A DNA stretch of 64,000 nt, taken from Runella sp. MFBS21 (lineage in GTDB: Bacteria > Bacteroidota > Bacteroidia > Cytophagales > Spirosomataceae). Numbering within the stretch: the stretch's first letter is position 1; every line of letters starts with the position of its first letter. A program made the translations under genes and the position numbers. Shown piece by piece: positions 1 through 64,000 of the stretch. The stretch spans positions 351,744-415,743 of the forward strand of contig NZ_JARNTW010000002.1 in assembly GCF_029433105.1 (NCBI RefSeq), in the 5' to 3' direction. The notes beneath the pieces are model-generated. The model saw only the letters and a program-made list of their open reading frames with translations. It ran no database searches and had not been told where the DNA came from.

Positions 1-77
1 AGTTTTTCTCGCAAAATCAGGTCTTTGTTCATCGTAAAAAAGCTCAGGCAGTAGAAAGTGACGCCTAAAGATACAAA

Positions 78-1085
78 TTAGTCGGCCAACTTACCCATGG
101 TAAAAGGAGGGAAGGAATCCCAAGTGAGTCCCAAGGCGACTTGGTGCCCTGAATCAACAAATCGAAAATTATAATTATCATGCCCATAAATGTATGAAAA
201 CATAAAACCCATTCCTTTGGAGTTTTTAAAAGGAAAAACCCGAACAATAGTTTCTAAACGAAGAGGAGTAACAGAGGCATGAGGGCGATGAATACACTCT
301 ATATTTTGCTTGATGACATAGCGCTTTTGGGTGTCTTTCTCAAACACCTTCATAAACTCATAGCTTCCCAAAAATCGATGTCGGCCATAAATCTTGATGT
401 CGTTGTCGGAGTAGCCGCCAAAATTAAAAACACCCCAAAATAAATCGTGATAAAGCACATAGCCTAGGCTAAATGAAGATGTTTGTTGGGGGAGATTGTC
501 ATCGTCGAGGTGATTGATTCGGTAGTTGAGAATCAATTCGGAAAGGTTGGTGGAGAAGTTGGCGTTTTTTCGGTTCAAGATCTCCGATAGTTTTGTGTGA
601 GACGTAATGGTTCGATAAATACTATCACTCTCTGGTGAACCGTCGGCGTACAGTTCGGAGAAGGCGCTACCATCTTGACCATTGGAATAATGCCCACTTT
701 CAAAAGAAAAACTTACAAATTTGGCTTTTTGGGCATCAACAGGTGTAAGCCTATACATATGCTGAGTTCCCAATAAAATCCTGTAAGAAGGCATCCGAAC
801 GGGTAGCGAATTGCTAGTATAAATCCGAACTTGTGGCCTAAAAGACACATACCAAGCTTGCGTATGTGTTTTGGTGTTTATATGCTTCAAAAAATCATTG
901 AACAAACTGTATCTGACAATTGGATTGGCATCAAGTAAGATTGATTCTTGTTTGGTATAAGAACTCATCAAACGAATATAGGCCTCTTCGCTGATAGGGT
1001 AAAACTGAACGTAGTCATTGAAGCTTTTTTGACCAAAGCTTCCCATGCTAACAAGTACGAAGGTGATAAACAACAGGTTTTTCAT
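78..1085 (-). CDS. secreted, probably outer-membrane beta-barrel protein of unknown function
   Basis: The 335-residue product starts with a clear signal peptide (MKNLLFIT..., cleavage near GSFGQ) followed by many short alternating strands rich in Tyr and Phe, which suggests an outer-membrane barrel or a secreted beta protein. Around residues 130-137 there is an H-x-S-N-G-Q motif preceded by a strand (FSFESGHYSNGQ). The H-x-S-N-G arrangement recalls the catalytic strand of outer-membrane phospholipase A, but I cannot find the rest of that family's signature, so the function is not assigned. The gene starts 7 bp after the stop of the small gene 1093-1380 and is probably co-transcribed with it. 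Confidence 0.6.
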   Translation of the reverse strand: MKNLLFITFVLVSMGSFGQKSFNDYVQFYPISEEAYIRLMSSYTKQESILLDANPIVRYSLFNDFLKHINTKTHTQAWYVSFRPQVRIYTSNSLPVRMPSYRILLGTQHMYRLTPVDAQKAKFVSFSFESGHYSNGQDGSAFSELYADGSPESDSIYRTITSHTKLSEILNRKNANFSTNLSELILNYRINHLDDDNLPQQTSSFSLGYVLYHDLFWGVFNFGGYSDNDIKIYGRHRFLGSYEFMKVFEKDTQKRYVIKQNIECIHRPHASVTPLRLETIVRVFPFKNSKGMGFMFSYIYGHDNYNFRFVDSGHQVALGLTWDSFPPFTMGKLAD

Positions 1086-1092
1086 TGGTGTT

Positions 1093-1380
1093 TTACTCTA
1101 AAAGTATGTGTTTGATTTCGTCCACAATATCACTATCTATGTTGTTTGACTTAATTTCGGAATTGTCAGAATTATGATTGTGAAAAAATACAAAACTGAT
1201 GCCTGCGTTTCTCAATGCCTTAATCACCTCGGCTGTATTGAGTTTGGAGTTTGTTTCAAGATAATACAGCCCATTGAACAAGATAAAAGAGACCTGATGA
1301 CTACTCAAAAGTTGCTCTACCGTAGTTTGAGTGGGTATATCTAGGTTTACCACGGTCATGATATTTCCGTATTTAGCCAT
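1093..1380 (-). CDS. small hypothetical protein
   Basis: A small soluble protein with no family that I recognise. The start is uncertain. The frame is open from 1434, but the Met at 1380 (MAKYGN...) or the one at 1359 (MTVVNLD...) give more natural N-termini. The product shows an alternating beta-alpha pattern (NLDIPTQTTVEQLLSS, VSFILFNGLYYLE, AEVIKALRNAGISFVFF) like a small ferredoxin-like or ACT-like fold, then a polar Asn/Asp-rich tail. It lies immediately upstream of the secreted protein gene at 78-1085. Confidence 0.45.
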   Translation of the reverse strand: MAKYGNIMTVVNLDIPTQTTVEQLLSSHQVSFILFNGLYYLETNSKLNTAEVIKALRNAGISFVFFHNHNSDNSEIKSNNIDSDIVDEIKHILLE

Positions 1381-1552
1381 GAGTGAAAAATTGGAGAAAT
1401 TTGATAACTTACGAATCAAGTGCAAACCTCTCAAGATACTCTTTTTTAGGGAGAAATGAGCTGTATCACCACAGCTACTTAGTCGATAATGGGGTGCAAA
1501 AAGATAACATCTCTACTAAGATTTTTGTGGGGTAGATATTGTTTTATCGGCT

Positions 1553-1996
1553 TCAAAACTTCTTCATCATGATTACTCCTCCCACAATCAGCGCTAGACC
1601 TATGATTCTTCCTACACTGATAGATTGTGGTTGTGCACCCATAATTTGAAAATGTTCCATAAGCATTGATATCAACAATTGCCCTGTCACTACTAATCCG
1701 AAAGTCAGACCAGGGCTAATTTTTGGAAAAGCTAATACAATCACAGTCACATAAAAAGCTCCCAAAATTCCACCCGCCCATGCGTAGGTAGGAGCCTCTC
1801 TGATGCCTTTCCAAGATATATTTTGAGAGGTTAAGAATATGTAAGCCACTAATGCCAAAACTCCAATGGCAAATGAAATCATAGAAGCATGGACAGGACT
1901 CCCGCCTGTTTTTGCTAATTTGTTGTTCATGCCCGCTTGCATAGGCAAAAATGCCCCCGCTACAAAAGCTAATATAATCCAGATGACGCGTTCCAT
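1553..1996 (-). CDS. DMT-superfamily transporter, DUF606/YdcZ family
   Basis: The 147-residue integral membrane protein has about five hydrophobic segments and the family's N-terminal signature (AFVAGAFLPMQAGMNNKLAK), which matches the short DUF606/YdcZ proteins of the drug/metabolite transporter superfamily. Members are half-size transporters of about 140-150 residues that are thought to work as dimers; the substrate is unknown. The Crp-like regulator gene 2119-2709 lies about 120 bp upstream on the same strand, so it is a plausible regulator of this transporter. That link is inference from position only. Confidence 0.85.
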   Translation of the reverse strand: MERVIWIILAFVAGAFLPMQAGMNNKLAKTGGSPVHASMISFAIGVLALVAYIFLTSQNISWKGIREAPTYAWAGGILGAFYVTVIVLAFPKISPGLTFGLVVTGQLLISMLMEHFQIMGAQPQSISVGRIIGLALIVGGVIMMKKF

Positions 1997-2118
1997 ATTG
2001 CTTATAATTAGAAGTTTAATACAAGGTGTATTTCTATAACACCCTTTTGATAAAGCAAAAGTCGGTCTTACATAGCGGCTAAAAAATGAACTAGCTTAAG
2101 AAATAAAGTTGAAGCAGT

Positions 2119-2709
2119 TCAACTTTTGCAGTTAAGTTTGTGATTAAGAATTTTAGAGAGAAATTCGGTAGACATACCGAGATAGGAAGCGATAATATAC
2201 TGTGGTATTTCGTTGACAAATTGGGGATATAGCTTTGCAAAGTTTTCGTAGCGTTCTTCGGCCGATTGGGTGAGATTAGCGATCAATCGGCGTTGTTGGG
2301 AGGCAAGGCCCCGCTCGGCGATGATTCTAAAGAAGGTCTCAAATTTTGGATTGGCAGCTTTAAGTTTTTGTTCGTTTTCGTAGCTCAGTTGTAGCACGGT
2401 ACTGTTGGAAATAGCCTCCACAAACAACGTGGCAGGCTGCTGATAGATATAGCTGTTGTAATCTGTAATCCACCAGTCTTCGATAGCAAGCGCAATGGTA
2501 TTTTCTTCGCCTTTGTGATCCATAATAAACGAGCGAAGTGCTCCCTTTACTACATAATAGCGATACTTTGCCGTAAACGTTGGTTGAATTGCCAGTTGTT
2601 TTTTGCGGAATATCTTAGCCTGAAAAGCCTCACCAAAAACCGCCGCTTCCTCGGTAGTTACTTCTACTTTTTGTTGCAGAAAATGTATTATTTTTTCGGT
2701 GGGTAGCAT
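2119..2709 (-). CDS. Crp/Fnr-family transcriptional regulator
   Basis: A 196-residue protein with an N-terminal cyclic-nucleotide-binding-like beta roll (residues about 20-120, containing YYVVKGALRSFIMDHKGEENTIALAIEDWW) and a short C-terminal helix-turn-helix (IPQYIIASYLGMSTEFLSKILN). This layout is typical of the many Bacteroidota Crp/Fnr regulators that lack the cAMP-contact residues. It precedes the YdcZ transporter at 1553-1996. The effector and regulon are not visible in the sequence. Confidence 0.85.
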   Translation of the reverse strand: MLPTEKIIHFLQQKVEVTTEEAAVFGEAFQAKIFRKKQLAIQPTFTAKYRYYVVKGALRSFIMDHKGEENTIALAIEDWWITDYNSYIYQQPATLFVEAISNSTVLQLSYENEQKLKAANPKFETFFRIIAERGLASQQRRLIANLTQSAEERYENFAKLYPQFVNEIPQYIIASYLGMSTEFLSKILNHKLNCKS

Positions 2710-2766
2710 GGAAAAAATTGATTGGTTGTGTTAAGCAAACAGCCCTTTTGGATGAAGAGAAGTTAC

Positions 2767-3570
2767 TTAGGAGCGATGTTTGGGGCGCTTAAATGGGTTT
2801 TGGAAAACCACATCAAAAGCAGCATAATGAACCGACAGCGGAGAACTTACGCCAATGATATTGTTCATGTAGCCCATACTAAAAACCAAAGGGATTTTGG
2901 GCGGAGATAATGAATAATACAACGAAAACCTGCTCTCACGATATTTAAAGTTTGTCCAAGCATTGGTGGCTGTTTTTTTACTTACGGCAAACAAATACTC
3001 TGAACCCGCAATAAGGCGATGGATTTTTTTTGCATCTAAGTTGAAAGTGACTTGCAATCGAAACCGTGAACGCAGCTGTAGTATTTCGTCTAGGTTTTTA
3101 AAATGGGTTGTATAAAATTTCCTAAACTCTTGTCTAAGGGTAGGGGTGAATTTTATCCGTGATGTTTGTAGTAAGTAGGAAAGCCGGCTATATACCCTAA
3201 ACTCTTGTTCTAAGGGTTCATTATCGTGGCTGTATGGCGGCTTTTCGAGATACTCGTCTTGGCGGCGATAGCTAAGTGCTAAGGAATATTGCCAATGAGG
3301 GTGAAACTGATGATAAAATTCTTGATTGATGACAATAATCGCTGGTTTATAGAAAGGGTCAAAATTGTCAGGATTACTTTTTCTTCCTAGCCCAATATAC
3401 GACATAGATTGCCAACTTTTGTTTTTAGTTGTGTCTAAATCTTGACGGATTCCAATGGCAAACCATTCGGCGGTGTGGGCAGTGCCTAAGCCCGGAGGAC
3501 TGATTTGAGCCAAGCATCTCGTAAAACCCAATACTATTAGAAATCCATAAACTAAGAAGTATTTTTTCAT
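2767..3570 (-). CDS. secreted DUF2490-like protein of unknown function
   Basis: The 267-residue product has a signal peptide (MKKYFLVYGFLIVLGF..., cleavage after CLAQ) and a body of alternating beta strands. The pattern resembles DUF2490-type predicted outer-membrane beta-barrel proteins: a WFAIGIRQ strand, QEFYHQFHPHWQYSLALSY, FRVYSRLSYLLQ and FNLDAKKIHRLIAGSEYLF, with regular aromatic spacing and many Arg/Lys loops. The family assignment is tentative. The gene stands alone, with its start about 80 bp from the end of arr. Confidence 0.5.
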   Translation of the reverse strand: MKKYFLVYGFLIVLGFTRCLAQISPPGLGTAHTAEWFAIGIRQDLDTTKNKSWQSMSYIGLGRKSNPDNFDPFYKPAIIVINQEFYHQFHPHWQYSLALSYRRQDEYLEKPPYSHDNEPLEQEFRVYSRLSYLLQTSRIKFTPTLRQEFRKFYTTHFKNLDEILQLRSRFRLQVTFNLDAKKIHRLIAGSEYLFAVSKKTATNAWTNFKYRESRFSLYYSLSPPKIPLVFSMGYMNNIIGVSSPLSVHYAAFDVVFQNPFKRPKHRS

Positions 3571-3649
3571 TAGTATAAAATTGTTAACTGTAAAAACTTT
3601 CTTAAATAGCAGACCCAGCCTATAAACAACTGGAAAATAGGACTACTCA

Positions 3650-4090
3650 TTAATCTTCAATGGCTTCGATACCTTGTTCTTTAAGCCTTTGGAGACTTTG
3701 CTTCATGGTGCTGAGCTGTTCGGGGGTGTGGCCTTGCCATTCTGTCACTTCGCCTACTACTTTAAAAGGGCTCAGTGAGCGGTACGATTTAGTTGGATTG
3801 CCAGGAAATTTTTTATCAGTCAGGTTAGGGTCATCTTCAATAGAGCCAGTAGGTTCTACGATATAAATCCGCTCCCGTCCTTCCCCTACAGCCAGTTCGG
3901 CACCCCAAATAGCGGCTTCCAAAGTGGCGGTGAGATAAATATACTTTGCTTTGTTTCTTTTTCCATAATTGGAATGAAACCCCACTTCAATCAAATCGCC
4001 TTGCTTCAAATCTGCTTTTGTACCGTGATAATATACTGGCAGTTTATCATCATTGGTGAGTTCTTTTGACACATTATTGCTGTTTATCAT
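3650..4090 (-). CDS. arr: NAD(+)-rifampin ADP-ribosyltransferase
   Basis: A 146-residue protein with the Arr family signature: VYYHGTKADLKQGDLIEVGF, then KYIYLTATLEAAIWGAELA and RIYIVEPTG. Arr transfers ADP-ribose from NAD(+) to rifamycins and inactivates them. The length is right for the family (about 140 residues). The gene lies 13 bp downstream of a MarR-family regulator, so the two almost certainly form one operon and the regulator probably controls resistance. Whether this Arr is active on rifampin cannot be told from sequence. Confidence 0.9.
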   Translation of the reverse strand: MINSNNVSKELTNDDKLPVYYHGTKADLKQGDLIEVGFHSNYGKRNKAKYIYLTATLEAAIWGAELAVGEGRERIYIVEPTGSIEDDPNLTDKKFPGNPTKSYRSLSPFKVVGEVTEWQGHTPEQLSTMKQSLQRLKEQGIEAIED

Positions 4091-4103
4091 GGTCTTCCAG
4101 GGG

Positions 4104-4556
4104 TTATGGATTAAACTTGTTTTTTGTCTCTTTCATTAGCTCTATACTTTGGCCCAAGTAAGAAGCAATAACCGCTATTTCTTGCTCCGAAAAGGTCGCA
4201 ATTAGATTTTCGGTTTGTTGTTGGAATTCTTTATAAAAAGGTTCTAGAAGGGCAGTAATTTTTTGAGTATCCGGTACAATCAATACTTTTCTTCTGTCAT
4301 TTTTATCAAATTCCCGTTTTACAAGTTGTTTTTTTTCAAACCTATCAATAAGACCTGTCACTGCTCCTGTACTAAGACCCGTCAGTTTGGCGAGTTCGCC
4401 CGCGGTGAGGCTACCTTTTTGCAGAAAAAATCCTAGGTATTTATGGTCTGTTCCAACAAAACCAGCGCTACGGGCAATCGTTTCGTGCAGTTGCAGAGAT
4501 GTGTAAGCGTATTGTTGGCTGATTTTCCTTACTTCTAGGATTTTATTAATTTTCAT
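4104..4556 (-). CDS. MarR-family transcriptional regulator
   Basis: A 150-residue winged-helix protein with the MarR layout: N-terminal dimerisation helix, LGFFLQKGSLTAGELAKLTGLSTGAVTGLIDRFEKKQLVKREFDKNDRR (recognition helix and wing with the conserved D-x-R-R), and C-terminal dimerisation helices. It is the first gene of the marR-arr operon. A -7 box on the minus strand and two 9-bp direct repeats sit in its leader, which suggests autoregulation (see those entries). Confidence 0.88.
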   Translation of the reverse strand: MKINKILEVRKISQQYAYTSLQLHETIARSAGFVGTDHKYLGFFLQKGSLTAGELAKLTGLSTGAVTGLIDRFEKKQLVKREFDKNDRRKVLIVPDTQKITALLEPFYKEFQQQTENLIATFSEQEIAVIASYLGQSIELMKETKNKFNP

Positions 4557-4559
4557 AAT

Positions 4560-4584
4560 GTATCTTAGCGTAAAAGTATCTTAG
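4560..4584 (-). promoter_or_regulatory. paired 9-bp direct repeats in the marR leader, candidate operator
   Basis: GTATCTTAG occurs at 4560-4568 and again at 4576-4584 on the plus strand, a 16-bp periodicity. The copies lie between the minus-strand -7 box (4588-4595) and the marR start at 4556, where a bound repressor would block transcription. Operator function is inference. Confidence 0.4.
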
Positions 4585-4587
4585 TGG

Positions 4588-4595
4588 CAAAGATA
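4588..4595 (-). promoter_or_regulatory. Bacteroidota -7 box (TATCTTTG) for marR-arr
   Basis: Read on the minus strand this is TATCTTTG, matching the Bacteroidota consensus TAnnTTTG, about 32 bp upstream of the marR start codon. Confidence 0.5.
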
Positions 4596-4666
4596 AAATA
4601 AAAAAAATGCTAGCTCAAAAAAAATGGAGAAAATTGGGTAAGAAGTTGAGGGGGAGGAAGGCAAGT

Positions 4667-4792
4667 TTACTTGTCGCTTATAAAATCGCTAGATAACTCC
4701 ATAAAGGTAAGACTGCATTTCCAACAAATTTGTTGTTGGGCATGGCAGTGAGTAAACAACACCACTAATAGAGCGAAAAGCATTTTTTTCAT
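4667..4792 (-). CDS. possible 41-residue secreted peptide
   Basis: From the Met at 4792 the frame encodes a 41-residue product with a convincing signal peptide (MKKMLFALLVVLFTHCHAQ) and a very short mature part holding a CWKC motif. A longer reading from 4951 adds a polar stretch with no coding character, so I prefer the short start. Cys-x-x-Cys could bind metal or form a disulfide. It may also be the remnant of a longer secreted protein. No family recognised. Confidence 0.3.
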   Translation of the reverse strand: MKKMLFALLVVLFTHCHAQQQICWKCSLTFMELSSDFISDK

Positions 4793-4996
4793 GATAGAAT
4801 AGGGTGAGAGGTGGCAACTCGTAAAGGTGTGGTGTTTTGAGGTAAGGCTACTTAAGTACTCTTGCTGATTAAAGATACTGAAGTTTCTCGTCTTGCAGTA
4901 AATAGACGACTTATTCGCCGCAAATTTGCGGTGTTTATGATGGCTATTCACCGCAAAGGGGTTAGTAGTATAAAGGATAGGGAAAAGCGGCGGAGG

Positions 4997-5965
4997 TCAT
5001 TCTTCGTTGGTGGGAATATGTTTTTCGCGGCAATAATTGTCAACTTCTGTGTCATTTTTGAAGTAGCCGTCACAAAATTCTTCCAATTCTTTTTCTGCTC
5101 CTGCCACGTATTTTTCATTAGCAGTCATTAGCTTCTCGGTTTGTTCGATAAACCTTTCAAAGGCTTTGTTTATCTTACAAAGTTTGTCGATTGTCTTAAA
5201 GTCCAACTCCCGAAAAACAGAAGGATAAAGGACTTTACTTTGATAAGGGTTGGCGTTTAGTTTAATAATCCCAATTCCAAACGACTGATTAAGTCGTGCC
5301 ATTTCTTCATTTAGACTGTCGCGAAATTCAAATGCTACTAAATAGCCGTAATTTGCCCAACTCGAATTTGAAACTGCTTGAAAAAATGCCTTCTTCAGTT
5401 CGCTATCGCTATTAATTTCTCTTTTAAGCTCATAAGAACTGAGCTTAAAAGTATCGACTCGATTGATAGATTTTAAAAGATTTTGACTTGCTTTCGTCTG
5501 CAAATTCAAGAACTTAATCCCGACCATATCGGGATGCGTCCAAATCTGATTACTGTCTTTTCCGTTTGATTGTTCGTGAAAGATAGTCTTTGAATAAGTA
5601 TCCGTATTTTTGAGATAACTACTCAGAAGTTTATGTAAATCTCGTTCTTCGTAGGTCTCTAATTTATTGACTTTGGTGGGCTTTGTGGTGGATACTTCGG
5701 TATCACCACTCAAAATGTCAATCCCAATGTTTTGTTCGTTTTTTGTCAAGTAATAATAGTAGGTACCGTTAGGCTGTTTAATACGTTTTACCCTAGTGTC
5801 TTCGTTGCGGATAAAGTCACCTAACTGGGCCGAAATCGTAGCGGCGGGCGTTTTTCCGGCAAATTCATAATAGCTGTTTTCAAGAATATGCGTACAAATT
5901 TCAATTGAATTTGCCAGCTTATTTAAGTCGTCTAAACTTTTTAAAATCGCTTCTTTTATTGTCAT
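4997..5965 (-). CDS. HARE-HTH domain protein, HrgA/COG2958-like
   Basis: A 322-residue protein. Residues about 1-75 (TIKEAILKSLDDL..., YYEFAGKTPAATISAQLGDFI, GTYYYYLT) fit the HARE winged-helix domain shared by restriction enzymes, ASXL and RNA-polymerase delta subunits. The rest (about 105-310) resembles the HrgA/COG2958 proteins: HPDMVGIKF, KASQNLLKSINRVDTFKLSSYELKREI, a NYGYLVAFEF strand, and a region that may be a restriction-endonuclease-like fold (D...E-x-K-like ELKREI). No DNA methyltransferase gene is adjacent. Its role in DNA restriction is inferred from family only. Confidence 0.65.
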   Translation of the reverse strand: MTIKEAILKSLDDLNKLANSIEICTHILENSYYEFAGKTPAATISAQLGDFIRNEDTRVKRIKQPNGTYYYYLTKNEQNIGIDILSGDTEVSTTKPTKVNKLETYEERDLHKLLSSYLKNTDTYSKTIFHEQSNGKDSNQIWTHPDMVGIKFLNLQTKASQNLLKSINRVDTFKLSSYELKREINSDSELKKAFFQAVSNSSWANYGYLVAFEFRDSLNEEMARLNQSFGIGIIKLNANPYQSKVLYPSVFRELDFKTIDKLCKINKAFERFIEQTEKLMTANEKYVAGAEKELEEFCDGYFKNDTEVDNYCREKHIPTNEE

Positions 5966-6109
5966 TTGAGGGATAAGTAGAAGTTATGTAGATCAAAGGT
6001 TGATATATTATTATTATTATGTTTCCATAGCAATGCAAATGTATAATTAATTTTTACCCCTACGCGACAGCAAATGCCATTTGATTTTTGAGAAGAAAGG
6101 ATGAAAACA

Positions 6110-6135
6110 AAAAAATCAGCCCTGTATGGAGCTGA
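6110..6135 (-). terminator. terminator of the TonB receptor gene
   Basis: On the minus strand, TCAGCTCC and GGGCTGA pair around a short loop and are followed by a run of seven T, directly downstream of the receptor stop at 6162. Confidence 0.6.
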
Positions 6136-6161
6136 CTTAGAAGGTATAGGAAGCAAAAAAA

Positions 6162-8531
6162 TTAGAATTCGATGCGGTAATTGAGTACCGGAATAAGGGG
6201 TAATTGATAAGCGGTGCGAATATCTTTGATGTTGTCATCGTAGTACCGTCCAAAGATATTTTCTCGATTGGTTACATTTTGAATATCAAGCGATAACGTA
6301 CCCGTAAAGCCGTTTTTGTTGCGTTTCCAACTTATCCGTATGTCTGAGCGGAAATAGGCGTTCAAAGTCTCTTCGTACATTTGGTTTTCGAGGTACACGG
6401 TTTGACCTTTTTGACGCGAAGCCGCTAAATCAATAGGCGTATCCCTAAAACCACCGATATAAGTCAGTTTGCCGTTGATACCGAGTACATTGTTTTTCTG
6501 GCGACCTACGAGCCACTCTTTACCGATGAGGAAATTGGCCGCCGAACCTACGTCAAAACGCGTACTGCGCCATATGTTGTCTGAGCCGCTGTACTGCGAG
6601 CGGAAGATTGAGCCACTGAAGAGATAATAAAAGTTGTTTTGCAGGAAACGCTCCAACGTAAACTCCAATCCGTAGTTACGCCCTTTGCCTTTGTTGGTCA
6701 GGGATTTGGTTTCGAAGGCATCCATCGAATTGAGTAAAGAAAAAGAATTGCGGGCATCGGCACTGACCGGTACTCCATACAGCGACTGATAGTAGGTCTC
6801 TACTTTGATACGCGTGTATTCATTGAGGAGGCGGTCGTAAGAAAGAACAAAGTGCTGCGCTTTGGTGAAATCAATGTTACGATTAGGATAATTGACGCCC
6901 GTTTCGGGATTGCCATTGGAATAAAAATACAGTCCAATTGGGTGCATTTTGCTGTGTATTCCATACCCAAATGCGATAGATTGACCAGCCGCTAAGTCCC
7001 ATTTGAGCGAAGCTCGTGGCTCTAGAGAGCGGCTTTGGTTGAGCAAAAGGGCTAGGGTATGAACGCCTAGATTGGCCGTTAGTTTTTCAGATAATTTATA
7101 ATTGGCCTGCACAAAAGCCTGAATAGTAGTGGTTTGGCCTTTTGATTGAATGAAGCGTTCTAATTTTTGGGTGTCGCTTTCCCAAGCTTCTTTAAACAAA
7201 TCATAAGAGTGATGCGTCCAAATCGCTCCCGCCCGAAGCGCCATTCGAGTGTTTACTTTGTAGTTGATGGTACTCGAAATGGCCATTTTGCGAAGAGAAT
7301 AATTTTCGTTGTAGCGAAGTTCGGAGATATAATCGTTGTTGAATCGATGCTGACGAAAACCATTATCGTAGGCCGAGTACAGAGCTACCGTTTTCAAGAA
7401 AGCTTTGGGGCCGAGATTGATAGCGTGGGTCATTCCCCATGCCCCTGTATTGGATTTAAAGTTTTCGTCAAAACGTTTGCCGCCTTCTGTCTGCCAAAGT
7501 GTAGAGTCGGCTTTTCCTTCCCAGAGCGTGCTGCTTAGGCCTCCAAAGCCAAACAAAGTGAATTTGCCCCATTTTTGGGTAGGCAATGAGATATTGTAAG
7601 AAATATCCTGAAAACGCTGTGCGGCATCTCCTACGGGTACGCCTATACGCCCCAGTAAATCGAGGGTAGAATAGCGATAATTGATGAGATAGGAGCCTTT
7701 ATAATTTTTGAAGAAAGGGCCCTCTGCAGCTACATCTAGCCCCAACAGTCCGGCTTGAAAGGTATATTCGCGTTTTTGATTGTTGCCTTTGCGAAGTTTG
7801 AGGTCAAATACTCCCGATAAGGCATTGCCATATTCTGCCGGAAAAGCACCCGTCATAAAGTCGGAATTGGATAGTACTTGGGCACTCAAAATAGAGACAC
7901 CTCCGCCTGCTGCCCCCAAGCTCGAAAAATGGTTAGGATTTGGAATATCAATACCTTCCATACGCCAAAGCAACCCACTCGGCGCATTTCCCCGAATAAC
8001 GATATTGTTGCCACCGTCGTCGCCCGAAATCACTCCTGCAAAGGCGGTTGCCATACGGGCGGGGTCGTTGATAGCCGCCGCGTAGCGTTGGGTTTCTTCT
8101 ACCGAAAAAGTACGCGCACTTACCGCTGCCATATCATTGAGGGGTTTGTCTTTTTCGACGGTGGGTTTGATAGTAATTTCAGAAAGCTGTGTAATGTCTT
8201 CTTCCATCCCTGCATTGATAATGAGTTCTTTGCCTGCATTAACTACTACGTTGCTCAGGGTCAACTCTTTATAGCCCATATAAGTAATTTTGATAGTTTG
8301 GCGGCCGATAGCTACTTGCGAAAATTGGAAAGTGCCTTCAGTATCGGTGATAGTGCCTTTGAGTGGTAGCGAACCTACCAAAATGACAGAAGCACCAACG
8401 ATAGGTATTTGTAAATTTTTATCAACCACTACCCCACGAATGGTTTGGGTGAGTGTTTGTGCATGGGCCGATTGAAATAAGAAAAATACAGAAACAAGAA
8501 AAAGGAACCAGTATTTGGCAGAGGTTTTCAT
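6162..8531 (-). CDS. TonB-dependent outer-membrane receptor with carboxypeptidase-regulatory N-terminal domain
   Basis: The 789-residue protein begins at the Met at 8531 (MKTSAKYWFLFLVSVFFLFQSAHAQ), a strong signal peptide; the Met at 8552 adds only polar residues. Residues about 30-115 form a CarboxypepD_reg-like domain (IRGVVVDKNLQIPIVGASVILVG, GTITDTEGTFQF), followed by a plug domain (NDPARMATAFAGVISGDDGGNNIVIRGNAPSGLLWRMEGIDIPNP) and a 22-strand-type barrel ending in Phe (YRIEF), as expected for BamA recognition. There is no adjacent SusD gene, so this is a stand-alone receptor; the ligand is unknown. Confidence 0.9.
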   Translation of the reverse strand: MKTSAKYWFLFLVSVFFLFQSAHAQTLTQTIRGVVVDKNLQIPIVGASVILVGSLPLKGTITDTEGTFQFSQVAIGRQTIKITYMGYKELTLSNVVVNAGKELIINAGMEEDITQLSEITIKPTVEKDKPLNDMAAVSARTFSVEETQRYAAAINDPARMATAFAGVISGDDGGNNIVIRGNAPSGLLWRMEGIDIPNPNHFSSLGAAGGGVSILSAQVLSNSDFMTGAFPAEYGNALSGVFDLKLRKGNNQKREYTFQAGLLGLDVAAEGPFFKNYKGSYLINYRYSTLDLLGRIGVPVGDAAQRFQDISYNISLPTQKWGKFTLFGFGGLSSTLWEGKADSTLWQTEGGKRFDENFKSNTGAWGMTHAINLGPKAFLKTVALYSAYDNGFRQHRFNNDYISELRYNENYSLRKMAISSTINYKVNTRMALRAGAIWTHHSYDLFKEAWESDTQKLERFIQSKGQTTTIQAFVQANYKLSEKLTANLGVHTLALLLNQSRSLEPRASLKWDLAAGQSIAFGYGIHSKMHPIGLYFYSNGNPETGVNYPNRNIDFTKAQHFVLSYDRLLNEYTRIKVETYYQSLYGVPVSADARNSFSLLNSMDAFETKSLTNKGKGRNYGLEFTLERFLQNNFYYLFSGSIFRSQYSGSDNIWRSTRFDVGSAANFLIGKEWLVGRQKNNVLGINGKLTYIGGFRDTPIDLAASRQKGQTVYLENQMYEETLNAYFRSDIRISWKRNKNGFTGTLSLDIQNVTNRENIFGRYYDDNIKDIRTAYQLPLIPVLNYRIEF

Positions 8532-8943
8532 GGATATACGATTGTTTTGCATGGCTGTTTTTTGACAAAAAAATACTGTGTCGGAGGTGTGAGCCTTCGC
8601 GTAGGTATTTAGTGATAAAATGTTTGATGAATAAAAAACTGATGTTGGATACTATTGAATAAAGGTCGCCTTTGTCACAGACCCAACATCAGGGAATTAA
8701 GTACATTGAAAGTGTTGTTTTATTTGAATTCTTGGCGGTTTGAGAATAAGACACCCTAACTCATCGAAACCCCTATGAGAAACTTTAAAAAATAGAATAA
8801 AATAAAATTTGGTTTTGTGAATACATAGCTATATGCTTTAGGCCATAAGCCATAAGCAATATTTGCATACTCCATGATAAAAACCTCGCAAAAAATGCTT
8901 ATTGCTTACAGCTTATTGCCTAGGGCTAAATAGTTACTGTGCT
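8532..8943. other. gene-free region with a long imperfect inverted repeat
   Basis: About 410 bp between the TonB receptor start and the DUF456 stop contain no plausible gene. An imperfect inverted repeat of about 38-bp arms (8829-8867 and 8896-8933; core GCCATAAGC... against GCTTATTGC) abuts the DUF456 stop and could act as its terminator or be a small repeat element. The right arm itself contains GCTTATTGC twice (8898-8906, 8911-8919). Confidence 0.4.
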
Positions 8944-9417
8944 TTAAAGAAAGGCGGCAATGGCATAGCCTATCATCACTAAACACAAGATGACTTTCAT
9001 GGTAATTCCGCCCAAAAAACCTAAAAAAGAACCAAAAGCTGCTTTGAGGGCTTTGTCGGCAGCCATACCACCGATGAGTTCGCCAATGAGGGCACCTAAA
9101 AACGCTCCCAAAAATATCCCAATAGCGGGGACAAAAAAGAAACCTATCAATAATCCGACCGTTGAGCCCCATGCGCCGTAGTTGGTGCCACCAAATTTTT
9201 TGACTCCCCAAATCGGCACATAATAATCCAATACACTGATAATGAGGGTGACGATTCCTAAGGTGTAAAGTGTAAACTGACTAAACTCGGCGTATTTACT
9301 AAAATGCAAACACAACAATCCCACAAAACTCAAAGGCGGGCCAGGAAGGGGGAGCACTGCTCCTGCTAGTCCTACAAGCAAGCCTGCAATTCCCAAAATA
9401 AGCAGTAAAATATCCAT
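8944..9417 (-). CDS. DUF456 family small membrane protein
   Basis: A 157-residue, Gly-rich integral membrane protein with about four transmembrane segments. The pattern matches DUF456: LAGLVGAVLPLPGPPLSF-like N-terminus (LLVGLAGAVLPLPGPPLSFVG), GAWGSTVGLLIGFFFVPAIGIFLGAFLGALIGEL with a GxxxG-rich middle, and a last hydrophobic helix. The function of the family is not known. Confidence 0.85.
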   Translation of the reverse strand: MDILLLILGIAGLLVGLAGAVLPLPGPPLSFVGLLCLHFSKYAEFSQFTLYTLGIVTLIISVLDYYVPIWGVKKFGGTNYGAWGSTVGLLIGFFFVPAIGIFLGAFLGALIGELIGGMAADKALKAAFGSFLGFLGGITMKVILCLVMIGYAIAAFL

Positions 9418-9440
9418 AAGTGAAGTAGGTCGATGATAAG

Positions 9441-9490
9441 AGGCTTTCCAAGTTTTAAGTTATAAATAGCAGCCAAAACTTGGAAAGCCT
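9441..9490. repeat. perfect 16-bp inverted repeat (TTCCAAGTTT-type hairpin)
   Basis: AGGCTTTCCAAGTTTT at 9441-9456 and its exact reverse complement at 9475-9490 flank an 18-bp loop, in the divergent intergenic region between the DUF456 gene and carboxynorspermidine synthase. There is no gene end here to terminate, so it is not an ordinary terminator. The core TTCCAAGTTT is shared with the 78-bp tandem repeats at 62418-62807. Confidence 0.7.
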
Positions 9491-9546
9491 TGGTTGGCTC
9501 TTTACAAAATCTATCCTCAAATAACACAAAAAACTAGCACGAATCG

Positions 9547-9554
9547 TATCTTTG
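9547..9554 (+). promoter_or_regulatory. -7 box (TATCTTTG) for carboxynorspermidine synthase
   Basis: TATCTTTG matches TAnnTTTG and lies about 68 bp upstream of the start at 9622. No clear -33 TTTG was seen at the expected distance. Confidence 0.4.
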
Positions 9555-9621
9555 CCCACTAATTTTTGAGTGACCTAAAATTAATCATCACCGAACCACA
9601 AAATCACAAATAAAGGAAGAG

Positions 9622-10833
9622 ATGTCAAAAGTCCTAATCATTGGAGCTGGAGGAGTAGGGGGCGTAGTGGCACACAAATGCGCCATGAACTCGCATGTAT
9701 TTACTGAAATCATGCTGGCTAGCCGCACCAAATCTAAATGCGATAAAATTGCCCTTGATATTCAGGCAATGCACGGGGTGGAGATTCAGACGGCAGCGGT
9801 AGATGCTGATGTCGTACCCGAATTGGTTGCACTTATTCAATCTTTTCAACCCAAAATGGTCATCAATGTGGCTTTGCCCTACCAAGATTTGACCATTATG
9901 GACGCATGTTTGGAAACGGGTGTACACTATTTGGATACTGCAAACTACGAGCCAAAAGACGTAGCCAAATTTGAATATAGCTGGCAATGGGCTTACAAAG
10001 AGCGTTTTGAACAAGCGGGACTCATGGCGCTTTTGGGCTGTGGATTTGACCCAGGCGTAACACAGGTGTTTACAGCTTATGCCAACAAGCATTACTTCGA
10101 TGAAATGCACTATCTTGATATTATCGATTGTAATGCCGGAAATCATGGCAAGGCGTTTGCGACCAACTTCAACCCCGAAATCAACATTCGTGAAATCACA
10201 CAGCCGGGTCGTTATTGGGAAAATGGTGCTTGGGTGGAGATTCCTGCCATGAGTATTCATAAGCCGATTGACTATCCGGGTATTGGCCCCAAAGAAAGCT
10301 ATGTGTTATATCATGAAGAGTTGGAGTCGCTGGTCAAAAACTTTCCAACGCTCAAACGCGCGCGTTTTTGGATGACTTTCGGGCAGCAATATCTGACACA
10401 CTTAGAAGTACTCCAAAACGTAGGAATGACGAGTATCGCTCCTATCAAGTTTCAGGGTATAGATATTGTTCCGTTGGAGTTTTTGAAGGCGGTATTGCCT
10501 CCGCCAGATTCGCTCGGCGAAAACTACACGGGGCAGACTTCGATCGGTTGTCAGATCAAAGGCGTCAAAGACGGAGCAGAGGCGACTTATTATGTATGGA
10601 ACAACTGCGACCACGCCGAATGCTGGAAAGAAGTAAGGGCGCAAGCCGTAAGTTATACTACGGGCGTGCCAGCGATGATTGGGGCAATGCTCATGCTCAC
10701 CCATCCTGAGTGGATGAAAGCGGGGGTTTGGAACTGCGAAGAGCTTAATCCTGATCCTTTTATGGACTTACTCAATCAGCACGGATTGCCTTGGCACGAG
10801 CAGGTCAATCAGCCTTTGCCACACGAATATTAA
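9622..10833 (+). CDS. saccharopine dehydrogenase family, carboxynorspermidine synthase
   Basis: The 403-residue protein starts with a Rossmann NAD(P) motif (KVLIIGAGGVGGVVAHKCA) and follows the Lys1-like carboxynorspermidine/carboxyspermidine dehydrogenase family: LASRTKSKCDKIA, NVALPYQDLTIMDACLETGVHYLDTANYEP, LLGCGFDPGVTQVFTAY, and TSIGCQIKGVKDG. It catalyses NADPH-dependent condensation of aspartate semialdehyde with a diamine, the first step of the alternative spermidine route. The decarboxylase partner is not in this window. A perfect terminator follows. Confidence 0.88.
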   Translation: MSKVLIIGAGGVGGVVAHKCAMNSHVFTEIMLASRTKSKCDKIALDIQAMHGVEIQTAAVDADVVPELVALIQSFQPKMVINVALPYQDLTIMDACLETGVHYLDTANYEPKDVAKFEYSWQWAYKERFEQAGLMALLGCGFDPGVTQVFTAYANKHYFDEMHYLDIIDCNAGNHGKAFATNFNPEINIREITQPGRYWENGAWVEIPAMSIHKPIDYPGIGPKESYVLYHEELESLVKNFPTLKRARFWMTFGQQYLTHLEVLQNVGMTSIAPIKFQGIDIVPLEFLKAVLPPPDSLGENYTGQTSIGCQIKGVKDGAEATYYVWNNCDHAECWKEVRAQAVSYTTGVPAMIGAMLMLTHPEWMKAGVWNCEELNPDPFMDLLNQHGLPWHEQVNQPLPHEY

Positions 10834-10847
10834 TCAATAAAATGCCT

Positions 10848-10885
10848 AACTCTGGCGACGCTTGTGGCGTCGCCAGAGTTTTTTT
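10848..10885 (+). terminator. rho-independent terminator
   Basis: AACTCTGGCGACGC (10848-10861) pairs perfectly with 10867-10880 around a 5-nt loop and is followed by a T run, 15 bp after the carboxynorspermidine synthase stop. It can also serve the convergent GNAT gene. Confidence 0.9.
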
Positions 10886-10900
10886 AAAAATATCAGGGAA

Positions 10901-11509
10901 TTATTCTTCTTGTTCCTCAATCTTAAGTAAGATTAAGTCAAAATATAGTAGTCTAGTTTTTAATGGTTTATCCAATGGTAAATTCATTGCTTCTTTTTCT
11001 TGTTCCTCGGTACTAAATAAAGGCTCGAAACCATTATTTGTATAATAAAGAAGTGGTTTGGGTGTATTATAGGAGTCAACAACGATAAACCGACAACCTG
11101 TTTTATTTCCTGGATGAACAAACCAAGATTTTATGAAATCCATTAAGTCGGAGCCTACTCCCAATCTTCCAAAATTTTTGTTGACCCCAAGTCTTCCAAT
11201 CAACACAGAAGGGTAGCTTCTTGTCTCTTTTTCACGTGGTATACGTTTTGTTACTTTCTTTTTTCGAGAATTTGGCAGTGTCTGGACTTTGATACTGTCA
11301 TTAGAAATCGTAAAGGCGCATACTATTACTTTTGGGTTTTCATCTAGAGTGAAGCAATAGCTCTTACCCAATAATTCAGATGTGTATTTGATTACATCTT
11401 TGGAGAAAAATCCGTTTAAATCGGAGTTGCCACAGTCAAAAGGCTCACAAGAATCTAAAATCTCTTGGTTGTAGGGCTTAAAGGTGCATTTTTCTAATAG
11501 GAATCCCAC
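10901..11509 (-). CDS. GNAT acetyltransferase, TacT-like toxin
   Basis: A 202-residue GNAT protein with the acetyl-CoA-binding region SYPSVLIGRLGVNKNFGRLGVGSDLMDFI (R/Q-x-x-G-x-G/A-type loop, here NFGRLGVG) and the C-terminal GCRFIVVDSYN...LLYYTNNGFEPL segment. This pattern is typical of TacT-class toxins that acetylate aminoacyl-tRNA. The likely start is GTG at 11509. It sits 12 bp behind a 51-codon gene, which is the usual antitoxin-then-toxin order. tRNA as target is inferred from the family. Confidence 0.7.
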   Translation of the reverse strand: MGFLLEKCTFKPYNQEILDSCEPFDCGNSDLNGFFSKDVIKYTSELLGKSYCFTLDENPKVIVCAFTISNDSIKVQTLPNSRKKKVTKRIPREKETRSYPSVLIGRLGVNKNFGRLGVGSDLMDFIKSWFVHPGNKTGCRFIVVDSYNTPKPLLYYTNNGFEPLFSTEEQEKEAMNLPLDKPLKTRLLYFDLILLKIEEQEE

Positions 11510-11521
11510 CTTGAGCAGATT

Positions 11522-11677
11522 TTATGACTTAGCCTTAGCAAGTATTTTATTAGAAATAGATACTTTTTTTGAAAAGTCTACACTTGCTCTATTGGCAATA
11601 TTTTTTTCAATCTTCTCATTAAAAGTAGATGCCGCTTCTTTTTTCAATACGGGTATGTTTTTAATTGCGGTTGCCAT
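11522..11677 (-). CDS. 51-residue putative antitoxin of the GNAT toxin
   Basis: The minus-strand frame from the ATG at 11677 to the TAA at 11522-11524 encodes 51 residues: MATAIKNIPVLKKEAASTF followed by a charged, Lys-rich, mostly helical sequence ending in KILAKAKS. A short basic/acidic protein with an N-terminal IPVLKKEAA segment immediately upstream of a GNAT toxin fits a type II antitoxin. It has a well-placed promoter (11697-11704) and is separated from the toxin by 12 bp. No family name is assigned. Confidence 0.65.
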   Translation of the reverse strand: MATAIKNIPVLKKEAASTFNEKIEKNIANRASVDFSKKVSISNKILAKAKS

Positions 11678-11696
11678 AGTTGTTATATTTACATTG

Positions 11697-11728
11697 CAAA
11701 GATAGAGGATTAATATTTATAACAACAA
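11697..11728 (-). promoter_or_regulatory. promoter of the toxin-antitoxin module
   Basis: On the minus strand TATCTTTG (11697-11704) is a perfect TAnnTTTG -7 box, with TTG repeats at 11723-11728 about 18-21 bp upstream as a -33 element. The antitoxin ATG lies 19 bp downstream of the box. Confidence 0.6.
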
Positions 11729-11807
11729 TGGAGGATAAAACGAGCTCAATCTATCCGCTAGACTGAGTTTTAGTTTCTCTGAATGTTTTTGTTGTTAACC
11801 TCTCTTT

Positions 11808-13571
11808 TTAGTTCACTACTTCCTTATACTGCATTCGGTAGAGATTGGCATAAAAACCTTCGTGGCTTAGCAATTGCTCGTGAGTGCCTTTTTCTTGGAT
11901 CTCCCCTTTGTCTAGTACCACAATCTGGTCAGCTTTCTGAATAGTACTTAAGCGGTGGGCAATCACCATTGCCGTGCGGCCTTTCATGAGTTTTAGGATA
12001 GCATTTTGGATGAGTTCTTCGGTTTCGGTATCTACCGACGAAGTAGCTTCGTCCAAAACGATGATTTTGGGGTCATGTACCAATGCTCTTACAAACGAAA
12101 TCAACTGACGTTGCCCTACTGAAAGTGTAGCACCGCGCTCCATTACATTGTAATCGTATCCTCCGGGAAGTTTTTCGATAAATTCATGCGCACCTACGAG
12201 TTGCGCCGCTTCAATGATACGAGCGCGACTAATGCTCGTATCACCTAAGGTAATATTGTTGTGAATCGTATCCGAAAACAAAAAAACGTCTTGTAAAACT
12301 ACCCCAATTTGTTTCCTCAACGCGCCTAGCTCATAGTTGTGGATTTCGACGCCATCTACCAAAATCTCGCCTTTATTAATGTCATAAAAACGACTTAGGA
12401 GATTAATAACCGATGATTTTCCGGCACCAGTGGCACCCACAAACGCAATAGTTTCTCCCGATTTTACCTCAAAAGAAATATCTTTCAATACGTAATTATC
12501 ATCGTTGTAAGCAAACCACACGTTTTTGAAAGAGACATCTCCTTTTAGATGTTCTGAAACATAAGTGCCGTTGTTGACAGTATAGTCGTCGCTATCGAGG
12601 AGCTTAAGGATGCGGTCGGTACTTACGATGCCCATTTGGAGGGTATTGAAGCGATCGGCTAGCATTCGTATCGGCCTGAAAAACAGGTTGATAAAAATAA
12701 TAAAAGCCGTGATAGTACCGAAAGTGACATCGTATTGAATAACTTGGCGAGCACCATACCACACAATCAGCCCTGTAGCGGCAGCAGCGATAACATCGGC
12801 TACTGGATAATATACCGAATAGTACCAAATAGAACGGATGTTGGCGTCTCTATGGACACCGTTGATTTGTTTAAACTTCTGGTATTCTATTTTTTCGGCA
12901 CTAAATATCTGCACGATATTCATGCCGGTGATGTGTTCTTGAACAAAAGAATTAAGGTTAGAGACAGCCGTTCGGACTTCGTTGAAAGAATCTTTGATTT
13001 TTTCTTTAAAAATATAAGTGCTTATCAACATAAAGGGTACCGTTGCCAGACTTATCAAAGAAAGTCGCCAATCGGTATAAAACATCACCCCAATAATCAA
13101 TATCAATTGTAAAATATCTCCCGCTACGGCAGCCATACCATCGCTGAATACGTCCGATAGTGTTTCTACATCCGAAACTGTACGGGTGACGAGCCGACCA
13201 ATGGGGGTGTTGTCAAAGAATTTGAGGCGAAGATTGAGGATTTTTTCGTAGAGCTGAACTCTGATATCTCTAATTATATTTTGACCCAACCACCCTGCCA
13301 GATAGGTATTAATAAATTGAAAAATGGCTTGTAGAAACAATACCAGAATCATCCAAAGTAGCATAATAGCCAAGCCATTGTAATCGCCTGCTGCAATCTC
13401 ATTATCTATCGTATAGCGAATCAAAAGAGGACTGAGAGGAGACAATGTCGCACTTATCAAAATGATAGTTACAAGGGCATAAAATTGCTTTTGATAAGGC
13501 CTAACAAAAGTGTACAGACGGCGTAAGGTAGGAAGGTCAAAAATTTTACCGCTTTTCTTTTCTTCGTTCAT
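11808..13571 (-). CDS. ABC exporter, fused permease and ATPase (type I, MdlB/MsbA-like)
   Basis: The 587-residue protein starts at the Met at 13571 (MNEEKKSGKIFDLPTLRRLY); the Met at 13601 lies in a poor context. Residues about 25-310 are the six-helix type I exporter membrane domain (LNLRLKFFDNTPIGRLVTRTVSDVETLSDVF). The nucleotide-binding domain follows with Walker A GATGAGKSS, signature LSVGQRQ (Val for the usual Gly/Ser) and Walker B IIVLDEATSSVD. One-gene half-transporters of this type export lipids, peptides or drugs as dimers. It is divergent from the PqqD gene. Confidence 0.88.
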   Translation of the reverse strand: MNEEKKSGKIFDLPTLRRLYTFVRPYQKQFYALVTIILISATLSPLSPLLIRYTIDNEIAAGDYNGLAIMLLWMILVLFLQAIFQFINTYLAGWLGQNIIRDIRVQLYEKILNLRLKFFDNTPIGRLVTRTVSDVETLSDVFSDGMAAVAGDILQLILIIGVMFYTDWRLSLISLATVPFMLISTYIFKEKIKDSFNEVRTAVSNLNSFVQEHITGMNIVQIFSAEKIEYQKFKQINGVHRDANIRSIWYYSVYYPVADVIAAAATGLIVWYGARQVIQYDVTFGTITAFIIFINLFFRPIRMLADRFNTLQMGIVSTDRILKLLDSDDYTVNNGTYVSEHLKGDVSFKNVWFAYNDDNYVLKDISFEVKSGETIAFVGATGAGKSSVINLLSRFYDINKGEILVDGVEIHNYELGALRKQIGVVLQDVFLFSDTIHNNITLGDTSISRARIIEAAQLVGAHEFIEKLPGGYDYNVMERGATLSVGQRQLISFVRALVHDPKIIVLDEATSSVDTETEELIQNAILKLMKGRTAMVIAHRLSTIQKADQIVVLDKGEIQEKGTHEQLLSHEGFYANLYRMQYKEVVN

Positions 13572-13768
13572 GCGTAGAGATATTATGCATACAACAAACA
13601 CCGAAACCGAAAAGAAAGTTGAGATTAGGTCTTATTTTCTTCTTCAAAATACGAAGGAAGGTCAAACAATTTACAGAAAAAGAGAAGCTTTTTGATACCA
13701 ACATCAAACGAAGTCGTCTAATGAATGATAGATCTAATTCTGAAAATCTGGTTTTCAATGCATTTAGT

Positions 13769-14050
13769 ATGAAAATAAACTTAACACAAGTCTTTCGGCT
13801 CTCTGCCCAGCAGGTATCGTCGACCCTAGAAAACGAAACCGTAATCCTTGATTATGAAAGAGGTATCTATTATACTTTAGATGAAGTGGGGACATTTATT
13901 TGGAAAATGCTTCAACAAAAACCGATGACTATTGCCGAATTAAAATCGGGTGTTTTGGCAGAATATGATACAGATGAAGCTATCTGTGAAAATGATATTT
14001 ATGAACTACTTAAAGCACTTTTGCATGAAAAATTGCTGGAAAAAGTATAG
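13769..14050 (+). CDS. PqqD-family (RiPP recognition element) protein
   Basis: From the Met at 13769 (MKINLTQVFRLSAQQV) this is a 93-residue PqqD-like protein: VSSTLENETVILDYERGIYYTLDEVGTFIWKML, then a winged-helix half (IAELKSGVLAEYDTDEAICENDIYELLKALLHEKLLEKV). PqqD domains bind precursor peptides in RiPP pathways, but orphan members are common in Bacteroidota. The frame is open further upstream (Met at 13721) but without conservation-like character. It overlaps the next gene by 26 bp. Confidence 0.8.
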   Translation: MKINLTQVFRLSAQQVSSTLENETVILDYERGIYYTLDEVGTFIWKMLQQKPMTIAELKSGVLAEYDTDEAICENDIYELLKALLHEKLLEKV

Positions 14051-14717
14051 CACCCTAGGACTATTGGTGGTGGGAGTGATAGCGTGCCATTCGCCTACGG
14101 TGGAGATGTTTAGACCGCAAGACTATGTAAACTATCAGGTAGGACAGTACCGCATTTATGAAATAGAGGAGGCTTATTATGCAGTGAACGAAGCGCCCAA
14201 AATTCGCCATTTTCAGCAGAAAGAAACTACCATAGCTTTATCTGAAAAAGAAACCTATCAGCTCATTGAAATCCAGATAGCCGAGCGAAAAGATAGCAGC
14301 CAACCTTGGCAAACCGTGGGATATGAGTTGCTGAAATGGTATCCAGATAAACTTTTACGGCAGACTACCGAAAATGTGTTTCAGGAATTAGTATTTCCCA
14401 TACAAGCGAAACTTGAATGGCCTTATGAGCTATGGACTTCCCAGCCTCCTCGTGCTCAATACAATATGCTAAAAACCTCTTATCAAGTTAGTGCCAAAAA
14501 CTACGAACATTGTATAATGGTACAATTAGATGATGAAGCATCTTTATTATCACTTCGCCGAAAATTTGCGGTGTTTGCTCCCTATGTGGGTTTGATATAT
14601 CGTCAAAATACCGATTTGAATTATTGTCAATCTTCTGCTGACTGTATCGGGAAAGACAAAATTGAGTCGGGGTATCGTAAAGAAAAGAAGCTTTTAGTAA
14701 TGAGCCAACACAAATAA
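14025..14717 (+). CDS. lipoprotein of unknown function
   Basis: The preferred start at 14025 (MKNCWKKYSTLGLLVVGVIAC) gives a lipoprotein signal peptide with the lipid-modified Cys in VGVIAC, and overlaps the end of the PqqD gene by 26 bp, which suggests translational coupling. The mature part of about 210 residues is beta-rich (YQVGQYRIYEIEEAYYAV, KETYQLIEIQIAER, LLKWYPDKLLRQT). No family recognised. It is followed 7 bp later by PorU2, so it may be part of a surface or T9SS-related operon. Confidence 0.65.
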   Translation: MKNCWKKYSTLGLLVVGVIACHSPTVEMFRPQDYVNYQVGQYRIYEIEEAYYAVNEAPKIRHFQQKETTIALSEKETYQLIEIQIAERKDSSQPWQTVGYELLKWYPDKLLRQTTENVFQELVFPIQAKLEWPYELWTSQPPRAQYNMLKTSYQVSAKNYEHCIMVQLDDEASLLSLRRKFAVFAPYVGLIYRQNTDLNYCQSSADCIGKDKIESGYRKEKKLLVMSQHK

Positions 14718-14724
14718 TCTTTCT

Positions 14725-17700
14725 ATGCCAAAACATCTACTATTGTTTTATATCCTCTTTGCAAGTTTGGGGGAAAGAGGAGCAATACACGCTCAAACAT
14801 TACGATATGGTAATGAATGGATTCGTTTTCAGCAGCCTTATTTTAAATTTCCCATTGCCCAAAATGGTATTTATCACCTTGATTATAAGGTGCTTTTAGA
14901 ATCAGGATTGCCATTGGACACCCTACAAGCCAAATACCTTCAAGTGTTTCATCATGGTCAAGAAATTGCACTTTATAAAACAACACAGGGTCTTTTGAAA
15001 GAAGGTGATTTCTTAGAGTTTTATGCAAAAAAACGAGACGGAACTTCAGACTCTCTCTTATACTCGCCTCCTAGCGCTATGCCTCATCCGTACTACAGCC
15101 TTTTTTCGGATACGACTTATTATTTTTTGACGGTGGGTAATGAAATAGGTAAAAAGATAAAACAGACTTCCTTCAATCCTAATCATGCTCATAAACCAGA
15201 ACCTTATCATCGGGCTAGGGAGCGTTTTTTGTATACTGACGAATTTTCATTCAACACTTTTACCGGGCCGGTGCCTACTTATCAATTGAGTAGCTTAGAC
15301 AAAGGAGAAGGAATGACGGGAGTACGCCGAAAAAGTGATACTACCTATGTTCAACGTTTTGAATTATCTGACTTTGTTCCTGCGCTCGATCAAAAAATCA
15401 CCGTTGATTTTATCCTCAATGGTCGGAGCTTCTTAGCGCGACAACTTACGGTCGGGATAACCAATGAAGTACAACAATCAGCGGTAGATACTTTTTCTCT
15501 GACTGGTTTTGAGCATCAGCAAAAAAAGTTTGCTTTGTCCATATGGGGGACAGTAAAAGAACTCAATTTTACGACCCATTCCACATCTTCCAATAAAGCA
15601 GATGCTTATTCGCTGAGTTTGTTGGAAATTACTTATCCCCAAAAATGGATATACAATGGGCAAGAAAAGATATTTCATACTCGTCCCAATCCAACCGATA
15701 CATCTTGGGTGATAGGAGAAGGCAATAGTCAGCAAATAAGGGCTTTTTATGACATAACCGACGAGAATAACCCTCGCCAAATCCCCTACCAATCGTATGG
15801 AAGTGGTTGGAGTGCATTGATACCTAGTACCCAACTCCCACGTAGGCTTCTGATGACTGATAAAATCCTGAGTGTTGGAGCATTAACGCCTGTTAAGTTT
15901 GAGGAAATAAAGGCAAAGAATGCTGATTACATAATGGTATATCATCCTCGGCTCAAGCAAGCCGCAAATGCTTATGAAGCTTACCGAAAAAGTAAAGAAG
16001 GAGGAGGTTACAAAACATTGTTGCTCAATATTTACGATTTATATAATCAATTCAATTTTGGGGAACATAGCCCATTGGCGATTAGACGAATGGCCGATTT
16101 TGTGTTACAATTTTCTGGAGCAGAGCCTTATTTGCTACTACTAGGCAAGGCTTATTCAGCCTTTGATGTGAGGTCTCGCCTCGACCAATTAGACCTGGTA
16201 CCCACAGTAGGTTATCCTGCTTCTGACCAATTACTCACTAGTGGGCTTGGCGACGCAGCGACCGAAGTCCCTGCTTTTTTGACAGGCCGTATCCCTGCTA
16301 CTACCAATGAGCAATTGAATGACTATCTACAAAAATTAAAATATTATGAACAAGCACCTTTTGAACTTTGGCGCAAAAAAATACTCCACCTTTCAGGGGG
16401 AAGCAATAGCTATGAGATAGGCCGTCTAAAAGCTAAACTCAGAACCCTGCAAGGTATCGCTGAGAGTTCGTATGTAGGTGCGCACGTAAGAGTGTTATCA
16501 AAACAGCAACTTGAGTACATAGAAGCGGCGCCAATGGTGCAAGATGTAAATGAAGGAGTGGGATTTATGAGTTTTTTGGGACATTCATCGGCCAATAATA
16601 CCGATTTTAACATTGGAGAAATTTCCGATAAAAGTCGGGGCTATACCGAAAATCAGAAATATCCGATTCTTTTTTTCAATGGGTGCAGTTATACCAATGT
16701 TTTTCGGAATGCTTCTTCCCAAGCCATTGATTGGCTTTTTACCCCTCAAAAAGGAGCTATAGCCGTAGTAGGTCAGTCGCATCAAAATGACCTAAGTGCG
16801 ATTGAAAAATACATGGAGATATTTTATAAATTACAGTTTCAGCATCCTGATTTTTATGTACAATCGCTAGGAAAAATACTAAAGCAAGCGGCCCAACGCA
16901 TCAGTGAAAACAATCCTAGTTTTGTAGATATAGTGAATCTACAAGAAATGTTGATACTTGGCGACCCTGCGGTGAGTGCTTTTTTGATTAAAAGGCCTGA
17001 TTATCAATTGCAAAAGGTTTTTGTAGAAAGCAATAACACAAATCAGCCTTTGGCTGCGGCAGCTACTTGGAGGGTAGGAGTAGTGGTGACGAATGTAGGA
17101 AAACACGAGCCAAACATTCCTCAAAAATACGTTTTGACTATCAAAGGAATAGATGTTTATGATTTTGTGTTAACTCCTACGGCCAACGTAGATACCTTAT
17201 ATTTGGAAATTAAAAACGAAAAAAATAGCCCTAAACTTGAATGTTGGATTGATAGCAAAAACCAAATTGAAGAACTGAATGAGCAAAACAATGCATATGT
17301 TTTAAGCTTAGACCCCGAAATATTAAGAGCCGAAAGTATTTATCCTCCCAACATTGGAGATGCTATTCGACCTTTGTTGGATATTACAGCCAATAAACGT
17401 CCTTTTGCCAATGCCGTTGAGATGGCAGAAGGCAGTGTACTTCATTTTGTTTTACACGACAATCGCCCACTTTTTTCTTCTACAGATACCGCCAAAGTGC
17501 AGGTAGAGATACGTCAGAAGTGCAATCAGTGTGTGTTTGAGCGGCAGTCGTTACACTTGGAGTTTTTGAGAGTAAACAATGAATTACAGTGGTCGATGCT
17601 TTTGTCTTTACTACCAGGAGAGTACGAAATGAGGTTACAAGCCACCGATTTATCTGGCAACGAAGCCTTTGTGATACCTTTGGTACTTTCATTTTCTATC

Positions 17701-17988
17701 ATTGGAGGGGCTTCACAAGCTGAGGTACTAACCTATCCCAATCCATTCGATAGCTATGTGATTTTTAAGGTTACAAATTCTTCAGTAATGAAATATGACA
17801 AGGCTCTTCTCCAAATATTCAATCAAGAAGGACAGCTACTAAGTGAAGAAAATCAGGCTCTTTTATACCCGTCTAATCTTATTTATTGGAAGGCTCCTTT
17901 AAATGCTCCTGCTTTGATGTATTATCGCATCTTGCTTCAAAATAAAGAACAACAGCAGGGGTTTATGGGAAAATTGATTCGTCATTAG
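14725..17988 (+). CDS. type IX secretion sortase PorU2-like, C25 (gingipain) family peptidase
   Basis: A 1087-residue secreted protein: signal peptide (cleaved after AIHAQ), beta-rich N-terminal half, then a C25 peptidase domain at about 400-770. The catalytic dyad is visible as His620 (FLGHSSANNTDF) and Cys654 (FFNGCSYTN). A T9SS type A C-terminal sorting domain follows (YPNPFDSYVIFKV...). PorU2 proteins are thought to act as a second sortase that cleaves and attaches T9SS cargo at the cell surface. It fits with the gld cluster at 41-47 kb. The C-terminus overlaps the convergent GSCFA gene by 26 bp. Confidence 0.8.
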   Translation: MPKHLLLFYILFASLGERGAIHAQTLRYGNEWIRFQQPYFKFPIAQNGIYHLDYKVLLESGLPLDTLQAKYLQVFHHGQEIALYKTTQGLLKEGDFLEFYAKKRDGTSDSLLYSPPSAMPHPYYSLFSDTTYYFLTVGNEIGKKIKQTSFNPNHAHKPEPYHRARERFLYTDEFSFNTFTGPVPTYQLSSLDKGEGMTGVRRKSDTTYVQRFELSDFVPALDQKITVDFILNGRSFLARQLTVGITNEVQQSAVDTFSLTGFEHQQKKFALSIWGTVKELNFTTHSTSSNKADAYSLSLLEITYPQKWIYNGQEKIFHTRPNPTDTSWVIGEGNSQQIRAFYDITDENNPRQIPYQSYGSGWSALIPSTQLPRRLLMTDKILSVGALTPVKFEEIKAKNADYIMVYHPRLKQAANAYEAYRKSKEGGGYKTLLLNIYDLYNQFNFGEHSPLAIRRMADFVLQFSGAEPYLLLLGKAYSAFDVRSRLDQLDLVPTVGYPASDQLLTSGLGDAATEVPAFLTGRIPATTNEQLNDYLQKLKYYEQAPFELWRKKILHLSGGSNSYEIGRLKAKLRTLQGIAESSYVGAHVRVLSKQQLEYIEAAPMVQDVNEGVGFMSFLGHSSANNTDFNIGEISDKSRGYTENQKYPILFFNGCSYTNVFRNASSQAIDWLFTPQKGAIAVVGQSHQNDLSAIEKYMEIFYKLQFQHPDFYVQSLGKILKQAAQRISENNPSFVDIVNLQEMLILGDPAVSAFLIKRPDYQLQKVFVESNNTNQPLAAAATWRVGVVVTNVGKHEPNIPQKYVLTIKGIDVYDFVLTPTANVDTLYLEIKNEKNSPKLECWIDSKNQIEELNEQNNAYVLSLDPEILRAESIYPPNIGDAIRPLLDITANKRPFANAVEMAEGSVLHFVLHDNRPLFSSTDTAKVQVEIRQKCNQCVFERQSLHLEFLRVNNELQWSMLLSLLPGEYEMRLQATDLSGNEAFVIPLVLSFSIIGGASQAEVLTYPNPFDSYVIFKVTNSSVMKYDKALLQIFNQEGQLLSEENQALLYPSNLIYWKAPLNAPALMYYRILLQNKEQQQGFMGKLIRH

Positions 17989-18970
17989 GGGTTAGATTGT
18001 ACAATCGTTTTTTTACCTCTTCTATTTCTGTTTGTACGTCGATTTGAGAAGAGAGTGAGGTGAGTTTTACTAAAAGCTTTTCTAAAAACTGACGATGAGC
18101 ACTCGTATTGGGTTGTAGCGGGCGATGTGCCAAAGCTTGCTGTATCTTCTGCCATTCGAGCACAAATTTTTTTAAATCTTCGGAAAAATAAACATCAGAA
18201 AACTGATTGAAAATATACGTTTCGGCTAGGTCAGATGGATGAATTAGGTCGGATTTGTAAAATCGATAATCTCGTAAATCGTCAAGCAATAGCTCGTAAG
18301 CTGGAAAATAATCTACATAAGACAACACCTCGCTCAAAAAGTGACACGCCAATCGAAGTACTGATTTGCTGACGGCATTGAGCGGGAGCGTATCGCGCGT
18401 GTGTCGTACAGGGCTGACGGTCAAAACGACGCGTAGACTGGGTCGTAAAACCCGTATTTGCTCCAATACTTCTGTAAGTTCGTTGGTACAAGCTTCAACA
18501 CTTAAGAGTTCTTTTTTGAAAAACTTACCCGGCGTTTTATGACAGTTGGCCACAATTTGATCAGTTTCCAAATGCCGATAAACATAGGCGGTACCAAGCG
18601 TAATAATAAGAACGTCTGTTTTTTGAAGCCATTGATATACTTCATTTAAGCGCTGCTGAGTAAAATTTTGAAGTTGGTTTTTTGAACTCGCCCAAATCGA
18701 CGAATGGAAATCGTAATGAAACCAGCTTTCTTGTTGCAAAAGATATAACTCCTCCTGAGGGACTTGTTTTTGGAAGGCTTGTTTGAGAAGTTTACTTATT
18801 GAAATCGGATTGAAAATGGTACCAAAAGGGTTGACCAACACCGGAAGTTTGTTGTGATACAAACGGCTCCCAATCACATCCGCAAAACACGAACCTATGG
18901 TCAGAAGGGCCGTTGAACGCGTAATAGAATGGGGGCTTGAAGTAAGATTGAGTTCGGTACGAAAGTCCAT
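17963..18970 (-). CDS. GSCFA domain protein
   Basis: A 335-residue protein starting at the Met at 18970 (MDFRTELNLTSS). It contains the name-giving GSCFA motif (LLTIGSCFADVIGSRL), then VNPFGTIFNP, IITLGTAYVYR, and LRVVLTVSPVRHTRDTL ... HPSDLAETYIFNQF, i.e. a GDSL/SGNH-like hydrolase fold with the block I GSC-F and block V H-P-S-D-like signature. Function of the family is unknown. It is convergent with PorU2 and overlaps it at the 3' end. Confidence 0.85.
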   Translation of the reverse strand: MDFRTELNLTSSPHSITRSTALLTIGSCFADVIGSRLYHNKLPVLVNPFGTIFNPISISKLLKQAFQKQVPQEELYLLQQESWFHYDFHSSIWASSKNQLQNFTQQRLNEVYQWLQKTDVLIITLGTAYVYRHLETDQIVANCHKTPGKFFKKELLSVEACTNELTEVLEQIRVLRPSLRVVLTVSPVRHTRDTLPLNAVSKSVLRLACHFLSEVLSYVDYFPAYELLLDDLRDYRFYKSDLIHPSDLAETYIFNQFSDVYFSEDLKKFVLEWQKIQQALAHRPLQPNTSAHRQFLEKLLVKLTSLSSQIDVQTEIEEVKKRLYNLTPNDESIFP

Positions 18971-19071
18971 ATCAGAAAACACTATTTATTATTTGGCATC
19001 ATTTAAAGAAAAGTTTTGCTCAATTTTGGCATAATTTTCGTTTTCTCTAAAACAGCACTGAACTTACTTTC

Positions 19072-20493
19072 ATGAAATCTATTCGGAATATTGGCTTTTT
19101 GGTAATTTCGATATTGAGCCAACAAATATATGCACAGCAGTTTATCGGACAACATAGCAGCAACTATGCGGGTATCAATCGGGCTACTTTCAATCCTTCG
19201 GCCATCGCTGGGACACGTTATAGATACCACCTCAATTTGATTTCTTTCAACGCCACTGTCACCAATCGCTACTTTAAATATTTTCGGAGTGATGCTTTAT
19301 TTCATCCTTTCAAGCACCCTTACACCGAAGCAGATATGTATGGGAAATCTAAGTTGACGGGGTCGCTTATTGAAGGCGAACAACTTAATCTTTCTGCCGA
19401 GCTACGTACGCCTTCGGGTTATGTAGGTTTGGGAAGAAACAACTGGCTTGTGGTGGGATTTCAGACCCGGATGCGGGGTTTTGTGCAAGGGTCAGGTGTA
19501 CCGTCGGTGATTTCGCAAGTCTATACCGACCGCCTCGATTACGGCCTTAACAAACCCGAATCAGGCAGTTTTAAGGATTTTGTGGTCAATCAACATTCAT
19601 TTTTTGAAACAGGGGTGACTTTCGCAGCCATGCCCGTGCGCCTAGAAGGTATCGCTCGCCTGAAAGTAGGAGCTACGCTCAAAAGGCTGTCGGGAGCGAG
19701 AAATGTATTTTTGAATATAAAAAGCGCAAATTATCAATTACGTCCGCTCAATCAGGAAGAATATGTGCTCGATTTGTCGAACGTAAATTATGAATATGGT
19801 TATACCCAACCTGTCCAATCTTTCAGTTTGGGAAGCTTGTTTTCTTCTGCCTATGGCTCAGGTGCAGCGGTAGATTTAGGTGCGACTTTAGAGTTGGGAC
19901 AAATCCAAGACCATGCCCAATATCGCGCCAATTATATCATCCGAATTGGGGCGGCGCTTACAGACGTAGGAAAGATTACTTATCCTAAAGGTGGAAAAGT
20001 ATATGCAGGGACTGTCAATAAATTGACCGTTAATCAGGCTCGCATTATTGATATTGGTAATAATTCTTCTAAAAATCTCGAAACTACTTTTGGGAAATCA
20101 GACCCGAAAGAATACAGCTATGAAACGCACCTGCCTAGTATGCTCAATATGGATGCAGATGTGCAGTTTGCAAAGTCATTTTTTGTGAATGCTACTTGGA
20201 TGAAACCGGCCAATAGCGGCAAACTCCCTTCGTACCTTTATCAGCCCGAAGTGTTTAGCCTTACGCCTCGTTTTGAAGGAGAAGACGTGGAGTTTACGCT
20301 TCCTATCAGTTGGATTAAAGGAAACGACAACCCCACGATTGGCTTCTCCGTACGATTTGGCCCCGCTTATATTGGATTTAGCAACTTTGGCGCTTTGGCG
20401 AGTCGAAGTGTGCAGCCAAGAGGCTCATTGGCTTATTTTGGTATTCAACTCTGGAAACTTAACGAAAAAGCTTTGACCAAACGAAAAAAATAA
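19072..20493 (+). CDS. DUF5723 family outer-membrane protein
   Basis: A 473-residue protein with a signal peptide (cleaved near QIYAQ) followed by the DUF5723 pattern FIGQHSSNYAGINRATFNPSAIAGTRYRYHLNLISFN. The rest is a beta-barrel-type sequence with many aromatic-ending strands (GYVGLGRNNWLVVGFQTRMRG, SLAYFGIQLWKL). Members are predicted outer-membrane barrels. Its position next to PorU2 hints at a role in surface protein attachment, but that is only an inference. Confidence 0.75.
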   Translation: MKSIRNIGFLVISILSQQIYAQQFIGQHSSNYAGINRATFNPSAIAGTRYRYHLNLISFNATVTNRYFKYFRSDALFHPFKHPYTEADMYGKSKLTGSLIEGEQLNLSAELRTPSGYVGLGRNNWLVVGFQTRMRGFVQGSGVPSVISQVYTDRLDYGLNKPESGSFKDFVVNQHSFFETGVTFAAMPVRLEGIARLKVGATLKRLSGARNVFLNIKSANYQLRPLNQEEYVLDLSNVNYEYGYTQPVQSFSLGSLFSSAYGSGAAVDLGATLELGQIQDHAQYRANYIIRIGAALTDVGKITYPKGGKVYAGTVNKLTVNQARIIDIGNNSSKNLETTFGKSDPKEYSYETHLPSMLNMDADVQFAKSFFVNATWMKPANSGKLPSYLYQPEVFSLTPRFEGEDVEFTLPISWIKGNDNPTIGFSVRFGPAYIGFSNFGALASRSVQPRGSLAYFGIQLWKLNEKALTKRKK

Positions 20494-20534
20494 GGGAACC
20501 CTTTTGGTTTGTCATGTGATGATTGGCTTAGGTA

Positions 20535-23210
20535 TCATTCACTTCGAAGGCTTTTCACGGGGTTCAACGAAGCGGCCTTGATACTCTGAAAACTAACCGT
20601 AAGCAATGTAACAGTCAAAGTCCCTACGCCCGCCAAGGCAAAAATCCACCACGACAATTCGGTGCGAAACTCGTATTTGGTCAACCAATCTTGAAGAAAA
20701 TAATACGCAACGGGGGTAGCGATAACAAAAGCAATAAGCACCAAATACACAAACTCTTTCGACAACAATCCCCAAACACTCAGCACCGAAGCTCCCAAAA
20801 CCTTGCGTACGCCAATTTCTTTTGTGCGTTGTTCGGCGGTAAAAGTAGCCAAACCAAACAGCCCAAAACAAGCAATCAAAACCGCTAAAAAAGTAGAGAC
20901 GCCAATCAGTTTTGCGGTTCGTGTCTCAGCGTCATACGCTTGCGCCAGCGTTTCATCTAGGAATTTGTACTCAAAAACGTGGTTTGGGTAGGTCGCTTTC
21001 CACGCTTTTTCAATATGAGCCAAGGCAGCCTGCATGGTTTCGAGCTTATCACTGGACAACTTGATTCCCGCTTGGTAAAAATTGTTGGGAATCACTTGAT
21101 AGACCGTTGGGTCAATTTTTTGGTGTAACGAATTGACATGGAAATTTTTCATAACGCCAACTATCGTAGCAAACTCCTGGCCGTCACCATAATATACCTT
21201 TTGTCCAATGGCATCGGCGGGTCGGTTGATACCCATTCGATTTAGGAACACCTCATTGGCAATGATTTTGAAAGATGTTGACGATGTATCACTGTCGCGC
21301 AGGTTTTCTCCCGCCAATAGTTGAATACTGTAGGTAGAAAGAAAATTCGCATCTGCCATTTTCATTTGAGTTTTGATAGGAATGGCTTTTTCACTTTGTC
21401 GGTATTCCATGTTTTGCATCCAATTGCTTTCCGCCGAAGCACTGTTAAAGGAAAAATTAACCTCCTTTATCTTCGGCGACTCTGCAAGACGACTGCGCAA
21501 CAACTGCAACTTGGCAGAGCTATTATCTGGTAATCCGACCGTCACAATGGCCGATTTATTAAACCCTAAGTCGGCATTTTGGAAAAAAGCCAATTGGCGA
21601 TTGATGAGTAATGCACTGCTAATCAACATCAATGAGATCGTAAACTGAACAACCACCAAGCCTTGACGAAGGGTAAAAAGTGGTTTACCTTGCGCAAAAG
21701 GGTTGTTTTTTAGCGCCCAGATAGGTGCCATACCCGACAACCGAAAGGCGGGATAAATACCTGACAATAGAGCGGTTATAAACACCAAACCGACAATAAA
21801 CAGCGCCATTTGCCACGTAAACAAATCAAAAATAGTAAGAGGAATCGACAGCGTATCATTCACTAACGGCAAAGAAAGCTGAGCAATCAAAACGGAGAGC
21901 AGAGCCGCACAAAAAGTAATTAACCCCGCTTCTGTTAAAAACTGATATACCAGTGACAAACGATTGCTCCCCACTGCTTTACGAACACCCACTTCTTTGG
22001 CGCGCTTAAACGCCTGAGCCGTAGTTAGGTTGATAAAATTGAAACAAGCAATCAACAATACAAACAAACCAATATAGGACAAGGTCTTTAGCAAGGCAAC
22101 ATTAGCCGTTCGGCCGCTCATATTACTGCTATAATGCAGTTCAGACAAAGGATTAAGCACAAAACGCTTGTCGGGCAATGCCTCTTTTCCTATGTATTTC
22201 AAAACGATCCTTGAAAATCGTTGGGTTAGTTGCTCGGGGCGAAGGCCATTTTTCAACAACGCATACACCTGAAAATTATCCCCCCAGCCATTCCATTTAT
22301 TAAGGTCAAAGCCTGGGTCAGTATTTTTGATGGTTGCAAACGAAACCAACATATTGAATGGAAAACTACTGGTCGTGGGAGGGTTTTCCAACACACCCGC
22401 CACTTGCAGGTCTTGCTTGCCGTCCAGTTGCAGGGTTTTGCCAATGACGTCGGTTGTACCAAAGTATTTTTCGGCATACGCTCGACTCAGCACCACGGTG
22501 TTGGGTTGCGACAGCGCGGTGCGTTCACTGCCACCTACCCACTGATAATCAAGCAAATGAAACAAATCATTATTGGCAAACACAACCGATTCTTTGAACT
22601 GTTTATCAGAAGTAGGAACAGAAAAGGTCTTCCCCCAAACTTTAAACAGCGGCACTACCAACTCTGCCTCGGGAACGTCATTGCGCAGGGCATTTACCAT
22701 GCCTGTATATGTACCCGGATAAATATGTTTTTCTTTTATATTTTCCGTTTCAACCCGATAAATGCGGTTGCCGTTGGTGTGGTTTTGGTCGTAACTGGTT
22801 TCGTGTTTGATCACCAAAAACAACACAATGCTACATGCCATTCCCGCCGCTAAACCAGCGATATTGATAAAAGAATACCCCTTACTTTTAACGAGGCTTC
22901 GGAAGGCGATTTTAAAATAATTGCGTATCATGGCTGGAGTGAGAAAAAAGGGTTGAGGATATTGTTTCGGTTGTCTTTTAAAGAAAAAGGGCGTCAGGTA
23001 ATGCAGCACTGCCCACGTATATTCCCACTTGGCACGGGCAATGCCCACCTGTTCGACTCGCTTTTGAAAGATTTCGTACAAGTCGCCCTGCAAATCTTCA
23101 CGTAGGTGCGGAGCTACAAACCAGTCCAACAAACGAGCGGGCCAACGTGGTGGCTCCACAGGAGCATTGGGGCGGTTTTGAGTTTTAAATTGTCTTTTTT
23201 GGATAGCCAT
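20535..23210 (-). CDS. FtsX-like ABC transporter permease with permease-prefix domain
   Basis: An approximately 890-residue permease. Residues about 15-75 form the prefix domain (PPRWPARLLDWFVAPHLREDLQGDLYEIF), followed by a MacB-type periplasmic region and two FtsX blocks. The first begins MIRNYFKIAFRSLVKSKGYSFINIAGLAAGMACS. The second ends with AEQRTKEIGVRKVLGASVLSVWGLLSKEF. Proteins of this class are paired with PadR regulators in Bacteroidota, and here PadR is encoded 42 bp upstream. No ATPase is encoded nearby. Starts at 23216 and 23210 are both possible. Confidence 0.88.
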   Translation of the reverse strand: MAIQKRQFKTQNRPNAPVEPPRWPARLLDWFVAPHLREDLQGDLYEIFQKRVEQVGIARAKWEYTWAVLHYLTPFFFKRQPKQYPQPFFLTPAMIRNYFKIAFRSLVKSKGYSFINIAGLAAGMACSIVLFLVIKHETSYDQNHTNGNRIYRVETENIKEKHIYPGTYTGMVNALRNDVPEAELVVPLFKVWGKTFSVPTSDKQFKESVVFANNDLFHLLDYQWVGGSERTALSQPNTVVLSRAYAEKYFGTTDVIGKTLQLDGKQDLQVAGVLENPPTTSSFPFNMLVSFATIKNTDPGFDLNKWNGWGDNFQVYALLKNGLRPEQLTQRFSRIVLKYIGKEALPDKRFVLNPLSELHYSSNMSGRTANVALLKTLSYIGLFVLLIACFNFINLTTAQAFKRAKEVGVRKAVGSNRLSLVYQFLTEAGLITFCAALLSVLIAQLSLPLVNDTLSIPLTIFDLFTWQMALFIVGLVFITALLSGIYPAFRLSGMAPIWALKNNPFAQGKPLFTLRQGLVVVQFTISLMLISSALLINRQLAFFQNADLGFNKSAIVTVGLPDNSSAKLQLLRSRLAESPKIKEVNFSFNSASAESNWMQNMEYRQSEKAIPIKTQMKMADANFLSTYSIQLLAGENLRDSDTSSTSFKIIANEVFLNRMGINRPADAIGQKVYYGDGQEFATIVGVMKNFHVNSLHQKIDPTVYQVIPNNFYQAGIKLSSDKLETMQAALAHIEKAWKATYPNHVFEYKFLDETLAQAYDAETRTAKLIGVSTFLAVLIACFGLFGLATFTAEQRTKEIGVRKVLGASVLSVWGLLSKEFVYLVLIAFVIATPVAYYFLQDWLTKYEFRTELSWWIFALAGVGTLTVTLLTVSFQSIKAASLNPVKSLRSE

Positions 23211-23252
23211 AACCAACTGTAAACGGTAAACTCCAAACTCTAAACTGTAAAA

Positions 23253-23591
23253 CTATTGACCAATCAACTGCAACTTTCCCTGCGGAATGGCTTTCCAAAG
23301 CTGATCGCGCAGGACTTGAATTTCCTGTAAAGCGCGGCTTCCTAAGGCCGTTACGGTAAAAAATCGTTTGCGGCGGCCTCCGCGTTCGGCCGTGGCTCCT
23401 CCCATTTGGGAACTCAAAAACCCTTTTTCTTCCAGTCGATACAGCGTAGCGTGTACCGCACTGATGGTAATGTTTCGCCCCGTTTGTTGCTGCAACTGCT
23501 CCCAAATAACGACGCCGTAGGCATCTTCGGAACAGCCTGCAACGACTAACAAAACGATTTCTTCAAACTCACCTAGAAAAGTTCTTTTCAT
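23253..23591 (-). CDS. PadR-family transcriptional regulator
   Basis: A 112-residue winged-helix protein: MKRTFLGEFEEIVLLVVAG, YGVVIWEQLQQQTGRNITISAVHATLYRLEEKGFLSS, then GGRRKRFFTVTALGSRAL, the canonical PadR N-terminal domain and wing. It lacks the long C-terminal domain, as in PadR-s2 proteins. It is the first gene of a two-gene operon with the FtsX permease and probably represses it. Confidence 0.88.
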   Translation of the reverse strand: MKRTFLGEFEEIVLLVVAGCSEDAYGVVIWEQLQQQTGRNITISAVHATLYRLEEKGFLSSQMGGATAERGGRRKRFFTVTALGSRALQEIQVLRDQLWKAIPQGKLQLIGQ

Positions 23592-23724
23592 TGAAATTGG
23601 GATTCAGAATGATTAGTTATAATAATGCAAATCAAATCTTGTGCCAGCCGCTAAAGTGGCTCAATTTGGCCTTTTGAAGCCTATAAAGAAGAATGAAGAT
23701 GTCCAAAAACGGACAATTGCTGTA

Positions 23725-24159
23725 CTATTGTGGACAAGTAAAAAGTACGTTTTTAGCGCCGCCGCAATTGGGGCCACCGTCTTTACCAACGCCTGGCACG
23801 CGTACTTCCAACGCTGCTTGTTGCGTAGTTTCCAATTGCTGAATCAGTTCCCACGTAATACTTTTCAAAGGGATTTTTAGCCGACGGCTCCACAGGGTAT
23901 CGAGTTGCCCCGCCGCTCGGCCAATGTCGATATAAACAAAACGTTCTTTGGGAGAACCTTGAGTCACCGCACCTAGAAAAACGGGCGAACCATCCGCCGA
24001 AGGCTTCACGCGTACCGATGCTTCAAACGTCAGGTCTTCGCCTGTTGATTTTTGTTTTTGAAGCACCGCATAGTTGTGCCCACTACCCTCCTGAATCCCA
24101 AAATCGGTAGCAGGCGTTGGTTTTTCTAAAATAATCCGAAGTTTGATTTCTCGTTCCAT
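23725..24159 (-). CDS. DUF5990 family protein
   Basis: From the Met at 24159 (MEREIKLRIILEKPT) the product has 144 residues. The sequence follows the DUF5990 family: TDFGIQEGSGHNYAVLQKQKS, FEASVRVKPSADGSPVFLGAVTQGSPKERFVYIDIG, and the ending GGPNCGGAKNVLF. Function unknown. It lies 52 bp downstream of the SUI1-like gene on the same strand, at the 3' end of the CHAT/MoxR region. Confidence 0.75.
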   Translation of the reverse strand: MEREIKLRIILEKPTPATDFGIQEGSGHNYAVLQKQKSTGEDLTFEASVRVKPSADGSPVFLGAVTQGSPKERFVYIDIGRAAGQLDTLWSRRLKIPLKSITWELIQQLETTQQAALEVRVPGVGKDGGPNCGGAKNVLFTCPQ

Positions 24160-24211
24160 GGCTTGAGTGATTTTGAGTAAATATAGAAGGGGAGCGGGCA
24201 AAATAGAAGGA

Positions 24212-24547
24212 TTAGCCTCCTGCTTTTTTGGCTTTATAACCTTTGGCAAGAAGCCAAGTTAGGATTTTGTCCCTAAAATCTCCTTGAATCAAAATTTCGC
24301 GGTCTTTGGCCGTGCCTCCTGTGCCACAGAGGGTTTTGAGTTGTTTGGCAAGGGCTTCCATATCTCCGGTTTTGCCGGTCCAGCCTCGGATGGCCGTCAC
24401 TACTTTACCGCCGCCTTTGCGCTCAAGCCAGACCTTCAATTCTTGTTGATTGGGGGCGGGCGTAGCTGCCTCTTCTTCTGAGTCGTCGTTGTATTGGAAG
24501 TCAGGGTTGGTCGAATAAACGATACCGCTGCGATTTTGTTTAGCCAT
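24212..24547 (-). CDS. yciH: SUI1/eIF1-like translation factor (YciH family)
   Basis: The 111-residue protein starts at the Met at 24547 (MAKQNRSGIVYSTNP). The SUI1 domain at the C-terminus is plain: ELKVWLERKGGGKVVTAIRGWTG, LCGTGGTAKDREILIQGDFRDKILTWLLAKGYKAKKAGG. In bacteria YciH can bind the 30S subunit and influence start-site fidelity. It is 68 bp behind the last gene of the CHAT/MoxR operon; a functional link to that system is not established. Confidence 0.85.
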   Translation of the reverse strand: MAKQNRSGIVYSTNPDFQYNDDSEEEAATPAPNQQELKVWLERKGGGKVVTAIRGWTGKTGDMEALAKQLKTLCGTGGTAKDREILIQGDFRDKILTWLLAKGYKAKKAGG

Positions 24548-24615
24548 GATTATCAAATTTGAATGCTCGAAATAGTAGTTTTTTGGTCATTTTTCAAACA
24601 GAACCCCTAAAATCG

Positions 24616-27600
24616 CTAATATTTATACAGCAAATAATTTATATCTGAATGGTCTGCCAATATACGTTTCATGCCTTCAAATGCGACTTCTATGTTTTGG
24701 TTTAATACATAATGACCATAAAAAGCCTCCGTGGCGAGTTGTGCGGTGGCGTCGTTGAGTATTCCGTCTACGCAGATGATAGGCGAATGCTTTTGAGCAT
24801 ACAGTAGCTCCGCTAATGCGTTTGAATTACTAAAATTTAAGAAAAACACCGTTCCTGTTGGGTATTCTAAAAAGAGTTTGGAAGTAGGAAGAATGTCTTT
24901 ATCCAAAAACAAGGATTCGGAAATGTGAACAATAAGATTTTTGAAAAAACTGTAAGGAAAAAAGAAGATTTCATCCGCTCTTTCTAAATAAGAACTAAAG
25001 CTAATAAATGGTAAAGATATGTAAATTGTAGCTGGGTTTTCCCAATCGTTTTTTGATAAATAAAGAAGATAATGCTCCGGATAAGGGCGGATAGAACGCT
25101 CATATTGTGTACGAATCGTGTCTATATGCGATGCTAATTTGTTTTTGGTGCATTTGTGCAATTCGGGCGGGAGATTGAGGATTGGATTGCGGCGTACATC
25201 AATAGACCGCAATTGGGGTGTTTGCGTAGCTGCGAAGGGAATGATTTCAATTTTGTTGTTTTCAAATGAAATAGATTCCAAGGCAGGGTGTCGCCACATC
25301 CACTGAGGCAGGGCCGCAATTTCGGCATCGTCGATTTTGAGATGTCGTAATTTTTGGAGGGTTGAAAGGAAAAAAGGAAGTTCTGTGATTGGGTTTTTGC
25401 TAGCGTAAAGCTTCTCTAGATTTTCAAATTGCGCTAGATTATCAGGCAATTCCGTGAGTTTGTTATTGTACAAATCAATACTTTTCAAATCAGTAAGTTC
25501 CCACACTTGCGGGGGCAGGGCTTCGAGTCCGAGGCTGCTCAAATCCAATTCTCCCGATTCTTGGGCTTTTTGCAAGCGTTTTTGTAGTTCATTTTCAAAG
25601 CCTAATTGCGCCAAATCCCTAATCCATTTGTTGAGGGCAGGTTGCCAATCTTGGTAATGTTCTTCAATTTCTCGTTCGATTTCGGGCGCAAAATTATATT
25701 TCTGAAAAAGCGATTGAGACAAAGGCTGTCGCCTCGAAAAAATCGGATAATCACGCAAAGAACTTGCTTCAAAATTGCAGTTTTCCCACAGTACACTGCA
25801 TACCACTCGATTTTCAAAGCGGTTCAAGTACGCAATAAGCTGCGAAACCTCCCCATGTCGCATAAAATCAAGGACCAAGGCTTGATTCAGAATGAACACA
25901 ATCACGTGTGCATCTCGCAGGGTGTGAAGATTGTGCTCAAATTCCTCTTCCACCAGAACGCTGTCTTTCAAGCCCGAACGGTCTTGTTTGGTAAATAAGC
26001 TAATGTCTTCTATTTCAACGTTATATAGGAGGGTTCGGAGATAAGATTGTTTGAAAATAGGAATTTGTTTTACGCTCATTCCCGACGAAACACGCACCAC
26101 TTTGAGTTTAGGGGCGTTGCGTAGGAGGGCATATTTTTCAAGGGTTTTTGTGAAGTTTTCTAAATTCATTTGCTCCCCAAAATCATCGGCAATGGTTTGT
26201 GCATCTGCTTCAAATTTTTCCGTCACAGCATTGATATAATCACAATCAAACAATAATTCTTGCCTATAAACATCATACTGCTTGCTATTGTCTAGGAAAG
26301 CAAGGTGTTGATCTCCAGATAGTTTTGGGTAAGGTAGGCGAGAGTCATTTTGAATTCTTTTAAAAACTTCACGAATAAGTCTTTGATAAGTAATAATGGG
26401 AAAATCATTAATTACACTACATATTGATTCCGTATAAAATGAAAGTCCATTGAGAATAGTTCTATTGCTTTGCAAAGCAGTTGCAATCGTAATATGCTTT
26501 TCATTATTAACAATACGCCACTCAGTATCAGTAGTAGGAATATCTAAAATGGATACTACAAAAGGATTTTGTGAACTTGCAGAGGCCAGAGCAGATTTAT
26601 ATTCTGCTTCTGAAATGTAACTTGACTCGTCCAAAGAAGAAGTGTCATGAGCAAATATTTTGTCAGGGGTATTTCCACCAGAGGTTATTACGCAAATTAC
26701 TATGTCTTGGACAGATGCTTTTTGAATTGTATCCTGTAAAGTTTGCAGGATAGCATCTTTCGTAGCTTGTTCATTAATGAGTTTTTGGATTGAATTAACT
26801 CCAAATTTTTCTTGTAAACTCCTTGTCCAGTTATCTATGTTTTGAAAAGAGGCAACTCTTTGGGAAGAGGATTCTGTAAAAAATCGGCTATTGATGCGTA
26901 CCAAAATCGCATAAATCACTCCTTGATTTTGCTCGGTGGTGGCGTTTATTTCCAAATTAGCCAAAATCTCTTTTGGAATAGCGACATTCAGGCCACTTTC
27001 GCGTGGATTTTGTAACAAATGAGCTATCGATGCAAGGGTATTTTGAGCTTCGGAAATTTGGCCTTTTTGGTATTGTTGGAGGCTTTCGCCAAGTTGAACC
27101 AGCGCCGACAACGACTCATTTTTAGGAATTGTGCTTTCGGATTGCTGTGCCCATTGATTTCGGTTTTTTACCCAACTCACAATGTAATCCCTCAGCACTT
27201 TGCTACCTGCTTCGTGTTGGCGAGTGGTGAGGAGTTGTTGTAGCAAATGCGCTACTTTTTGGGGCGATGAAATAAGTTCAGCCCCGATTTTGAGGGCTAC
27301 GGCCAGTGCTTCAGAAGGGATTTTGTCGCGGCAAAAATCCAAATAACGAAGCGTAAACTCAGCAAGTGCTGCCACCGTATCAGGCGGCAAACTTTGCCAT
27401 AAAGCAGCTCGAAGTGAAGGATATATTTCGTACAAATCATAGCCGATTTCGCGACAAAGCGGCGATAATAGCAAATCGCCAACGGCATTGATAGGAGGAG
27501 AGGTATCGGGAGTGGGATTGTTTTGACAGAAATTGAGCCAAATTTTATAGGCTAAATCAGTGGTAAGTGCTACCGGAAAGGCCGCGCAACGCGCCAACCA

Positions 27601-27699
27601 AAGATAATCGGGGGTAGGAAAATCGCGCACAAAAGCCTCCAAACGGCTGCGGTCGGTAGGGTCGGGGAGGAGGGCAATAAGGGCAGCGAGATGATTCAT
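24616..27699 (-). CDS. multi-domain conflict-system scaffold: pseudo-caspase, TIR-like, LRR, pseudo-CHAT
   Basis: A 1027-residue protein, last gene of the CHAT/MoxR/vWA operon, with its ATG overlapping the vWA stop (ATGA). My domain reading: residues 1-250 helical; 260-470 caspase-like, with IYAILVRIN, QATKDAILQTL and QDIVICVITSGG, where the catalytic His position is Gly342 (S-G-H-G becomes S-G-G-N) and the Cys position is Pro388 (ILDIPTT). Residues 530-695 are TIR-like (LRDAHVIVFILNQALVL...HGEVSQLI, possible catalytic Glu617). Residues 715-850 are leucine-rich repeats. Residues 870-1020 are CHAT-like, with Cys replaced by Ser957 (FLNFSNS) and His by Glu928. Domain calls are by eye. Confidence 0.6.
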   Translation of the reverse strand: MNHLAALIALLPDPTDRSRLEAFVRDFPTPDYLWLARCAAFPVALTTDLAYKIWLNFCQNNPTPDTSPPINAVGDLLLSPLCREIGYDLYEIYPSLRAALWQSLPPDTVAALAEFTLRYLDFCRDKIPSEALAVALKIGAELISSPQKVAHLLQQLLTTRQHEAGSKVLRDYIVSWVKNRNQWAQQSESTIPKNESLSALVQLGESLQQYQKGQISEAQNTLASIAHLLQNPRESGLNVAIPKEILANLEINATTEQNQGVIYAILVRINSRFFTESSSQRVASFQNIDNWTRSLQEKFGVNSIQKLINEQATKDAILQTLQDTIQKASVQDIVICVITSGGNTPDKIFAHDTSSLDESSYISEAEYKSALASASSQNPFVVSILDIPTTDTEWRIVNNEKHITIATALQSNRTILNGLSFYTESICSVINDFPIITYQRLIREVFKRIQNDSRLPYPKLSGDQHLAFLDNSKQYDVYRQELLFDCDYINAVTEKFEADAQTIADDFGEQMNLENFTKTLEKYALLRNAPKLKVVRVSSGMSVKQIPIFKQSYLRTLLYNVEIEDISLFTKQDRSGLKDSVLVEEEFEHNLHTLRDAHVIVFILNQALVLDFMRHGEVSQLIAYLNRFENRVVCSVLWENCNFEASSLRDYPIFSRRQPLSQSLFQKYNFAPEIEREIEEHYQDWQPALNKWIRDLAQLGFENELQKRLQKAQESGELDLSSLGLEALPPQVWELTDLKSIDLYNNKLTELPDNLAQFENLEKLYASKNPITELPFFLSTLQKLRHLKIDDAEIAALPQWMWRHPALESISFENNKIEIIPFAATQTPQLRSIDVRRNPILNLPPELHKCTKNKLASHIDTIRTQYERSIRPYPEHYLLYLSKNDWENPATIYISLPFISFSSYLERADEIFFFPYSFFKNLIVHISESLFLDKDILPTSKLFLEYPTGTVFFLNFSNSNALAELLYAQKHSPIICVDGILNDATAQLATEAFYGHYVLNQNIEVAFEGMKRILADHSDINYLLYKY

Positions 27700-28829
27700 A
27701 GTTCCAAAATCAGGCGTTTGAGTTCGTCGTTGCTAGGATAATGTACCCGTAGCAAAAAAGCCAGATAATCGGCGGCTGTTCCAGTGGTGTTTTTGACGGG
27801 ATTGAGCCATACCAATCGCTGTGTGGTATTTTTGATGGTATTTATTAAATTCAAAAAAACAGACAGCCGCTCAGTGTCAAATCGGCGACGGGCGGCTCCT
27901 GCGTCGCTGAAAAACACAATCGCCGTTTGTTTGGTACAGTTTTTCAAAATCGCCGATAAGGTTTTGACTTCTGTGTGTGAGCGATTAGTGAAAAATTTAA
28001 AATCGGTTTCTTCGGGCGAGGGATAATCATGGAAAAAATACTGTTCCGTACGCTGAATATTGGGCGTAGTTCGCACAATATCAAGCAATTGTTTTTCCCA
28101 AACTTCATAGGGCAACATCGACCCGCCGTGGTCAGAAAACCAAATCACTTGCTGTGTACCCACGTTTTGACGATGGTAAGGAAGCTTGTTGATGATGCCT
28201 TCGCGGGCTATTTGCTGTACCAAAGCCGGCACATCTAGGCGATTGGTGGTGCGTTTTTGGGTCGGAACGCGCATTTTACGCCAATTTTGTGCTGCTTTAC
28301 GTACCGTAAAAGGAATGTGTTTTTGTTCAGAAAAGATAAAACTTACTTCCTTCGCCGAAAAAGTGTGCGGTGTTTCCGCCTTCCAACCTTCTCCTTGGCC
28401 GCTGTCAATGTTGAGTGCCACTTCGACGGTATCAAAATTTACAGAGGGAGGCGAATCAGCAGATGGCGCAGGTGTTGGAGAAGGAGTAGAGGATTCAGGA
28501 GGTGGCGAAGCGACGTGCTGTAGTGAAGAGAAGGCTTCTTCTGGAATATAACTATCGGTGTTGGTTACGGAAACTTTTGAGATTTGGGATTGAAGAAATT
28601 GCGCGGGCACTTTGGCATAATAGTATTCAAACAATTCCTCAAATTCTCCGCGCTGATTAGGCCGACTTAGCCAGACGGTTTTACAGAAATTCAATAACTC
28701 TGCTTTGGTTTCAAATTTTGATAAAATAAATCCTCGCAAAAACAATTCGTATTGTTCCCAACCCAACTCCCACCCACGGCTACGTAGAGTTTGGAAAAAA
28801 TCATAAAAGAGCGCCGTTGATTTTGCCAT
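27696..28829 (-). CDS. vWA-domain protein of a MoxR-vWA system
   Basis: A 377-residue protein. The N-terminal 70 residues (WELGWEQYELFLRGF...FCKTVWLSRPNQRGEFEELF) match the front of MoxR-associated vWA proteins. A Pro/Ser-rich linker spans about 105-130. The C-terminal vWA domain has a MIDAS-like motif D233-x-G-G-S237 (FSDHGGSM) and a second acidic strand VFFSDAGAARRR. Such proteins act as the metal-dependent adaptor of the MoxR ATPase. It lies between the MoxR gene (73 bp upstream) and the scaffold gene (ATGA overlap). Confidence 0.75.
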   Translation of the reverse strand: MAKSTALFYDFFQTLRSRGWELGWEQYELFLRGFILSKFETKAELLNFCKTVWLSRPNQRGEFEELFEYYYAKVPAQFLQSQISKVSVTNTDSYIPEEAFSSLQHVASPPPESSTPSPTPAPSADSPPSVNFDTVEVALNIDSGQGEGWKAETPHTFSAKEVSFIFSEQKHIPFTVRKAAQNWRKMRVPTQKRTTNRLDVPALVQQIAREGIINKLPYHRQNVGTQQVIWFSDHGGSMLPYEVWEKQLLDIVRTTPNIQRTEQYFFHDYPSPEETDFKFFTNRSHTEVKTLSAILKNCTKQTAIVFFSDAGAARRRFDTERLSVFLNLINTIKNTTQRLVWLNPVKNTTGTAADYLAFLLRVHYPSNDELKRLILEL

Positions 28830-28902
28830 AAATTTTAAGTTGAATTTTGTTTGGGAACCCCTAAACCCCTTTCCTGTAGCCCTAACTATAGATAGCCTTC
28901 AA

Positions 28903-29922
28903 CTAACGGTTGGATTTATAATCGTCTAAAGTTTTGAAAAGTACTTCCGGAAAAAGAATGCTCGTAAGTTCTTCTTTATCATTAAGTTGAAGGCGAGATT
29001 TGTCGGTGAAATAATAATAGTGAATTACGCGAAGCCAATCCAATAGTTCACTTGTAGAGGGAAGTTTGTCGGTCGTTTGGATGCTCGACATTTTTTTGCG
29101 TAGTTCCCCAAATTGTGCAATGATACTTTCGATAAGTGACTCAGGAAGAGCTATTTCAAAAAGTTTTTCTTGCGCTTTGGCCTTAGCGGCGACAATCTTA
29201 AACAAATCATCGGGACTCGGAAAATCGATGTAATGAAACACGCAACGGCGCAAAAAAGCGCTAGGAAGGTCTTTTTCGTCGTTGCTTGTGATGATGATAA
29301 TGGGCGATTGTTTGGCTTTGATTTCTTCGTTGGTTTCGGGAATAAAAAAGCGTTTTTGGTCTAGCTCAAGCAACAAATCGTTGGGAAAATCGAGGTCGGC
29401 TTTGTCGATTTCGTCGATGAGCAAAACGGCGGGAGCTTGGGGCGTAGAGTACAAAAAAGCCTTGCCCAATGCGCCAAATCTGCGGTATTTTTTGAGGTCT
29501 TCATTTTCTATCAAGTCTTCTCCTCTTGGAATATTGGCCTCGCGAAGGCGGGCCAAGTGGTCAAATTGATAAAGCCCTTCGGTGACTTTGGTGGTAGATT
29601 TGATAAACCACTCAAAATAATACCGCCGATACTGCCGTCCGTACATTTCGTAGGCCAAAGCCTGCGCCAAGCGCGTTTTGCCCGACCCTGGCTCTCCCAT
29701 CAGAAGTAGAGGGCGTCCTAGCAAGCGGGCGTATTCGACGGCGGCCACTAGCTCCTTACTTGGAAAATACGCCGGAATTACTTCCTCGATTTTGTCGTCT
29801 TTTTGGCTTTTTTCGGCGATTTTCTCTTCTATTTCATCATTACTTGGCAGTTTATAGCGTAGTTTGATGGTTTCGTTGAGCTTTTCACCTTGGTAGGTGA
29901 GTTTGTTATTGGAGAGTATCAT
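28903..29922 (-). CDS. MoxR-family AAA+ ATPase
   Basis: A 339-residue ATPase beginning at the Met at 29922 (MILSNNKLTYQGE), which overlaps the CHAT gene stop as ATGA. Walker A is GEPGSGKT (about residues 76-83), Walker B VLLIDEIDKAD, sensor 1 IIIITSNDEKDLPSAFLRRC with the arginine-finger region. This is the MoxR/CoxD/YehL-type helicase-like ATPase that remodels a partner together with a vWA protein. Position and overlap tie it to the CHAT and vWA genes. Confidence 0.88.
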   Translation of the reverse strand: MILSNNKLTYQGEKLNETIKLRYKLPSNDEIEEKIAEKSQKDDKIEEVIPAYFPSKELVAAVEYARLLGRPLLLMGEPGSGKTRLAQALAYEMYGRQYRRYYFEWFIKSTTKVTEGLYQFDHLARLREANIPRGEDLIENEDLKKYRRFGALGKAFLYSTPQAPAVLLIDEIDKADLDFPNDLLLELDQKRFFIPETNEEIKAKQSPIIIITSNDEKDLPSAFLRRCVFHYIDFPSPDDLFKIVAAKAKAQEKLFEIALPESLIESIIAQFGELRKKMSSIQTTDKLPSTSELLDWLRVIHYYYFTDKSRLQLNDKEELTSILFPEVLFKTLDDYKSNR

Positions 29923-31847
29923 GAGAGTTCGAGGGCTTTGGACACGATGATATTGTAATCCGAATTTAAAGATTTGCAAATTTCAATCATTGCCGTTTTG
30001 CGCTGATTGCCTACAATCTTGTTTTTGTTGGTGATGAGTTCCTGAAAACGATGGTAGGTTTTTTCTTTGCTAAAATACCAATCATTGTACTCATTTTCGG
30101 AGAGTGGACTGACGGGCGATATTTTTTCAATCTGAACCGAAGGTAAATCTATGGCACTAGGTATAGGCAGAGAGTAAGGTTCGTAATTTAAGGCAAAAAT
30201 CATAAGCGGAAACTGAATGCTATAATTTGCGTTCTGAGTGCGTTCTTCATACGTTTTGACAAGTTCATTCCAAAATTCTTTGAGAATCGTTTGTTGATAT
30301 AATTCGAGGGTGGAAAAATTTACATTCTCAAAAACCAATACGAAAGGTTCTTTTTTATCTAAAATGGCATTAACGCAGGTTTTTATCATATCGGACTTAG
30401 GGGTGGTACGGAGCAATTGGATGAGAGCATACCCAAACGAAAAAGCGTCGCTAATCATGGGATTATCAGCTATTTTGAGAACCTCAACTTTGACGTTGGT
30501 TCCAATGCCCATTCGTTTCTTGATTTTTTTTACCAGCAAGGTTTGGGCGCAGTTGGGACTGCCTTCAATGAGCGTAAAATATAATTTGGGCAGGTTGGCA
30601 GAATACCGTTGTTTTTCGTTTTCAAAATCCAAATCTTCTAAATCGCGACTCAGTAAGTCTTCCGAAACTGAGAAGAAATTGGTTAAATCAGGAAGTAAAA
30701 TTTTTTCAAATTTTTCGAGACGTGTCTGTAGATGAGCCTTTTTGATGATACCGTCGATTGTATTTTCGTTGGTAAAAAAAGCCGAATAGTTTTGAGCACT
30801 GGGAATAACCAAATGCGGGCCAATCCCTTGGGTAGCCAGAAAACCAAAAGCAGCTCCGTGCGAGGCATCAACGTTGATAAATATATGATTTTTTTTCTCT
30901 AACAACCCTATTGCACTTTGGTAGAACACACCTAAATCAATCGCATAATCTTCATTAAGAAAATGAACAATCACGCTGGCTGCATTCCATTCTTTGATTA
31001 GGTCTTCATGAGAAGGATTAGTTTGTTCGTCGATTTCCCAGAGACTATTGATGAGTATTGGAAATTTGGGATGATTGCTATTGAGAGCAAGAAGGTCATA
31101 GAATTCACGTTTTAATTTGCCATACAGACAAAAAACCTTTTTACGGTTATCATCTTTTGCTTCGCTCAAAATATACTTTTTGGGAGGTAACAGACACCAA
31201 TTTTGAATATCTTCAGTGGCATTTTCATAATATATCTCCCACGCAAACTCTTGGCTTTGAGCGTTAGGAGGAGATTTTAGCCCTCGAAAATGATACTTCT
31301 TAGAAAGTGAATCTGGAGTGGTTTTAAAAAAAATACTGGTGTCTTCGAAGGCTGCGAGTAGGGTTTTGCCTGCTTGTCCGCCGAGGGTTTCATAAAACTT
31401 AGCGGCAATCAATGAAGCATCATTGTCACTGACTTTGTCGGTAGTACCTACCACAATAGGCACGCCTGCGTTGCTAAGTTCTTTGGCGATTTCGGCTGAA
31501 TAACAGCTGTTTAAGAAAATGAATTTAAGGTTTTTTTGATTTTTGAGGTAGGCTACCAAATCTTCTTTTTCGAGTAAAGTAGGTACGCCATTTTGTTGGC
31601 CGATGAGGGCTTCTTTGTTTGAGTGCCCAATGTAATGTAACATCCTGATTTGGGATGAAATATAGGCGTCGTTAAATTCAGTGGCTAGTTTTTTGAACGA
31701 AAAGTCGGAAAGTTCACGCCAATTGGCATAGCCTTTTTGGCGGGCTTTGGTAAGGGCATTTTGAATAGAATCTATTTCTTTATCCACTTGAGGCAAGGGA
31801 TTGGAAGGTATATTGGCATGACCTATGATAATAATACTGGGCATCAT
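29919..31847 (-). CDS. CHAT protease with TIR-like and degenerate P-loop (iSTAND-like) regions
   Basis: A 642-residue protein, first gene of the operon (start 31847 or the next Met at 31844). Residues 1-170 form a CHAT/caspase-like protease with an intact His-Cys dyad: His75 (HYIGHSN) and Cys115 (FLNSCYS), followed by GVPIVVGTTDKVSDNDASLIAAKFYETL. Residues 235-345 look TIR-like (VFCLYGKLKREF...NAASVIVHFLNEDYA). Residues 420-560 resemble an inactive STAND ATPase: EGSPNCAQTLL in place of a P-loop, lacking the Lys, and PFVLVFENVN...EFWNELV. CHAT proteases in defence systems cleave host proteins or gasdermins. Confidence 0.75.
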   Translation of the reverse strand: MMPSIIIIGHANIPSNPLPQVDKEIDSIQNALTKARQKGYANWRELSDFSFKKLATEFNDAYISSQIRMLHYIGHSNKEALIGQQNGVPTLLEKEDLVAYLKNQKNLKFIFLNSCYSAEIAKELSNAGVPIVVGTTDKVSDNDASLIAAKFYETLGGQAGKTLLAAFEDTSIFFKTTPDSLSKKYHFRGLKSPPNAQSQEFAWEIYYENATEDIQNWCLLPPKKYILSEAKDDNRKKVFCLYGKLKREFYDLLALNSNHPKFPILINSLWEIDEQTNPSHEDLIKEWNAASVIVHFLNEDYAIDLGVFYQSAIGLLEKKNHIFINVDASHGAAFGFLATQGIGPHLVIPSAQNYSAFFTNENTIDGIIKKAHLQTRLEKFEKILLPDLTNFFSVSEDLLSRDLEDLDFENEKQRYSANLPKLYFTLIEGSPNCAQTLLVKKIKKRMGIGTNVKVEVLKIADNPMISDAFSFGYALIQLLRTTPKSDMIKTCVNAILDKKEPFVLVFENVNFSTLELYQQTILKEFWNELVKTYEERTQNANYSIQFPLMIFALNYEPYSLPIPSAIDLPSVQIEKISPVSPLSENEYNDWYFSKEKTYHRFQELITNKNKIVGNQRKTAMIEICKSLNSDYNIIVSKALELS

Positions 31848-31944
31848 CTATATGGAATTCTTCATTTGTAAAAGGCTGTTCAATTTTGTTTTTAATGAAC
31901 CAACAAGTTACCAATTTTTGATGAGATATTGAAAAATGTCCCGC

Positions 31945-32134
31945 GTAGAGACGTTGCACTGCAACGTCTCTACTGCAACGTCTTATTGCTGCAACGTTAC
32001 ATTTACAACGTTGCACTGCAACGTCTCTACTGCAACGTCTCTTTGTGATGATGTTATAGATTGACACCGTTGCATTGCAACATCTTTTTGTAATTGACAA
32101 TGATGTAGAACAACAACGTTGCAGTGCAACGTTG
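31945..32134. repeat. cluster of REP-like palindromes (GTTGCA-x-TGCAAC)
   Basis: Four palindromes with the same core: a perfect 29-bp one at 31945-31973 (arms GTAGAGACGTTGCA), then 32008-32024, 32069-32081 and a perfect 21-bp one at 32114-32134. Extra half-sites CTACTGCAACGTCT lie at about 31970 and 32028, so one stretch is a direct duplication 57-58 bp apart. The cluster fills most of the 362-bp gap between the CHAT operon and the divergent gasdermin-like gene, and no gene is visible in it. Confidence 0.85.
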
Positions 32135-32209
32135 CTACGGAATTCTGGTGTTGTTATTTATGGAATAAAATGTTACCTTTCTATTCCAAAAGATTTAACA
32201 GATTTCGTT

Positions 32210-32980
32210 ATGAATATTCATCAATTTTATCTTAAACACATAGCCAAGCAGACGGGCTATCGTGCTACTTGGGAGCCTAATCGACCGCTGTTTGTGGGTG
32301 CGATTGGTAAATTAGAAAGAGGTGTTTTTACGATTTTTACCAATCTCGAAAAAGAGGGTATCATCCCCGAAGTAGTTGAAGATGAGACCGAAGGGTTTTG
32401 GGACTATACTTCCTATGATTCGGTATCAATCAATTTCAAATTGGCTGGACAAGCGCCTCTAGCGGGCAGTGCACTTACAGAGGCAGATGCGGGTGTTACG
32501 ATTGATTTCAAGAATAATGAGGCAGTGGTGTTTCAGGCCGATAAAACCCTCACTCACCAAATCATCAACATGGCCGAAATCGAAAAAGCTATCATTGAAA
32601 AATACCGAAAAAAAGAATGGCCCAAAGATTGGCTGATCGTAGTGCAGCTTATCGAAGCCGAATCGGCCACTATTATTATCTCCAACAGCCCTAGCAATCA
32701 GATTGATTTAAAGGCAGAAGCCAATGTAGGAACCTCTCATTTGAAACTAACCGACGCCTCGCTTGGGCTACATCTAGTAAGAGAGCAAGGAAGTAGCTTT
32801 AAGATTTTGGCTAAGAATGGAATCACACCTCTTTACCGAGTGATGGGGATTAGGCATCCGCTTTTTGGAAAACCCGGCCTTTCGACTAAAAGCCTTACTG
32901 AAGAAACGGACGAAGTATTGGAAGTGCAGGACTTTGACCCCGAAGAACTAAACAGCGTAGATGGAGAAACAAATGGGTAG
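32210..32980 (+). CDS. gasdermin-like protein (candidate pore former) beside the CHAT operon
   Basis: From the Met at 32210 the product has 256 residues; upstream codons belong to the repeat region. No signal peptide or transmembrane helix. The pattern is long amphipathic strands: SVSINFKLAG, AGVTIDFKNNEAVVFQADKTL, a helix (IINMAEIEKAIIEKY), DWLIVVQLIEAESATIIIS, QIDLKAEANV, SSFKILAKNGITPLYRVMGI. An acidic tail of about 40 residues ends it. That order and the short tail resemble bacterial gasdermins, which CHAT or caspase-like neighbours activate by clipping the tail. Against it: no Cys near the N-terminus for palmitoylation. The family call is inference. Confidence 0.45.
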   Translation: MNIHQFYLKHIAKQTGYRATWEPNRPLFVGAIGKLERGVFTIFTNLEKEGIIPEVVEDETEGFWDYTSYDSVSINFKLAGQAPLAGSALTEADAGVTIDFKNNEAVVFQADKTLTHQIINMAEIEKAIIEKYRKKEWPKDWLIVVQLIEAESATIIISNSPSNQIDLKAEANVGTSHLKLTDASLGLHLVREQGSSFKILAKNGITPLYRVMGIRHPLFGKPGLSTKSLTEETDEVLEVQDFDPEELNSVDGETNG

Positions 32981-33042
32981 GGATTTGTGTTAAAACAAAG
33001 GCAAACAGCTTTGGGCTGTTTTCTTACTCAAATCCCTTTGAA

Positions 33043-33774
33043 ATGCATTCGATTCCTGTCATCAAACCTAGCGATATTGGCAACCGAGGCCTCTGGATTG
33101 CCTTTATTGTGTTGGGTTGTTGGGGAGGGAGTTTATGGTTTTTACTCCACTATCCTCTTCATTTCAATGACCCCCTTGTATATTTGTTTGTGCTAGTTCA
33201 AATGCATCTTTATACGGGGGTGTTTATCACAGCGCATGATGCTATTCATGGCGTAGTGTCGCCTCGTTATAAGTCCCTCAATTATTGGATTGGTTTTATA
33301 AGCGCTTCATTGTTTGCTTTCAACAATTTTAAAACACTTTCATCGAAGCACCATTTGCATCATAAGCACGCTGCTACACCCGACGACCCCGATTACCACG
33401 ACGGGCATCCCCATTTTTTTCTGTGGTTTATAGCTTTTGCCAAAGAGTACATCTCGATTGGGCAGATTGTGTTGATGGCGATTACTTACAATATCCTCAA
33501 ACTCTGGTTTCCGTGGGAAAACCTTGTTGTTTTTTGGATGATTCCCGCCGTGTTGAGTACCTTTCAATTGTTTTATTTTGGGACTTATTTGCCCCATAGA
33601 GGAGAGCATCACAATCCCCCTCTCAATGCCCGCAGCCAATCACTCAATCACCTAAAGGCGTTTTTGAGTTGTTACTTCTTTGGGTATCATTTGGAGCACC
33701 ATGCTTATCCGTATTTGCCGTGGTGGCAATTGCCCAAAGCCCGTGAAAAAGTAGAACAGGCCATGCAAGGATAG
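33043..33774 (+). CDS. crtW: beta-carotene ketolase CrtW-like fatty-acid desaturase family protein
   Basis: A 243-residue membrane di-iron enzyme with the three histidine clusters of CrtW: HDAIHG (in FITAHDAIHG), HHLHHKHAATPDDPDYHDG, and YFFGYHLEHHAYPYLPWW, plus FGTYLPHRGEHH. CrtW adds keto groups to beta-ionone rings to give canthaxanthin or astaxanthin. No other carotenoid gene is adjacent. A related desaturase with another substrate cannot be excluded. It follows the gasdermin-like gene by 62 bp on the same strand. Confidence 0.78.
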   Translation: MHSIPVIKPSDIGNRGLWIAFIVLGCWGGSLWFLLHYPLHFNDPLVYLFVLVQMHLYTGVFITAHDAIHGVVSPRYKSLNYWIGFISASLFAFNNFKTLSSKHHLHHKHAATPDDPDYHDGHPHFFLWFIAFAKEYISIGQIVLMAITYNILKLWFPWENLVVFWMIPAVLSTFQLFYFGTYLPHRGEHHNPPLNARSQSLNHLKAFLSCYFFGYHLEHHAYPYLPWWQLPKAREKVEQAMQG

Positions 33775-33804
33775 TACTAAGTGACCAAATTGGGAAGTTT
33801 GCCG

Positions 33805-33812
33805 TATCTTTG
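33805..33812 (+). promoter_or_regulatory. -7 box (TATCTTTG) for the membrane protein at 33831
   Basis: TATCTTTG matches TAnnTTTG and lies 19 bp upstream of the ATG at 33831, in the short gap after crtW. Confidence 0.45.
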
Positions 33813-33830
33813 GAGCCTAATCATGGGCCT

Positions 33831-34958
33831 ATGATGCAATATCCCCGACCTCTCACGCCTTCACTTTTGGTTTTACAATTTTTAGTAATTGTAGGTGTGG
33901 TTTGGCTCAAATTAAGAGCAAATGCTTCTTATTTCATAACGCCCGATTCGCAATACTATCTGCAAGCGGCCCACAATCTGCTGCAAGGGAAAGGCTATGT
34001 GGTTGATTTTGAGGGTAAAGAGACTTTCTGTGCTATATGGCCCGTAGGGTATTCGGCGTGTATTGCGGCCGTATCTCGGCTTACAACTTTACCGCTCGAA
34101 ATAGCTTCAAAATGCGTGAATCTAGGTGCAGTTGGAGGTTGTTTTTGGTTGATATACCGAAGGTTTTCGGAGAGAAGCTGGTTTGTGGGGCTAGGATTGA
34201 TGAGTTCTTCTTTTGTACAATTATACACCAACACTTGGTCGGAGGCATTGTTTATCTTTTTTGTGTTGGGATTTGCATTTTCGTTTGAAAAAAAAAATCA
34301 AATCCAAACATCCGCGCACGAGTTAGAGTGGATGGTTTGGCTGATAGGAGCTTTTTTGGTGCGCTATGCTGCCGTCTTTTTGTTTATTCCATTGATTTGG
34401 TACAAAAAATGGCGCGTTATTCTTTGTTATTCATTGTTTATTGGGATTTATCTCAGTTACAATTTTTATCACACAGACACTTTTACGGGAGGGCATGGTT
34501 TTTGGCCAGAAGAAGCTTTTTTCTCTCGGATTGTTAGAGGGCTTCGAGGCTTAGGTGAAGAGGTTTTGTTTTTTGCTTTGAGAGATTGGGATTTGAAAAC
34601 TCTTGCCTCACACACGCCGCTCAAATGGGTGATTTATGGTGTTGCTTTCCTTCAACTTGCCATCATAGGGGCTGCGCTTTACAAGTTGTTTTTTATTCAA
34701 AAATATAAGGAGCATTTTTCTGACAAAATAATACTAGAAATAGCCTTTGCCTATTTGTTTTTTACAATTGCTATTTATCTTACAGATGTATCTATTGAGA
34801 GCTTGTATTTCAGGAGATTAGTGCCGTTTTCGTTGTTGACGGTGGTGGCAGGATTGGGATGGGTTTCATCACAAAAAGCAGTATTTGAACAAACCAAATG
34901 GTATTTTGTCGTTTTCTTTGTGCTATCGCTTGTTCATGCGCTACCTAAAAGCTATTAA
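33831..34958 (+). CDS. polytopic membrane protein, glycosyltransferase 39-like
   Basis: A 375-residue protein with about nine to ten hydrophobic segments. The first periplasmic loop carries YFITPDSQYYLQAAHNLLQGKGYVVDFEG, the Asp-containing region usual in GT-C glycosyltransferases (PMT/ArnT type), with WPVGYSACIAAVSRL after it. Substrate unknown; it may be a hypothetical membrane protein with only that loop in common. The ATG at 33831 fits the upstream promoter; a TTG at 33810 overlaps the -7 box and is unlikely. Its 3' end lies next to the TPK gene. Confidence 0.55.
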   Translation: MMQYPRPLTPSLLVLQFLVIVGVVWLKLRANASYFITPDSQYYLQAAHNLLQGKGYVVDFEGKETFCAIWPVGYSACIAAVSRLTTLPLEIASKCVNLGAVGGCFWLIYRRFSERSWFVGLGLMSSSFVQLYTNTWSEALFIFFVLGFAFSFEKKNQIQTSAHELEWMVWLIGAFLVRYAAVFLFIPLIWYKKWRVILCYSLFIGIYLSYNFYHTDTFTGGHGFWPEEAFFSRIVRGLRGLGEEVLFFALRDWDLKTLASHTPLKWVIYGVAFLQLAIIGAALYKLFFIQKYKEHFSDKIILEIAFAYLFFTIAIYLTDVSIESLYFRRLVPFSLLTVVAGLGWVSSQKAVFEQTKWYFVVFFVLSLVHALPKSY

Positions 34959-34962
34959 CAAA

Positions 34963-35625
34963 ATGTCATCTCATCATATTGTCCGCGAAAAACAAGAACC
35001 TGCTCTGCTCATTGCCAATGGAGAAGGCTGTAGTTTTGAGCTTTTAGGGCAGCTACTAGAATGGTCGCCGTTTGTAGTGGTGCTTGATCACGCTATTCAT
35101 CGCGTGCTGGAGTTAGGTATCAAAGTAGATGTGTTGTTGGGGGATTTTGATAGAGATATAGATGTTGAAGAATTACAAGCAAGTCAATACCCTTTAGAAA
35201 TCATCGACGCACCCGATCAAGACAAAACTGATTTGGAAAAGGGGATAGAGTTTTTGATTGAAAGAGGTTTTCCTGCGGTCAACATTGTGTGGGCCACGGG
35301 GCGTAGAGCCGACCATAGCCTTACCAATATGACCAATATTGTACGCTACAAATCCCAAATCAAAATAGTGATGTTGGACGATTATTCTAAGATTTTTCCT
35401 TTGGTCGATGCTTTTGAGAAATGGTACGAAAGCGGCACCCCTATTTCGCTCATACCGGTTGGATTGGTGGAGGGTATTACCACCGAAGGTCTCAAGTACA
35501 ATCTTGAAGATGATTTTTTGAAATTGGGCTATCGTAGTGGTAATAGCAACGAGGCCGCAGTGGATGGTTTTGTCAAAATTAGGGCCCAAACAGGCGATTT
35601 ATTGATTATGGAATGCTGGGATTAA
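34963..35625 (+). CDS. thiamin diphosphokinase
   Basis: A 220-residue protein starting at the Met at 34963 (MSSHHIVREK). It carries the TPK signature LLGDFDRD (GDFDS-type) with Asp ligands, DQDKTDLEKGIEFL, and the ATGRRADHSLTNM segment, followed by the C-terminal beta sandwich. It converts thiamin to thiamin diphosphate. The start lies 4 bp after the stop of the preceding membrane protein gene, consistent with co-transcription. Confidence 0.85.
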   Translation: MSSHHIVREKQEPALLIANGEGCSFELLGQLLEWSPFVVVLDHAIHRVLELGIKVDVLLGDFDRDIDVEELQASQYPLEIIDAPDQDKTDLEKGIEFLIERGFPAVNIVWATGRRADHSLTNMTNIVRYKSQIKIVMLDDYSKIFPLVDAFEKWYESGTPISLIPVGLVEGITTEGLKYNLEDDFLKLGYRSGNSNEAAVDGFVKIRAQTGDLLIMECWD

Positions 35626-35662
35626 CCAACAAATATTAACCACAAAAATTACATTCATCAAC

Positions 35663-36772
35663 ATGCCTACTATCACACGCATCGAAGTCTATAAATTTAA
35701 TATTCCCTTGCAAGCTCCTGTCACGATTGCTATCGGGACTATCGAAGAAGCTCGTAATATTTTGGTCAAAATTCATACCTCTGATGGGGTGTATGGCGTA
35801 GGAGAGGGGGCACCTTTTTGGATGATAGTCGGCGAAACCCAAGCCTCTGCGTATGCTGTTTCGTATGATTTTGCAAAGTTATTAATTGGCAAAAACCCTT
35901 TAGATTTAGAAGGATGTATTCTCTCTTTGGACAGATATTTGGCGGGCAACCCTACTGCTAAAAGTGCTTTTGATATGGCACTTTATGACTTAGCTGCCAA
36001 ATATGCCCAAATGCCCTTGTATCAATTTTTGGGCGGGAGCAAACGAAGCATTGTTACGGACGAAACTATCTACATTGCCACACCAGAAGCAATGGCCGCC
36101 GACGCCGTCAAAATCAAAGAACGAGGAGCTGAAGCAATCAAAGTAAAATTGGGAACAAATGCCAAAGATGATATTCGGCGTATTGCGGCGATTAGGGAGG
36201 CGATTGGGCATGAGATACCCATCCGAACAGATGCCAATCAGGGGTGGGACTATGTAAGTGCACTGACTGTACTGAATACCATTGCCGATTGGAATGTAGA
36301 ATATTGCGAACAGCCCGTCAAACACTGGGACTATAAGCATTTGGCTCGATTACGTCACCAAGCACGCGTACCAATCTGCGCCGATGAATCATTGTTTTCG
36401 CCTCAAGATGCTATTAAACTTGTTACTGACGAAGCGGTAGATTATTTCAATATCAAACTCTCCAAAAGTGGCGGACTCCGCAATGCCGTCAAAATCAATG
36501 CTATCGCTGAAGCAGCGGGAATCAAATGCATGATTGGCTGCATGTCAGAATCCCGCTTGGGGATTTCGGCCAATGCTCACTTTGCTTCTGCTTTGCAGAA
36601 TGTGGTTTTTTATGACCTAGATTCTCCCTTCGAACACGCCCAAAATCCGATTTTAGGAGGAGTTTATTATCAAAATCATTATGAAGTAATACTGCCCGAC
36701 GCGCATGGACACGGAGCAGATGTTGATGCAGATTTCCTACAAAGAATGGAATCTTTTGCGGTGGAATCTTAG
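35663..36772 (+). CDS. enolase-superfamily dipeptide epimerase (L-Ala-D/L-Glu type)
   Basis: A 369-residue muconate lactonizing subgroup protein. The catalytic Lys-x-Lys (IKVKLG), the metal ligands Asp/Glu/Asp (IRTDANQGW, EYCEQP, ICADES), and the second catalytic Lys (FNIKLSKSGG) are all visible. The C-terminal IGCMSESRLGISANAHFA and DLDSPF give the D-x-D substrate signature of dipeptide epimerases that recycle murein peptides. Exact dipeptide specificity cannot be told. It ends 1 bp from the convergent membrane protein gene. Confidence 0.87.
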   Translation: MPTITRIEVYKFNIPLQAPVTIAIGTIEEARNILVKIHTSDGVYGVGEGAPFWMIVGETQASAYAVSYDFAKLLIGKNPLDLEGCILSLDRYLAGNPTAKSAFDMALYDLAAKYAQMPLYQFLGGSKRSIVTDETIYIATPEAMAADAVKIKERGAEAIKVKLGTNAKDDIRRIAAIREAIGHEIPIRTDANQGWDYVSALTVLNTIADWNVEYCEQPVKHWDYKHLARLRHQARVPICADESLFSPQDAIKLVTDEAVDYFNIKLSKSGGLRNAVKINAIAEAAGIKCMIGCMSESRLGISANAHFASALQNVVFYDLDSPFEHAQNPILGGVYYQNHYEVILPDAHGHGADVDADFLQRMESFAVES

Positions 36773-36773
36773 C

Positions 36774-37346
36774 TTAAGTAGCTTTGCCAAAACACCATAT
36801 CATAGCTGCTAACGCATAATGATAGGTGTCGGTAGCATTGAAAGGCAAATGATTTTGAACTACTTTGGTAGCTATTCCTAAAATCATGACACCTATCACA
36901 ATCCAAATGGCCTTTTGGTATTTTCGCAGTAAACCAAAAACCGCAATGAGCATGACAAGTAGCATCGTAAAAGCTTGGACTACTGAATCAAATACCTGAA
37001 AACTAGGATAAAGAAGAAATACAAAGAGAGAAAGACCTACTCCAATTGTTAAAATAAAAGCAGGGCGTGTAATAGTCTGGCGCATGACAAGCCCCCATAT
37101 GGCTACTACGACAGCACTAAGCCCCACACTACCTGCAAGTACCGAAAGAGAACGATGAGTAGGAGTAAGTTCTTGAAAACCTAAGTAGCGAAATACGCCC
37201 GCAGCCGCAGCCAAAGCAATCGTAACCAGAAATATTCCCCAGAGAAGGCGGTTATAAAAAGGCTGATAGGCGAAGAACTTAAAAAAAACAACGATGCAGA
37301 TGATAGAGACAACAGCGTCAGAAATAGCATTGGAAAGTTGAACCAT
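36774..37346 (-). CDS. hypothetical integral membrane protein (possibly DUF6962)
   Basis: A 190-residue protein with about six transmembrane helices and short loops, e.g. AISDAVVSIICIVVFFKFF, LLWGIFLVTIALAAAAGVFRYLGF, SVGLSAVVVAIWGLV, and TDTYHYALAAMIWCFGKA at the C-terminus. The pattern reminds me of DUF6962 membrane proteins, but I am not certain. It is convergent with the epimerase, with stop codons almost touching and no terminator between them. Confidence 0.55.
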   Translation of the reverse strand: MVQLSNAISDAVVSIICIVVFFKFFAYQPFYNRLLWGIFLVTIALAAAAGVFRYLGFQELTPTHRSLSVLAGSVGLSAVVVAIWGLVMRQTITRPAFILTIGVGLSLFVFLLYPSFQVFDSVVQAFTMLLVMLIAVFGLLRKYQKAIWIVIGVMILGIATKVVQNHLPFNATDTYHYALAAMIWCFGKAT

Positions 37347-37644
37347 CAGTTAAAAAATAGGTTAAGAGTTAGGATTTCAAGAGATAAGGCCTATTTGGGA
37401 ATTTAGACTCATAAGACGCATCGCTAGAAGGTAATTAATGACCCAAAAATGCTTTAGCAAGGTATCAGTATTTCACCGTTTTTGAGGGCAAGTGAGACAG
37501 TTTTTTGTTATTTTTTAATTTTTCTTGGACTGTAGCTTTTGTACTTTCTTCATTTAGACCTACTTTTACTGGAAAATTTTGGGCTCCTGTCTTGAATAAA
37601 ATAAAGTTAATCATCTTGAACCACGCAATTTATACTAACCACCA
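37347..37644. other. intergenic region upstream of sucD
   Basis: About 300 bp without a gene. It contains AT-rich sequence and a weak promoter-like stretch (TTGGACTGTAGCTTTTG near 37525-37541) for sucD, but no exact TAnnTTTG box in good position. No structured RNA or repeat seen. Confidence 0.3.
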
Positions 37645-38520
37645 ATGAGCGTATTAGTCAATAAAAACTCAAAGATAATTGTACAGGGCTTTACAGGCTC
37701 TGAAGGTACTTTTCATGCCCAACAGATGATTGAGTACGGTACCAATGTTGTAGGAGGTGTAACTCCAGGCAAAGGCGGACAAAGTCACTTAGACCGTCCT
37801 GTATTCAATACTGTAGCAGATGCCGTAAACGAGACTGGTGCAGATGTCTCTATTATTTTTGTGCCACCAGCCTTTGCCGCTGATGCTATCATGGAAGCTG
37901 CTGATGCCGGTATCAAGGTGATTGTGTGTATTACAGAAGGTATTCCTACCAAAGATATGATGTTGGCAAAAGAGTACATTAGTACCAAAGATTGCCGCTT
38001 AATAGGCCCTAACTGCCCAGGTGTAATGACTGCTGACGAATGTAAAGTAGGTATTATGCCAGGTTTTATTTTCAAAAAAGGAACTATCGGAATCGTATCT
38101 AAATCAGGAACTTTGACATACGAAGCTGTAGACCAATTATCGAAAGTAGGTCTTGGACAAACTACTGCTATCGGAATTGGAGGTGACCCTATCATTGGTA
38201 CTACTACCAAAGAAGCCGTAGAACTTCTCATGAATGACCCCGAAACCGAAGCAATTGTGATGATTGGCGAAATCGGTGGAAGCATGGAAGCTGATGCCGC
38301 TCGTTGGGTAAAAGAAAATGGTACCAAGCCGGTAGTAGGATTCATCGCAGGGCAGACTGCTCCTAAAGGTCGTCGTATGGGACATGCTGGGGCTATCATT
38401 GGCGGAGCCGATGATACCGCTGCTGCTAAGATGCGTATCATGCGTGAGTGTGGCATTCACGTAGTAGAATCTCCTGCTTTGATTGGCGAAACAATGTTGA
38501 AAGCATTAGGCAAAGCCTAA
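37645..38520 (+). CDS. sucD: succinate-CoA ligase, ADP-forming, alpha subunit
   Basis: A 291-residue protein that follows SucD throughout: [80 protein letters not shown], and the phosphohistidine loop [12 protein letters not shown]. It is a TCA-cycle enzyme that makes succinyl-CoA or ATP by substrate-level phosphorylation. The beta subunit is encoded elsewhere, as is common in Bacteroidota. A good terminator follows at 38551. Confidence 0.95.
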
Positions 38521-38550
38521 GCAAAATGAATATTATCTTTTCTAAATTTG

Positions 38551-38585
38551 CAGGCAGTTTGGGTTTCCAAGCTGCCTGTGCTTTT
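38551..38585 (+). terminator. rho-independent terminator of sucD
   Basis: CAGGCAGTTTGG and CCAAGCTGCCTG form a 12-bp stem with one G-T pair and a tetraloop (38551-38578), followed by TTTT at 38582-38585. Confidence 0.75.
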
Positions 38586-38615
38586 ATATAGAAGATTGAA
38601 AAAGGATTTCTCGGC

Positions 38616-39794
38616 ATGACAAAGAACAAAACTCTTCGTAGTTTTAAATACGCTGCATTACTCTGGTTGTTGTGCTATGCAGCACCTCTTTGGGCTGAGG
38701 TTGGGCCAAACAAACAATACTTTTTGGTAAAAGATTTGTCGCAAGATTGGATTGTGTATGACCAAAGAGAAAAAGAATTTGTACCCTATGTAGCGGAGCA
38801 GCACAATACCCAGTTGTCGGTCAATACTATCATAGATTTAGAAAGTAACCTTCATTATAACCTTCTTATCTACGTCGAAAACGACAACTACTTGTTTTTC
38901 AACGGAGCCTTGCAAGATAATCTAAAAGCGGGTCAGTGGAGAGTGATGAAAATCGACAGCTTATACAAGATTTATAAGATTCCACAGTTGATGATTACCA
39001 TCTATGGTACTCCTGGACAGTTTGGAAAAACGGTGTTTATTGGACATCAAAAAGCCGCTATCGAAAAGTTGATTACTATCGAAGAAGAATCATTTTTGAA
39101 TCTTAAGCCAAGAGAAGAAGCCGAAATGTCCAACTTTTTTATATTGGCAATGCTACTCTTATTGGGCTTTATGGCTTTTCTGTTTAATGGGTATCCAAGG
39201 GCTTTTGAAAAGATGTACAGCATTGGAGACTTGCTGCAAGTGGATGTCAGAGATGAGTCATTTTTAATCAACAAGCCTTTTAGCCGTGTCAATATATTGT
39301 TTTTGGTATTATTGAGCTTAGAAGTGGCTTATTTGTATCTTTTTGCACAAGACAAACAATATAATTTATTTTCTTCTAAAGAGCTTTTAGTAGGTGGCCA
39401 ATCACAGCTAGATCATTGGTTTACTTTTTTCAAAATAGCCATATTGTGTTTTGTAATGCTGATTTTAAAATACCTAGGGTTGTATATTCTAGGTACCTTG
39501 TATCGGATAGAAGGTATAGCTAATCTCCATTATTTCAAGGTAGTACAGTCGTCACTTTGGTTTTATGGGATTATTTTATTGGTGGTCTCAGTGACTTCTT
39601 TTTATGTGTTAGAGTGGTCTACTCTTCTGCGTACAATGCTTATTATACCAGGGGTGATTTTCTATGTTTTAAGAACAATTTTAATCTTCTTTACAATTAC
39701 GAGCAGCATAACAGTGAAAAATTTATATATAATTTCGTACCTTTGCATCGTCGAATTTATCCCCCTCATCATCGGGGTTAGGTATGCCCTTTAG
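38616..39794 (+). CDS. DUF4271 family membrane protein
   Basis: A 392-residue protein with a signal-peptide-like N-terminus (ALLWLLCYAAPLWAE), a short extracytoplasmic region of about 150 residues, and seven to eight transmembrane helices. It is typical of DUF4271 proteins, which in Bacteroidota are regularly encoded just before uroporphyrinogen-III synthase, as here (39827). The function is unknown; the conserved neighbour suggests a link to the cell envelope or haem. Confidence 0.8.
   Translation: MTKNKTLRSFKYAALLWLLCYAAPLWAEVGPNKQYFLVKDLSQDWIVYDQREKEFVPYVAEQHNTQLSVNTIIDLESNLHYNLLIYVENDNYLFFNGALQDNLKAGQWRVMKIDSLYKIYKIPQLMITIYGTPGQFGKTVFIGHQKAAIEKLITIEEESFLNLKPREEAEMSNFFILAMLLLLGFMAFLFNGYPRAFEKMYSIGDLLQVDVRDESFLINKPFSRVNILFLVLLSLEVAYLYLFAQDKQYNLFSSKELLVGGQSQLDHWFTFFKIAILCFVMLILKYLGLYILGTLYRIEGIANLHYFKVVQSSLWFYGIILLVVSVTSFYVLEWSTLLRTMLIIPGVIFYVLRTILIFFTITSSITVKNLYIISYLCIVEFIPLIIGVRYAL
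39738..39745 (+). promoter_or_regulatory. possible internal -7 box for hemD
   Basis: TACCTTTG matches TAnnTTTG inside the last codons of the DUF4271 gene, about 82 bp before the uroporphyrinogen-III synthase start. It may allow separate transcription. Confidence 0.3.
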
Positions 39795-39826
39795 GTAGTT
39801 GGTGGCTTTCCCCTCAAATTTCAGAT

Positions 39827-40609
39827 ATGAGCGAAACGATTTTGATGCAACAAGACCGATTGAATAAAGTAGCGAGCATTTTGGTGAGCCAAGCTCGCCC
39901 CACAGACGAAAAGTCCCCTTATTTTGAGTTGGCAAGTAGATACAATCTCAAAATTGACTTCCGCCCTTTTATCGAAATCCAGGGGATTGCTTACAAAGAT
40001 TTTCGTAAGCAGCGGATCAACATTATGGAACATACGGCGATTATTTTTACAAGTCGTAATGCCGTAGATCATTTCTTTCGTATCTGTAAAGAAGCGAAGC
40101 TCGAAATGCCAGCTGAGATGAAGTATTTTTGTGTAACTGAGCAAACCGCCAATTATCTCCAAAAATACATTCAAATTAGAAAACGTAAGATTTTTGCTGG
40201 CCAAAAAACAGCTGCAGATTTGTTAGATTTGATCAAAAAGCACAAAAACGAAAAGTTTTTGTTTCCATGTTCTGACAAGAGACGTAATGATATCCCCGAA
40301 TTTATGGGAAACTATGATTTACATCTTACAGAAGCCGTAATGTATGAAACAGTATCGTCTGATTTGTCTGATTTAACAGAAGTCTTTTACGACATCATTT
40401 GCTTTTTTAGCCCTTCAGGCATTACATCTTTGTTTCATAATTTCCCTGGTTTTGAACAAAACAAAACGCGTATTGCCGCTTTTGGCCCTACTACGGCCAA
40501 AGCCGTAACGGACGCAGGGCTTATTTTGGATATTGAAGCTCCTATGCCAAATGCTCCGTCTATGACAGGTGCTTTGGAGATTTATATCAAAAAAGCAAAT
40601 AATCTCTAG
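39827..40609 (+). CDS. hemD: uroporphyrinogen-III synthase
   Basis: A 260-residue HemD-like protein: KVASILVSQARPTDEKSPYFELASRYNLKIDFRPFIEIQGI, HTAIIFTSRNAVDHFF, KYFCVTEQTANYLQKYI, and the second-domain strand IICFFSPSGITSLF with AAFGPTTAKAVTDAGL. It makes uroporphyrinogen III from hydroxymethylbilane. It lies 32 bp after the DUF4271 gene, as in related genomes. A terminator is at 40733. Confidence 0.87.
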   Translation: MSETILMQQDRLNKVASILVSQARPTDEKSPYFELASRYNLKIDFRPFIEIQGIAYKDFRKQRINIMEHTAIIFTSRNAVDHFFRICKEAKLEMPAEMKYFCVTEQTANYLQKYIQIRKRKIFAGQKTAADLLDLIKKHKNEKFLFPCSDKRRNDIPEFMGNYDLHLTEAVMYETVSSDLSDLTEVFYDIICFFSPSGITSLFHNFPGFEQNKTRIAAFGPTTAKAVTDAGLILDIEAPMPNAPSMTGALEIYIKKANNL

Positions 40610-40732
40610 TCGTCTCAGACAACTAGATGATTTCTTAGTAAAACTAGCTAAATAGCGCAGCTTCTTACAGAAGGAAATAGTAATCATGCTTTGGCTATTT
40701 TGCAACATTTAAATCATTTTATGCGTTTAGAT

Positions 40733-40758
40733 AAGGGTTGAGATTTCAACCCTTTTTT
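40733..40758 (+). terminator. rho-independent terminator of hemD
   Basis: AAGGGTTGA and TCAACCCTT pair perfectly around a 4-nt loop, followed by a T run, about 125 bp after the hemD stop and before porP. Confidence 0.8.
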
Positions 40759-40814
40759 ATTATCAAATTTTTTTCGCTTATTGTCGTTTGTATTGAAAAT
40801 AGCAATTGATACAT

Positions 40815-41786
40815 ATGAAATACCCTCGACTTCTCCTTTTTCTTATTATTGGTTATTTGAGCCAAATCCCTAATCTCCATGCCCAGCAAGATGCTCAGTT
40901 TACAATGTTTATGTTTAACCAATTGTACTGGAATCCAGCTACAGCAGGGGCAGATGGTACTACTCGGTTTCAACTTTTGAATAGGATGCAGTGGCAAGGC
41001 TATCAGACTACTTCAGGAGATGGAGGGGCACCCAATACATTGATTTTTTCGGGTAGTGTGCCACTTAATTTCATGAAAAGTGCCGTAGGAATTCATTATG
41101 TCAATGACCGAATCGGAGCTACGGGGAGTCAAGAAGTACAACTTTCATATGCCTACCGTGTCAATATCAACGACAATTTACTAGCTATAGGAGCACGTGT
41201 TGGATTCCAAAATCGCTATATAGACTTTAGTAAACTTATCCCGAGAGAGCCTGGAGATCCACTCATTCCGGTAGGGCGTATTGGTCAGACCCAGCCAGAT
41301 ATTTCGTTAGGAGTACATTATGATGCCACTACTTTTTTTGTGAGTGCGAGTGTGAGTCATATCAATCAACCAAAATTTAGTTTGGGTGGAGACGCTTCCA
41401 ATAGCACCTTAGCACCTAGTGCCTATATAATGGCAGGATACCGGTGGGAGCCACTCTATGGGCTTGAGATTCAGCCTATCGCCTTTGTGAAATCGCCAGT
41501 AGCTTTTAGTAGCAATACATTGTCGGTAGAAGGAGGTGTAATGGCAACTTGGGATGAATGGGTTTTTGGAGGAGTTACGTATCGGCTCCAAGATTCTTAC
41601 AATATCATCGCAGGAATCAACTTGCTCAGTGATAGGTCATTGCGGATAGGAGCTGCCGTTGATTTGATAGGGCGTACCAAAGATATAAAAGCACCTGCTT
41701 CTTATGAAGTGATGCTATCTTATGCTTTGCCAGCCTTGACCAAAGGTAAGCGTACGCCTGTGCGAACACCAAGATTCCGTTATTGA
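40815..41786 (+). CDS. type IX secretion system membrane protein PorP/SprF family
   Basis: A 323-residue outer-membrane protein starting at the ATG at 40815 (MKYPRLLLFLIIGYLSQIPNLHAQ). It follows the PorP/SprF pattern: QDAQFTMFMFNQLYWNPATAGADG, NRMQWQGYQTTSGDGGAPNTLIFSGSVPL, GIHYVNDRIGATGSQEVQLSYAYRVNI, and SLGVHYDATTFFVSASVSHI. It sits directly upstream of gldKLMN, the usual arrangement, and likely links the T9SS to the outer membrane or a specific cargo. Confidence 0.9.
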   Translation: MKYPRLLLFLIIGYLSQIPNLHAQQDAQFTMFMFNQLYWNPATAGADGTTRFQLLNRMQWQGYQTTSGDGGAPNTLIFSGSVPLNFMKSAVGIHYVNDRIGATGSQEVQLSYAYRVNINDNLLAIGARVGFQNRYIDFSKLIPREPGDPLIPVGRIGQTQPDISLGVHYDATTFFVSASVSHINQPKFSLGGDASNSTLAPSAYIMAGYRWEPLYGLEIQPIAFVKSPVAFSSNTLSVEGGVMATWDEWVFGGVTYRLQDSYNIIAGINLLSDRSLRIGAAVDLIGRTKDIKAPASYEVMLSYALPALTKGKRTPVRTPRFRY

Positions 41787-41899
41787 TTTGCTGAAATTTT
41801 AAGCCATTCAAAAGTTTTTTTTGTACAAAGAATTTTTGGCAAAATTTTTGTTAATCAATTACAATGCGCCGTTTGATAAAAATATGACAGTTTTTTTAG

Positions 41900-41907
41900 T
41901 ACTTTTG
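41900..41907 (+). promoter_or_regulatory. -7 box (TACTTTTG) for the gldKLMN operon
   Basis: TACTTTTG matches TAnnTTTG about 134 bp before the gldK ATG, with a TTTG at 41872-41875 as a possible -33 element (24-bp spacing). Confidence 0.4.
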
Positions 41908-42040
41908 AACAGTTTTTCCAAACTTTGAGGAATAAGAATTGTCTCCGGATAGGAAAAAAGATAAATTTTAAAATTAGCACACAATAAACACATAGAACTT
42001 CGTTTTCTATACTGAAATTTTGAATTTAACGGGAATAACC

Positions 42041-43147
42041 ATGAGCAAAAGGGTATTTTTCGGCTATGCCACCAAAGGAACGTGGATTGTGATGGTAGCG
42101 ATGATGCTACAAAGTTGCGGGTTTGTCAAAGACAAATTTGGCAAAAACAGTAAGGGAGGTAAAGGTGGAAAAAAAGGAGCCAAACAAGAGGTAGGGGTTC
42201 GTAATGGGGAGGTGATTGCTGCTGGTCGAAAAGACTATAAGCAAGATACCCCTTATGGCATGGTCCTTATCCCATCGGGCTCTTTTATGATGGGGCAAGC
42301 CGATGAGGATGTGGCCGCCACTCAAGTTAACTTCAACCGCCGAGTGACCATCACTTCGTTTTATATGGACGATACGGAGGTTACTAACAACGAGTATCGC
42401 CAGTTTGTAAATGCCTTGATGACAGATTCATTGTCGGTATTAGGTGAAGAAGAAATTATGGCGAAGTATCATCCAGATACTACTGTATGGAAAAAAGATT
42501 TTACCTATCACAACGGCGACCCTATGCTAGAGTATTATTACTCTCATCCAGCATTTGATACGTATCCAGTGGTGGGAGTAAGCTGGAAAGCTGCTCGTTA
42601 TTTCTCTGAATGGCGTTCTAATCTCTACAATGATCATCGTGCCAAAGAAGGTAAATTCCGTTCTCCTAAATTCCGCCTTCCAACCGAAGCCGAATGGGAA
42701 TGGGCTGCTAGAGGTGGTCGGGCCTCGGCCAAATACCCTTGGGGTAATCCTTACGTAGCCAATGGAAAAGGTTGCTTCTTGGCCAACTTCAAACCTCAAA
42801 GAGGAAACTATGACGCAGACGGATACCCTTATACCGCTCCTGCCAATGCCTACAATGCTAACGATTATGGTCTTTACAATATGGCGGGTAATGTGGCCGA
42901 ATGGACTCTTGATGCTTTCGCAGACAATGCCACTGTTGTAAACTGGGATATGAACCCTATGAATGACAACCCTGATGAGCCTCGTAAAATCGTGCGTGGA
43001 GGGTCTTGGAAAGACGTAGCCTACTTCCTTGAAACAGGTACCCGCAGCTGGGAGTATGAAAATAATACTCGCTCCTACATAGGTTTCCGCTGCGTAGTTG
43101 AAAACTTGGCGGGTCGGACTGCAACTACTCGTGGCAAAAAAAGATAA
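42041..43147 (+). CDS. gldK: gliding motility / T9SS lipoprotein GldK (PorK)
   Basis: A 368-residue lipoprotein with a lipobox ending LQSC, a Gly/Lys-rich linker, and a formylglycine-generating-enzyme-like (SUMF1) domain: GMVLIPSGSFMMGQADED, FYMDDTEVTNNEYRQFVNAL, PVVGVSWKAARYFSEWRS, FRLPTEAEWEWAARGG, NMAGNVAEWTLDAF and IGFRCV. GldK forms a periplasmic ring with GldN around the secretion complex. It is followed by a terminator-like hairpin before gldL. Confidence 0.93.
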   Translation: MSKRVFFGYATKGTWIVMVAMMLQSCGFVKDKFGKNSKGGKGGKKGAKQEVGVRNGEVIAAGRKDYKQDTPYGMVLIPSGSFMMGQADEDVAATQVNFNRRVTITSFYMDDTEVTNNEYRQFVNALMTDSLSVLGEEEIMAKYHPDTTVWKKDFTYHNGDPMLEYYYSHPAFDTYPVVGVSWKAARYFSEWRSNLYNDHRAKEGKFRSPKFRLPTEAEWEWAARGGRASAKYPWGNPYVANGKGCFLANFKPQRGNYDADGYPYTAPANAYNANDYGLYNMAGNVAEWTLDAFADNATVVNWDMNPMNDNPDEPRKIVRGGSWKDVAYFLETGTRSWEYENNTRSYIGFRCVVENLAGRTATTRGKKR

Positions 43148-43173
43148 ATCTTAAAGTATTCAAATAATTTTTA

Positions 43174-43209
43174 GGGTGCTGCCCACCAAGCGGCAGCACC
43201 CTCCTTTTT
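43174..43209 (+). terminator. terminator-like hairpin between gldK and gldL
   Basis: GGGTGCTGCC (43174-43183) pairs perfectly with 43192-43201 around an 8-nt loop, followed by TCCTTTTT. It lies inside the gld operon, so it may lower gldLMN expression relative to gldK, or protect a 3' end, rather than end all transcription. Confidence 0.8.
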
Positions 43210-43265
43210 GTACGACCCTAATTAATTATAACTGATTCTATTAACTAATTTTTTTTGATTCAATC

Positions 43266-44072
43266 ATGGCAGCACAAAAGCAAGGTGTTTTCTGGAGTAA
43301 AATAGTTCCTACTGCTTACGCACTCGGAGCAGCCGTCGTTATTATCGGTGCTTGGGCAAAAATTACCCACGTAGAGGGTGGGGGCGAAATATTGACAGTT
43401 GGTCTTTTGACCGAAGCATTTATTTTTGTTTTATATGCAATACAAAGTTTTCTCTACCCTGCTTCAGACGAATACGCTTGGGAAAAAGTATACCCTGAAT
43501 TGTTAGACGATGCGGCTCCTGCACCAGTTGCTCGCAAAGAAGAAAGAAAAGGAACAGGCCTTACGGCTAATATGGATAAATTGATGGCAGAAGCCAACAT
43601 CACTCCTGAAGTTTTCAATAACCTAGGTAAAGGTTTTAAAAGTCTTACTGAGACAGTTTCAAAAATTAGCGATTTGACCGATGCCACTGTAGCAACTAAC
43701 GAATATGCTAAAAATGTAAAGGGTGCCTCAGGAGCAATCAATGAAATGAATAAGTCTTATGGTGTAGCAATCAATGCAATGTCGTCGATGGCAGATGCTA
43801 CCAAAGACGCTCAACAATATCGTGAGCAATTCCAAAACATTACAAAAAATATGGGTGCTTTGAATGCTGTATATGAATTAGAATTGCAGGATACAACCAA
43901 GCACCTTAAGGCTATGAATGCTTTCTACGGCAACCTTACTACTGCAATGGAAAACATGGCTGATGCAACAAAAGAATCACAACAGTTTAAAGCAGAGATG
44001 TCGAAGTTGACAACCAACATTACATCTTTGAACAATATCTATGGCAATATGCTCACGGCTATGCGTGGCTAA
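43266..44072 (+). CDS. gldL: gliding motility / T9SS motor protein GldL (PorL)
   Basis: A 268-residue inner-membrane protein. Two N-terminal transmembrane helices (AYALGAAVVIIGAWAKI and GLLTEAFIFVLYAIQSFLY) hold the conserved acidic residue of the proton-driven motor. The cytoplasmic rest is helical with an internal repeat (AMSSMADATKDAQQYREQ and AMENMADATKESQQFKAE). GldL with GldM forms the rotary motor of the T9SS. It precedes gldM by 77 bp. Confidence 0.93.
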   Translation: MAAQKQGVFWSKIVPTAYALGAAVVIIGAWAKITHVEGGGEILTVGLLTEAFIFVLYAIQSFLYPASDEYAWEKVYPELLDDAAPAPVARKEERKGTGLTANMDKLMAEANITPEVFNNLGKGFKSLTETVSKISDLTDATVATNEYAKNVKGASGAINEMNKSYGVAINAMSSMADATKDAQQYREQFQNITKNMGALNAVYELELQDTTKHLKAMNAFYGNLTTAMENMADATKESQQFKAEMSKLTTNITSLNNIYGNMLTAMRG

Positions 44073-44149
44073 TATCGATTTGTAAAGTACGTTGCCTGTG
44101 CTTACACCAGAAAATAAAACTTAAACGCTAAGAACTGTAAATAAATAAA

Positions 44150-45748
44150 ATGGCAGGAGGAAAAGAGACACCCCGTCAGAAGATGATTGGGATGATGTAT
44201 CTGGTACTAACAGCAATGTTAGCCTTGCAAGTGAGTTCGGCATTGTTAGAAAAATTTCAGTTATTGAACAATAGCATGGAAATGTCTTCAAATGCCGCTA
44301 ATAAAATCAATCAGAGGACACTTGATAACATCCGTGACAAAGTTGAAAAGTCAGGAAATCGTGCTTTTGAAGTGGCAATTGTAAAACAAGCCGAAGAAGT
44401 ACGTAAACTGACTGGTGGCATGATTGCTGAAATCGACGCCATCAAAACCCACATTACCAACGAAGCTGGTGGAGGTATCGACCCCGAAACCGGCAAAGTT
44501 AAAAACCCTAACGAAGAAGATAAGGTTGCTATCTATATGATTGGACCGACCAGAAATGGTAAAGCTTATGAACTGAAAAACAAACTCAATGGGTTTGTAG
44601 ATCAGATGAATAAGCTAGCTGGTACTAGTTTTGCACCTTTGGCTTTGGACGGGAAAGACGATCCTTTGGCTAAACGCGACAAAGACCAAAGAAACAAGGA
44701 CTTTGCCGCCGTTAATTTCGAACAAACTCCTGTACCTGCCGCCTTGGCTGTACTAAGCCAACGTCAGTCGGAAATTCGTCGCCTAGAAGCCGAAGTATTA
44801 GATGCTTTGGCGGCTAAAGTGGGTGCTAAGGATATTAAGTTTGATAAGATTTTGGCCATGATTAGTGCCGAATCTAATGTAGTAGTAGCAGGTACCAAAT
44901 TCAAAGGTGAAATGTTTATTGCTGCTTCTTCTACCTCACTTACCCCTCGTATGAGCTTAAACGGAGCGCCCTTACGAGTACAAGACGGAAAAGGAGTTAT
45001 CGAATTTACGGCACAAGGTGGGGCCTATGACAAAGAAGGACTCGCAGCTAAATCTTTGAGCGGAACTATCTCTTTTGCTACGCCTAGCGGCCGTGATACC
45101 ACAGTGACGATGCGCTATGAATACAAAGTAGCTAAGCCTACTTATCAAATAGAAGCGGGTACTTTGCCACCTTTGTATTTAGGTTGTAAAAACGTGCTAA
45201 GTGTACAAAGCCCTGCGTTGGGAGCGCTTTGGAACCCTGTATTTACCGCAGAAGGAGCTTCTACCATGACTGGTAATAAGAAAGGAAGTGTGATTATCGT
45301 ACCAAATAGCCGTGAAGTGGCTCTTAATATCACCAACCAAGGTAATTTGCTAGGAGTAGAAAAATTCCGCGTAAACCGCGTACCACGCCCTCGTCTTGAG
45401 TATTATATAAATGGCGCTCTGGTTGATGATAAACGTGGTGTACCTGCTAATATGGCTCGCAGTGTGATGGTAAAGGCTGTTGCAGACGAAAGCTTGGTGA
45501 ACTATTCTCCCGAAGATGCTAATTTTAGAGTAGGTCAAGTAACGGTAAGTTTGGCACGTGGTAACCGTCGGGTTGGAAATCCAGTGGTGATTTCGGGACC
45601 TAATGGTTCGATTTCAGGCTTAGCTCAACAAGCATCAGCAGGGGATCGCCTAGTGATTGAAGTATCAGGAGTTCAACGCCGTAACTTTAAAGGAGATGTA
45701 GTGGATGCAGGTATGGGGCCAGATTCAAGAACAGTCCCACTTAACTAG
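44150..45748 (+). CDS. gldM: gliding motility / T9SS motor protein GldM (PorM)
   Basis: A 532-residue protein that starts MAGGKETPRQKMIGMMYLVLTAMLALQVSSALLEKF, the typical GldM N-terminal helix, and continues as a large periplasmic chain of Ig-like domains (VVVAGTKFKGEMFIAASS, PPLYLGCKNVLSVQSP, VSLARGNRRVGNPVVISG). It carries the motor stroke across the periplasm to GldK/GldN. Length is in the normal range. Confidence 0.93.
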   Translation: MAGGKETPRQKMIGMMYLVLTAMLALQVSSALLEKFQLLNNSMEMSSNAANKINQRTLDNIRDKVEKSGNRAFEVAIVKQAEEVRKLTGGMIAEIDAIKTHITNEAGGGIDPETGKVKNPNEEDKVAIYMIGPTRNGKAYELKNKLNGFVDQMNKLAGTSFAPLALDGKDDPLAKRDKDQRNKDFAAVNFEQTPVPAALAVLSQRQSEIRRLEAEVLDALAAKVGAKDIKFDKILAMISAESNVVVAGTKFKGEMFIAASSTSLTPRMSLNGAPLRVQDGKGVIEFTAQGGAYDKEGLAAKSLSGTISFATPSGRDTTVTMRYEYKVAKPTYQIEAGTLPPLYLGCKNVLSVQSPALGALWNPVFTAEGASTMTGNKKGSVIIVPNSREVALNITNQGNLLGVEKFRVNRVPRPRLEYYINGALVDDKRGVPANMARSVMVKAVADESLVNYSPEDANFRVGQVTVSLARGNRRVGNPVVISGPNGSISGLAQQASAGDRLVIEVSGVQRRNFKGDVVDAGMGPDSRTVPLN

Positions 45749-45892
45749 CAGAATTTACCAAATTCTTAGGGATTGGTACGCAATTTGTAAACGTTCTGAC
45801 GTTAATAATACATTGGAGCAAATCATTCTGAATTTCTAGTGATTTTTACGTTTTATCTAAAATTCACATTTAAGTAATAAAATTCAATAACA

Positions 45893-46975
45893 ATGAGAAG
45901 ACTGAGTAGCTTATTGGGAAGTGCGGTCTTGGTGGCGTTAGGCGTAAGCGTAGAGGCCCAAGAAAAAGACACCAAAGGTGTCAATCCGTTGTCGGTACGC
46001 GAAATCAACGACGCTGATGTGATGATGAAGCGTACCCTGTGGCGGCGTTTGGATTTGAAAGAAAAAGTCAATCAGCCGATGTTTTCGAAGGGAAATGAAG
46101 TGACTAGGTACATCATGGATGCTGTCAAAGCGGGCTTGCTGGATGCATATGCAGACGCTGATATGCAGAAAAAGATGAACTTGAATGATTTTAACCAAAA
46201 ACTTCAGATTCCGAACCAAGGTCAAACTATGACAGAGGAGGAGTTGAAAGCTGGATTTGGTAAAGAAAATACAAGCGCACAGGACGGAGGCTGGGGGACT
46301 ACTCCCAAAACCACTACTCCTACCACTCAAGACGATGGCTGGGGAGGAGCGCCTAAAAAGGAAACCCAACCCGTAGACGACGGCTGGGGACCTGCGCCAA
46401 AGAAAAAAACAACTACTACCAAGGGAAAAAATACCAAGGGTAAAAAAGGGCAGCAAATCGCGAAAGTAGAGCCACAAGTTGATTCAACAGCTATCAAGAA
46501 AAAGATGGCTGAAGAAGCCGCTGCTGCTGCCGCCGCTGCCGCTGCTAAGTTGGAAGAAAATCAATATTTCCCTGATCAGATATCGGTGATTGAACTCAAA
46601 GAAGATTGGATTTTTGACCGCAAGCGTTCACGTTTGTACTATGATATTCAAACCGTAACGCTCTACATTCCTGCAGATCAGCATCCTACGGGCTTGGAAA
46701 CGCCGATTGCCACTTTTAGATACAAAGATCTTGATAAGCTATTTAGAAGTGATCCGAAGAAGTTTATATGGTTTAATGAGTACAATACTGCTCAACACAA
46801 AAACCTAGCCGATGCGTTTGATCTTCGTTTGATGCAAGGGCGTATCGTAAAATCTTCAAATCCTATGGATCGTGACCTTATCAGTATCTATGGAAGCGAA
46901 AAAGATGCACTTTGGAAGTCTATTCAACTCGAAAATGAGTTGATGGAATTGGAGCATGGATTGTGGGAATACTAA
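45893..46975 (+). CDS. gldN: gliding motility / T9SS protein GldN (PorN)
   Basis: A 360-residue secreted protein (signal peptide to about SVEAQ) with the GldN pattern DADVMMKRTLWRRLDLKEKVNQPMFSKGNE, IELKEDWIFDRKRSRLYYDIQTV, and FNEYNTAQHKNLADAFDLRLMQGRIVKSSNP. It forms the ring with GldK. Unusual is a low-complexity insert at about residues 128-220: three copies of a DDGWG-x-x-PKK-type unit, a Thr/Lys-rich run and a ten-alanine stretch (209-218). Confidence 0.92.
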   Translation: MRRLSSLLGSAVLVALGVSVEAQEKDTKGVNPLSVREINDADVMMKRTLWRRLDLKEKVNQPMFSKGNEVTRYIMDAVKAGLLDAYADADMQKKMNLNDFNQKLQIPNQGQTMTEEELKAGFGKENTSAQDGGWGTTPKTTTPTTQDDGWGGAPKKETQPVDDGWGPAPKKKTTTTKGKNTKGKKGQQIAKVEPQVDSTAIKKKMAEEAAAAAAAAAAKLEENQYFPDQISVIELKEDWIFDRKRSRLYYDIQTVTLYIPADQHPTGLETPIATFRYKDLDKLFRSDPKKFIWFNEYNTAQHKNLADAFDLRLMQGRIVKSSNPMDRDLISIYGSEKDALWKSIQLENELMELEHGLWEY

Positions 46976-47003
46976 TTCTAAGATAGTTTATCCCAATAAA
47001 GTA

Positions 47004-47030
47004 GGGCGACCATTTGGCCGCCCTTTTTTT
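47004..47030 (+). terminator. terminator of the gld cluster
   Basis: GGGCGACC and GGCCGCCC pair (one mismatch) around ATTT, followed by seven T, just after the gldN stop. It also separates the convergent operon ending at 47059. Confidence 0.7.
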
Positions 47031-47058
47031 ATGATATTGAGTAAAGTTATCCAAAATC

Positions 47059-47442
47059 TTAATTCTCAAGAGAGAAAGGAAGCTCATATTCCCGAATCAC
47101 TGGGGCATTTTTGCTACGCACTTTTACTTCTACCCGCGCTTTGGGCTTTTCATCGATGATTAAGTAATTTTTGATGTAAGTATCTTCGTAAGTCAGCCAA
47201 GAATAATCCGAAAGGAGGTAAGTATTCGTTTGATTTTTTTGTGCTTGGTAAGCCCACCGTTCTACATGTAATGGTTCATAATTTACGATAGAAGTCCCTC
47301 CTGCAATCGTGTACCAAACTTGAATTCCTGGTACGCCTCTATTTCCCATTTCTGTATTGTGCTCGACATAAATACGTAAGACGCCATTGTCTTCGAGATC
47401 GTGTACCTCAAATTCGTCTATTTTAGTCTTGATGTTTGACAT
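47059..47442 (-). CDS. hypothetical protein
   Basis: From the Met at 47442 (MSNIKTKIDEFEVHDLEDNGVLRIYVEHNTE) the product is 127 residues, soluble and beta-rich (VPGIQVWYTIAGGTSIVNYEPLHVERWAYQ, YTYEDTYIKNYLII-like strands). The longer frame to 47538 overlaps the LemA gene and is unlikely. It is the last gene of a four-gene operon with LemA. No family recognised. Confidence 0.6.
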   Translation of the reverse strand: MSNIKTKIDEFEVHDLEDNGVLRIYVEHNTEMGNRGVPGIQVWYTIAGGTSIVNYEPLHVERWAYQAQKNQTNTYLLSDYSWLTYEDTYIKNYLIIDEKPKARVEVKVRSKNAPVIREYELPFSLEN

Positions 47443-47482
47443 TGTTAAGTTTGTTTTTTTTGATAGTTGAGTACAGCTTCTT

Positions 47483-48013
47483 CTAAGAAAAGCTATGGTA
47501 GAAAAGTGTTTTTTGTGAAAAACGCAGTATTTGAGCAATAAGGGAGCTCGGGAAAAGAGTACATTTTTGATTGTACTTAACCACTAACTCATTATACTGT
47601 TGCGTCAGTCCTTGAAGTTTGAGTTCTAATTTTTGTAGGGCATTTTGAATTTCAAGAAATTCCGGAGTTTTTTTCAAATCAGGATAAGTATGGGCCAATT
47701 CAAATACTTCTTCTAAACCTTTGGCTAGGGCGCCACTGCTAAAGGCTTGAGCTTCTGTATCAAGCGGAGAAGCATAAATACCTTCGTTGCGTAATAAAAA
47801 AATTTGCTCTAATGCTTCATGGTGGGTACCAACATACTTTTTAAAAAGGGTTATCAAGCGAGTAGTAAGTTCAACCCTAAGTTTTAAAATACTAGATATA
47901 TCATCCCAACTATCATCTATCGAAGCACGGAGCTTAATAAGCCTATAGTAGATGCCTCCTGCCCATACCAAGGCTACAGCAACGCCTCCCCAAAGAATGT
48001 AGTTTAAGCTCAT
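47483..48013 (-). CDS. LemA family protein
   Basis: A 176-residue protein with one N-terminal transmembrane helix (YILWGGVAVALVWAGGIYYRLIKL) followed by the helical LemA bundle: LRASIDDSWDDISSILKLRVELTTRLITLFKKYVGTHHEALEQIFLLRN, and LQKLELKLQGLTQQYNELVVKYNQK. LemA proteins are membrane-anchored, of unknown function; they are often near a surface or envelope gene. It sits in an operon with DUF3574 and two hypothetical genes. Confidence 0.85.
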   Translation of the reverse strand: MSLNYILWGGVAVALVWAGGIYYRLIKLRASIDDSWDDISSILKLRVELTTRLITLFKKYVGTHHEALEQIFLLRNEGIYASPLDTEAQAFSSGALAKGLEEVFELAHTYPDLKKTPEFLEIQNALQKLELKLQGLTQQYNELVVKYNQKCTLFPSSLIAQILRFSQKTLFYHSFS

Positions 48014-48041
48014 GACAGAAGACAGTTGGAGATGAAAACAC

Positions 48042-48671
48042 TTAATTTTTTACAAATTTGATTTTTTCAAAAGGCATAAAATAATTGGGCAAACACGTGA
48101 GTGTATCGTGATTGAAGGTGAAATCAATACCTTTGAAACTGATTTGTTGAAGAGAAGGCCGAAGCGCTACTTCAAAATAATTGTTAGAATTTACTTCACT
48201 TTTGATTTCACAAGCAATATCAGGATATAGCTCATGTTGTAAGTAAATCTTGTCGGCTTTGGTAATAGGGATATGAAGTTCTCCCTTTGTATTCATAAAT
48301 TCGACACTTTTTTCTTGCCCATTAAAAATAATGCACCTTACATATTGGGAGAGCATTGGATTAGCGTCGAGCACCTTGATGGTATATCCTTCACCTTTTT
48401 TTGCTTGTTTTTTAACAATAAAATCTTGACCTGCTTCCTTCTCGCTTTTGAGCTTGATCGTGTTTCCTTCTACGCTATACGTACCTTTGGCAAAACGGTC
48501 TACGGCACCATAGATGTAAAAAAAATCGAAAGTGCCTTGGGGGCTAAATCTAAAGCCTGCGGCCATGTCGTGAATTCCTACGAGGCGATATTCGCCCGTC
48601 ACTTTTGTTTGTGCCATGCTGCTGAAATAAAAAAAAGTATAAAAAGGGATATTTAAAAAAAGATTTTTCAT
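48042..48671 (-). CDS. secreted hypothetical protein
   Basis: A 209-residue protein with a short signal peptide (cleavage near SSMAQ) and a beta-rich body (YRLVGIHDMAAGFRFSPQGTFDFFYIYGAVDRFAKGTYSVEGNTIKL) that looks like a lipocalin- or DUF-type beta sandwich. No family assigned. It begins 4 bp after the DUF3574 stop and precedes LemA by 28 bp. Confidence 0.6.
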   Translation of the reverse strand: MKNLFLNIPFYTFFYFSSMAQTKVTGEYRLVGIHDMAAGFRFSPQGTFDFFYIYGAVDRFAKGTYSVEGNTIKLKSEKEAGQDFIVKKQAKKGEGYTIKVLDANPMLSQYVRCIIFNGQEKSVEFMNTKGELHIPITKADKIYLQHELYPDIACEIKSEVNSNNYFEVALRPSLQQISFKGIDFTFNHDTLTCLPNYFMPFEKIKFVKN

Positions 48672-48675
48672 AAGA

Positions 48676-49071
48676 TTAAAAGGCTACTTTCATGGTTTCG
48701 TCAATGCGCATCACTGCTTCTTGCTCGTAGTATTTTTTGTACTTTTCTCTAACGATTTCAATCTGCGTAGAGCGTTTAGGGGTAAGTTTGGAAAGGATAA
48801 TTAATATTTTGGAAGGCTCAGATATGAGTTGACTATTTTTCCCAAGCCATTGTCCTTGCCCATCAATGATCGTAGAGCCTTCTATAAAAGTAGTGGCAAT
48901 GACAGTGTCTGCAAAAGCTTGCCAAGCTTGGGGTGAAATTACGCTACCGTCAGGTTTAGAAAGGCCAAAATAAAGTTCTGTTTTGGTCATCCTAACGGCT
49001 CGATAGCTTGTATTGCAAGCAGTAAGGGCTAGCAATACTACAAAACTTACCAGTTTACGAAAATGAATCAT
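48676..49071 (-). CDS. DUF3574 lipoprotein
   Basis: A 131-residue lipoprotein with lipobox LALTAC and the DUF3574 signature: RMTKTELYFGLSKPDGSVISPQAWQAFADTVIATTF, GSTIIDGQGQWLG and SKILIILSKLTPKRSTQIEIVREKYKKYY. Function unknown. First gene of the LemA operon. Confidence 0.8.
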   Translation of the reverse strand: MIHFRKLVSFVVLLALTACNTSYRAVRMTKTELYFGLSKPDGSVISPQAWQAFADTVIATTFIEGSTIIDGQGQWLGKNSQLISEPSKILIILSKLTPKRSTQIEIVREKYKKYYEQEAVMRIDETMKVAF

Positions 49072-49233
49072 AGCTGTATGAGAGTGATAAGAAGAGGGCT
49101 GTTAAGTATTATCTTTAATGATGATACAAATGTGAACAATAAAGATTGGCTATAAAAAATAAAGAAAGGGAAGCGTAGAAAGGACTGACTTAGGCGTCAA
49201 AAAAAGAGAATTAAGCGTTTTGATAACTAACAA

Positions 49234-49267
49234 AAAAGCCTCTCTCGACAGGTCGAGAGAGGCTTTT
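49234..49267 (-). terminator. rho-independent terminator of htpG
   Basis: AAAAGCCTCTCTCGAC (49234-49249) pairs perfectly with 49252-49267. On the minus strand the stem is followed by a T run. It lies 19 bp after the htpG stop. Confidence 0.9.
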
Positions 49268-49285
49268 GGAACTTAAATTTTAATA

Positions 49286-51118
49286 CTATAATCGAGAGGC
49301 GGCTTGCTGAACAAATGCCGTCAGCTCACTTCCAGAGAGCATTCCTTGTGCCAACAAGGCCAAGTTGTATGCATGACGAATAAGCTGCTTTTGTTCGTCT
49401 TCACTAGCGTTTAATATTCGTTGCGTCACTGGGTGATTGGCATTGACTGCTAGGTTGAGCATTTGTGGCATATCGCCAAACATAGATTTCTGACCTGAAG
49501 TTGCGGCCATATCATTCATACGACGAATAAACTCCGGAATGGTGATTACTACTGGAAGTTCGTCAGTAGGCATTGCTTCCACCGTAATCGTAAGTTTGGG
49601 GGCGCCGCCTAGCGTTTCCTCAAATAGTTTCTTGGTTTTTTCTTCATCGTCTTTCGACAATACGCTTTCTAGTTTTACTTCTTTCTCGATGAGTTTATCG
49701 AGGGTATCAGCGTCGACGCGCTTGATACTGGTATTTTCGATTTTGTATTCGATGCCGTTGATGAAGTGTGGGTCAATGACACTGTCAAGTACTAATACAT
49801 CGTATCCACGTTTTTGGGCAGACTGGATATAAGCATCTTGCTTTTGAATATCACTTGCATAGAGCCACACTACTTTTCCGTCTTTGTCGGTTTGAGTTTC
49901 TTTGACGTGAGATGTATACTCTTCAAAAGTAAAGTGCTTACCTGAAATATTTTTGACAAGACATATTTCTTTGGCTTTTTCGCCAAATTTCTCATCTGAA
50001 ATAATGCCATATTTTACAAAAATACCGATGTCGTCAAATTTCTTCTCAAAGCCTTCACGGTCGTTGCGGAAGATTTCGATGAGTTTGTCAGCTACTTTAC
50101 GGGTGATATACCCACTGATTTTTTTGACGTTGCCATCGGCTTGCAAATAGCTGCGCGATACATTGAGAGGAATATCTGGCGAGTCGATGACCCCGTGTAG
50201 GAGTGTTAAGAAATCAGGTACTACGTCTTTTACTTCATCAGTGATAAAGACTTGACGGCTATAGAGTTGAATTTTTTCCTTTTTGACAGAGAAGTCGTTT
50301 TTGAGTTTAGGAAAATACAAAACCCCAGTCAAATTGAAAGGATAATCAACGTTAAGATGAATCCAGAAAAGAGGATCTTCGCTAAAAGGGTGAAGTTCTT
50401 TATAGAAGGCGAGATAATCTTCGTCTTTGAGTTCGGATGGCTGTTTTGTCCAGATAGGATTGGGGTTATTGATGATTTTTTCGTCAAACTCAATTTCTAC
50501 TGGCAAAAACTTTCCGTATTTCTCAAGGATTTCAGTAATACGATGTTTGCTCAAAAACTCTTCTGAATCTTCGGCAATGTGCAAAATGATGTCGGTTCCA
50601 CGGTCGGTTTTGTCGGCTGCTTCAATGCTAAATTCGGTGCTACCATCACATACCCAACGTACCGCTTCGGCACCTTCCTGATAGGATTTAGTGATGATTT
50701 CGACCTCTTTGGCAACCATAAATGCGGAGTAAAATCCTAATCCAAAGTTGCCGATGATGTTGCCACGGGTGTCTTCTTTTTCTTTGTATTTTTCTACAAA
50801 TTCGGCAGCTCCTGAAAAAGCAATCTGATTGATGTACTTTTTGATTTCATCGGCGGTCATTCCGATGCCTCGGTCACTGATAGTAATGGTTTTGGCGGCT
50901 TCATCCACCTTGACGGTCACTTTCAACTCGCCTAATTCGCCACTAAACTCGCCAAAGTTGGCTAATTTTTTCAATTTTTGGGTGGCATCGACCGAGTTTG
51001 AAACCAGCTCACGCAAGAAGATTTCGTGGTCTGAATAGAGGAATTTTTTAATGATTGGAAAAATATTGTCGGTATGAATCGACAATTGCCCTTTTTCGGC
51101 CTGTACGGTTGCTTCCAT
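49286..51118 (-). CDS. htpG: molecular chaperone HtpG (Hsp90)
   Basis: A 610-residue Hsp90 starting at the Met at 51118 (MEATVQAEKGQLSIHTDN). The GHKL ATPase domain shows RELVSNSVDATQKL, ISDRGIGMTADEI and GNFGLGFYSAFMV. The middle and C-terminal domains follow with LYSRQVFI, PLNVSRSYLQ and the C-terminal LALLAQGMLSG. It uses ATP to mature client proteins in the cytosol. Length is normal for HtpG. Confidence 0.96.
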   Translation of the reverse strand: MEATVQAEKGQLSIHTDNIFPIIKKFLYSDHEIFLRELVSNSVDATQKLKKLANFGEFSGELGELKVTVKVDEAAKTITISDRGIGMTADEIKKYINQIAFSGAAEFVEKYKEKEDTRGNIIGNFGLGFYSAFMVAKEVEIITKSYQEGAEAVRWVCDGSTEFSIEAADKTDRGTDIILHIAEDSEEFLSKHRITEILEKYGKFLPVEIEFDEKIINNPNPIWTKQPSELKDEDYLAFYKELHPFSEDPLFWIHLNVDYPFNLTGVLYFPKLKNDFSVKKEKIQLYSRQVFITDEVKDVVPDFLTLLHGVIDSPDIPLNVSRSYLQADGNVKKISGYITRKVADKLIEIFRNDREGFEKKFDDIGIFVKYGIISDEKFGEKAKEICLVKNISGKHFTFEEYTSHVKETQTDKDGKVVWLYASDIQKQDAYIQSAQKRGYDVLVLDSVIDPHFINGIEYKIENTSIKRVDADTLDKLIEKEVKLESVLSKDDEEKTKKLFEETLGGAPKLTITVEAMPTDELPVVITIPEFIRRMNDMAATSGQKSMFGDMPQMLNLAVNANHPVTQRILNASEDEQKQLIRHAYNLALLAQGMLSGSELTAFVQQAASRL

Positions 51119-51204
51119 ATGCAATTGAATGATTTAGCAATTTTTTAGAATGAACCCTTCAATTTTTGTTCCACTACACTAATGCTGACAGAATGACAAA
51201 AAAT

Positions 51205-51237
51205 AAACCTGACAGTTTTTAGGATACTGTCAGGTTT
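51205..51237 (-). terminator. rho-independent terminator of the DUF937-OmpA gene
   Basis: AAACCTGACAGT and ACTGTCAGGTTT form a perfect 12-bp stem with a 9-nt loop, and a T run follows on the minus strand, 27 bp after the stop at 51264. Confidence 0.85.
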
Positions 51238-51263
51238 GGCACAAAAGGTGAAAGAAAAAAGGC

Positions 51264-52526
51264 TTATTTTTTGACAAACTTAACCCACACTTCGCGCATT
51301 GCTACTTGCTTGCGCCCGGTGGTATCCTTTGGATTAATGCCTGTTCCGCGTCCTTCGGCATCTACTCGAATATAGCTAATACCGGCTTTGACGAATTGAT
51401 CTTTTAGAGCTAATACTCGTTTTACAGAAAGGGTTTTGTTGGTAAGTGGTAGTTGAGCGTCGTTGGCGTATCCTACCAATTTGATTTGAGCATTGGGATA
51501 CTTTTTAAGTAAGTCTGCTAAAACCGCTACGGATGCTGTAGCCGTAGGTTTTAGTTGGGCAGTATTGTTTTCAAAATCTATATTTTCAAATTTAAAAGCT
51601 TTTCCTTGGGGAGCCACATTGTCGGCTAAATAAGTAGCCATAGGATTAGAAGCTGTAGGAGTGGTAGCAGGTGCTGCGGGGAGGGCAGTTGCAGTATCTT
51701 TTTTGAGCGTATCTTGAAGCGGCTCCTGAATGGTCCGCGCTTCACTCAGGGTATCAGCTTCTATGTCTTCTTCTGATGGAGTAGCTTGCCGTTGGTTCCA
51801 AAAATATATCGCTGCTGCAATTACGCCAATTACCAATACACCCACGCCTACCCACTTGAGATAAGAGCCATTGTTGCTTGATTGGTCTACATCTACACCT
51901 ACCAAGAAAGGTTGAGAAGGGGTCGCAGTGTCGCCACCTTTTGAAACACTCCCCGACTGCTCATTACGCGGTACAGTAAAGTTTTGGAGGAGATATTGGA
52001 TACCCACAGTCTCAATGAGCTTATCGTTGATGTCGGGTACGATTGATAAGAGAGGTTCGCGTTGCTCTCCTAGAAAAGCAGCTAAAGATTCGGCATCCAA
52101 TTGTTTTTCGGTTACTATCTTTTTAAGAACAGTCATAACCATACCCACAGCCATGCCACAAATGGAAGATGCTAGGGAGTTTTGGATACCGGCATATTTG
52201 GCAACAAGCCCCGTGATGGAGCTTTTAAGACCAGGCAAAACAGTGTTTAAGTCTTTTTCACCCACATTTTTGAGCGCCTCAAGTTGTGCTTGATTAGTAA
52301 CAATTTTGCTCAACTCTTCTGGACGGAACTCTATTTTTTTGACCTGATTAAAAACATAGTTCATTCCAGACTCCGTCGTTACTCTTTTGATAAGCCCCCC
52401 TACTATGGCTGCCTGTAATATATCAAAAGCCTTTTGGATTTTAGTTGAGTTTACATTGTGTTGTTGCGCAATTTGACTTATCAATCCCTCAGTCAACGCC
52501 TCTTTCAAAGATGCAAATAAATTCAT
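51264..52526 (-). CDS. DUF937-OmpA fusion protein
   Basis: A 420-residue protein. Residues about 1-180 match DUF937 (AQQHNVNSTKIQKAFDILQAAIVGGLIKRVTTESG..., SSICGMAVGMVMTVLKKIV). One transmembrane helix lies at about 225-245 (WVGVGVLVIGVIAAAIYFW). A Ser/Thr/Pro-rich linker leads to an OmpA-like peptidoglycan-binding domain at about 310-420 (FENIDFENNTAQLKPTATASVAVLADLLKKYP, RVDAEGRGT). DUF937 in the cytosol and OmpA in the periplasm, joined through the membrane, would couple an internal assembly to the cell wall. Confidence 0.8.
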   Translation of the reverse strand: MNLFASLKEALTEGLISQIAQQHNVNSTKIQKAFDILQAAIVGGLIKRVTTESGMNYVFNQVKKIEFRPEELSKIVTNQAQLEALKNVGEKDLNTVLPGLKSSITGLVAKYAGIQNSLASSICGMAVGMVMTVLKKIVTEKQLDAESLAAFLGEQREPLLSIVPDINDKLIETVGIQYLLQNFTVPRNEQSGSVSKGGDTATPSQPFLVGVDVDQSSNNGSYLKWVGVGVLVIGVIAAAIYFWNQRQATPSEEDIEADTLSEARTIQEPLQDTLKKDTATALPAAPATTPTASNPMATYLADNVAPQGKAFKFENIDFENNTAQLKPTATASVAVLADLLKKYPNAQIKLVGYANDAQLPLTNKTLSVKRVLALKDQFVKAGISYIRVDAEGRGTGINPKDTTGRKQVAMREVWVKFVKK

Positions 52527-52768
52527 TGTTAATGATGAGTTATGAGTGAATACCCTTAAGGTGAAATGTTGGTGTTGGGAAGGGGCGGCTGTATTTTGTA
52601 TATAACCCCCAACTTTTGACCTATATTGTATGCTCTTTTTAAAAATTGGCCGGAAAGTTACTTAATAGTATACTGTCATTAGCCAATAACGCTTAGTTTT
52701 TTTCACTGCTAATCATTTAATCGCATCATCGTGATGTCAAATAAAGTACTAGGTGGCGGTATATTATT

Positions 52769-52776
52769 TACCTTTG
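52769..52776 (+). promoter_or_regulatory. -7 box (TACCTTTG) for the epimerase at 52807
   Basis: TACCTTTG matches TAnnTTTG, 31 bp upstream of the TTG start. The leader is therefore short and leaves no room for an upstream ATG. Confidence 0.5.
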
Positions 52777-52806
52777 CAAAGGTAAAAATAACAAACGAGC
52801 AATTTT

Positions 52807-53829
52807 TTGAAAAGTTTAGCAGATTCTTCATTACGGATTTTGGTTACGGGCGCTAATGGCCTGATTGGTGGCGCTATCGCTCGCCTTTTATTACAAGAAG
52901 GCTATACTGTGAGGGGGCTACGTCGTCCTGAAAGCAACTTTCATTTTATTAGGGATATCGAATCACGAGTCGAATGGGTTGAAGGAGATGTGCTAGATGT
53001 ATTGTCGCTAGAAGAAGCCATGAAAGAGGTTGCGTATGTGATACACACAGCTGCGGTAGTGTCGTTTACGCCACGAGACCGCCCTCAAATGTTTCATGTC
53101 AATGTAGCGGGTACGGCCAATGTCGTCAATACTGCTCTTGAATCAAAAGTAAAAAAGCTAGCTTTTGTTAGTTCGGTAGCAGCTTTAGGTCGCCCAGACC
53201 CTCGGATGATGAACAGCGGGATTACGACCATCAATGAGGAACAAAAATGGGAAGAATCTCCCCTAAATTCTCATTATGGGAAAAGTAAATATTTGGCTGA
53301 GTTAGAAGTCTGGCGTGCAGTAGCAGAGGGCTTAGATGCGGTGGTAGTCAATCCTAGTGTAGTGCTAGGGGAGGGAGACTGGCAGCGTAGTAGTACCCAG
53401 CTTTTTAAATATGTATATGACGAAAAACAGTACTATACGCAAGGACTTATCAATTATGTAGACGTAGCTGACGTGGCTAGTGCTGTAGTGAAGTTGCTTT
53501 TTTCTGACATCAAAAACGAGCGTTTTATTTTGAGCGGCGGATACACTACTTATCAAGAATTGTTTGGTAAGATAGCCAGCGGTTTCGGTAAAAAAGCACC
53601 TTCGAAGGCAGTATCAGCGCTGTTGGCGGAGGTGATATGGCGTTTTGAAGCGGCACGGTCTTGGCTCACGGGGAGCCGCCCGCTCATCACAAAAGAAACT
53701 GCCAAAACCGCCCGTACCAAACTGATTTTTGACGGGAAAAAAATAAAAAACACGCTAAATTTTGAGTATACTACTTTGGATGAAACGGTAGAGAGGGTTT
53801 GTTCGTATTTAGAGAAAAATAAACCTTAA
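52807..53829 (+). CDS. NAD-dependent epimerase/dehydratase (extended SDR)
   Basis: A 340-residue SDR protein. The start is TTG at 52807: the Rossmann motif (ILVTGANGLIGGAIA) begins at residue 10 and no ATG lies between the -7 box and it. Further features are DVLSLEEAMKEVAYVIHTAAVVSF, VNVAGTANVVNTALE, and the catalytic Y-x-x-x-K (HYGKSKYLAELEV). It resembles dihydroflavonol-4-reductase-like enzymes; the substrate is unknown. The small lipoprotein gene follows 18 bp later. Confidence 0.85.
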   Translation: MKSLADSSLRILVTGANGLIGGAIARLLLQEGYTVRGLRRPESNFHFIRDIESRVEWVEGDVLDVLSLEEAMKEVAYVIHTAAVVSFTPRDRPQMFHVNVAGTANVVNTALESKVKKLAFVSSVAALGRPDPRMMNSGITTINEEQKWEESPLNSHYGKSKYLAELEVWRAVAEGLDAVVVNPSVVLGEGDWQRSSTQLFKYVYDEKQYYTQGLINYVDVADVASAVVKLLFSDIKNERFILSGGYTTYQELFGKIASGFGKKAPSKAVSALLAEVIWRFEAARSWLTGSRPLITKETAKTARTKLIFDGKKIKNTLNFEYTTLDETVERVCSYLEKNKP

Positions 53830-53847
53830 ACTACAACAAAGATTCTT

Positions 53848-54267
53848 ATGATAAAACGACTTCTATGGCTTGTGATGGGTATAGGAATGGCAATGTGCAG
53901 CAAAGAACCTACCCTTGACCGCGACAAGTTTATTGGTTATTACAAGGTAAAACGGCTATGTTCGGATTTGAATCGCAAAGAATGGACTGACGGTATCGTG
54001 GCCGTAGAGCCAGGTTCTAAAGACATCCTACAGCTCATCGGAATCATCGAAGAACCCGCCCGAAGTGGTTATAGGTCAGTAAAAGCCAAAGTAACGGGCG
54101 ACTATTTTACCATACTTGATGATGGTAGCAGTGCAGATCCAAAAAATCAATTGACAGGTACAGGACGATTCAGTGGAGCGATGCTGGTAGTAGAATATGG
54201 CCCTTTGGTGTCCGAAACACTTAATACAAACGTGACTTGTAGCTCTACCTGCGAAAAAATACCTTGA
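53848..54267 (+). CDS. small lipoprotein, hypothetical
   Basis: A 139-residue protein with an N-terminal signal and a lipobox-like Cys (GMAMCSKEP). The mature part is beta-rich (FIGYYKVKRLCSDLN, DYFTILDDGSSADP, GAMLVVEYGPLVSETLN) and contains four further Cys, two near the C-terminus (VTCSSTCEK). No family recognised. It is probably co-transcribed with the epimerase. Confidence 0.6.
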   Translation: MIKRLLWLVMGIGMAMCSKEPTLDRDKFIGYYKVKRLCSDLNRKEWTDGIVAVEPGSKDILQLIGIIEEPARSGYRSVKAKVTGDYFTILDDGSSADPKNQLTGTGRFSGAMLVVEYGPLVSETLNTNVTCSSTCEKIP

Positions 54268-54271
54268 AATC

Positions 54272-54305
54272 CCTTTCTAAGTGTAATTTTTTACACTTAG
54301 AAAGG
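54272..54305. terminator. perfect 15-bp inverted repeat between convergent genes
   Basis: CCTTTCTAAGTGTAA (54272-54286) and its reverse complement (54291-54305) flank a TTTT loop, between the lipoprotein stop and the ettA stop. No T run follows on either side, so it may be a weak bidirectional terminator or a 3'-end stabiliser. Confidence 0.6.
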
Positions 54306-54320
54306 TGGATTATCAATAGG

Positions 54321-55991
54321 CTAAGCCATCAATTTTTTGTACTTAATACGAGTAGGTGTCGCCTCATTTCCTAAGCGTTTGCGACGATTTTCTTCGTAGT
54401 CACTGAAGTTGCCTTCAAACCAATAAACTTGCGAATTCCCTTCAAAAGCTAAAATATGAGTACACAAACGATCTAAGAACCAACGGTCGTGGGAGATAAT
54501 CACTGCGCAGCCCGCAAAGTTTTCCAGACCTTCTTCCAACGCTCTCAATGTGTTGACATCTAGGTCGTTGGTAGGTTCGTCGAGTAGCAGTACGTTGCCA
54601 CCTTCTTTGAGCATCATAGCCAAGTGCACACGGTTTCGCTCTCCACCAGAGAGATTACCTATTTTCTTTTCTTGGTCGCTTCCCGTAAAATTAAATCGAC
54701 TCACATAAGCACGAGCGTTTGATTGTTTTCCGCCGAGCATGATCCATTCATTCCCTTCCGAGATTTGCTGATACACTGTCTTATTAGGGTCTAATTGATT
54801 ATGCTCTTGGTCTGCATACGCAATTTGTACCGTTTCGCCGATAGTGATAGTGCCGCTATCGGGTTTTTCTTGTTGAGTAATGAGTTTAAATAGAGTCGAT
54901 TTTCCCGCGCCATTGGGTCCAATAATCCCCACTATCCCCGCAGGTGGAAGTGAAAATGTAAGATTTTCGAACAAAATCTTGTCTCCAAATGCCTTGGAAA
55001 CGCCTTCCATTTCAATCACCTTGTTGCCCAAGCGTGGCCCCGACGGAATGTATAGTTCCAATTTCTCTTCTTTTTGTTTGCCATCTTCGTCGAGTAGCCG
55101 TTCGTAGGCACTCAGACGAGCTTTGGATTTGGCTTGGCGGGCTTTGGGAGCCATCCGAACCCATTCCAACTCGCGTTGAAGGGTTTTTTGTCGCTTTGAT
55201 TCCTGTTTTTCTTCTTTGGCTAAGCGTTGTTGTTTTTGGTCGAGCCACGATGAGTAGTTACCTTTCCAAGGGATTCCCTCGCCTCGGTCAAGCTCCAAAA
55301 TCCAGCCTGCCACATTGTCTAGGAAATAACGGTCGTGCGTAACGGCGATGACCGTACCTTCATATTGGCGTAAGTGTTCTTCCAACCACAATACAGATTC
55401 GGCATCCAAGTGGTTGGTAGGTTCGTCAAGCAAGAGTACGTCGGGTTTTTGGAGGAGCAGTCGGCAAAGGGCTACACGGCGCTTTTCTCCACCCGACAGC
55501 GTACCAATCAACGCCTCTGAGGGCGGGCAACGAAGAGCATCCATAGCGCGCTCGAGCTTGTTGTCCAAATCCCACGCGTCTAGCGTATCAAGTTTTTCTT
55601 GTACTTCTCCTTGGCGCTCAAGCAATTTGTCAAAATCGGCATCAGGTTCGCCAAAAGCTTCGTTAATTTGTTCAAATTCTTTCAATAAATCTACCACTTC
55701 TTGCGTTCCTTCTTGCACAACCTCTAGTACAGTTTTGGTAGAATCAAACTTAGGCTCTTGCTCAAGCATGCCTACAGAATACCCTGGTGAGAATACCACT
55801 TCTCCCGTATAATTTTTATCTATACCCGCGATGATGCGAAGAAGTGTCGATTTTCCAGCTCCATTGAGACCTAAAACACCAATTTTAGCACCATAAAAAA
55901 ACGATAAATAAATGTTTTTGATGATTTGACGATTGGGGGGAATTGTTTTACTTACCCCTGACATTGAGAAAATAATAGTTTCGTTGCTCAT
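54321..55991 (-). CDS. ettA: energy-dependent translational throttle protein EttA (ABC-F)
   Basis: A 556-residue ABC-F protein with two ATPase domains: Walker A GLNGAGKST and GPNGAGKST, signatures LSGGEKRRVAL and LSGGERNRVHL, Walker B LLLDEPTNHLD and LLLDEPTNDLD. The N-terminal MSGVSKTIPPNRQIIKNIYLSFFYGAKIGVLG and the arm and linker regions follow EttA. It binds the ribosomal E site and gates translation according to ATP/ADP ratio. Confidence 0.93.
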   Translation of the reverse strand: MSNETIIFSMSGVSKTIPPNRQIIKNIYLSFFYGAKIGVLGLNGAGKSTLLRIIAGIDKNYTGEVVFSPGYSVGMLEQEPKFDSTKTVLEVVQEGTQEVVDLLKEFEQINEAFGEPDADFDKLLERQGEVQEKLDTLDAWDLDNKLERAMDALRCPPSEALIGTLSGGEKRRVALCRLLLQKPDVLLLDEPTNHLDAESVLWLEEHLRQYEGTVIAVTHDRYFLDNVAGWILELDRGEGIPWKGNYSSWLDQKQQRLAKEEKQESKRQKTLQRELEWVRMAPKARQAKSKARLSAYERLLDEDGKQKEEKLELYIPSGPRLGNKVIEMEGVSKAFGDKILFENLTFSLPPAGIVGIIGPNGAGKSTLFKLITQQEKPDSGTITIGETVQIAYADQEHNQLDPNKTVYQQISEGNEWIMLGGKQSNARAYVSRFNFTGSDQEKKIGNLSGGERNRVHLAMMLKEGGNVLLLDEPTNDLDVNTLRALEEGLENFAGCAVIISHDRWFLDRLCTHILAFEGNSQVYWFEGNFSDYEENRRKRLGNEATPTRIKYKKLMA

Positions 55992-56146
55992 TTTTTGCTT
56001 AATTTGTAGTTGGCAAATATCGTTAAAAATGAGAGTTTATTGTTAAAACTTAAAAGCTATTGGTTTTTTCTTTTAACATTGTAAGACATAACATTTAACT
56101 TTGTTCCCACCAAACCTTCAAAAGCAGATAAAAAAGTAAGATTGTA

Positions 56147-57415
56147 ATGGAAAACGCCACCTTAATGGACGAATACGGCTATGTCAAAGACGGCAAAGTA
56201 TTCTTAAAAGGGTATTTAGGTAACCCAGACCGCCAAATTGGAGAAGTAAAACGTACTGAACAAGAAGCCATCGATTATTTCAAGAACCGTTTTAAAATTG
56301 CTTCTGGTAAAGTAGAACAGCTTGAAAAAGATGTCGAAGAGGCTCAAAACAAGGGCTCTTATTTGACAAAGCTGGTACAATTGCGAAAAAAGCTACTAAG
56401 CTTTGACGGCCTTGGAGATTTTGTACCCCTACTCGAACGACTCGACAAAATGGAAGAAGTCTTGGAAGGATTGATTAAAACCAACCAAGAAAAAAATCTA
56501 GAAATCAAACGAGCGCTTTTGGATGAGACGCGCGCGGTGACAGTCGTCAATGATGACTGGCAAGCAGCAACGGACGAACTTCAAGAAATTAAATCTAAGT
56601 GGATTCGGACGGGACCAGTTGACAAAGAGTACCAAGACGAAATAGAAGGTACTTTTCAGCAACTATTAGACCTATTTTTTCAACAACGTCGTGATTTCTT
56701 CTCCGAACAAAATCGGATCATCGCTGACCGCATTGAGCGCTATACAGAGCTTATCGCTAAGTCTGACATGCTTGTCAGGATGTATGATGTAGAAGAAGCA
56801 AGCCGGCAATTGCGTCAGATTCGGGCCGAATGGAAAGATGTAGGAGAGATTCCGGTGAAGCGTTCGGCAAAGTTGTACAAGCAGTTTAAGCGTTCTAACC
56901 AACGGATTATTGACAAATACAATCGCGTTAAGGGGATTGTGGTCGAAAACAGAGAACATCCAATGGTGACGAAGCAACGTGAAATGTGCCGCGAAGCTGA
57001 ACAATTGGCCCGCTCAAACGACATTATACAAGCTGCCGAAAGAGCCAAAGTATTGCTTAATCAATGGAAAGAAATTAGGCTTCCACCCAGAATCGGAGAT
57101 AAAATGGTAGCTGAAAGATTCCGTTCTGCTTGTGATAAAATCTTTGAATTGAGCTATTTGGCACGGGTGATTTCGCGTAAGTATCCGGCCTTCGAAATCA
57201 GAACCGAGGAAGACCAGCTTGCTATCAAAACCCGTGAAATGGAATGGCTTATCAAACGTGAAAAAGCAGATTTGGATGTCACTATCGCAAGTGCTCAAAA
57301 TATGCCTGCCGATCCTGAAGCTGAACGTCAGATGATGGGTAAAATCAATATCCAACGTCGTAAGATTACGATGAAAGAGAAGATTTTGGAGGAGTTTAAG
57401 TCGAAAATGAGATAA
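56147..57415 (+). CDS. DUF349 domain protein
   Basis: A 422-residue, highly charged, helical protein with several DUF349-type repeats (QAATDELQEIKSKWIRTGPVDKEYQDEIEGTFQQLLDLFFQQRRDFF, QLRQIRAEWKDVGEIPVKRSAKLYKQFKRSNQRII, KVLLNQWKEIRLPPRIGDKMVAERFRSACDKIF). Function is unknown; the coiled-coil character suggests an architectural or nucleic-acid-linked role. A terminator follows. Confidence 0.85.
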   Translation: MENATLMDEYGYVKDGKVFLKGYLGNPDRQIGEVKRTEQEAIDYFKNRFKIASGKVEQLEKDVEEAQNKGSYLTKLVQLRKKLLSFDGLGDFVPLLERLDKMEEVLEGLIKTNQEKNLEIKRALLDETRAVTVVNDDWQAATDELQEIKSKWIRTGPVDKEYQDEIEGTFQQLLDLFFQQRRDFFSEQNRIIADRIERYTELIAKSDMLVRMYDVEEASRQLRQIRAEWKDVGEIPVKRSAKLYKQFKRSNQRIIDKYNRVKGIVVENREHPMVTKQREMCREAEQLARSNDIIQAAERAKVLLNQWKEIRLPPRIGDKMVAERFRSACDKIFELSYLARVISRKYPAFEIRTEEDQLAIKTREMEWLIKREKADLDVTIASAQNMPADPEAERQMMGKINIQRRKITMKEKILEEFKSKMR

Positions 57416-57433
57416 AACTAAGTTTGTAAATAC

Positions 57434-57475
57434 AAAAGCCGTTAAAGTTGTTTTCAATCTTTAACGGCTTTTTTT
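57434..57475 (+). terminator. terminator of the DUF349 gene
   Basis: AAAAGCCGTTAAAG (57434-57447) and its reverse complement (57459-57472) form a 14-bp stem with a T run, 18 bp after the stop. Confidence 0.9.
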
Positions 57476-57495
57476 ATGAAGATATACTTCCTTAA

Positions 57496-58689
57496 TTATT
57501 GAATGGTATTAAAGAATTGGTATGTTTTTAGGAGAAATTCTTGAACGGCGGTGCCGTGGTCGGCGCCATTGATAGGAACTAGCTCTACATTGGTAGCTCC
57601 GCGTGCTTTCATGGCTTTAACGGCGTTTTCAGAATTGAAATAAAACACGAGTTGGTCGGCGGTACCATGAAATAAACGGGTAGGGGTATTGGGTTTCCAA
57701 TCATAAACATCATTGTCTTTGACGGCATTCAAAAAAGCAGTATCAGTGCCATCGGCAATGCCTTTGACAAAGGCATCTGCAAAAATGGTATTAAAACTTA
57801 CGTTGATAGACGCATTCTCTTTATTTGTTTGAATCAGACCCGCCCAAGGGTCTTTGAAATATTGGGAGACGGGGCGATTGAGATTATAAATACGGTCGTA
57901 AGTGAGAGTAACCCAGAGGTAAAGCTGATTAGAGCTTACATTGCCAGAGGTTTTGGTGCTAATGAGATACTTCATGAAGGCGGTTTTATCATAAGCACCT
58001 GCTCCGCAGCTAGAGGCACGTAAATTGAATTCGCTTTTTGCTTCTTCCTCTATTTTTTTCTGTAATGACATCGTCGCAAATCCTCCTGCTGAATAACCGG
58101 CGAGATAAAGACGCTCGTCCCAAGCAATATTTTGTTCACGCATAAATTCTTTGGAAGCTCTTAGCATATCCAAACAGGCTGACGCCAAACTAGCGCGATG
58201 TTCGTAGGGATGCGGAACGCTGTTGGAGGCTCCATACCCAATATAATCAGGATAAGCAATGATATAACCTAAGGCTGCAAATAGCGAACCGGCGATGTTG
58301 GCCTCGCTGTTTGCTCCAAAATAGGAAGGGGCTTCTTGATCGGTACGAATCGTACCGTGCTGTACGCTAATCATCGGCATGGTGCCTGTTTTGACAGGAA
58401 ACAAAAATGCGCCAGAAGCTTCAATTTCTTTGCCGTCGGTGTTTTTGGTTTTGTAAACCAATTTATACACCTTAATTCCATTTTGGATAAAAGGAGCAAT
58501 AGCACCCAAAGAAGGGTCGCCTGCGGCAATGCGTTGCGCTAATTGCTCTTTTGAAAACTCACCAACAAGAGTGCTACTTACAAGGTATTGATTCTCGGGG
58601 GTGGGGTCAGAGGAGTTTTTACTACAACCACTCAGCAATACCACTACAGCAAACGAAAGGTAGTAAAAGTAATGTTTGAAGAATTTCAT
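57496..58689 (-). CDS. secreted lipase-like alpha/beta hydrolase, lipoprotein
   Basis: A 397-residue lipoprotein starting at the Met at 58689 (MKFFKHYFYYLSFAVVVLLSGC). The alpha/beta hydrolase core shows the nucleophile elbow GYSAG (LYLAGYSAGGFATMSL), preceded by ISVQHGTI and YIIAYPDYIGYG, and a late His in GADHGTAVQEF. It matches the secretory-lipase / DUF-type hydrolases of Bacteroidota. Substrate unknown. Confidence 0.8.
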   Translation of the reverse strand: MKFFKHYFYYLSFAVVVLLSGCSKNSSDPTPENQYLVSSTLVGEFSKEQLAQRIAAGDPSLGAIAPFIQNGIKVYKLVYKTKNTDGKEIEASGAFLFPVKTGTMPMISVQHGTIRTDQEAPSYFGANSEANIAGSLFAALGYIIAYPDYIGYGASNSVPHPYEHRASLASACLDMLRASKEFMREQNIAWDERLYLAGYSAGGFATMSLQKKIEEEAKSEFNLRASSCGAGAYDKTAFMKYLISTKTSGNVSSNQLYLWVTLTYDRIYNLNRPVSQYFKDPWAGLIQTNKENASINVSFNTIFADAFVKGIADGTDTAFLNAVKDNDVYDWKPNTPTRLFHGTADQLVFYFNSENAVKAMKARGATNVELVPINGADHGTAVQEFLLKTYQFFNTIQ

Positions 58690-58776
58690 ACACAATGGGG
58701 CTAAAAACATGGATTCAGTTCTTTGTTTAAACGAAGAACCGCCCTTTTAAGTTGCTTTTAGCCCCTAATTAGACCG

Positions 58777-60210
58777 CTACTTTTTAGAAAATGTAGGGGT
58801 AATCGTAAATATTTGTTTTGAAGAATGTCCTTCGGAATTGGTCAAAGTCCGATTGAACGCTAAAGTTTTTCCATCGTGCGACCATACTAAGTTGGAAGGA
58901 GAAGGAGAGGTGGGTTTGGTGAGTACATTGAGACGCTGCTCAAAAGGCTCTGTACCGATTTGGCAAACTACAATACTTCCGTCATATACATAGGTCAATA
59001 GTTCACCACTCGGGTGCCACCTTACGCTTCCTTCTACGTTTTTTGGATGAAAAGTGAGCTGAGTAGGGGTGCCTCCTTGAGGCAATATCGTAAAAATTTG
59101 TTGAACGCCTTGGGCATCTTTGGCCAAAAAAGCAAGGATACTACCATCGGGCGAAGAGCGAACAATTCCTGTACAACCTGATTGGGGAGTAGTGGCTGTG
59201 AAGGTAAGGCGTCGTTGTACAGTCCCTTTGGGTGGCATCGGAAAGGTCATATCCGTACCTTCAAGCGGGCCAGATTCGCCGGGTTCATCAATTTTTTCAG
59301 GAATATCTACGATGAAAACTTCGTCTACATCCTTGCCGTTTTTATCTTTTACTTTTCCGATAAAAGCACGCGCAAGTTGGCGCGTCCCATCAGGTTTGAG
59401 ATAACCATTTTTGCCTACCCAACTGTCTCCTGCCGCATGACTGATTTCGTCGGAGCCAGGTGAGGGTGTCGGAGTGACTCTTACTACCAAAACACTATAC
59501 CATGTTCCTGATACATTTTCGCCTGCGGCATCTTTTTCTAGAGAAACGGACATGTTTCGTTTGGAGACACCAATGGTACGTAAATTATGCTTTTGACCAG
59601 TGCTATCTTCCAAGGCTTTCAAGACGGCATCATTGTAAGTATAGCCAATCCATTGGCCATCACCACTCCATTCGTGGCGGTGTGTGCCACCCCGCAGGGC
59701 GCCTTTGGTATAAGGCGGTGTGATGTCGCGCGCATCCATAAATACGGGTTTGTTGGGCGCAATTTCATTGATAATCACCCCCGTACGCCGCCATTGTTGA
59801 TAGGGGTTGTCTTTGGTAACGCTCATCAAACCATGGATAAATACCACGGCATGGTCAACGGGTGAATAACTTACAGCTCCCGCTCCGGGGCCCCATTCTT
59901 GATTTTGAGGAAGGGCATAAAGCACTTTTTTTTCGCCAGTATTTACGTTGACTTTTTCGATTTTAGCTGATGCAGCTATCCCGCCATCGTCGGTACGAGT
60001 GTCATAGACAAGCCATTGATTATCAGGTGAAAAATTGTCATTATTGTCCAAGTCGTGGTGATAACTCAAATCATTCGTGAGTTGTTTTTCGGGTAAGTAG
60101 GTCGAATCATCGCAGGAATACATGGTAAAAAAAAGAGGAAAAGCCAAAGCCCACTTCACTGAAGTGAGAGGACGAGCTTTGGGAAGTGAAAAAAAGTTTT
60201 GTGGTGTCAT
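58777..60210 (-). CDS. DUF3748 beta-propeller lipoprotein
   Basis: A 477-residue protein with signal sequence and lipobox-like FTMYSC. Repeated WD40/TolB-type blades are visible (SPDNQWLVYDTRTDDGG, SGDGQWIGYTYN, SPDGSILAFLAKDAQGVQQIFTI, HPSGELLTYVYDG, SHDGKTLAFNRTL), and the middle matches DUF3748. The start at 60210 overlaps none of the upstream gene, whose stop is at 60221. It probably belongs to one operon with the two propeller/toroid proteins upstream. Confidence 0.78.
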   Translation of the reverse strand: MTPQNFFSLPKARPLTSVKWALAFPLFFTMYSCDDSTYLPEKQLTNDLSYHHDLDNNDNFSPDNQWLVYDTRTDDGGIAASAKIEKVNVNTGEKKVLYALPQNQEWGPGAGAVSYSPVDHAVVFIHGLMSVTKDNPYQQWRRTGVIINEIAPNKPVFMDARDITPPYTKGALRGGTHRHEWSGDGQWIGYTYNDAVLKALEDSTGQKHNLRTIGVSKRNMSVSLEKDAAGENVSGTWYSVLVVRVTPTPSPGSDEISHAAGDSWVGKNGYLKPDGTRQLARAFIGKVKDKNGKDVDEVFIVDIPEKIDEPGESGPLEGTDMTFPMPPKGTVQRRLTFTATTPQSGCTGIVRSSPDGSILAFLAKDAQGVQQIFTILPQGGTPTQLTFHPKNVEGSVRWHPSGELLTYVYDGSIVVCQIGTEPFEQRLNVLTKPTSPSPSNLVWSHDGKTLAFNRTLTNSEGHSSKQIFTITPTFSKK

Positions 60211-60220
60211 GGAATATGTA

Positions 60221-62806
60221 TCAATGAGTTGGGGCACTGATTACTTTCAAATATCTTCCCATCCAGTAAGGCAACAAAAACGAATCGCCTGCACTCAGCT
60301 CGCTTTGTCCGTTGGCGGTTCGGTCGAGTTTGAAAAGATTACGATTATGTTTTAGTTCAGGTCGTTCGTCAGGAGGGAGTACTTTGGTAATCGTTTGCCC
60401 TCTAAAATTAGCAGGAACGGTCTCAATATCCTTGCGGTGGCTATTGATTACTTGCCATTCAATCATATCCAACGGAAATTCCTTCAAAAACCAGATAGTT
60501 TCTGCTTTATCAAATTCTTTGGCGCCTGTCATGGCATAACAGAGATTCCAAAGACCGTTTTTTTCGGGACGCTCCATATCCCAATGCTCTTTGATAGCCG
60601 TAAAATATTGCTTTTTGAGTTCGGGTGTAAAGGCGTAAGGATACAAACACCAATAGGCCAAAAAGTACATTTCGTCGTCGGAGTGATTCCACTCTTCAGA
60701 AAGCTCAGCGGCTAGTTTTCCATCCGATTCTGTCACTTGACCTATTTCTTTCATAGGACGCAGCAGGTTTTCGAGATAGCCGTGCTTGTTCATGAGTTCG
60801 TAGGCTTTTTGTTTATAGATTTCCTTTTTTGTAAAATGGTAAGCCGTTTGTAAAAAACCGATAATGTTGGAGGCATAGAGCTTTCGGTCTCCTACATTTT
60901 TTGGGAAACCATTTACATACTCAGGGTTCCATTTGCCCCAAAGGGTTGGTTTGCCGTCAAAATCAATGAGATACCAGTCATTTTCGATGATGTTGGTCAT
61001 CAATTGATCCATGAGATGAATGGCCTTTTGTTTGACCTCGCCGTCCATGTTCTGAGCCAAAAGCGTAAGGGCAAACATCTGACCGACGGTTTGGTCGCTG
61101 CTTGTGGTACCGCGCCAGTCCCATTCTTCGTCCGAAGATTTGACCCAGCCGTTGGTCATGCCGCCGTCCCACCGCTCGGGTTTGAATTTGAAATAGCCGT
61201 GGCGTTCAAAACCTCGGGCAAAATACCCTTTCATACCCGTGATGCTAAACAAGCGTTGCATCGCTTCAAATGACTCAAGACAGTTGTCGAGGGCTTCTTT
61301 ATCGCCCGTGACTTTGTATCGAAACAACTGACTTACCAAATACATTGAAGTCCAGAGGTTGTCGCTGTCGCGTTGTCCCATTTCAAAGGTTGATAAATCA
61401 CCATTTTTGAGCGTCGAGACATCACAATTAAATCCATAACGGATATGGCGTTGGCGGACTTGTTTTTCGTAAACCATCGCTTTGTCGTAAAGCGTCATTT
61501 TTTGGAAATGAATTTCGCCCAACCCCTTGGTAGTTAGGATATTTATGTTTTGGTTTTCGCCTTCCGAAATGTGTACTACGCGATTGCTCGGAAGCCAACG
61601 TTCTCCATAATAATAATTATATCCGCCATCGCTACGGCGCATAAAGGCACCTAATGAAGAGCCAAACCACAACTGCCCATTAATGACTTCTATTGCAGTT
61701 AGGTCAGGACAAGGAAGTTTGGTTTGAAGATTTCCTAGGGGCTTAAAGCCATTGGCATCGAGTTCCCAAAAACCGTTTTTAGTACCCACGTACACCCGAC
61801 TGTTTCCCACGGCCATACATGTCAAACTTTGACCCGTAAATACTGTTTTTAATTCTTTGCTATCCAAGGAATAAGTTGTGAGGGATTGGGTATCTAAAAT
61901 TAAAAAACGACGCTGATTCTTATCAAAACGAATATCTAAAGGAACTTTGGAAAAGGGGTGGGTGGAGAGCGTTTTTGAATCTTTTATTATTTTTAAACTA
62001 CTACCGTCTGCAACCAAAAAAGTGAAATCAGGCGCACTACCAAAGCGAGTTGCTTTTGGAAGTTCATGTTTTGAATAGAGATGACCTGCCCATGCATTGC
62101 TAAAAACGGCTTTGTCGTCCAGAAAAACAAACTGCTTCTCATGTGCCGCCATGTCGGTTATTTTTTTGTCCAACATCGGTAAATAAGAGCGGTCGGAGCG
62201 AAGCGTGCCAGGGTACTGAAATTGCCCATCGTGAGGCTGTAATATTCCTACTGATGAACTGATACGGGTCTTGCCGTTTTTGTCTGTGAATACCTTATGT
62301 AGCTGTGTCGAGGTGTCAGGTAGATAGTATTTTACACTAAAATCTTGAAGATAAGGCGAGTCTTGGTAAGCGGTGGATTGAGCCCAAATGTTGCTTGTGA
62401 CTCCTAAGATTACGATAGACATTCCAAGTTTAGTTTTCGTGGTTTGGGAAACTTGGAATGTCTTGAAGGGCATCAAAAATGTTTGTAGAGGCATAGACAT
62501 TCCAAGTTTAGTTTTCGTGGTTTGGGAAACTTGGAATGTCTTGAAGGGCATCAAAAATGTATGTAGAGAAATAGACATTCCAAGTTTAGTTTTCGTCAAT
62601 TGCGAAACTTGGAATGTCTTAAAGTGCTTCAAAAATGTATGTAGAGAAATAGACATTCCAAGTTTAGTTTTCGTCAATTGCGAAACTTGGAATGTCTTGG
62701 CATGCATCAAAAATGTTTGTAGAGGCATAGACATTCCAAGTTTAGTTTGTGTCGATTGCGAAACTTGGAATGTCTTGAAGTGTCTCAAAAATGTATGTAG
62801 AAACAT
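60221..62806 (-). CDS. secreted propeller and alpha-toroid protein with repeat-encoded N-terminus
   Basis: The real protein ends at 60221; its start is unclear. A signal peptide ends LGMSIVILGVTSNIWAQ, just inside the last copy of a five-fold 78-bp repeat, and the frame stays open through all five copies to an ATG at 62806 (861 residues). After the signal come about 290 residues of propeller-like repeats (RVYVGTKNGFWEL, LWFGSSLGAFMR) and a helical toroid-like C-terminal half (SDEEWDWRGTTSSDQTVGQMFALTLLAQ, TLWGKWNPEYVNGFPKNVGDRKLYASNIIGFLQTAYHF). Function unknown. The C-terminal half is paralogous to the gene at 62885. Confidence 0.65.
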   Translation of the reverse strand: MFLHTFLRHFKTFQVSQSTQTKLGMSMPLQTFLMHAKTFQVSQLTKTKLGMSISLHTFLKHFKTFQVSQLTKTKLGMSISLHTFLMPFKTFQVSQTTKTKLGMSMPLQTFLMPFKTFQVSQTTKTKLGMSIVILGVTSNIWAQSTAYQDSPYLQDFSVKYYLPDTSTQLHKVFTDKNGKTRISSSVGILQPHDGQFQYPGTLRSDRSYLPMLDKKITDMAAHEKQFVFLDDKAVFSNAWAGHLYSKHELPKATRFGSAPDFTFLVADGSSLKIIKDSKTLSTHPFSKVPLDIRFDKNQRRFLILDTQSLTTYSLDSKELKTVFTGQSLTCMAVGNSRVYVGTKNGFWELDANGFKPLGNLQTKLPCPDLTAIEVINGQLWFGSSLGAFMRRSDGGYNYYYGERWLPSNRVVHISEGENQNINILTTKGLGEIHFQKMTLYDKAMVYEKQVRQRHIRYGFNCDVSTLKNGDLSTFEMGQRDSDNLWTSMYLVSQLFRYKVTGDKEALDNCLESFEAMQRLFSITGMKGYFARGFERHGYFKFKPERWDGGMTNGWVKSSDEEWDWRGTTSSDQTVGQMFALTLLAQNMDGEVKQKAIHLMDQLMTNIIENDWYLIDFDGKPTLWGKWNPEYVNGFPKNVGDRKLYASNIIGFLQTAYHFTKKEIYKQKAYELMNKHGYLENLLRPMKEIGQVTESDGKLAAELSEEWNHSDDEMYFLAYWCLYPYAFTPELKKQYFTAIKEHWDMERPEKNGLWNLCYAMTGAKEFDKAETIWFLKEFPLDMIEWQVINSHRKDIETVPANFRGQTITKVLPPDERPELKHNRNLFKLDRTANGQSELSAGDSFLLPYWMGRYLKVISAPTH

Positions 62807-62807
62807 A
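62418..62807 (-). repeat. five tandem 78-bp palindromic repeats in frame with a gene
   Basis: Units start at 62418, 62496, 62574, 62652 and 62730. Each holds GACATTCCAAGTTT and, 17 bp on, AAACTTGGAATGTC, a 14-bp inverted repeat; the loops vary between units. The 78-bp period is a multiple of three and contains no stop in the gene's frame, giving a 26-residue repeat (TFLMPFKTFQVSQ...KLGMS). The core matches the intergenic hairpin at 9441-9490. Confidence 0.95.
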
Positions 62808-62839
62808 AGGTGAGTTGTTTTGGAACCTAAAAAACAAAT

Positions 62840-62868
62840 TTGGCAAGGTCTTGAAGGAGCCTTGCCAA
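62840..62868 (-). terminator. terminator-like hairpin between the two paralogues
   Basis: TTGGCAAGG (62840-62848) and CCTTGCCAA (62860-62868) pair perfectly; on the minus strand the stem is followed by ATTTGTTTTTT, 17 bp downstream of the paralogue stop. Confidence 0.75.
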
Positions 62869-62884
62869 GATGTTTAAAGCACAA

Positions 62885-64000
62885 TTATTTTTTTACAGCA
62901 GTTTTTGAAGTAGCAGGGCTAATGACACCCAAATATCGCCCTGCCCAATAAGGCAAAAGCCAAATATCACCGGCGCTCATCTCCGAACTTCCGCGCCCAT
63001 TGCGGTCGAGTATAAAACGGCTATTGTTGTGGCGAATGATGCCCAACTCATCAGGAGGAAGCACTTCTTTGGTGGTTTGTTCGATAAAATTAGGGGGTAA
63101 TAGTTCGATGTCTTTACGGTGACTGTTTTTTACCGTCCAGTCAATCATATCAAGGGGATATTCTTGTAGATACCAAACCGATTCTTCCAAATCAAAATCT
63201 TGAATACCCGTAATTGCCGTTAAGATATTCCACAATCCATCTTTTTCGGGACGTTCAAACTGCCAATGATCCACGATTGCCTTTTTGAAATTGGTCTTGA
63301 GCGTATCATTGAATGCATATCTGTACAAGCCCCAGTAGCCCATGTAGTACATTTCGTCGTCAGAGTGATTCCAATCACCCGAAAGTTTTTTGCTCCAATC
63401 GTCGGCATTGTCGGGAGCTTGTCCGATAATTTTCATGGGACGCATGAGGTTTTCGTAATACCCATGCTTCGTCATAAGTTCAAAAGCCTTGACTTTGTAT
63501 TTTTCTTTTTTTGTAAAGTGATAAGCCGTTTGAAGCATAGCCACGATATTGGAAGAATTGAGCTTACGGTCACCTACATTGATAGGGAAACCGTTGACAT
63601 AAGCAGGGTTCCATTTACCCCAAAGCGTAGGCTTGCCGTCCCAATCTATGAGGTACATATCATTTTTGATGACATGACTCATAAGGGTATCAATAAGCGA
63701 AATAGAGCGCGATTTGAGGTCTTTGTCGTCGATAAGCTCGGCCATTGCCCCAAACGCAAAGATGTGTCCAATCACTTCATCGCTACTTGTGGTAGATTTC
63801 CAATCCCATTCGGGGTCGTCGGTGCGGCGCCAGGGTTGGTCGTCGTATTTATAACCACGTCTTTCAAAAGAACGAGAAGGAAAACCAGGTACACCATTGA
63901 TGGTATAGAGGCGCTCCATTGCATCGAGCGATTCGCGGCAGTTTTGGAGGGCTTGTGGGTCTTTGGTAGCAGCATATCTGAAGATTTGGCCACCGAGGTA
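62885..64000 (-). CDS. secreted alpha-toroid protein, paralogue (partial, start beyond window)
   Basis: The frame is open from the stop at 62885 to the right edge; the first Met seen (63919) is internal, as upstream codons continue the paralogous sequence (YLGGQIFRYAATKDPQALQNC). About 370 C-terminal residues are present. They align with the gene at 60221: DPEWDWKSTTSSDEVIGHIFAFGAMAEL, GKPTLWGKWNPAYVNGFPINVGDRKLNSSNIV, WNHSDDEMYYMGYWGLYRYAF, and LLPYWAGRYLGVIS. The helical repeats suggest an alpha/alpha toroid. Enzymatic function unknown. Confidence 0.7.
   Translation of the reverse strand, partial: YLGGQIFRYAATKDPQALQNCRESLDAMERLYTINGVPGFPSRSFERRGYKYDDQPWRRTDDPEWDWKSTTSSDEVIGHIFAFGAMAELIDDKDLKSRSISLIDTLMSHVIKNDMYLIDWDGKPTLWGKWNPAYVNGFPINVGDRKLNSSNIVAMLQTAYHFTKKEKYKVKAFELMTKHGYYENLMRPMKIIGQAPDNADDWSKKLSGDWNHSDDEMYYMGYWGLYRYAFNDTLKTNFKKAIVDHWQFERPEKDGLWNILTAITGIQDFDLEESVWYLQEYPLDMIDWTVKNSHRKDIELLPPNFIEQTTKEVLPPDELGIIRHNNSRFILDRNGRGSSEMSAGDIWLLPYWAGRYLGVISPATSKTAVKK

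Follow-up and report, generated by a model that had tools for sequence, protein, structure and literature searches.

A Runella operon encoding a CHAT-iSTAND protein, MoxR, vWA and a separate effector, recognisable as a member of a predicted class of bacterial self-defence systems

The locus and its core proteins

The window analysed here is a stretch of 64,000 nt from Runella sp. MFBS21 (assembly GCF_029433105.1, contig NZ_JARNTW010000002.1, positions 351,744 to 415,743, forward strand). Four adjacent genes, all on the minus strand, were found to encode a CHAT-iSTAND protein, a MoxR ATPase, a vWA protein and an effector, which confirms the MoxR-vWA-CHAT four-gene operon observed in an earlier, sequence-only reading of this DNA. 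The features are given below in window coordinates.

29919..31847, minus strand: CHAT-[middle]-iSTAND protein of 642 aa, the ternary system's third component
31230..31847, minus strand: active-looking CHAT protease domain, residues 1-206; His75 and Cys115 conserved in 11/11
30645..31160, minus strand: middle region of the CHAT protein, residues 230-401; allele-swapped
29922..30644, minus strand: iSTAND region of the CHAT protein, residues 402-642; allele-swapped
28903..29922, minus strand: MoxR AAA+ ATPase, 339 aa
27696..28829, minus strand: CoxE-like vWA protein, 377 aa; Asp233/Ser237/Asp309 invariant in 16/16
24616..27699, minus strand: effector, 1027 aa, with vWA-L, pseudo-caspase, a region without assigned fold, LRR and degenerate CHAT
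26935..27699, minus strand: vWA-L-type helical linker domain of the effector, residues 1-255
26335..26934, minus strand: pseudo-caspase of the effector, residues ~256-455; Cys lost in 17/17
25600..26139, minus strand: effector region 521-700, conserved, without assigned fold
25165..25599, minus strand: leucine-rich repeats of the effector, residues ~701-845; conserved, not allele-swapped
24619..25164, minus strand: degenerate CHAT domain of the effector, residues ~846-1027; Ser at the Cys position
24212..24556, minus strand: SUI1/YciH-like gene, a conserved neighbour at the insertion site, outside the system

The N-terminal CHAT domain of the 642-aa protein is an active-looking, putatively live protease, with the His75-Cys115 dyad named in the sequence-only reading retained in all aligned sequences. 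SAVED-CHAT belongs to type III CRISPR. The window protein differs from SAVED-CHAT (8tl0) in that no SAVED family was among its Pfam matches, and activation here would instead run via iSTAND and MoxR-vWA. The iSTAND-like part that had also been proposed was substantiated by (i) newer precomputed Pfam data, in which PF19995 (iSTAND) is assigned to the window protein (P0036) and to P0046; and (ii) a profile of the iSTAND region, which matched the gene upstream of MoxR in locus L008 at 4.7e-11, a gene called iSTAND by Pfam at 1.5e-31. In a direct Pfam scan, the match of the CHAT protein to PF19995 was 20.6 bits, under the 24-bit cut-off. The iSTAND-region profile also matched the genes that occupy this position in L014, L009 and L018 (E <= 2.2e-6; these three were without a Pfam scan). 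Of the iSTAND genes that Pfam calls in relatives, those of L008 and L101 were matched at E < 0.01 and those of L015 and L122 only at E 0.03-0.06, with those of L120 and L123 absent among the best 46 of 61 matches.

In the MoxR alignment, the Walker A and B motifs were found to be intact, as had been read from the letters, together with an arginine finger. The protein matched AAA_5 in Pfam (45.8 bits), the best PDB relative of its alignment was midasin, and its N-terminus was ~48 residues longer than that of the CoxD-like copies with which it was compared; in the class, MoxR is free of the extensions that VMAP-type MoxR has at both termini. The vWA protein consists of an N-terminal part and a vWA domain and nothing more; its match to VWA_CoxE in Pfam was 24.5 bits, under the 26.4 cut-off. 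The N-terminal part was alignable with relatives and may be the counterpart of the four-helix CoxE-type domain of the class, and the MIDAS-like motif noted earlier was borne out, with the metal-site Asp233 and Asp309 as well as Ser237 invariant.

The effector and its dead protease domains

The fourth gene had been taken for a scaffold additional to the class; it appears instead to encode, in a gene of its own, the variable effector that the class leads one to expect, on a vWA-L-type linker. In the class the variable effector is joined via such a domain, either in cis or in the next gene, and here this was found in the gene next to that for vWA. Residues 1-255 were equated with the published vWA-L from their position, predicted helicity and role rather than by comparison with a vWA-L alignment. 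A vWA-L-type profile was built from 6 sequences, and a search of the PDB by sequence with this domain returned nothing (best E 0.29). The residues had been considered as a new domain, an idea dropped once the published vWA-L was found.

The caspase-like part of the sequence-only reading stands as a caspase-superfamily domain and falls as an enzyme; it is, to judge by its residues, catalytically dead, with the catalytic Cys missing throughout and the His additionally lost in the window clade (5/17). By profile, the effector C-terminus is a degenerate CHAT domain, a putative pseudoprotease in which Cys is replaced by Ser in 17/17 rows reaching the site (1/18 rows is truncated). When its profile was scanned against the ORFs of the fetched loci, 11/15 matched clusters were CHAT, compared with 15 CHAT clusters among 478 (Fisher 2.7e-16, set against this same background, which is CHAT-rich because one locus search asked for CHAT); the best single CHAT match had E 2.3e-6. 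A control profile from the CHAT-protein middle was mildly enriched for CHAT too (2/6, Fisher 0.025), with both matches falling on the CHAT orthologues in L101 and L102. Pfam itself did not see CHAT in the effector C-terminus. The CHAT identity rests on the profile scan and not on hhalign, in which live CHAT versus the effector C-terminus was the best of 21 pairs at P 0.008, alone not significant.

TIR-like regions had been proposed for effector residues 521-700 and for the CHAT-protein middle. The label found no support in profile-profile comparison of both regions with four real TIRs: the hhalign probability was 1.0% for the former (model confidence 36-63 per block) and 0.6% for the latter (AlphaFold confidence < 50 across most of the region), with both models too poor to help; the two regions compared with each other gave 0.6%. 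The effector AlphaFold model was poor overall (mean pLDDT 53.5). Its caspase part filled both structure-match lists (best 50 rows), and therefore the absence among these matches of CHAT for the C-terminus and of TIR for residues 521-700 counts against neither.

Distribution and allele replacement

The sequence-only reading had staked its case on the genes co-occurring elsewhere, and the search that it proposed found them to recur in the same order. The operon is patchy within the genus, present in 4/13 genomes, with 4 complete loci. A vWA-L-type domain adjoined or was fused to vWA in 25/25 vWA-recovered loci (L003-L027, with one ORF between in L005), and lay downstream of MoxR-vWA in 6/6 fetched order loci recovered by the domain itself (L120-L125, with one opposite-strand ORF between in L121); in L101 and L102 vWA, linker and effector form a single fusion. 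The effector cassettes of relatives included LRR-Roc-COR-TIR, LRR-TIR, caspase, FGE-sulfatase, pentapeptide and AAA by Pfam, with no Pfam match for that of L011 among the scanned effectors; this variety is as predicted for the class. When the linker alignment was compared with a phylum-wide sample, 2/395 genomes matched, both from Runella, which points either to a narrow profile or to a rare system. For the vWA-L-type domain, a weak match was seen in genome G525 (E 6.6e-4), outside the fetched loci. PADLOC gave no match for the CHAT, vWA and LRR proteins up to E 1.

Comparison between strains revealed whole-segment replacement, mostly with raised synonymous divergence. The swapped zones were the middle and iSTAND parts of the CHAT protein and the dead-protease zones of the effector, with MoxR, vWA, vWA-L and LRR spared. 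The flanking PadR (dS 1.11) and DUF5990 (dS 0.86) genes also displayed high synonymous divergence; replacement is therefore not unique to the operon.

Class assignment, rival readings and proposed mechanism

By sequence, fold and neighbourhood, the operon combines a CHAT-iSTAND protein, MoxR, vWA and a separate effector starting with a vWA-L-type linker. It can be recognised as one of the predicted bacterial self-defence systems of a published class (Aravind-type MoxR-vWA), and the earlier assignment to MoxR-vWA conflict operons is upheld. As described in the texts of Kaur et al. 2020 (PMC7159879) and Kaur et al. 2021 (PMC8195603), vWA-MoxR-iSTAND systems comprise MoxR, a CoxE-like vWA, an iSTAND protein with a peptidase at its N-terminus as third component and a variable vWA-L effector, with vWA-L as a separate gene in a minority of iSTAND systems and a defence or cell-death role that is predicted only. 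The Runella operon has the same parts, with its signalling/peptidase domain likewise fused N-terminal to iSTAND. It differs from these descriptions in that (i) it has a CHAT domain as its peptidase, whereas the main text of PMC7159879 does not contain the word CHAT nor the text of PMC8195603 'CHAT domain'; and (ii) in its effector, two dead caspase-superfamily domains flank the LRR.

Considered as a whole, the locus is probably best explained as a vWA-MoxR-iSTAND ternary conflict system in which an invader signal would free the CHAT protease from a resting off complex, and we infer a sensor-gated protease, as did the sequence-only reading. At rest, MoxR-vWA would keep two partners in the off complex, the CHAT-iSTAND protein and, docked via vWA-L, the effector. 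An invader signal would act on the allele-variable middle/iSTAND part and lead to an ATP-driven rearrangement by MoxR, whereupon the freed CHAT protease would attack the complex and cell proteins, resulting in growth stop or cell death. The constant LRR would serve as scaffold and not as variable sensor. c-FLIP controls caspase-8. In a similar manner, the dead protease domains may control CHAT through pairing; alternatively, they may act as bait for protease-attacking invader factors.

A possible though rather unlikely arrangement within the same class reverses these roles, with the vWA-side effector (LRR, pseudo-caspase and degenerate CHAT) as sensor and the CHAT of the iSTAND protein as executioner. 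This order is argued in the text of PMC10907252 for DGR-targeted ternary systems. These have the same MoxR-vWA core, likewise with a variable module on the side of vWA, and differ from the Runella operon, judged from the variation pattern, in that variation here is by whole-segment replacement. The LRRs and lectin-fold FGE domains of relatives do sit on the vWA-L side, and allele swaps do reach the pseudo-caspase and C-terminal zones; however, few parts vary as little as the LRR itself (88-100% per 40-aa block), and swapping on the iSTAND side is no less strong. More doubtful is a reading in which the effector serves as an integrated decoy or pseudoprotease regulator. Its dead C14-like and CHAT-like domains would be displayed on an unvarying LRR rod and pass between strains as cassettes, along with the iSTAND half of the live CHAT protein, so that proteins of an invader which target or imitate proteases would bind to the dead domains and thereby activate live CHAT through MoxR-vWA. 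A housekeeping CoxD/CoxE-like maturation pair adjoining unrelated genes is very improbable: the vWA is CoxE-like and a similar MoxR-vWA pair occurs elsewhere in the same genome (G000:C17), yet the 20-kb BLAST map around that pair showed no gene of CHAT, iSTAND or vWA-L type, and the four-gene order recurs, vWA/vWA-L fusions exist and presence in the genus is patchy. Equally hard to credit is a beta-propeller or VMAP system, suggested by a weak bpMoxR match of MoxR (18.6 bits), since this is under the cut-off of 27, the propeller that such a system carries on its vWA component was lacking (no propeller family for the vWA or effector protein, Pfam, E up to 10), and, as weaker evidence, no VMAP-named family was among the Pfam matches listed for the four proteins at E up to 10 (for MoxR, the best 25 of 27).

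Returning to the vWA-MoxR-iSTAND reading, two published proposals conflict over the sensing arm of MoxR-vWA ternary systems, and the natural alleles of this operon in close relatives are ready-made chimeras for mapping specificity. Furthermore, with a live and a dead CHAT side by side, the operon offers a direct test of whether pseudoproteases control bacterial caspase-like enzymes.

Operon layout and class membership

The four genes of the operon are listed below, with their positions in the window.

31847-29919, minus strand: CHAT-iSTAND protein (ORF), 642 aa
29922-28903, minus strand: MoxR (ORF), 339 aa counted from ATG
28829-27696, minus strand: vWA protein (ORF), 377 aa
27699-24616, minus strand: effector (ORF), 1027 aa

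The ORF coordinates bore out the coupling proposed in the sequence-only reading, with ATGA at both the CHAT/MoxR and vWA/effector junctions; the MoxR-vWA spacing is 73 bases. The SUI1/YciH-like and DUF5990 genes located downstream are neighbors outside the system. Palindromic repeats with the core GTAGAGACGTTGCACTGCAACGTCTCTAC were detected at 31944-32153, between the CHAT start and a divergent hypothetical gene. By Pfam, the operon proteins were assigned CHAT (27 bits, cut-off 24), AAA_5, and LRRs, while VWA_CoxE (24.5 bits, cut-off 26.4), iSTAND (20.6 bits, cut-off 24), and Peptidase_C14 were sub-threshold. The CHAT, vWA, and LRR proteins were without match to PADLOC at E up to 1; MoxR gave weak PADLOC cross-matches only (best 1e-5) and scored 90.5 bits against NCBIfam MadB, far under the cut-off of 475.

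Four classes of MoxR-vWA ternary systems are defined in Kaur et al. 2020 (PMC7159879), where the iSTAND class is described as having (i) a CoxE-like vWA; (ii) as third component, an inactive STAND protein that carries a peptidase, TIR or adaptor domain at its N terminus; and (iii) a variable effector behind the vWA. According to Kaur et al. 2021 (PMC8195603), effectors attach through an alpha-helical linker, vWA-L; a minority of the iSTAND systems have this linker at the start of a separate gene adjoining the vWA. The earlier suggestion that MoxR-vWA plus a variable component represents an established conflict class agrees with these accounts. The operon fits the iSTAND class, including the separate vWA-L gene, and very probably belongs to the vWA-MoxR-iSTAND ternary class. 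A profile built from residues 1-255 of the effector and five relatives detected this vWA-L-type domain adjoining or fused to the vWA in all 25 loci (L003-L027; 23 cyanobacterial) recovered by vWA alignment alone, with MoxR recognized in 21. When 390 genomes of the order were searched for the domain, 11 matched: four were Runella, six belonged to other families, and the remaining match was weak. MoxR and vWA were upstream of the domain in all six loci retrieved. Based on position, low-confidence predicted helicity, and role, we tentatively equate residues 1-255 with the published vWA-L and do not claim a new domain. The iSTAND-region profile matched cyanobacterial genes upstream of MoxR in L008 (4.7e-11; scored as iSTAND by Pfam at 1.5e-31), L014 (4.9e-10), L009 (1e-7), and L018 (2.2e-6). 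Other Pfam-called iSTAND genes were matched weakly (L101, 0.004; L015, 0.03; L122, 0.06), and those of L120 and L123 were absent from the best 46 of 61 matches.

Recurrence and insertion site

A vWA of the window kind (best score >240 bits) was found in 6 of 222 family genomes (the window's own, G161, G164, G172, G088, and G106), each with a CHAT-family match a few kilobases or less from the vWA; the remaining vWA matches were ≤128.6 bits. Co-occurrence of the four-gene order elsewhere, as the sequence-only reading anticipated, was found in three further Runella genomes (G161, G164, and G172), where the CHAT-iSTAND, MoxR, vWA, and effector order is unbroken, such that 4 of 13 Runella genomes carry the complete order, the window's own counted. 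A single protein combines the vWA with the effector head in G088 (1539 aa) and in G106 (1607 aa). BLAST maps of three lower-scoring vWA loci (L103, L108, and the own-genome copy L104) revealed no CHAT, iSTAND, or vWA-L-type gene.

Related loci displayed other effectors. LRR-Roc-COR GTPase effectors occur on the vWA-L-type domain at L102:5094-9917 and L120:9360-13505; in L102 the vWA, vWA-L-type domain, LRR-Roc-COR, and TIR form one 1607-aa protein, a bacterial Roco coupled to MoxR-vWA. A second, divergently oriented CHAT-MoxR pair (L102:16481-19101) adjoins the first system in G106. The related effector P0035 has an intact caspase and GDSL/SGNH after the vWA-L-type domain, replacing the pseudo-caspase and LRR.

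In Runella, the interval from SUI1 (present in 12 of 13 genus genomes) to the desaturase/enolase-like block is a variable hot spot (window 23725-32980; syntenic loci L140-L149), with contents taken from 11 of the 13 genomes, G169 and G171 being left out. The hot spot holds (i) the four operon genes in the window and R. zeae; (ii) these genes plus a three-gene module in G161 and G164, the latter seen without the desaturase side; (iii) the module alone in G170; and (iv) neither in G162, G163, and G165-G168, six genomes in which the largest SUI1-desaturase ORF is 379 aa and the site is apparently empty. The module (L098:277-8799 and L148:1026-10430) precedes the MoxR operon in G161 and G164, where it encodes a CHAT protein (584 aa), an nSTAND1 NTPase (960 aa), and an Amidase_2-caspase-GDSL protein (1283-1288 aa); in G170 the CHAT protein and NTPase are 625 and 1213 aa. 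The third protein of L098 is covered by a PADLOC caspase model (1.9e-62), and the module is a candidate separate proteolytic defense module.

Mosaic divergence from R. zeae

Divergence between the window and R. zeae was counted in 40-codon blocks. MoxR and vWA were 97% and 92% identical, respectively, with 0.10-0.47 synonymous differences per site. In the CHAT protein, residues 1-240 were 82-95% identical, and all blocks from 241 on had synonymous values of 0.72-0.85 and identities of 19-70%. Effector blocks 281-360, 401-480, and 881-960 reached 0.60-0.77 synonymous differences per site; blocks 241-280, 481-520, 841-880, and 961-1000 had 33-75% protein identity with synonymous counts unraised (0.31-0.34); and block 361-400, within the variable caspase part, was 98% identical. 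The R. zeae CHAT proteins P0038 and P0041 were 100% identical in CHAT and middle and 55% identical in iSTAND. P0030 and P0023 were 45% identical in vWA-L but 84% identical in residues 401-520, and their LRRs were 88% identical.

Because synonymous sites are near-saturated, the divergent segments point more to import of old, diverged DNA than to recent point mutation, with the caveat that the flanking PadR and DUF5990 genes (23253-24249) also had dS of 1.11 and 0.86 with low dN. The LRR (88-100% identity per block) was not among the swapped parts, which argues against the LRR as the variable sensor.

Proposed mechanism

In the listed titles and abstract starts of a literature set that lacks bioRxiv and most subscription journals, we found neither an experimental test of such a system nor a mention of this operon. 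The inactive caspase of the effector is expected, since about 70% of effector-position caspase domains in VMAP systems are inactive according to PMC7159879. Neither the paired dead CHAT nor the CHAT-iSTAND fusion was found described in the portions consulted of the published MoxR-vWA accounts.

The published scheme (PMC7159879 and PMC8195603) has MoxR-vWA as an ATP-driven gate, iSTAND as the probable sensor arm, and the effectors carried on vWA-L. Sensing may instead run the other way, from the vWA side, as proposed in PMC10907252. The dead protease domains might act as partners or bait, although a decoy role appears unlikely. The composition, order, fold, and residue states of the operon were established here, and a gated protease is the function toward which we lean, somewhat above even odds: upon sensing, the CHAT protease would be set free.
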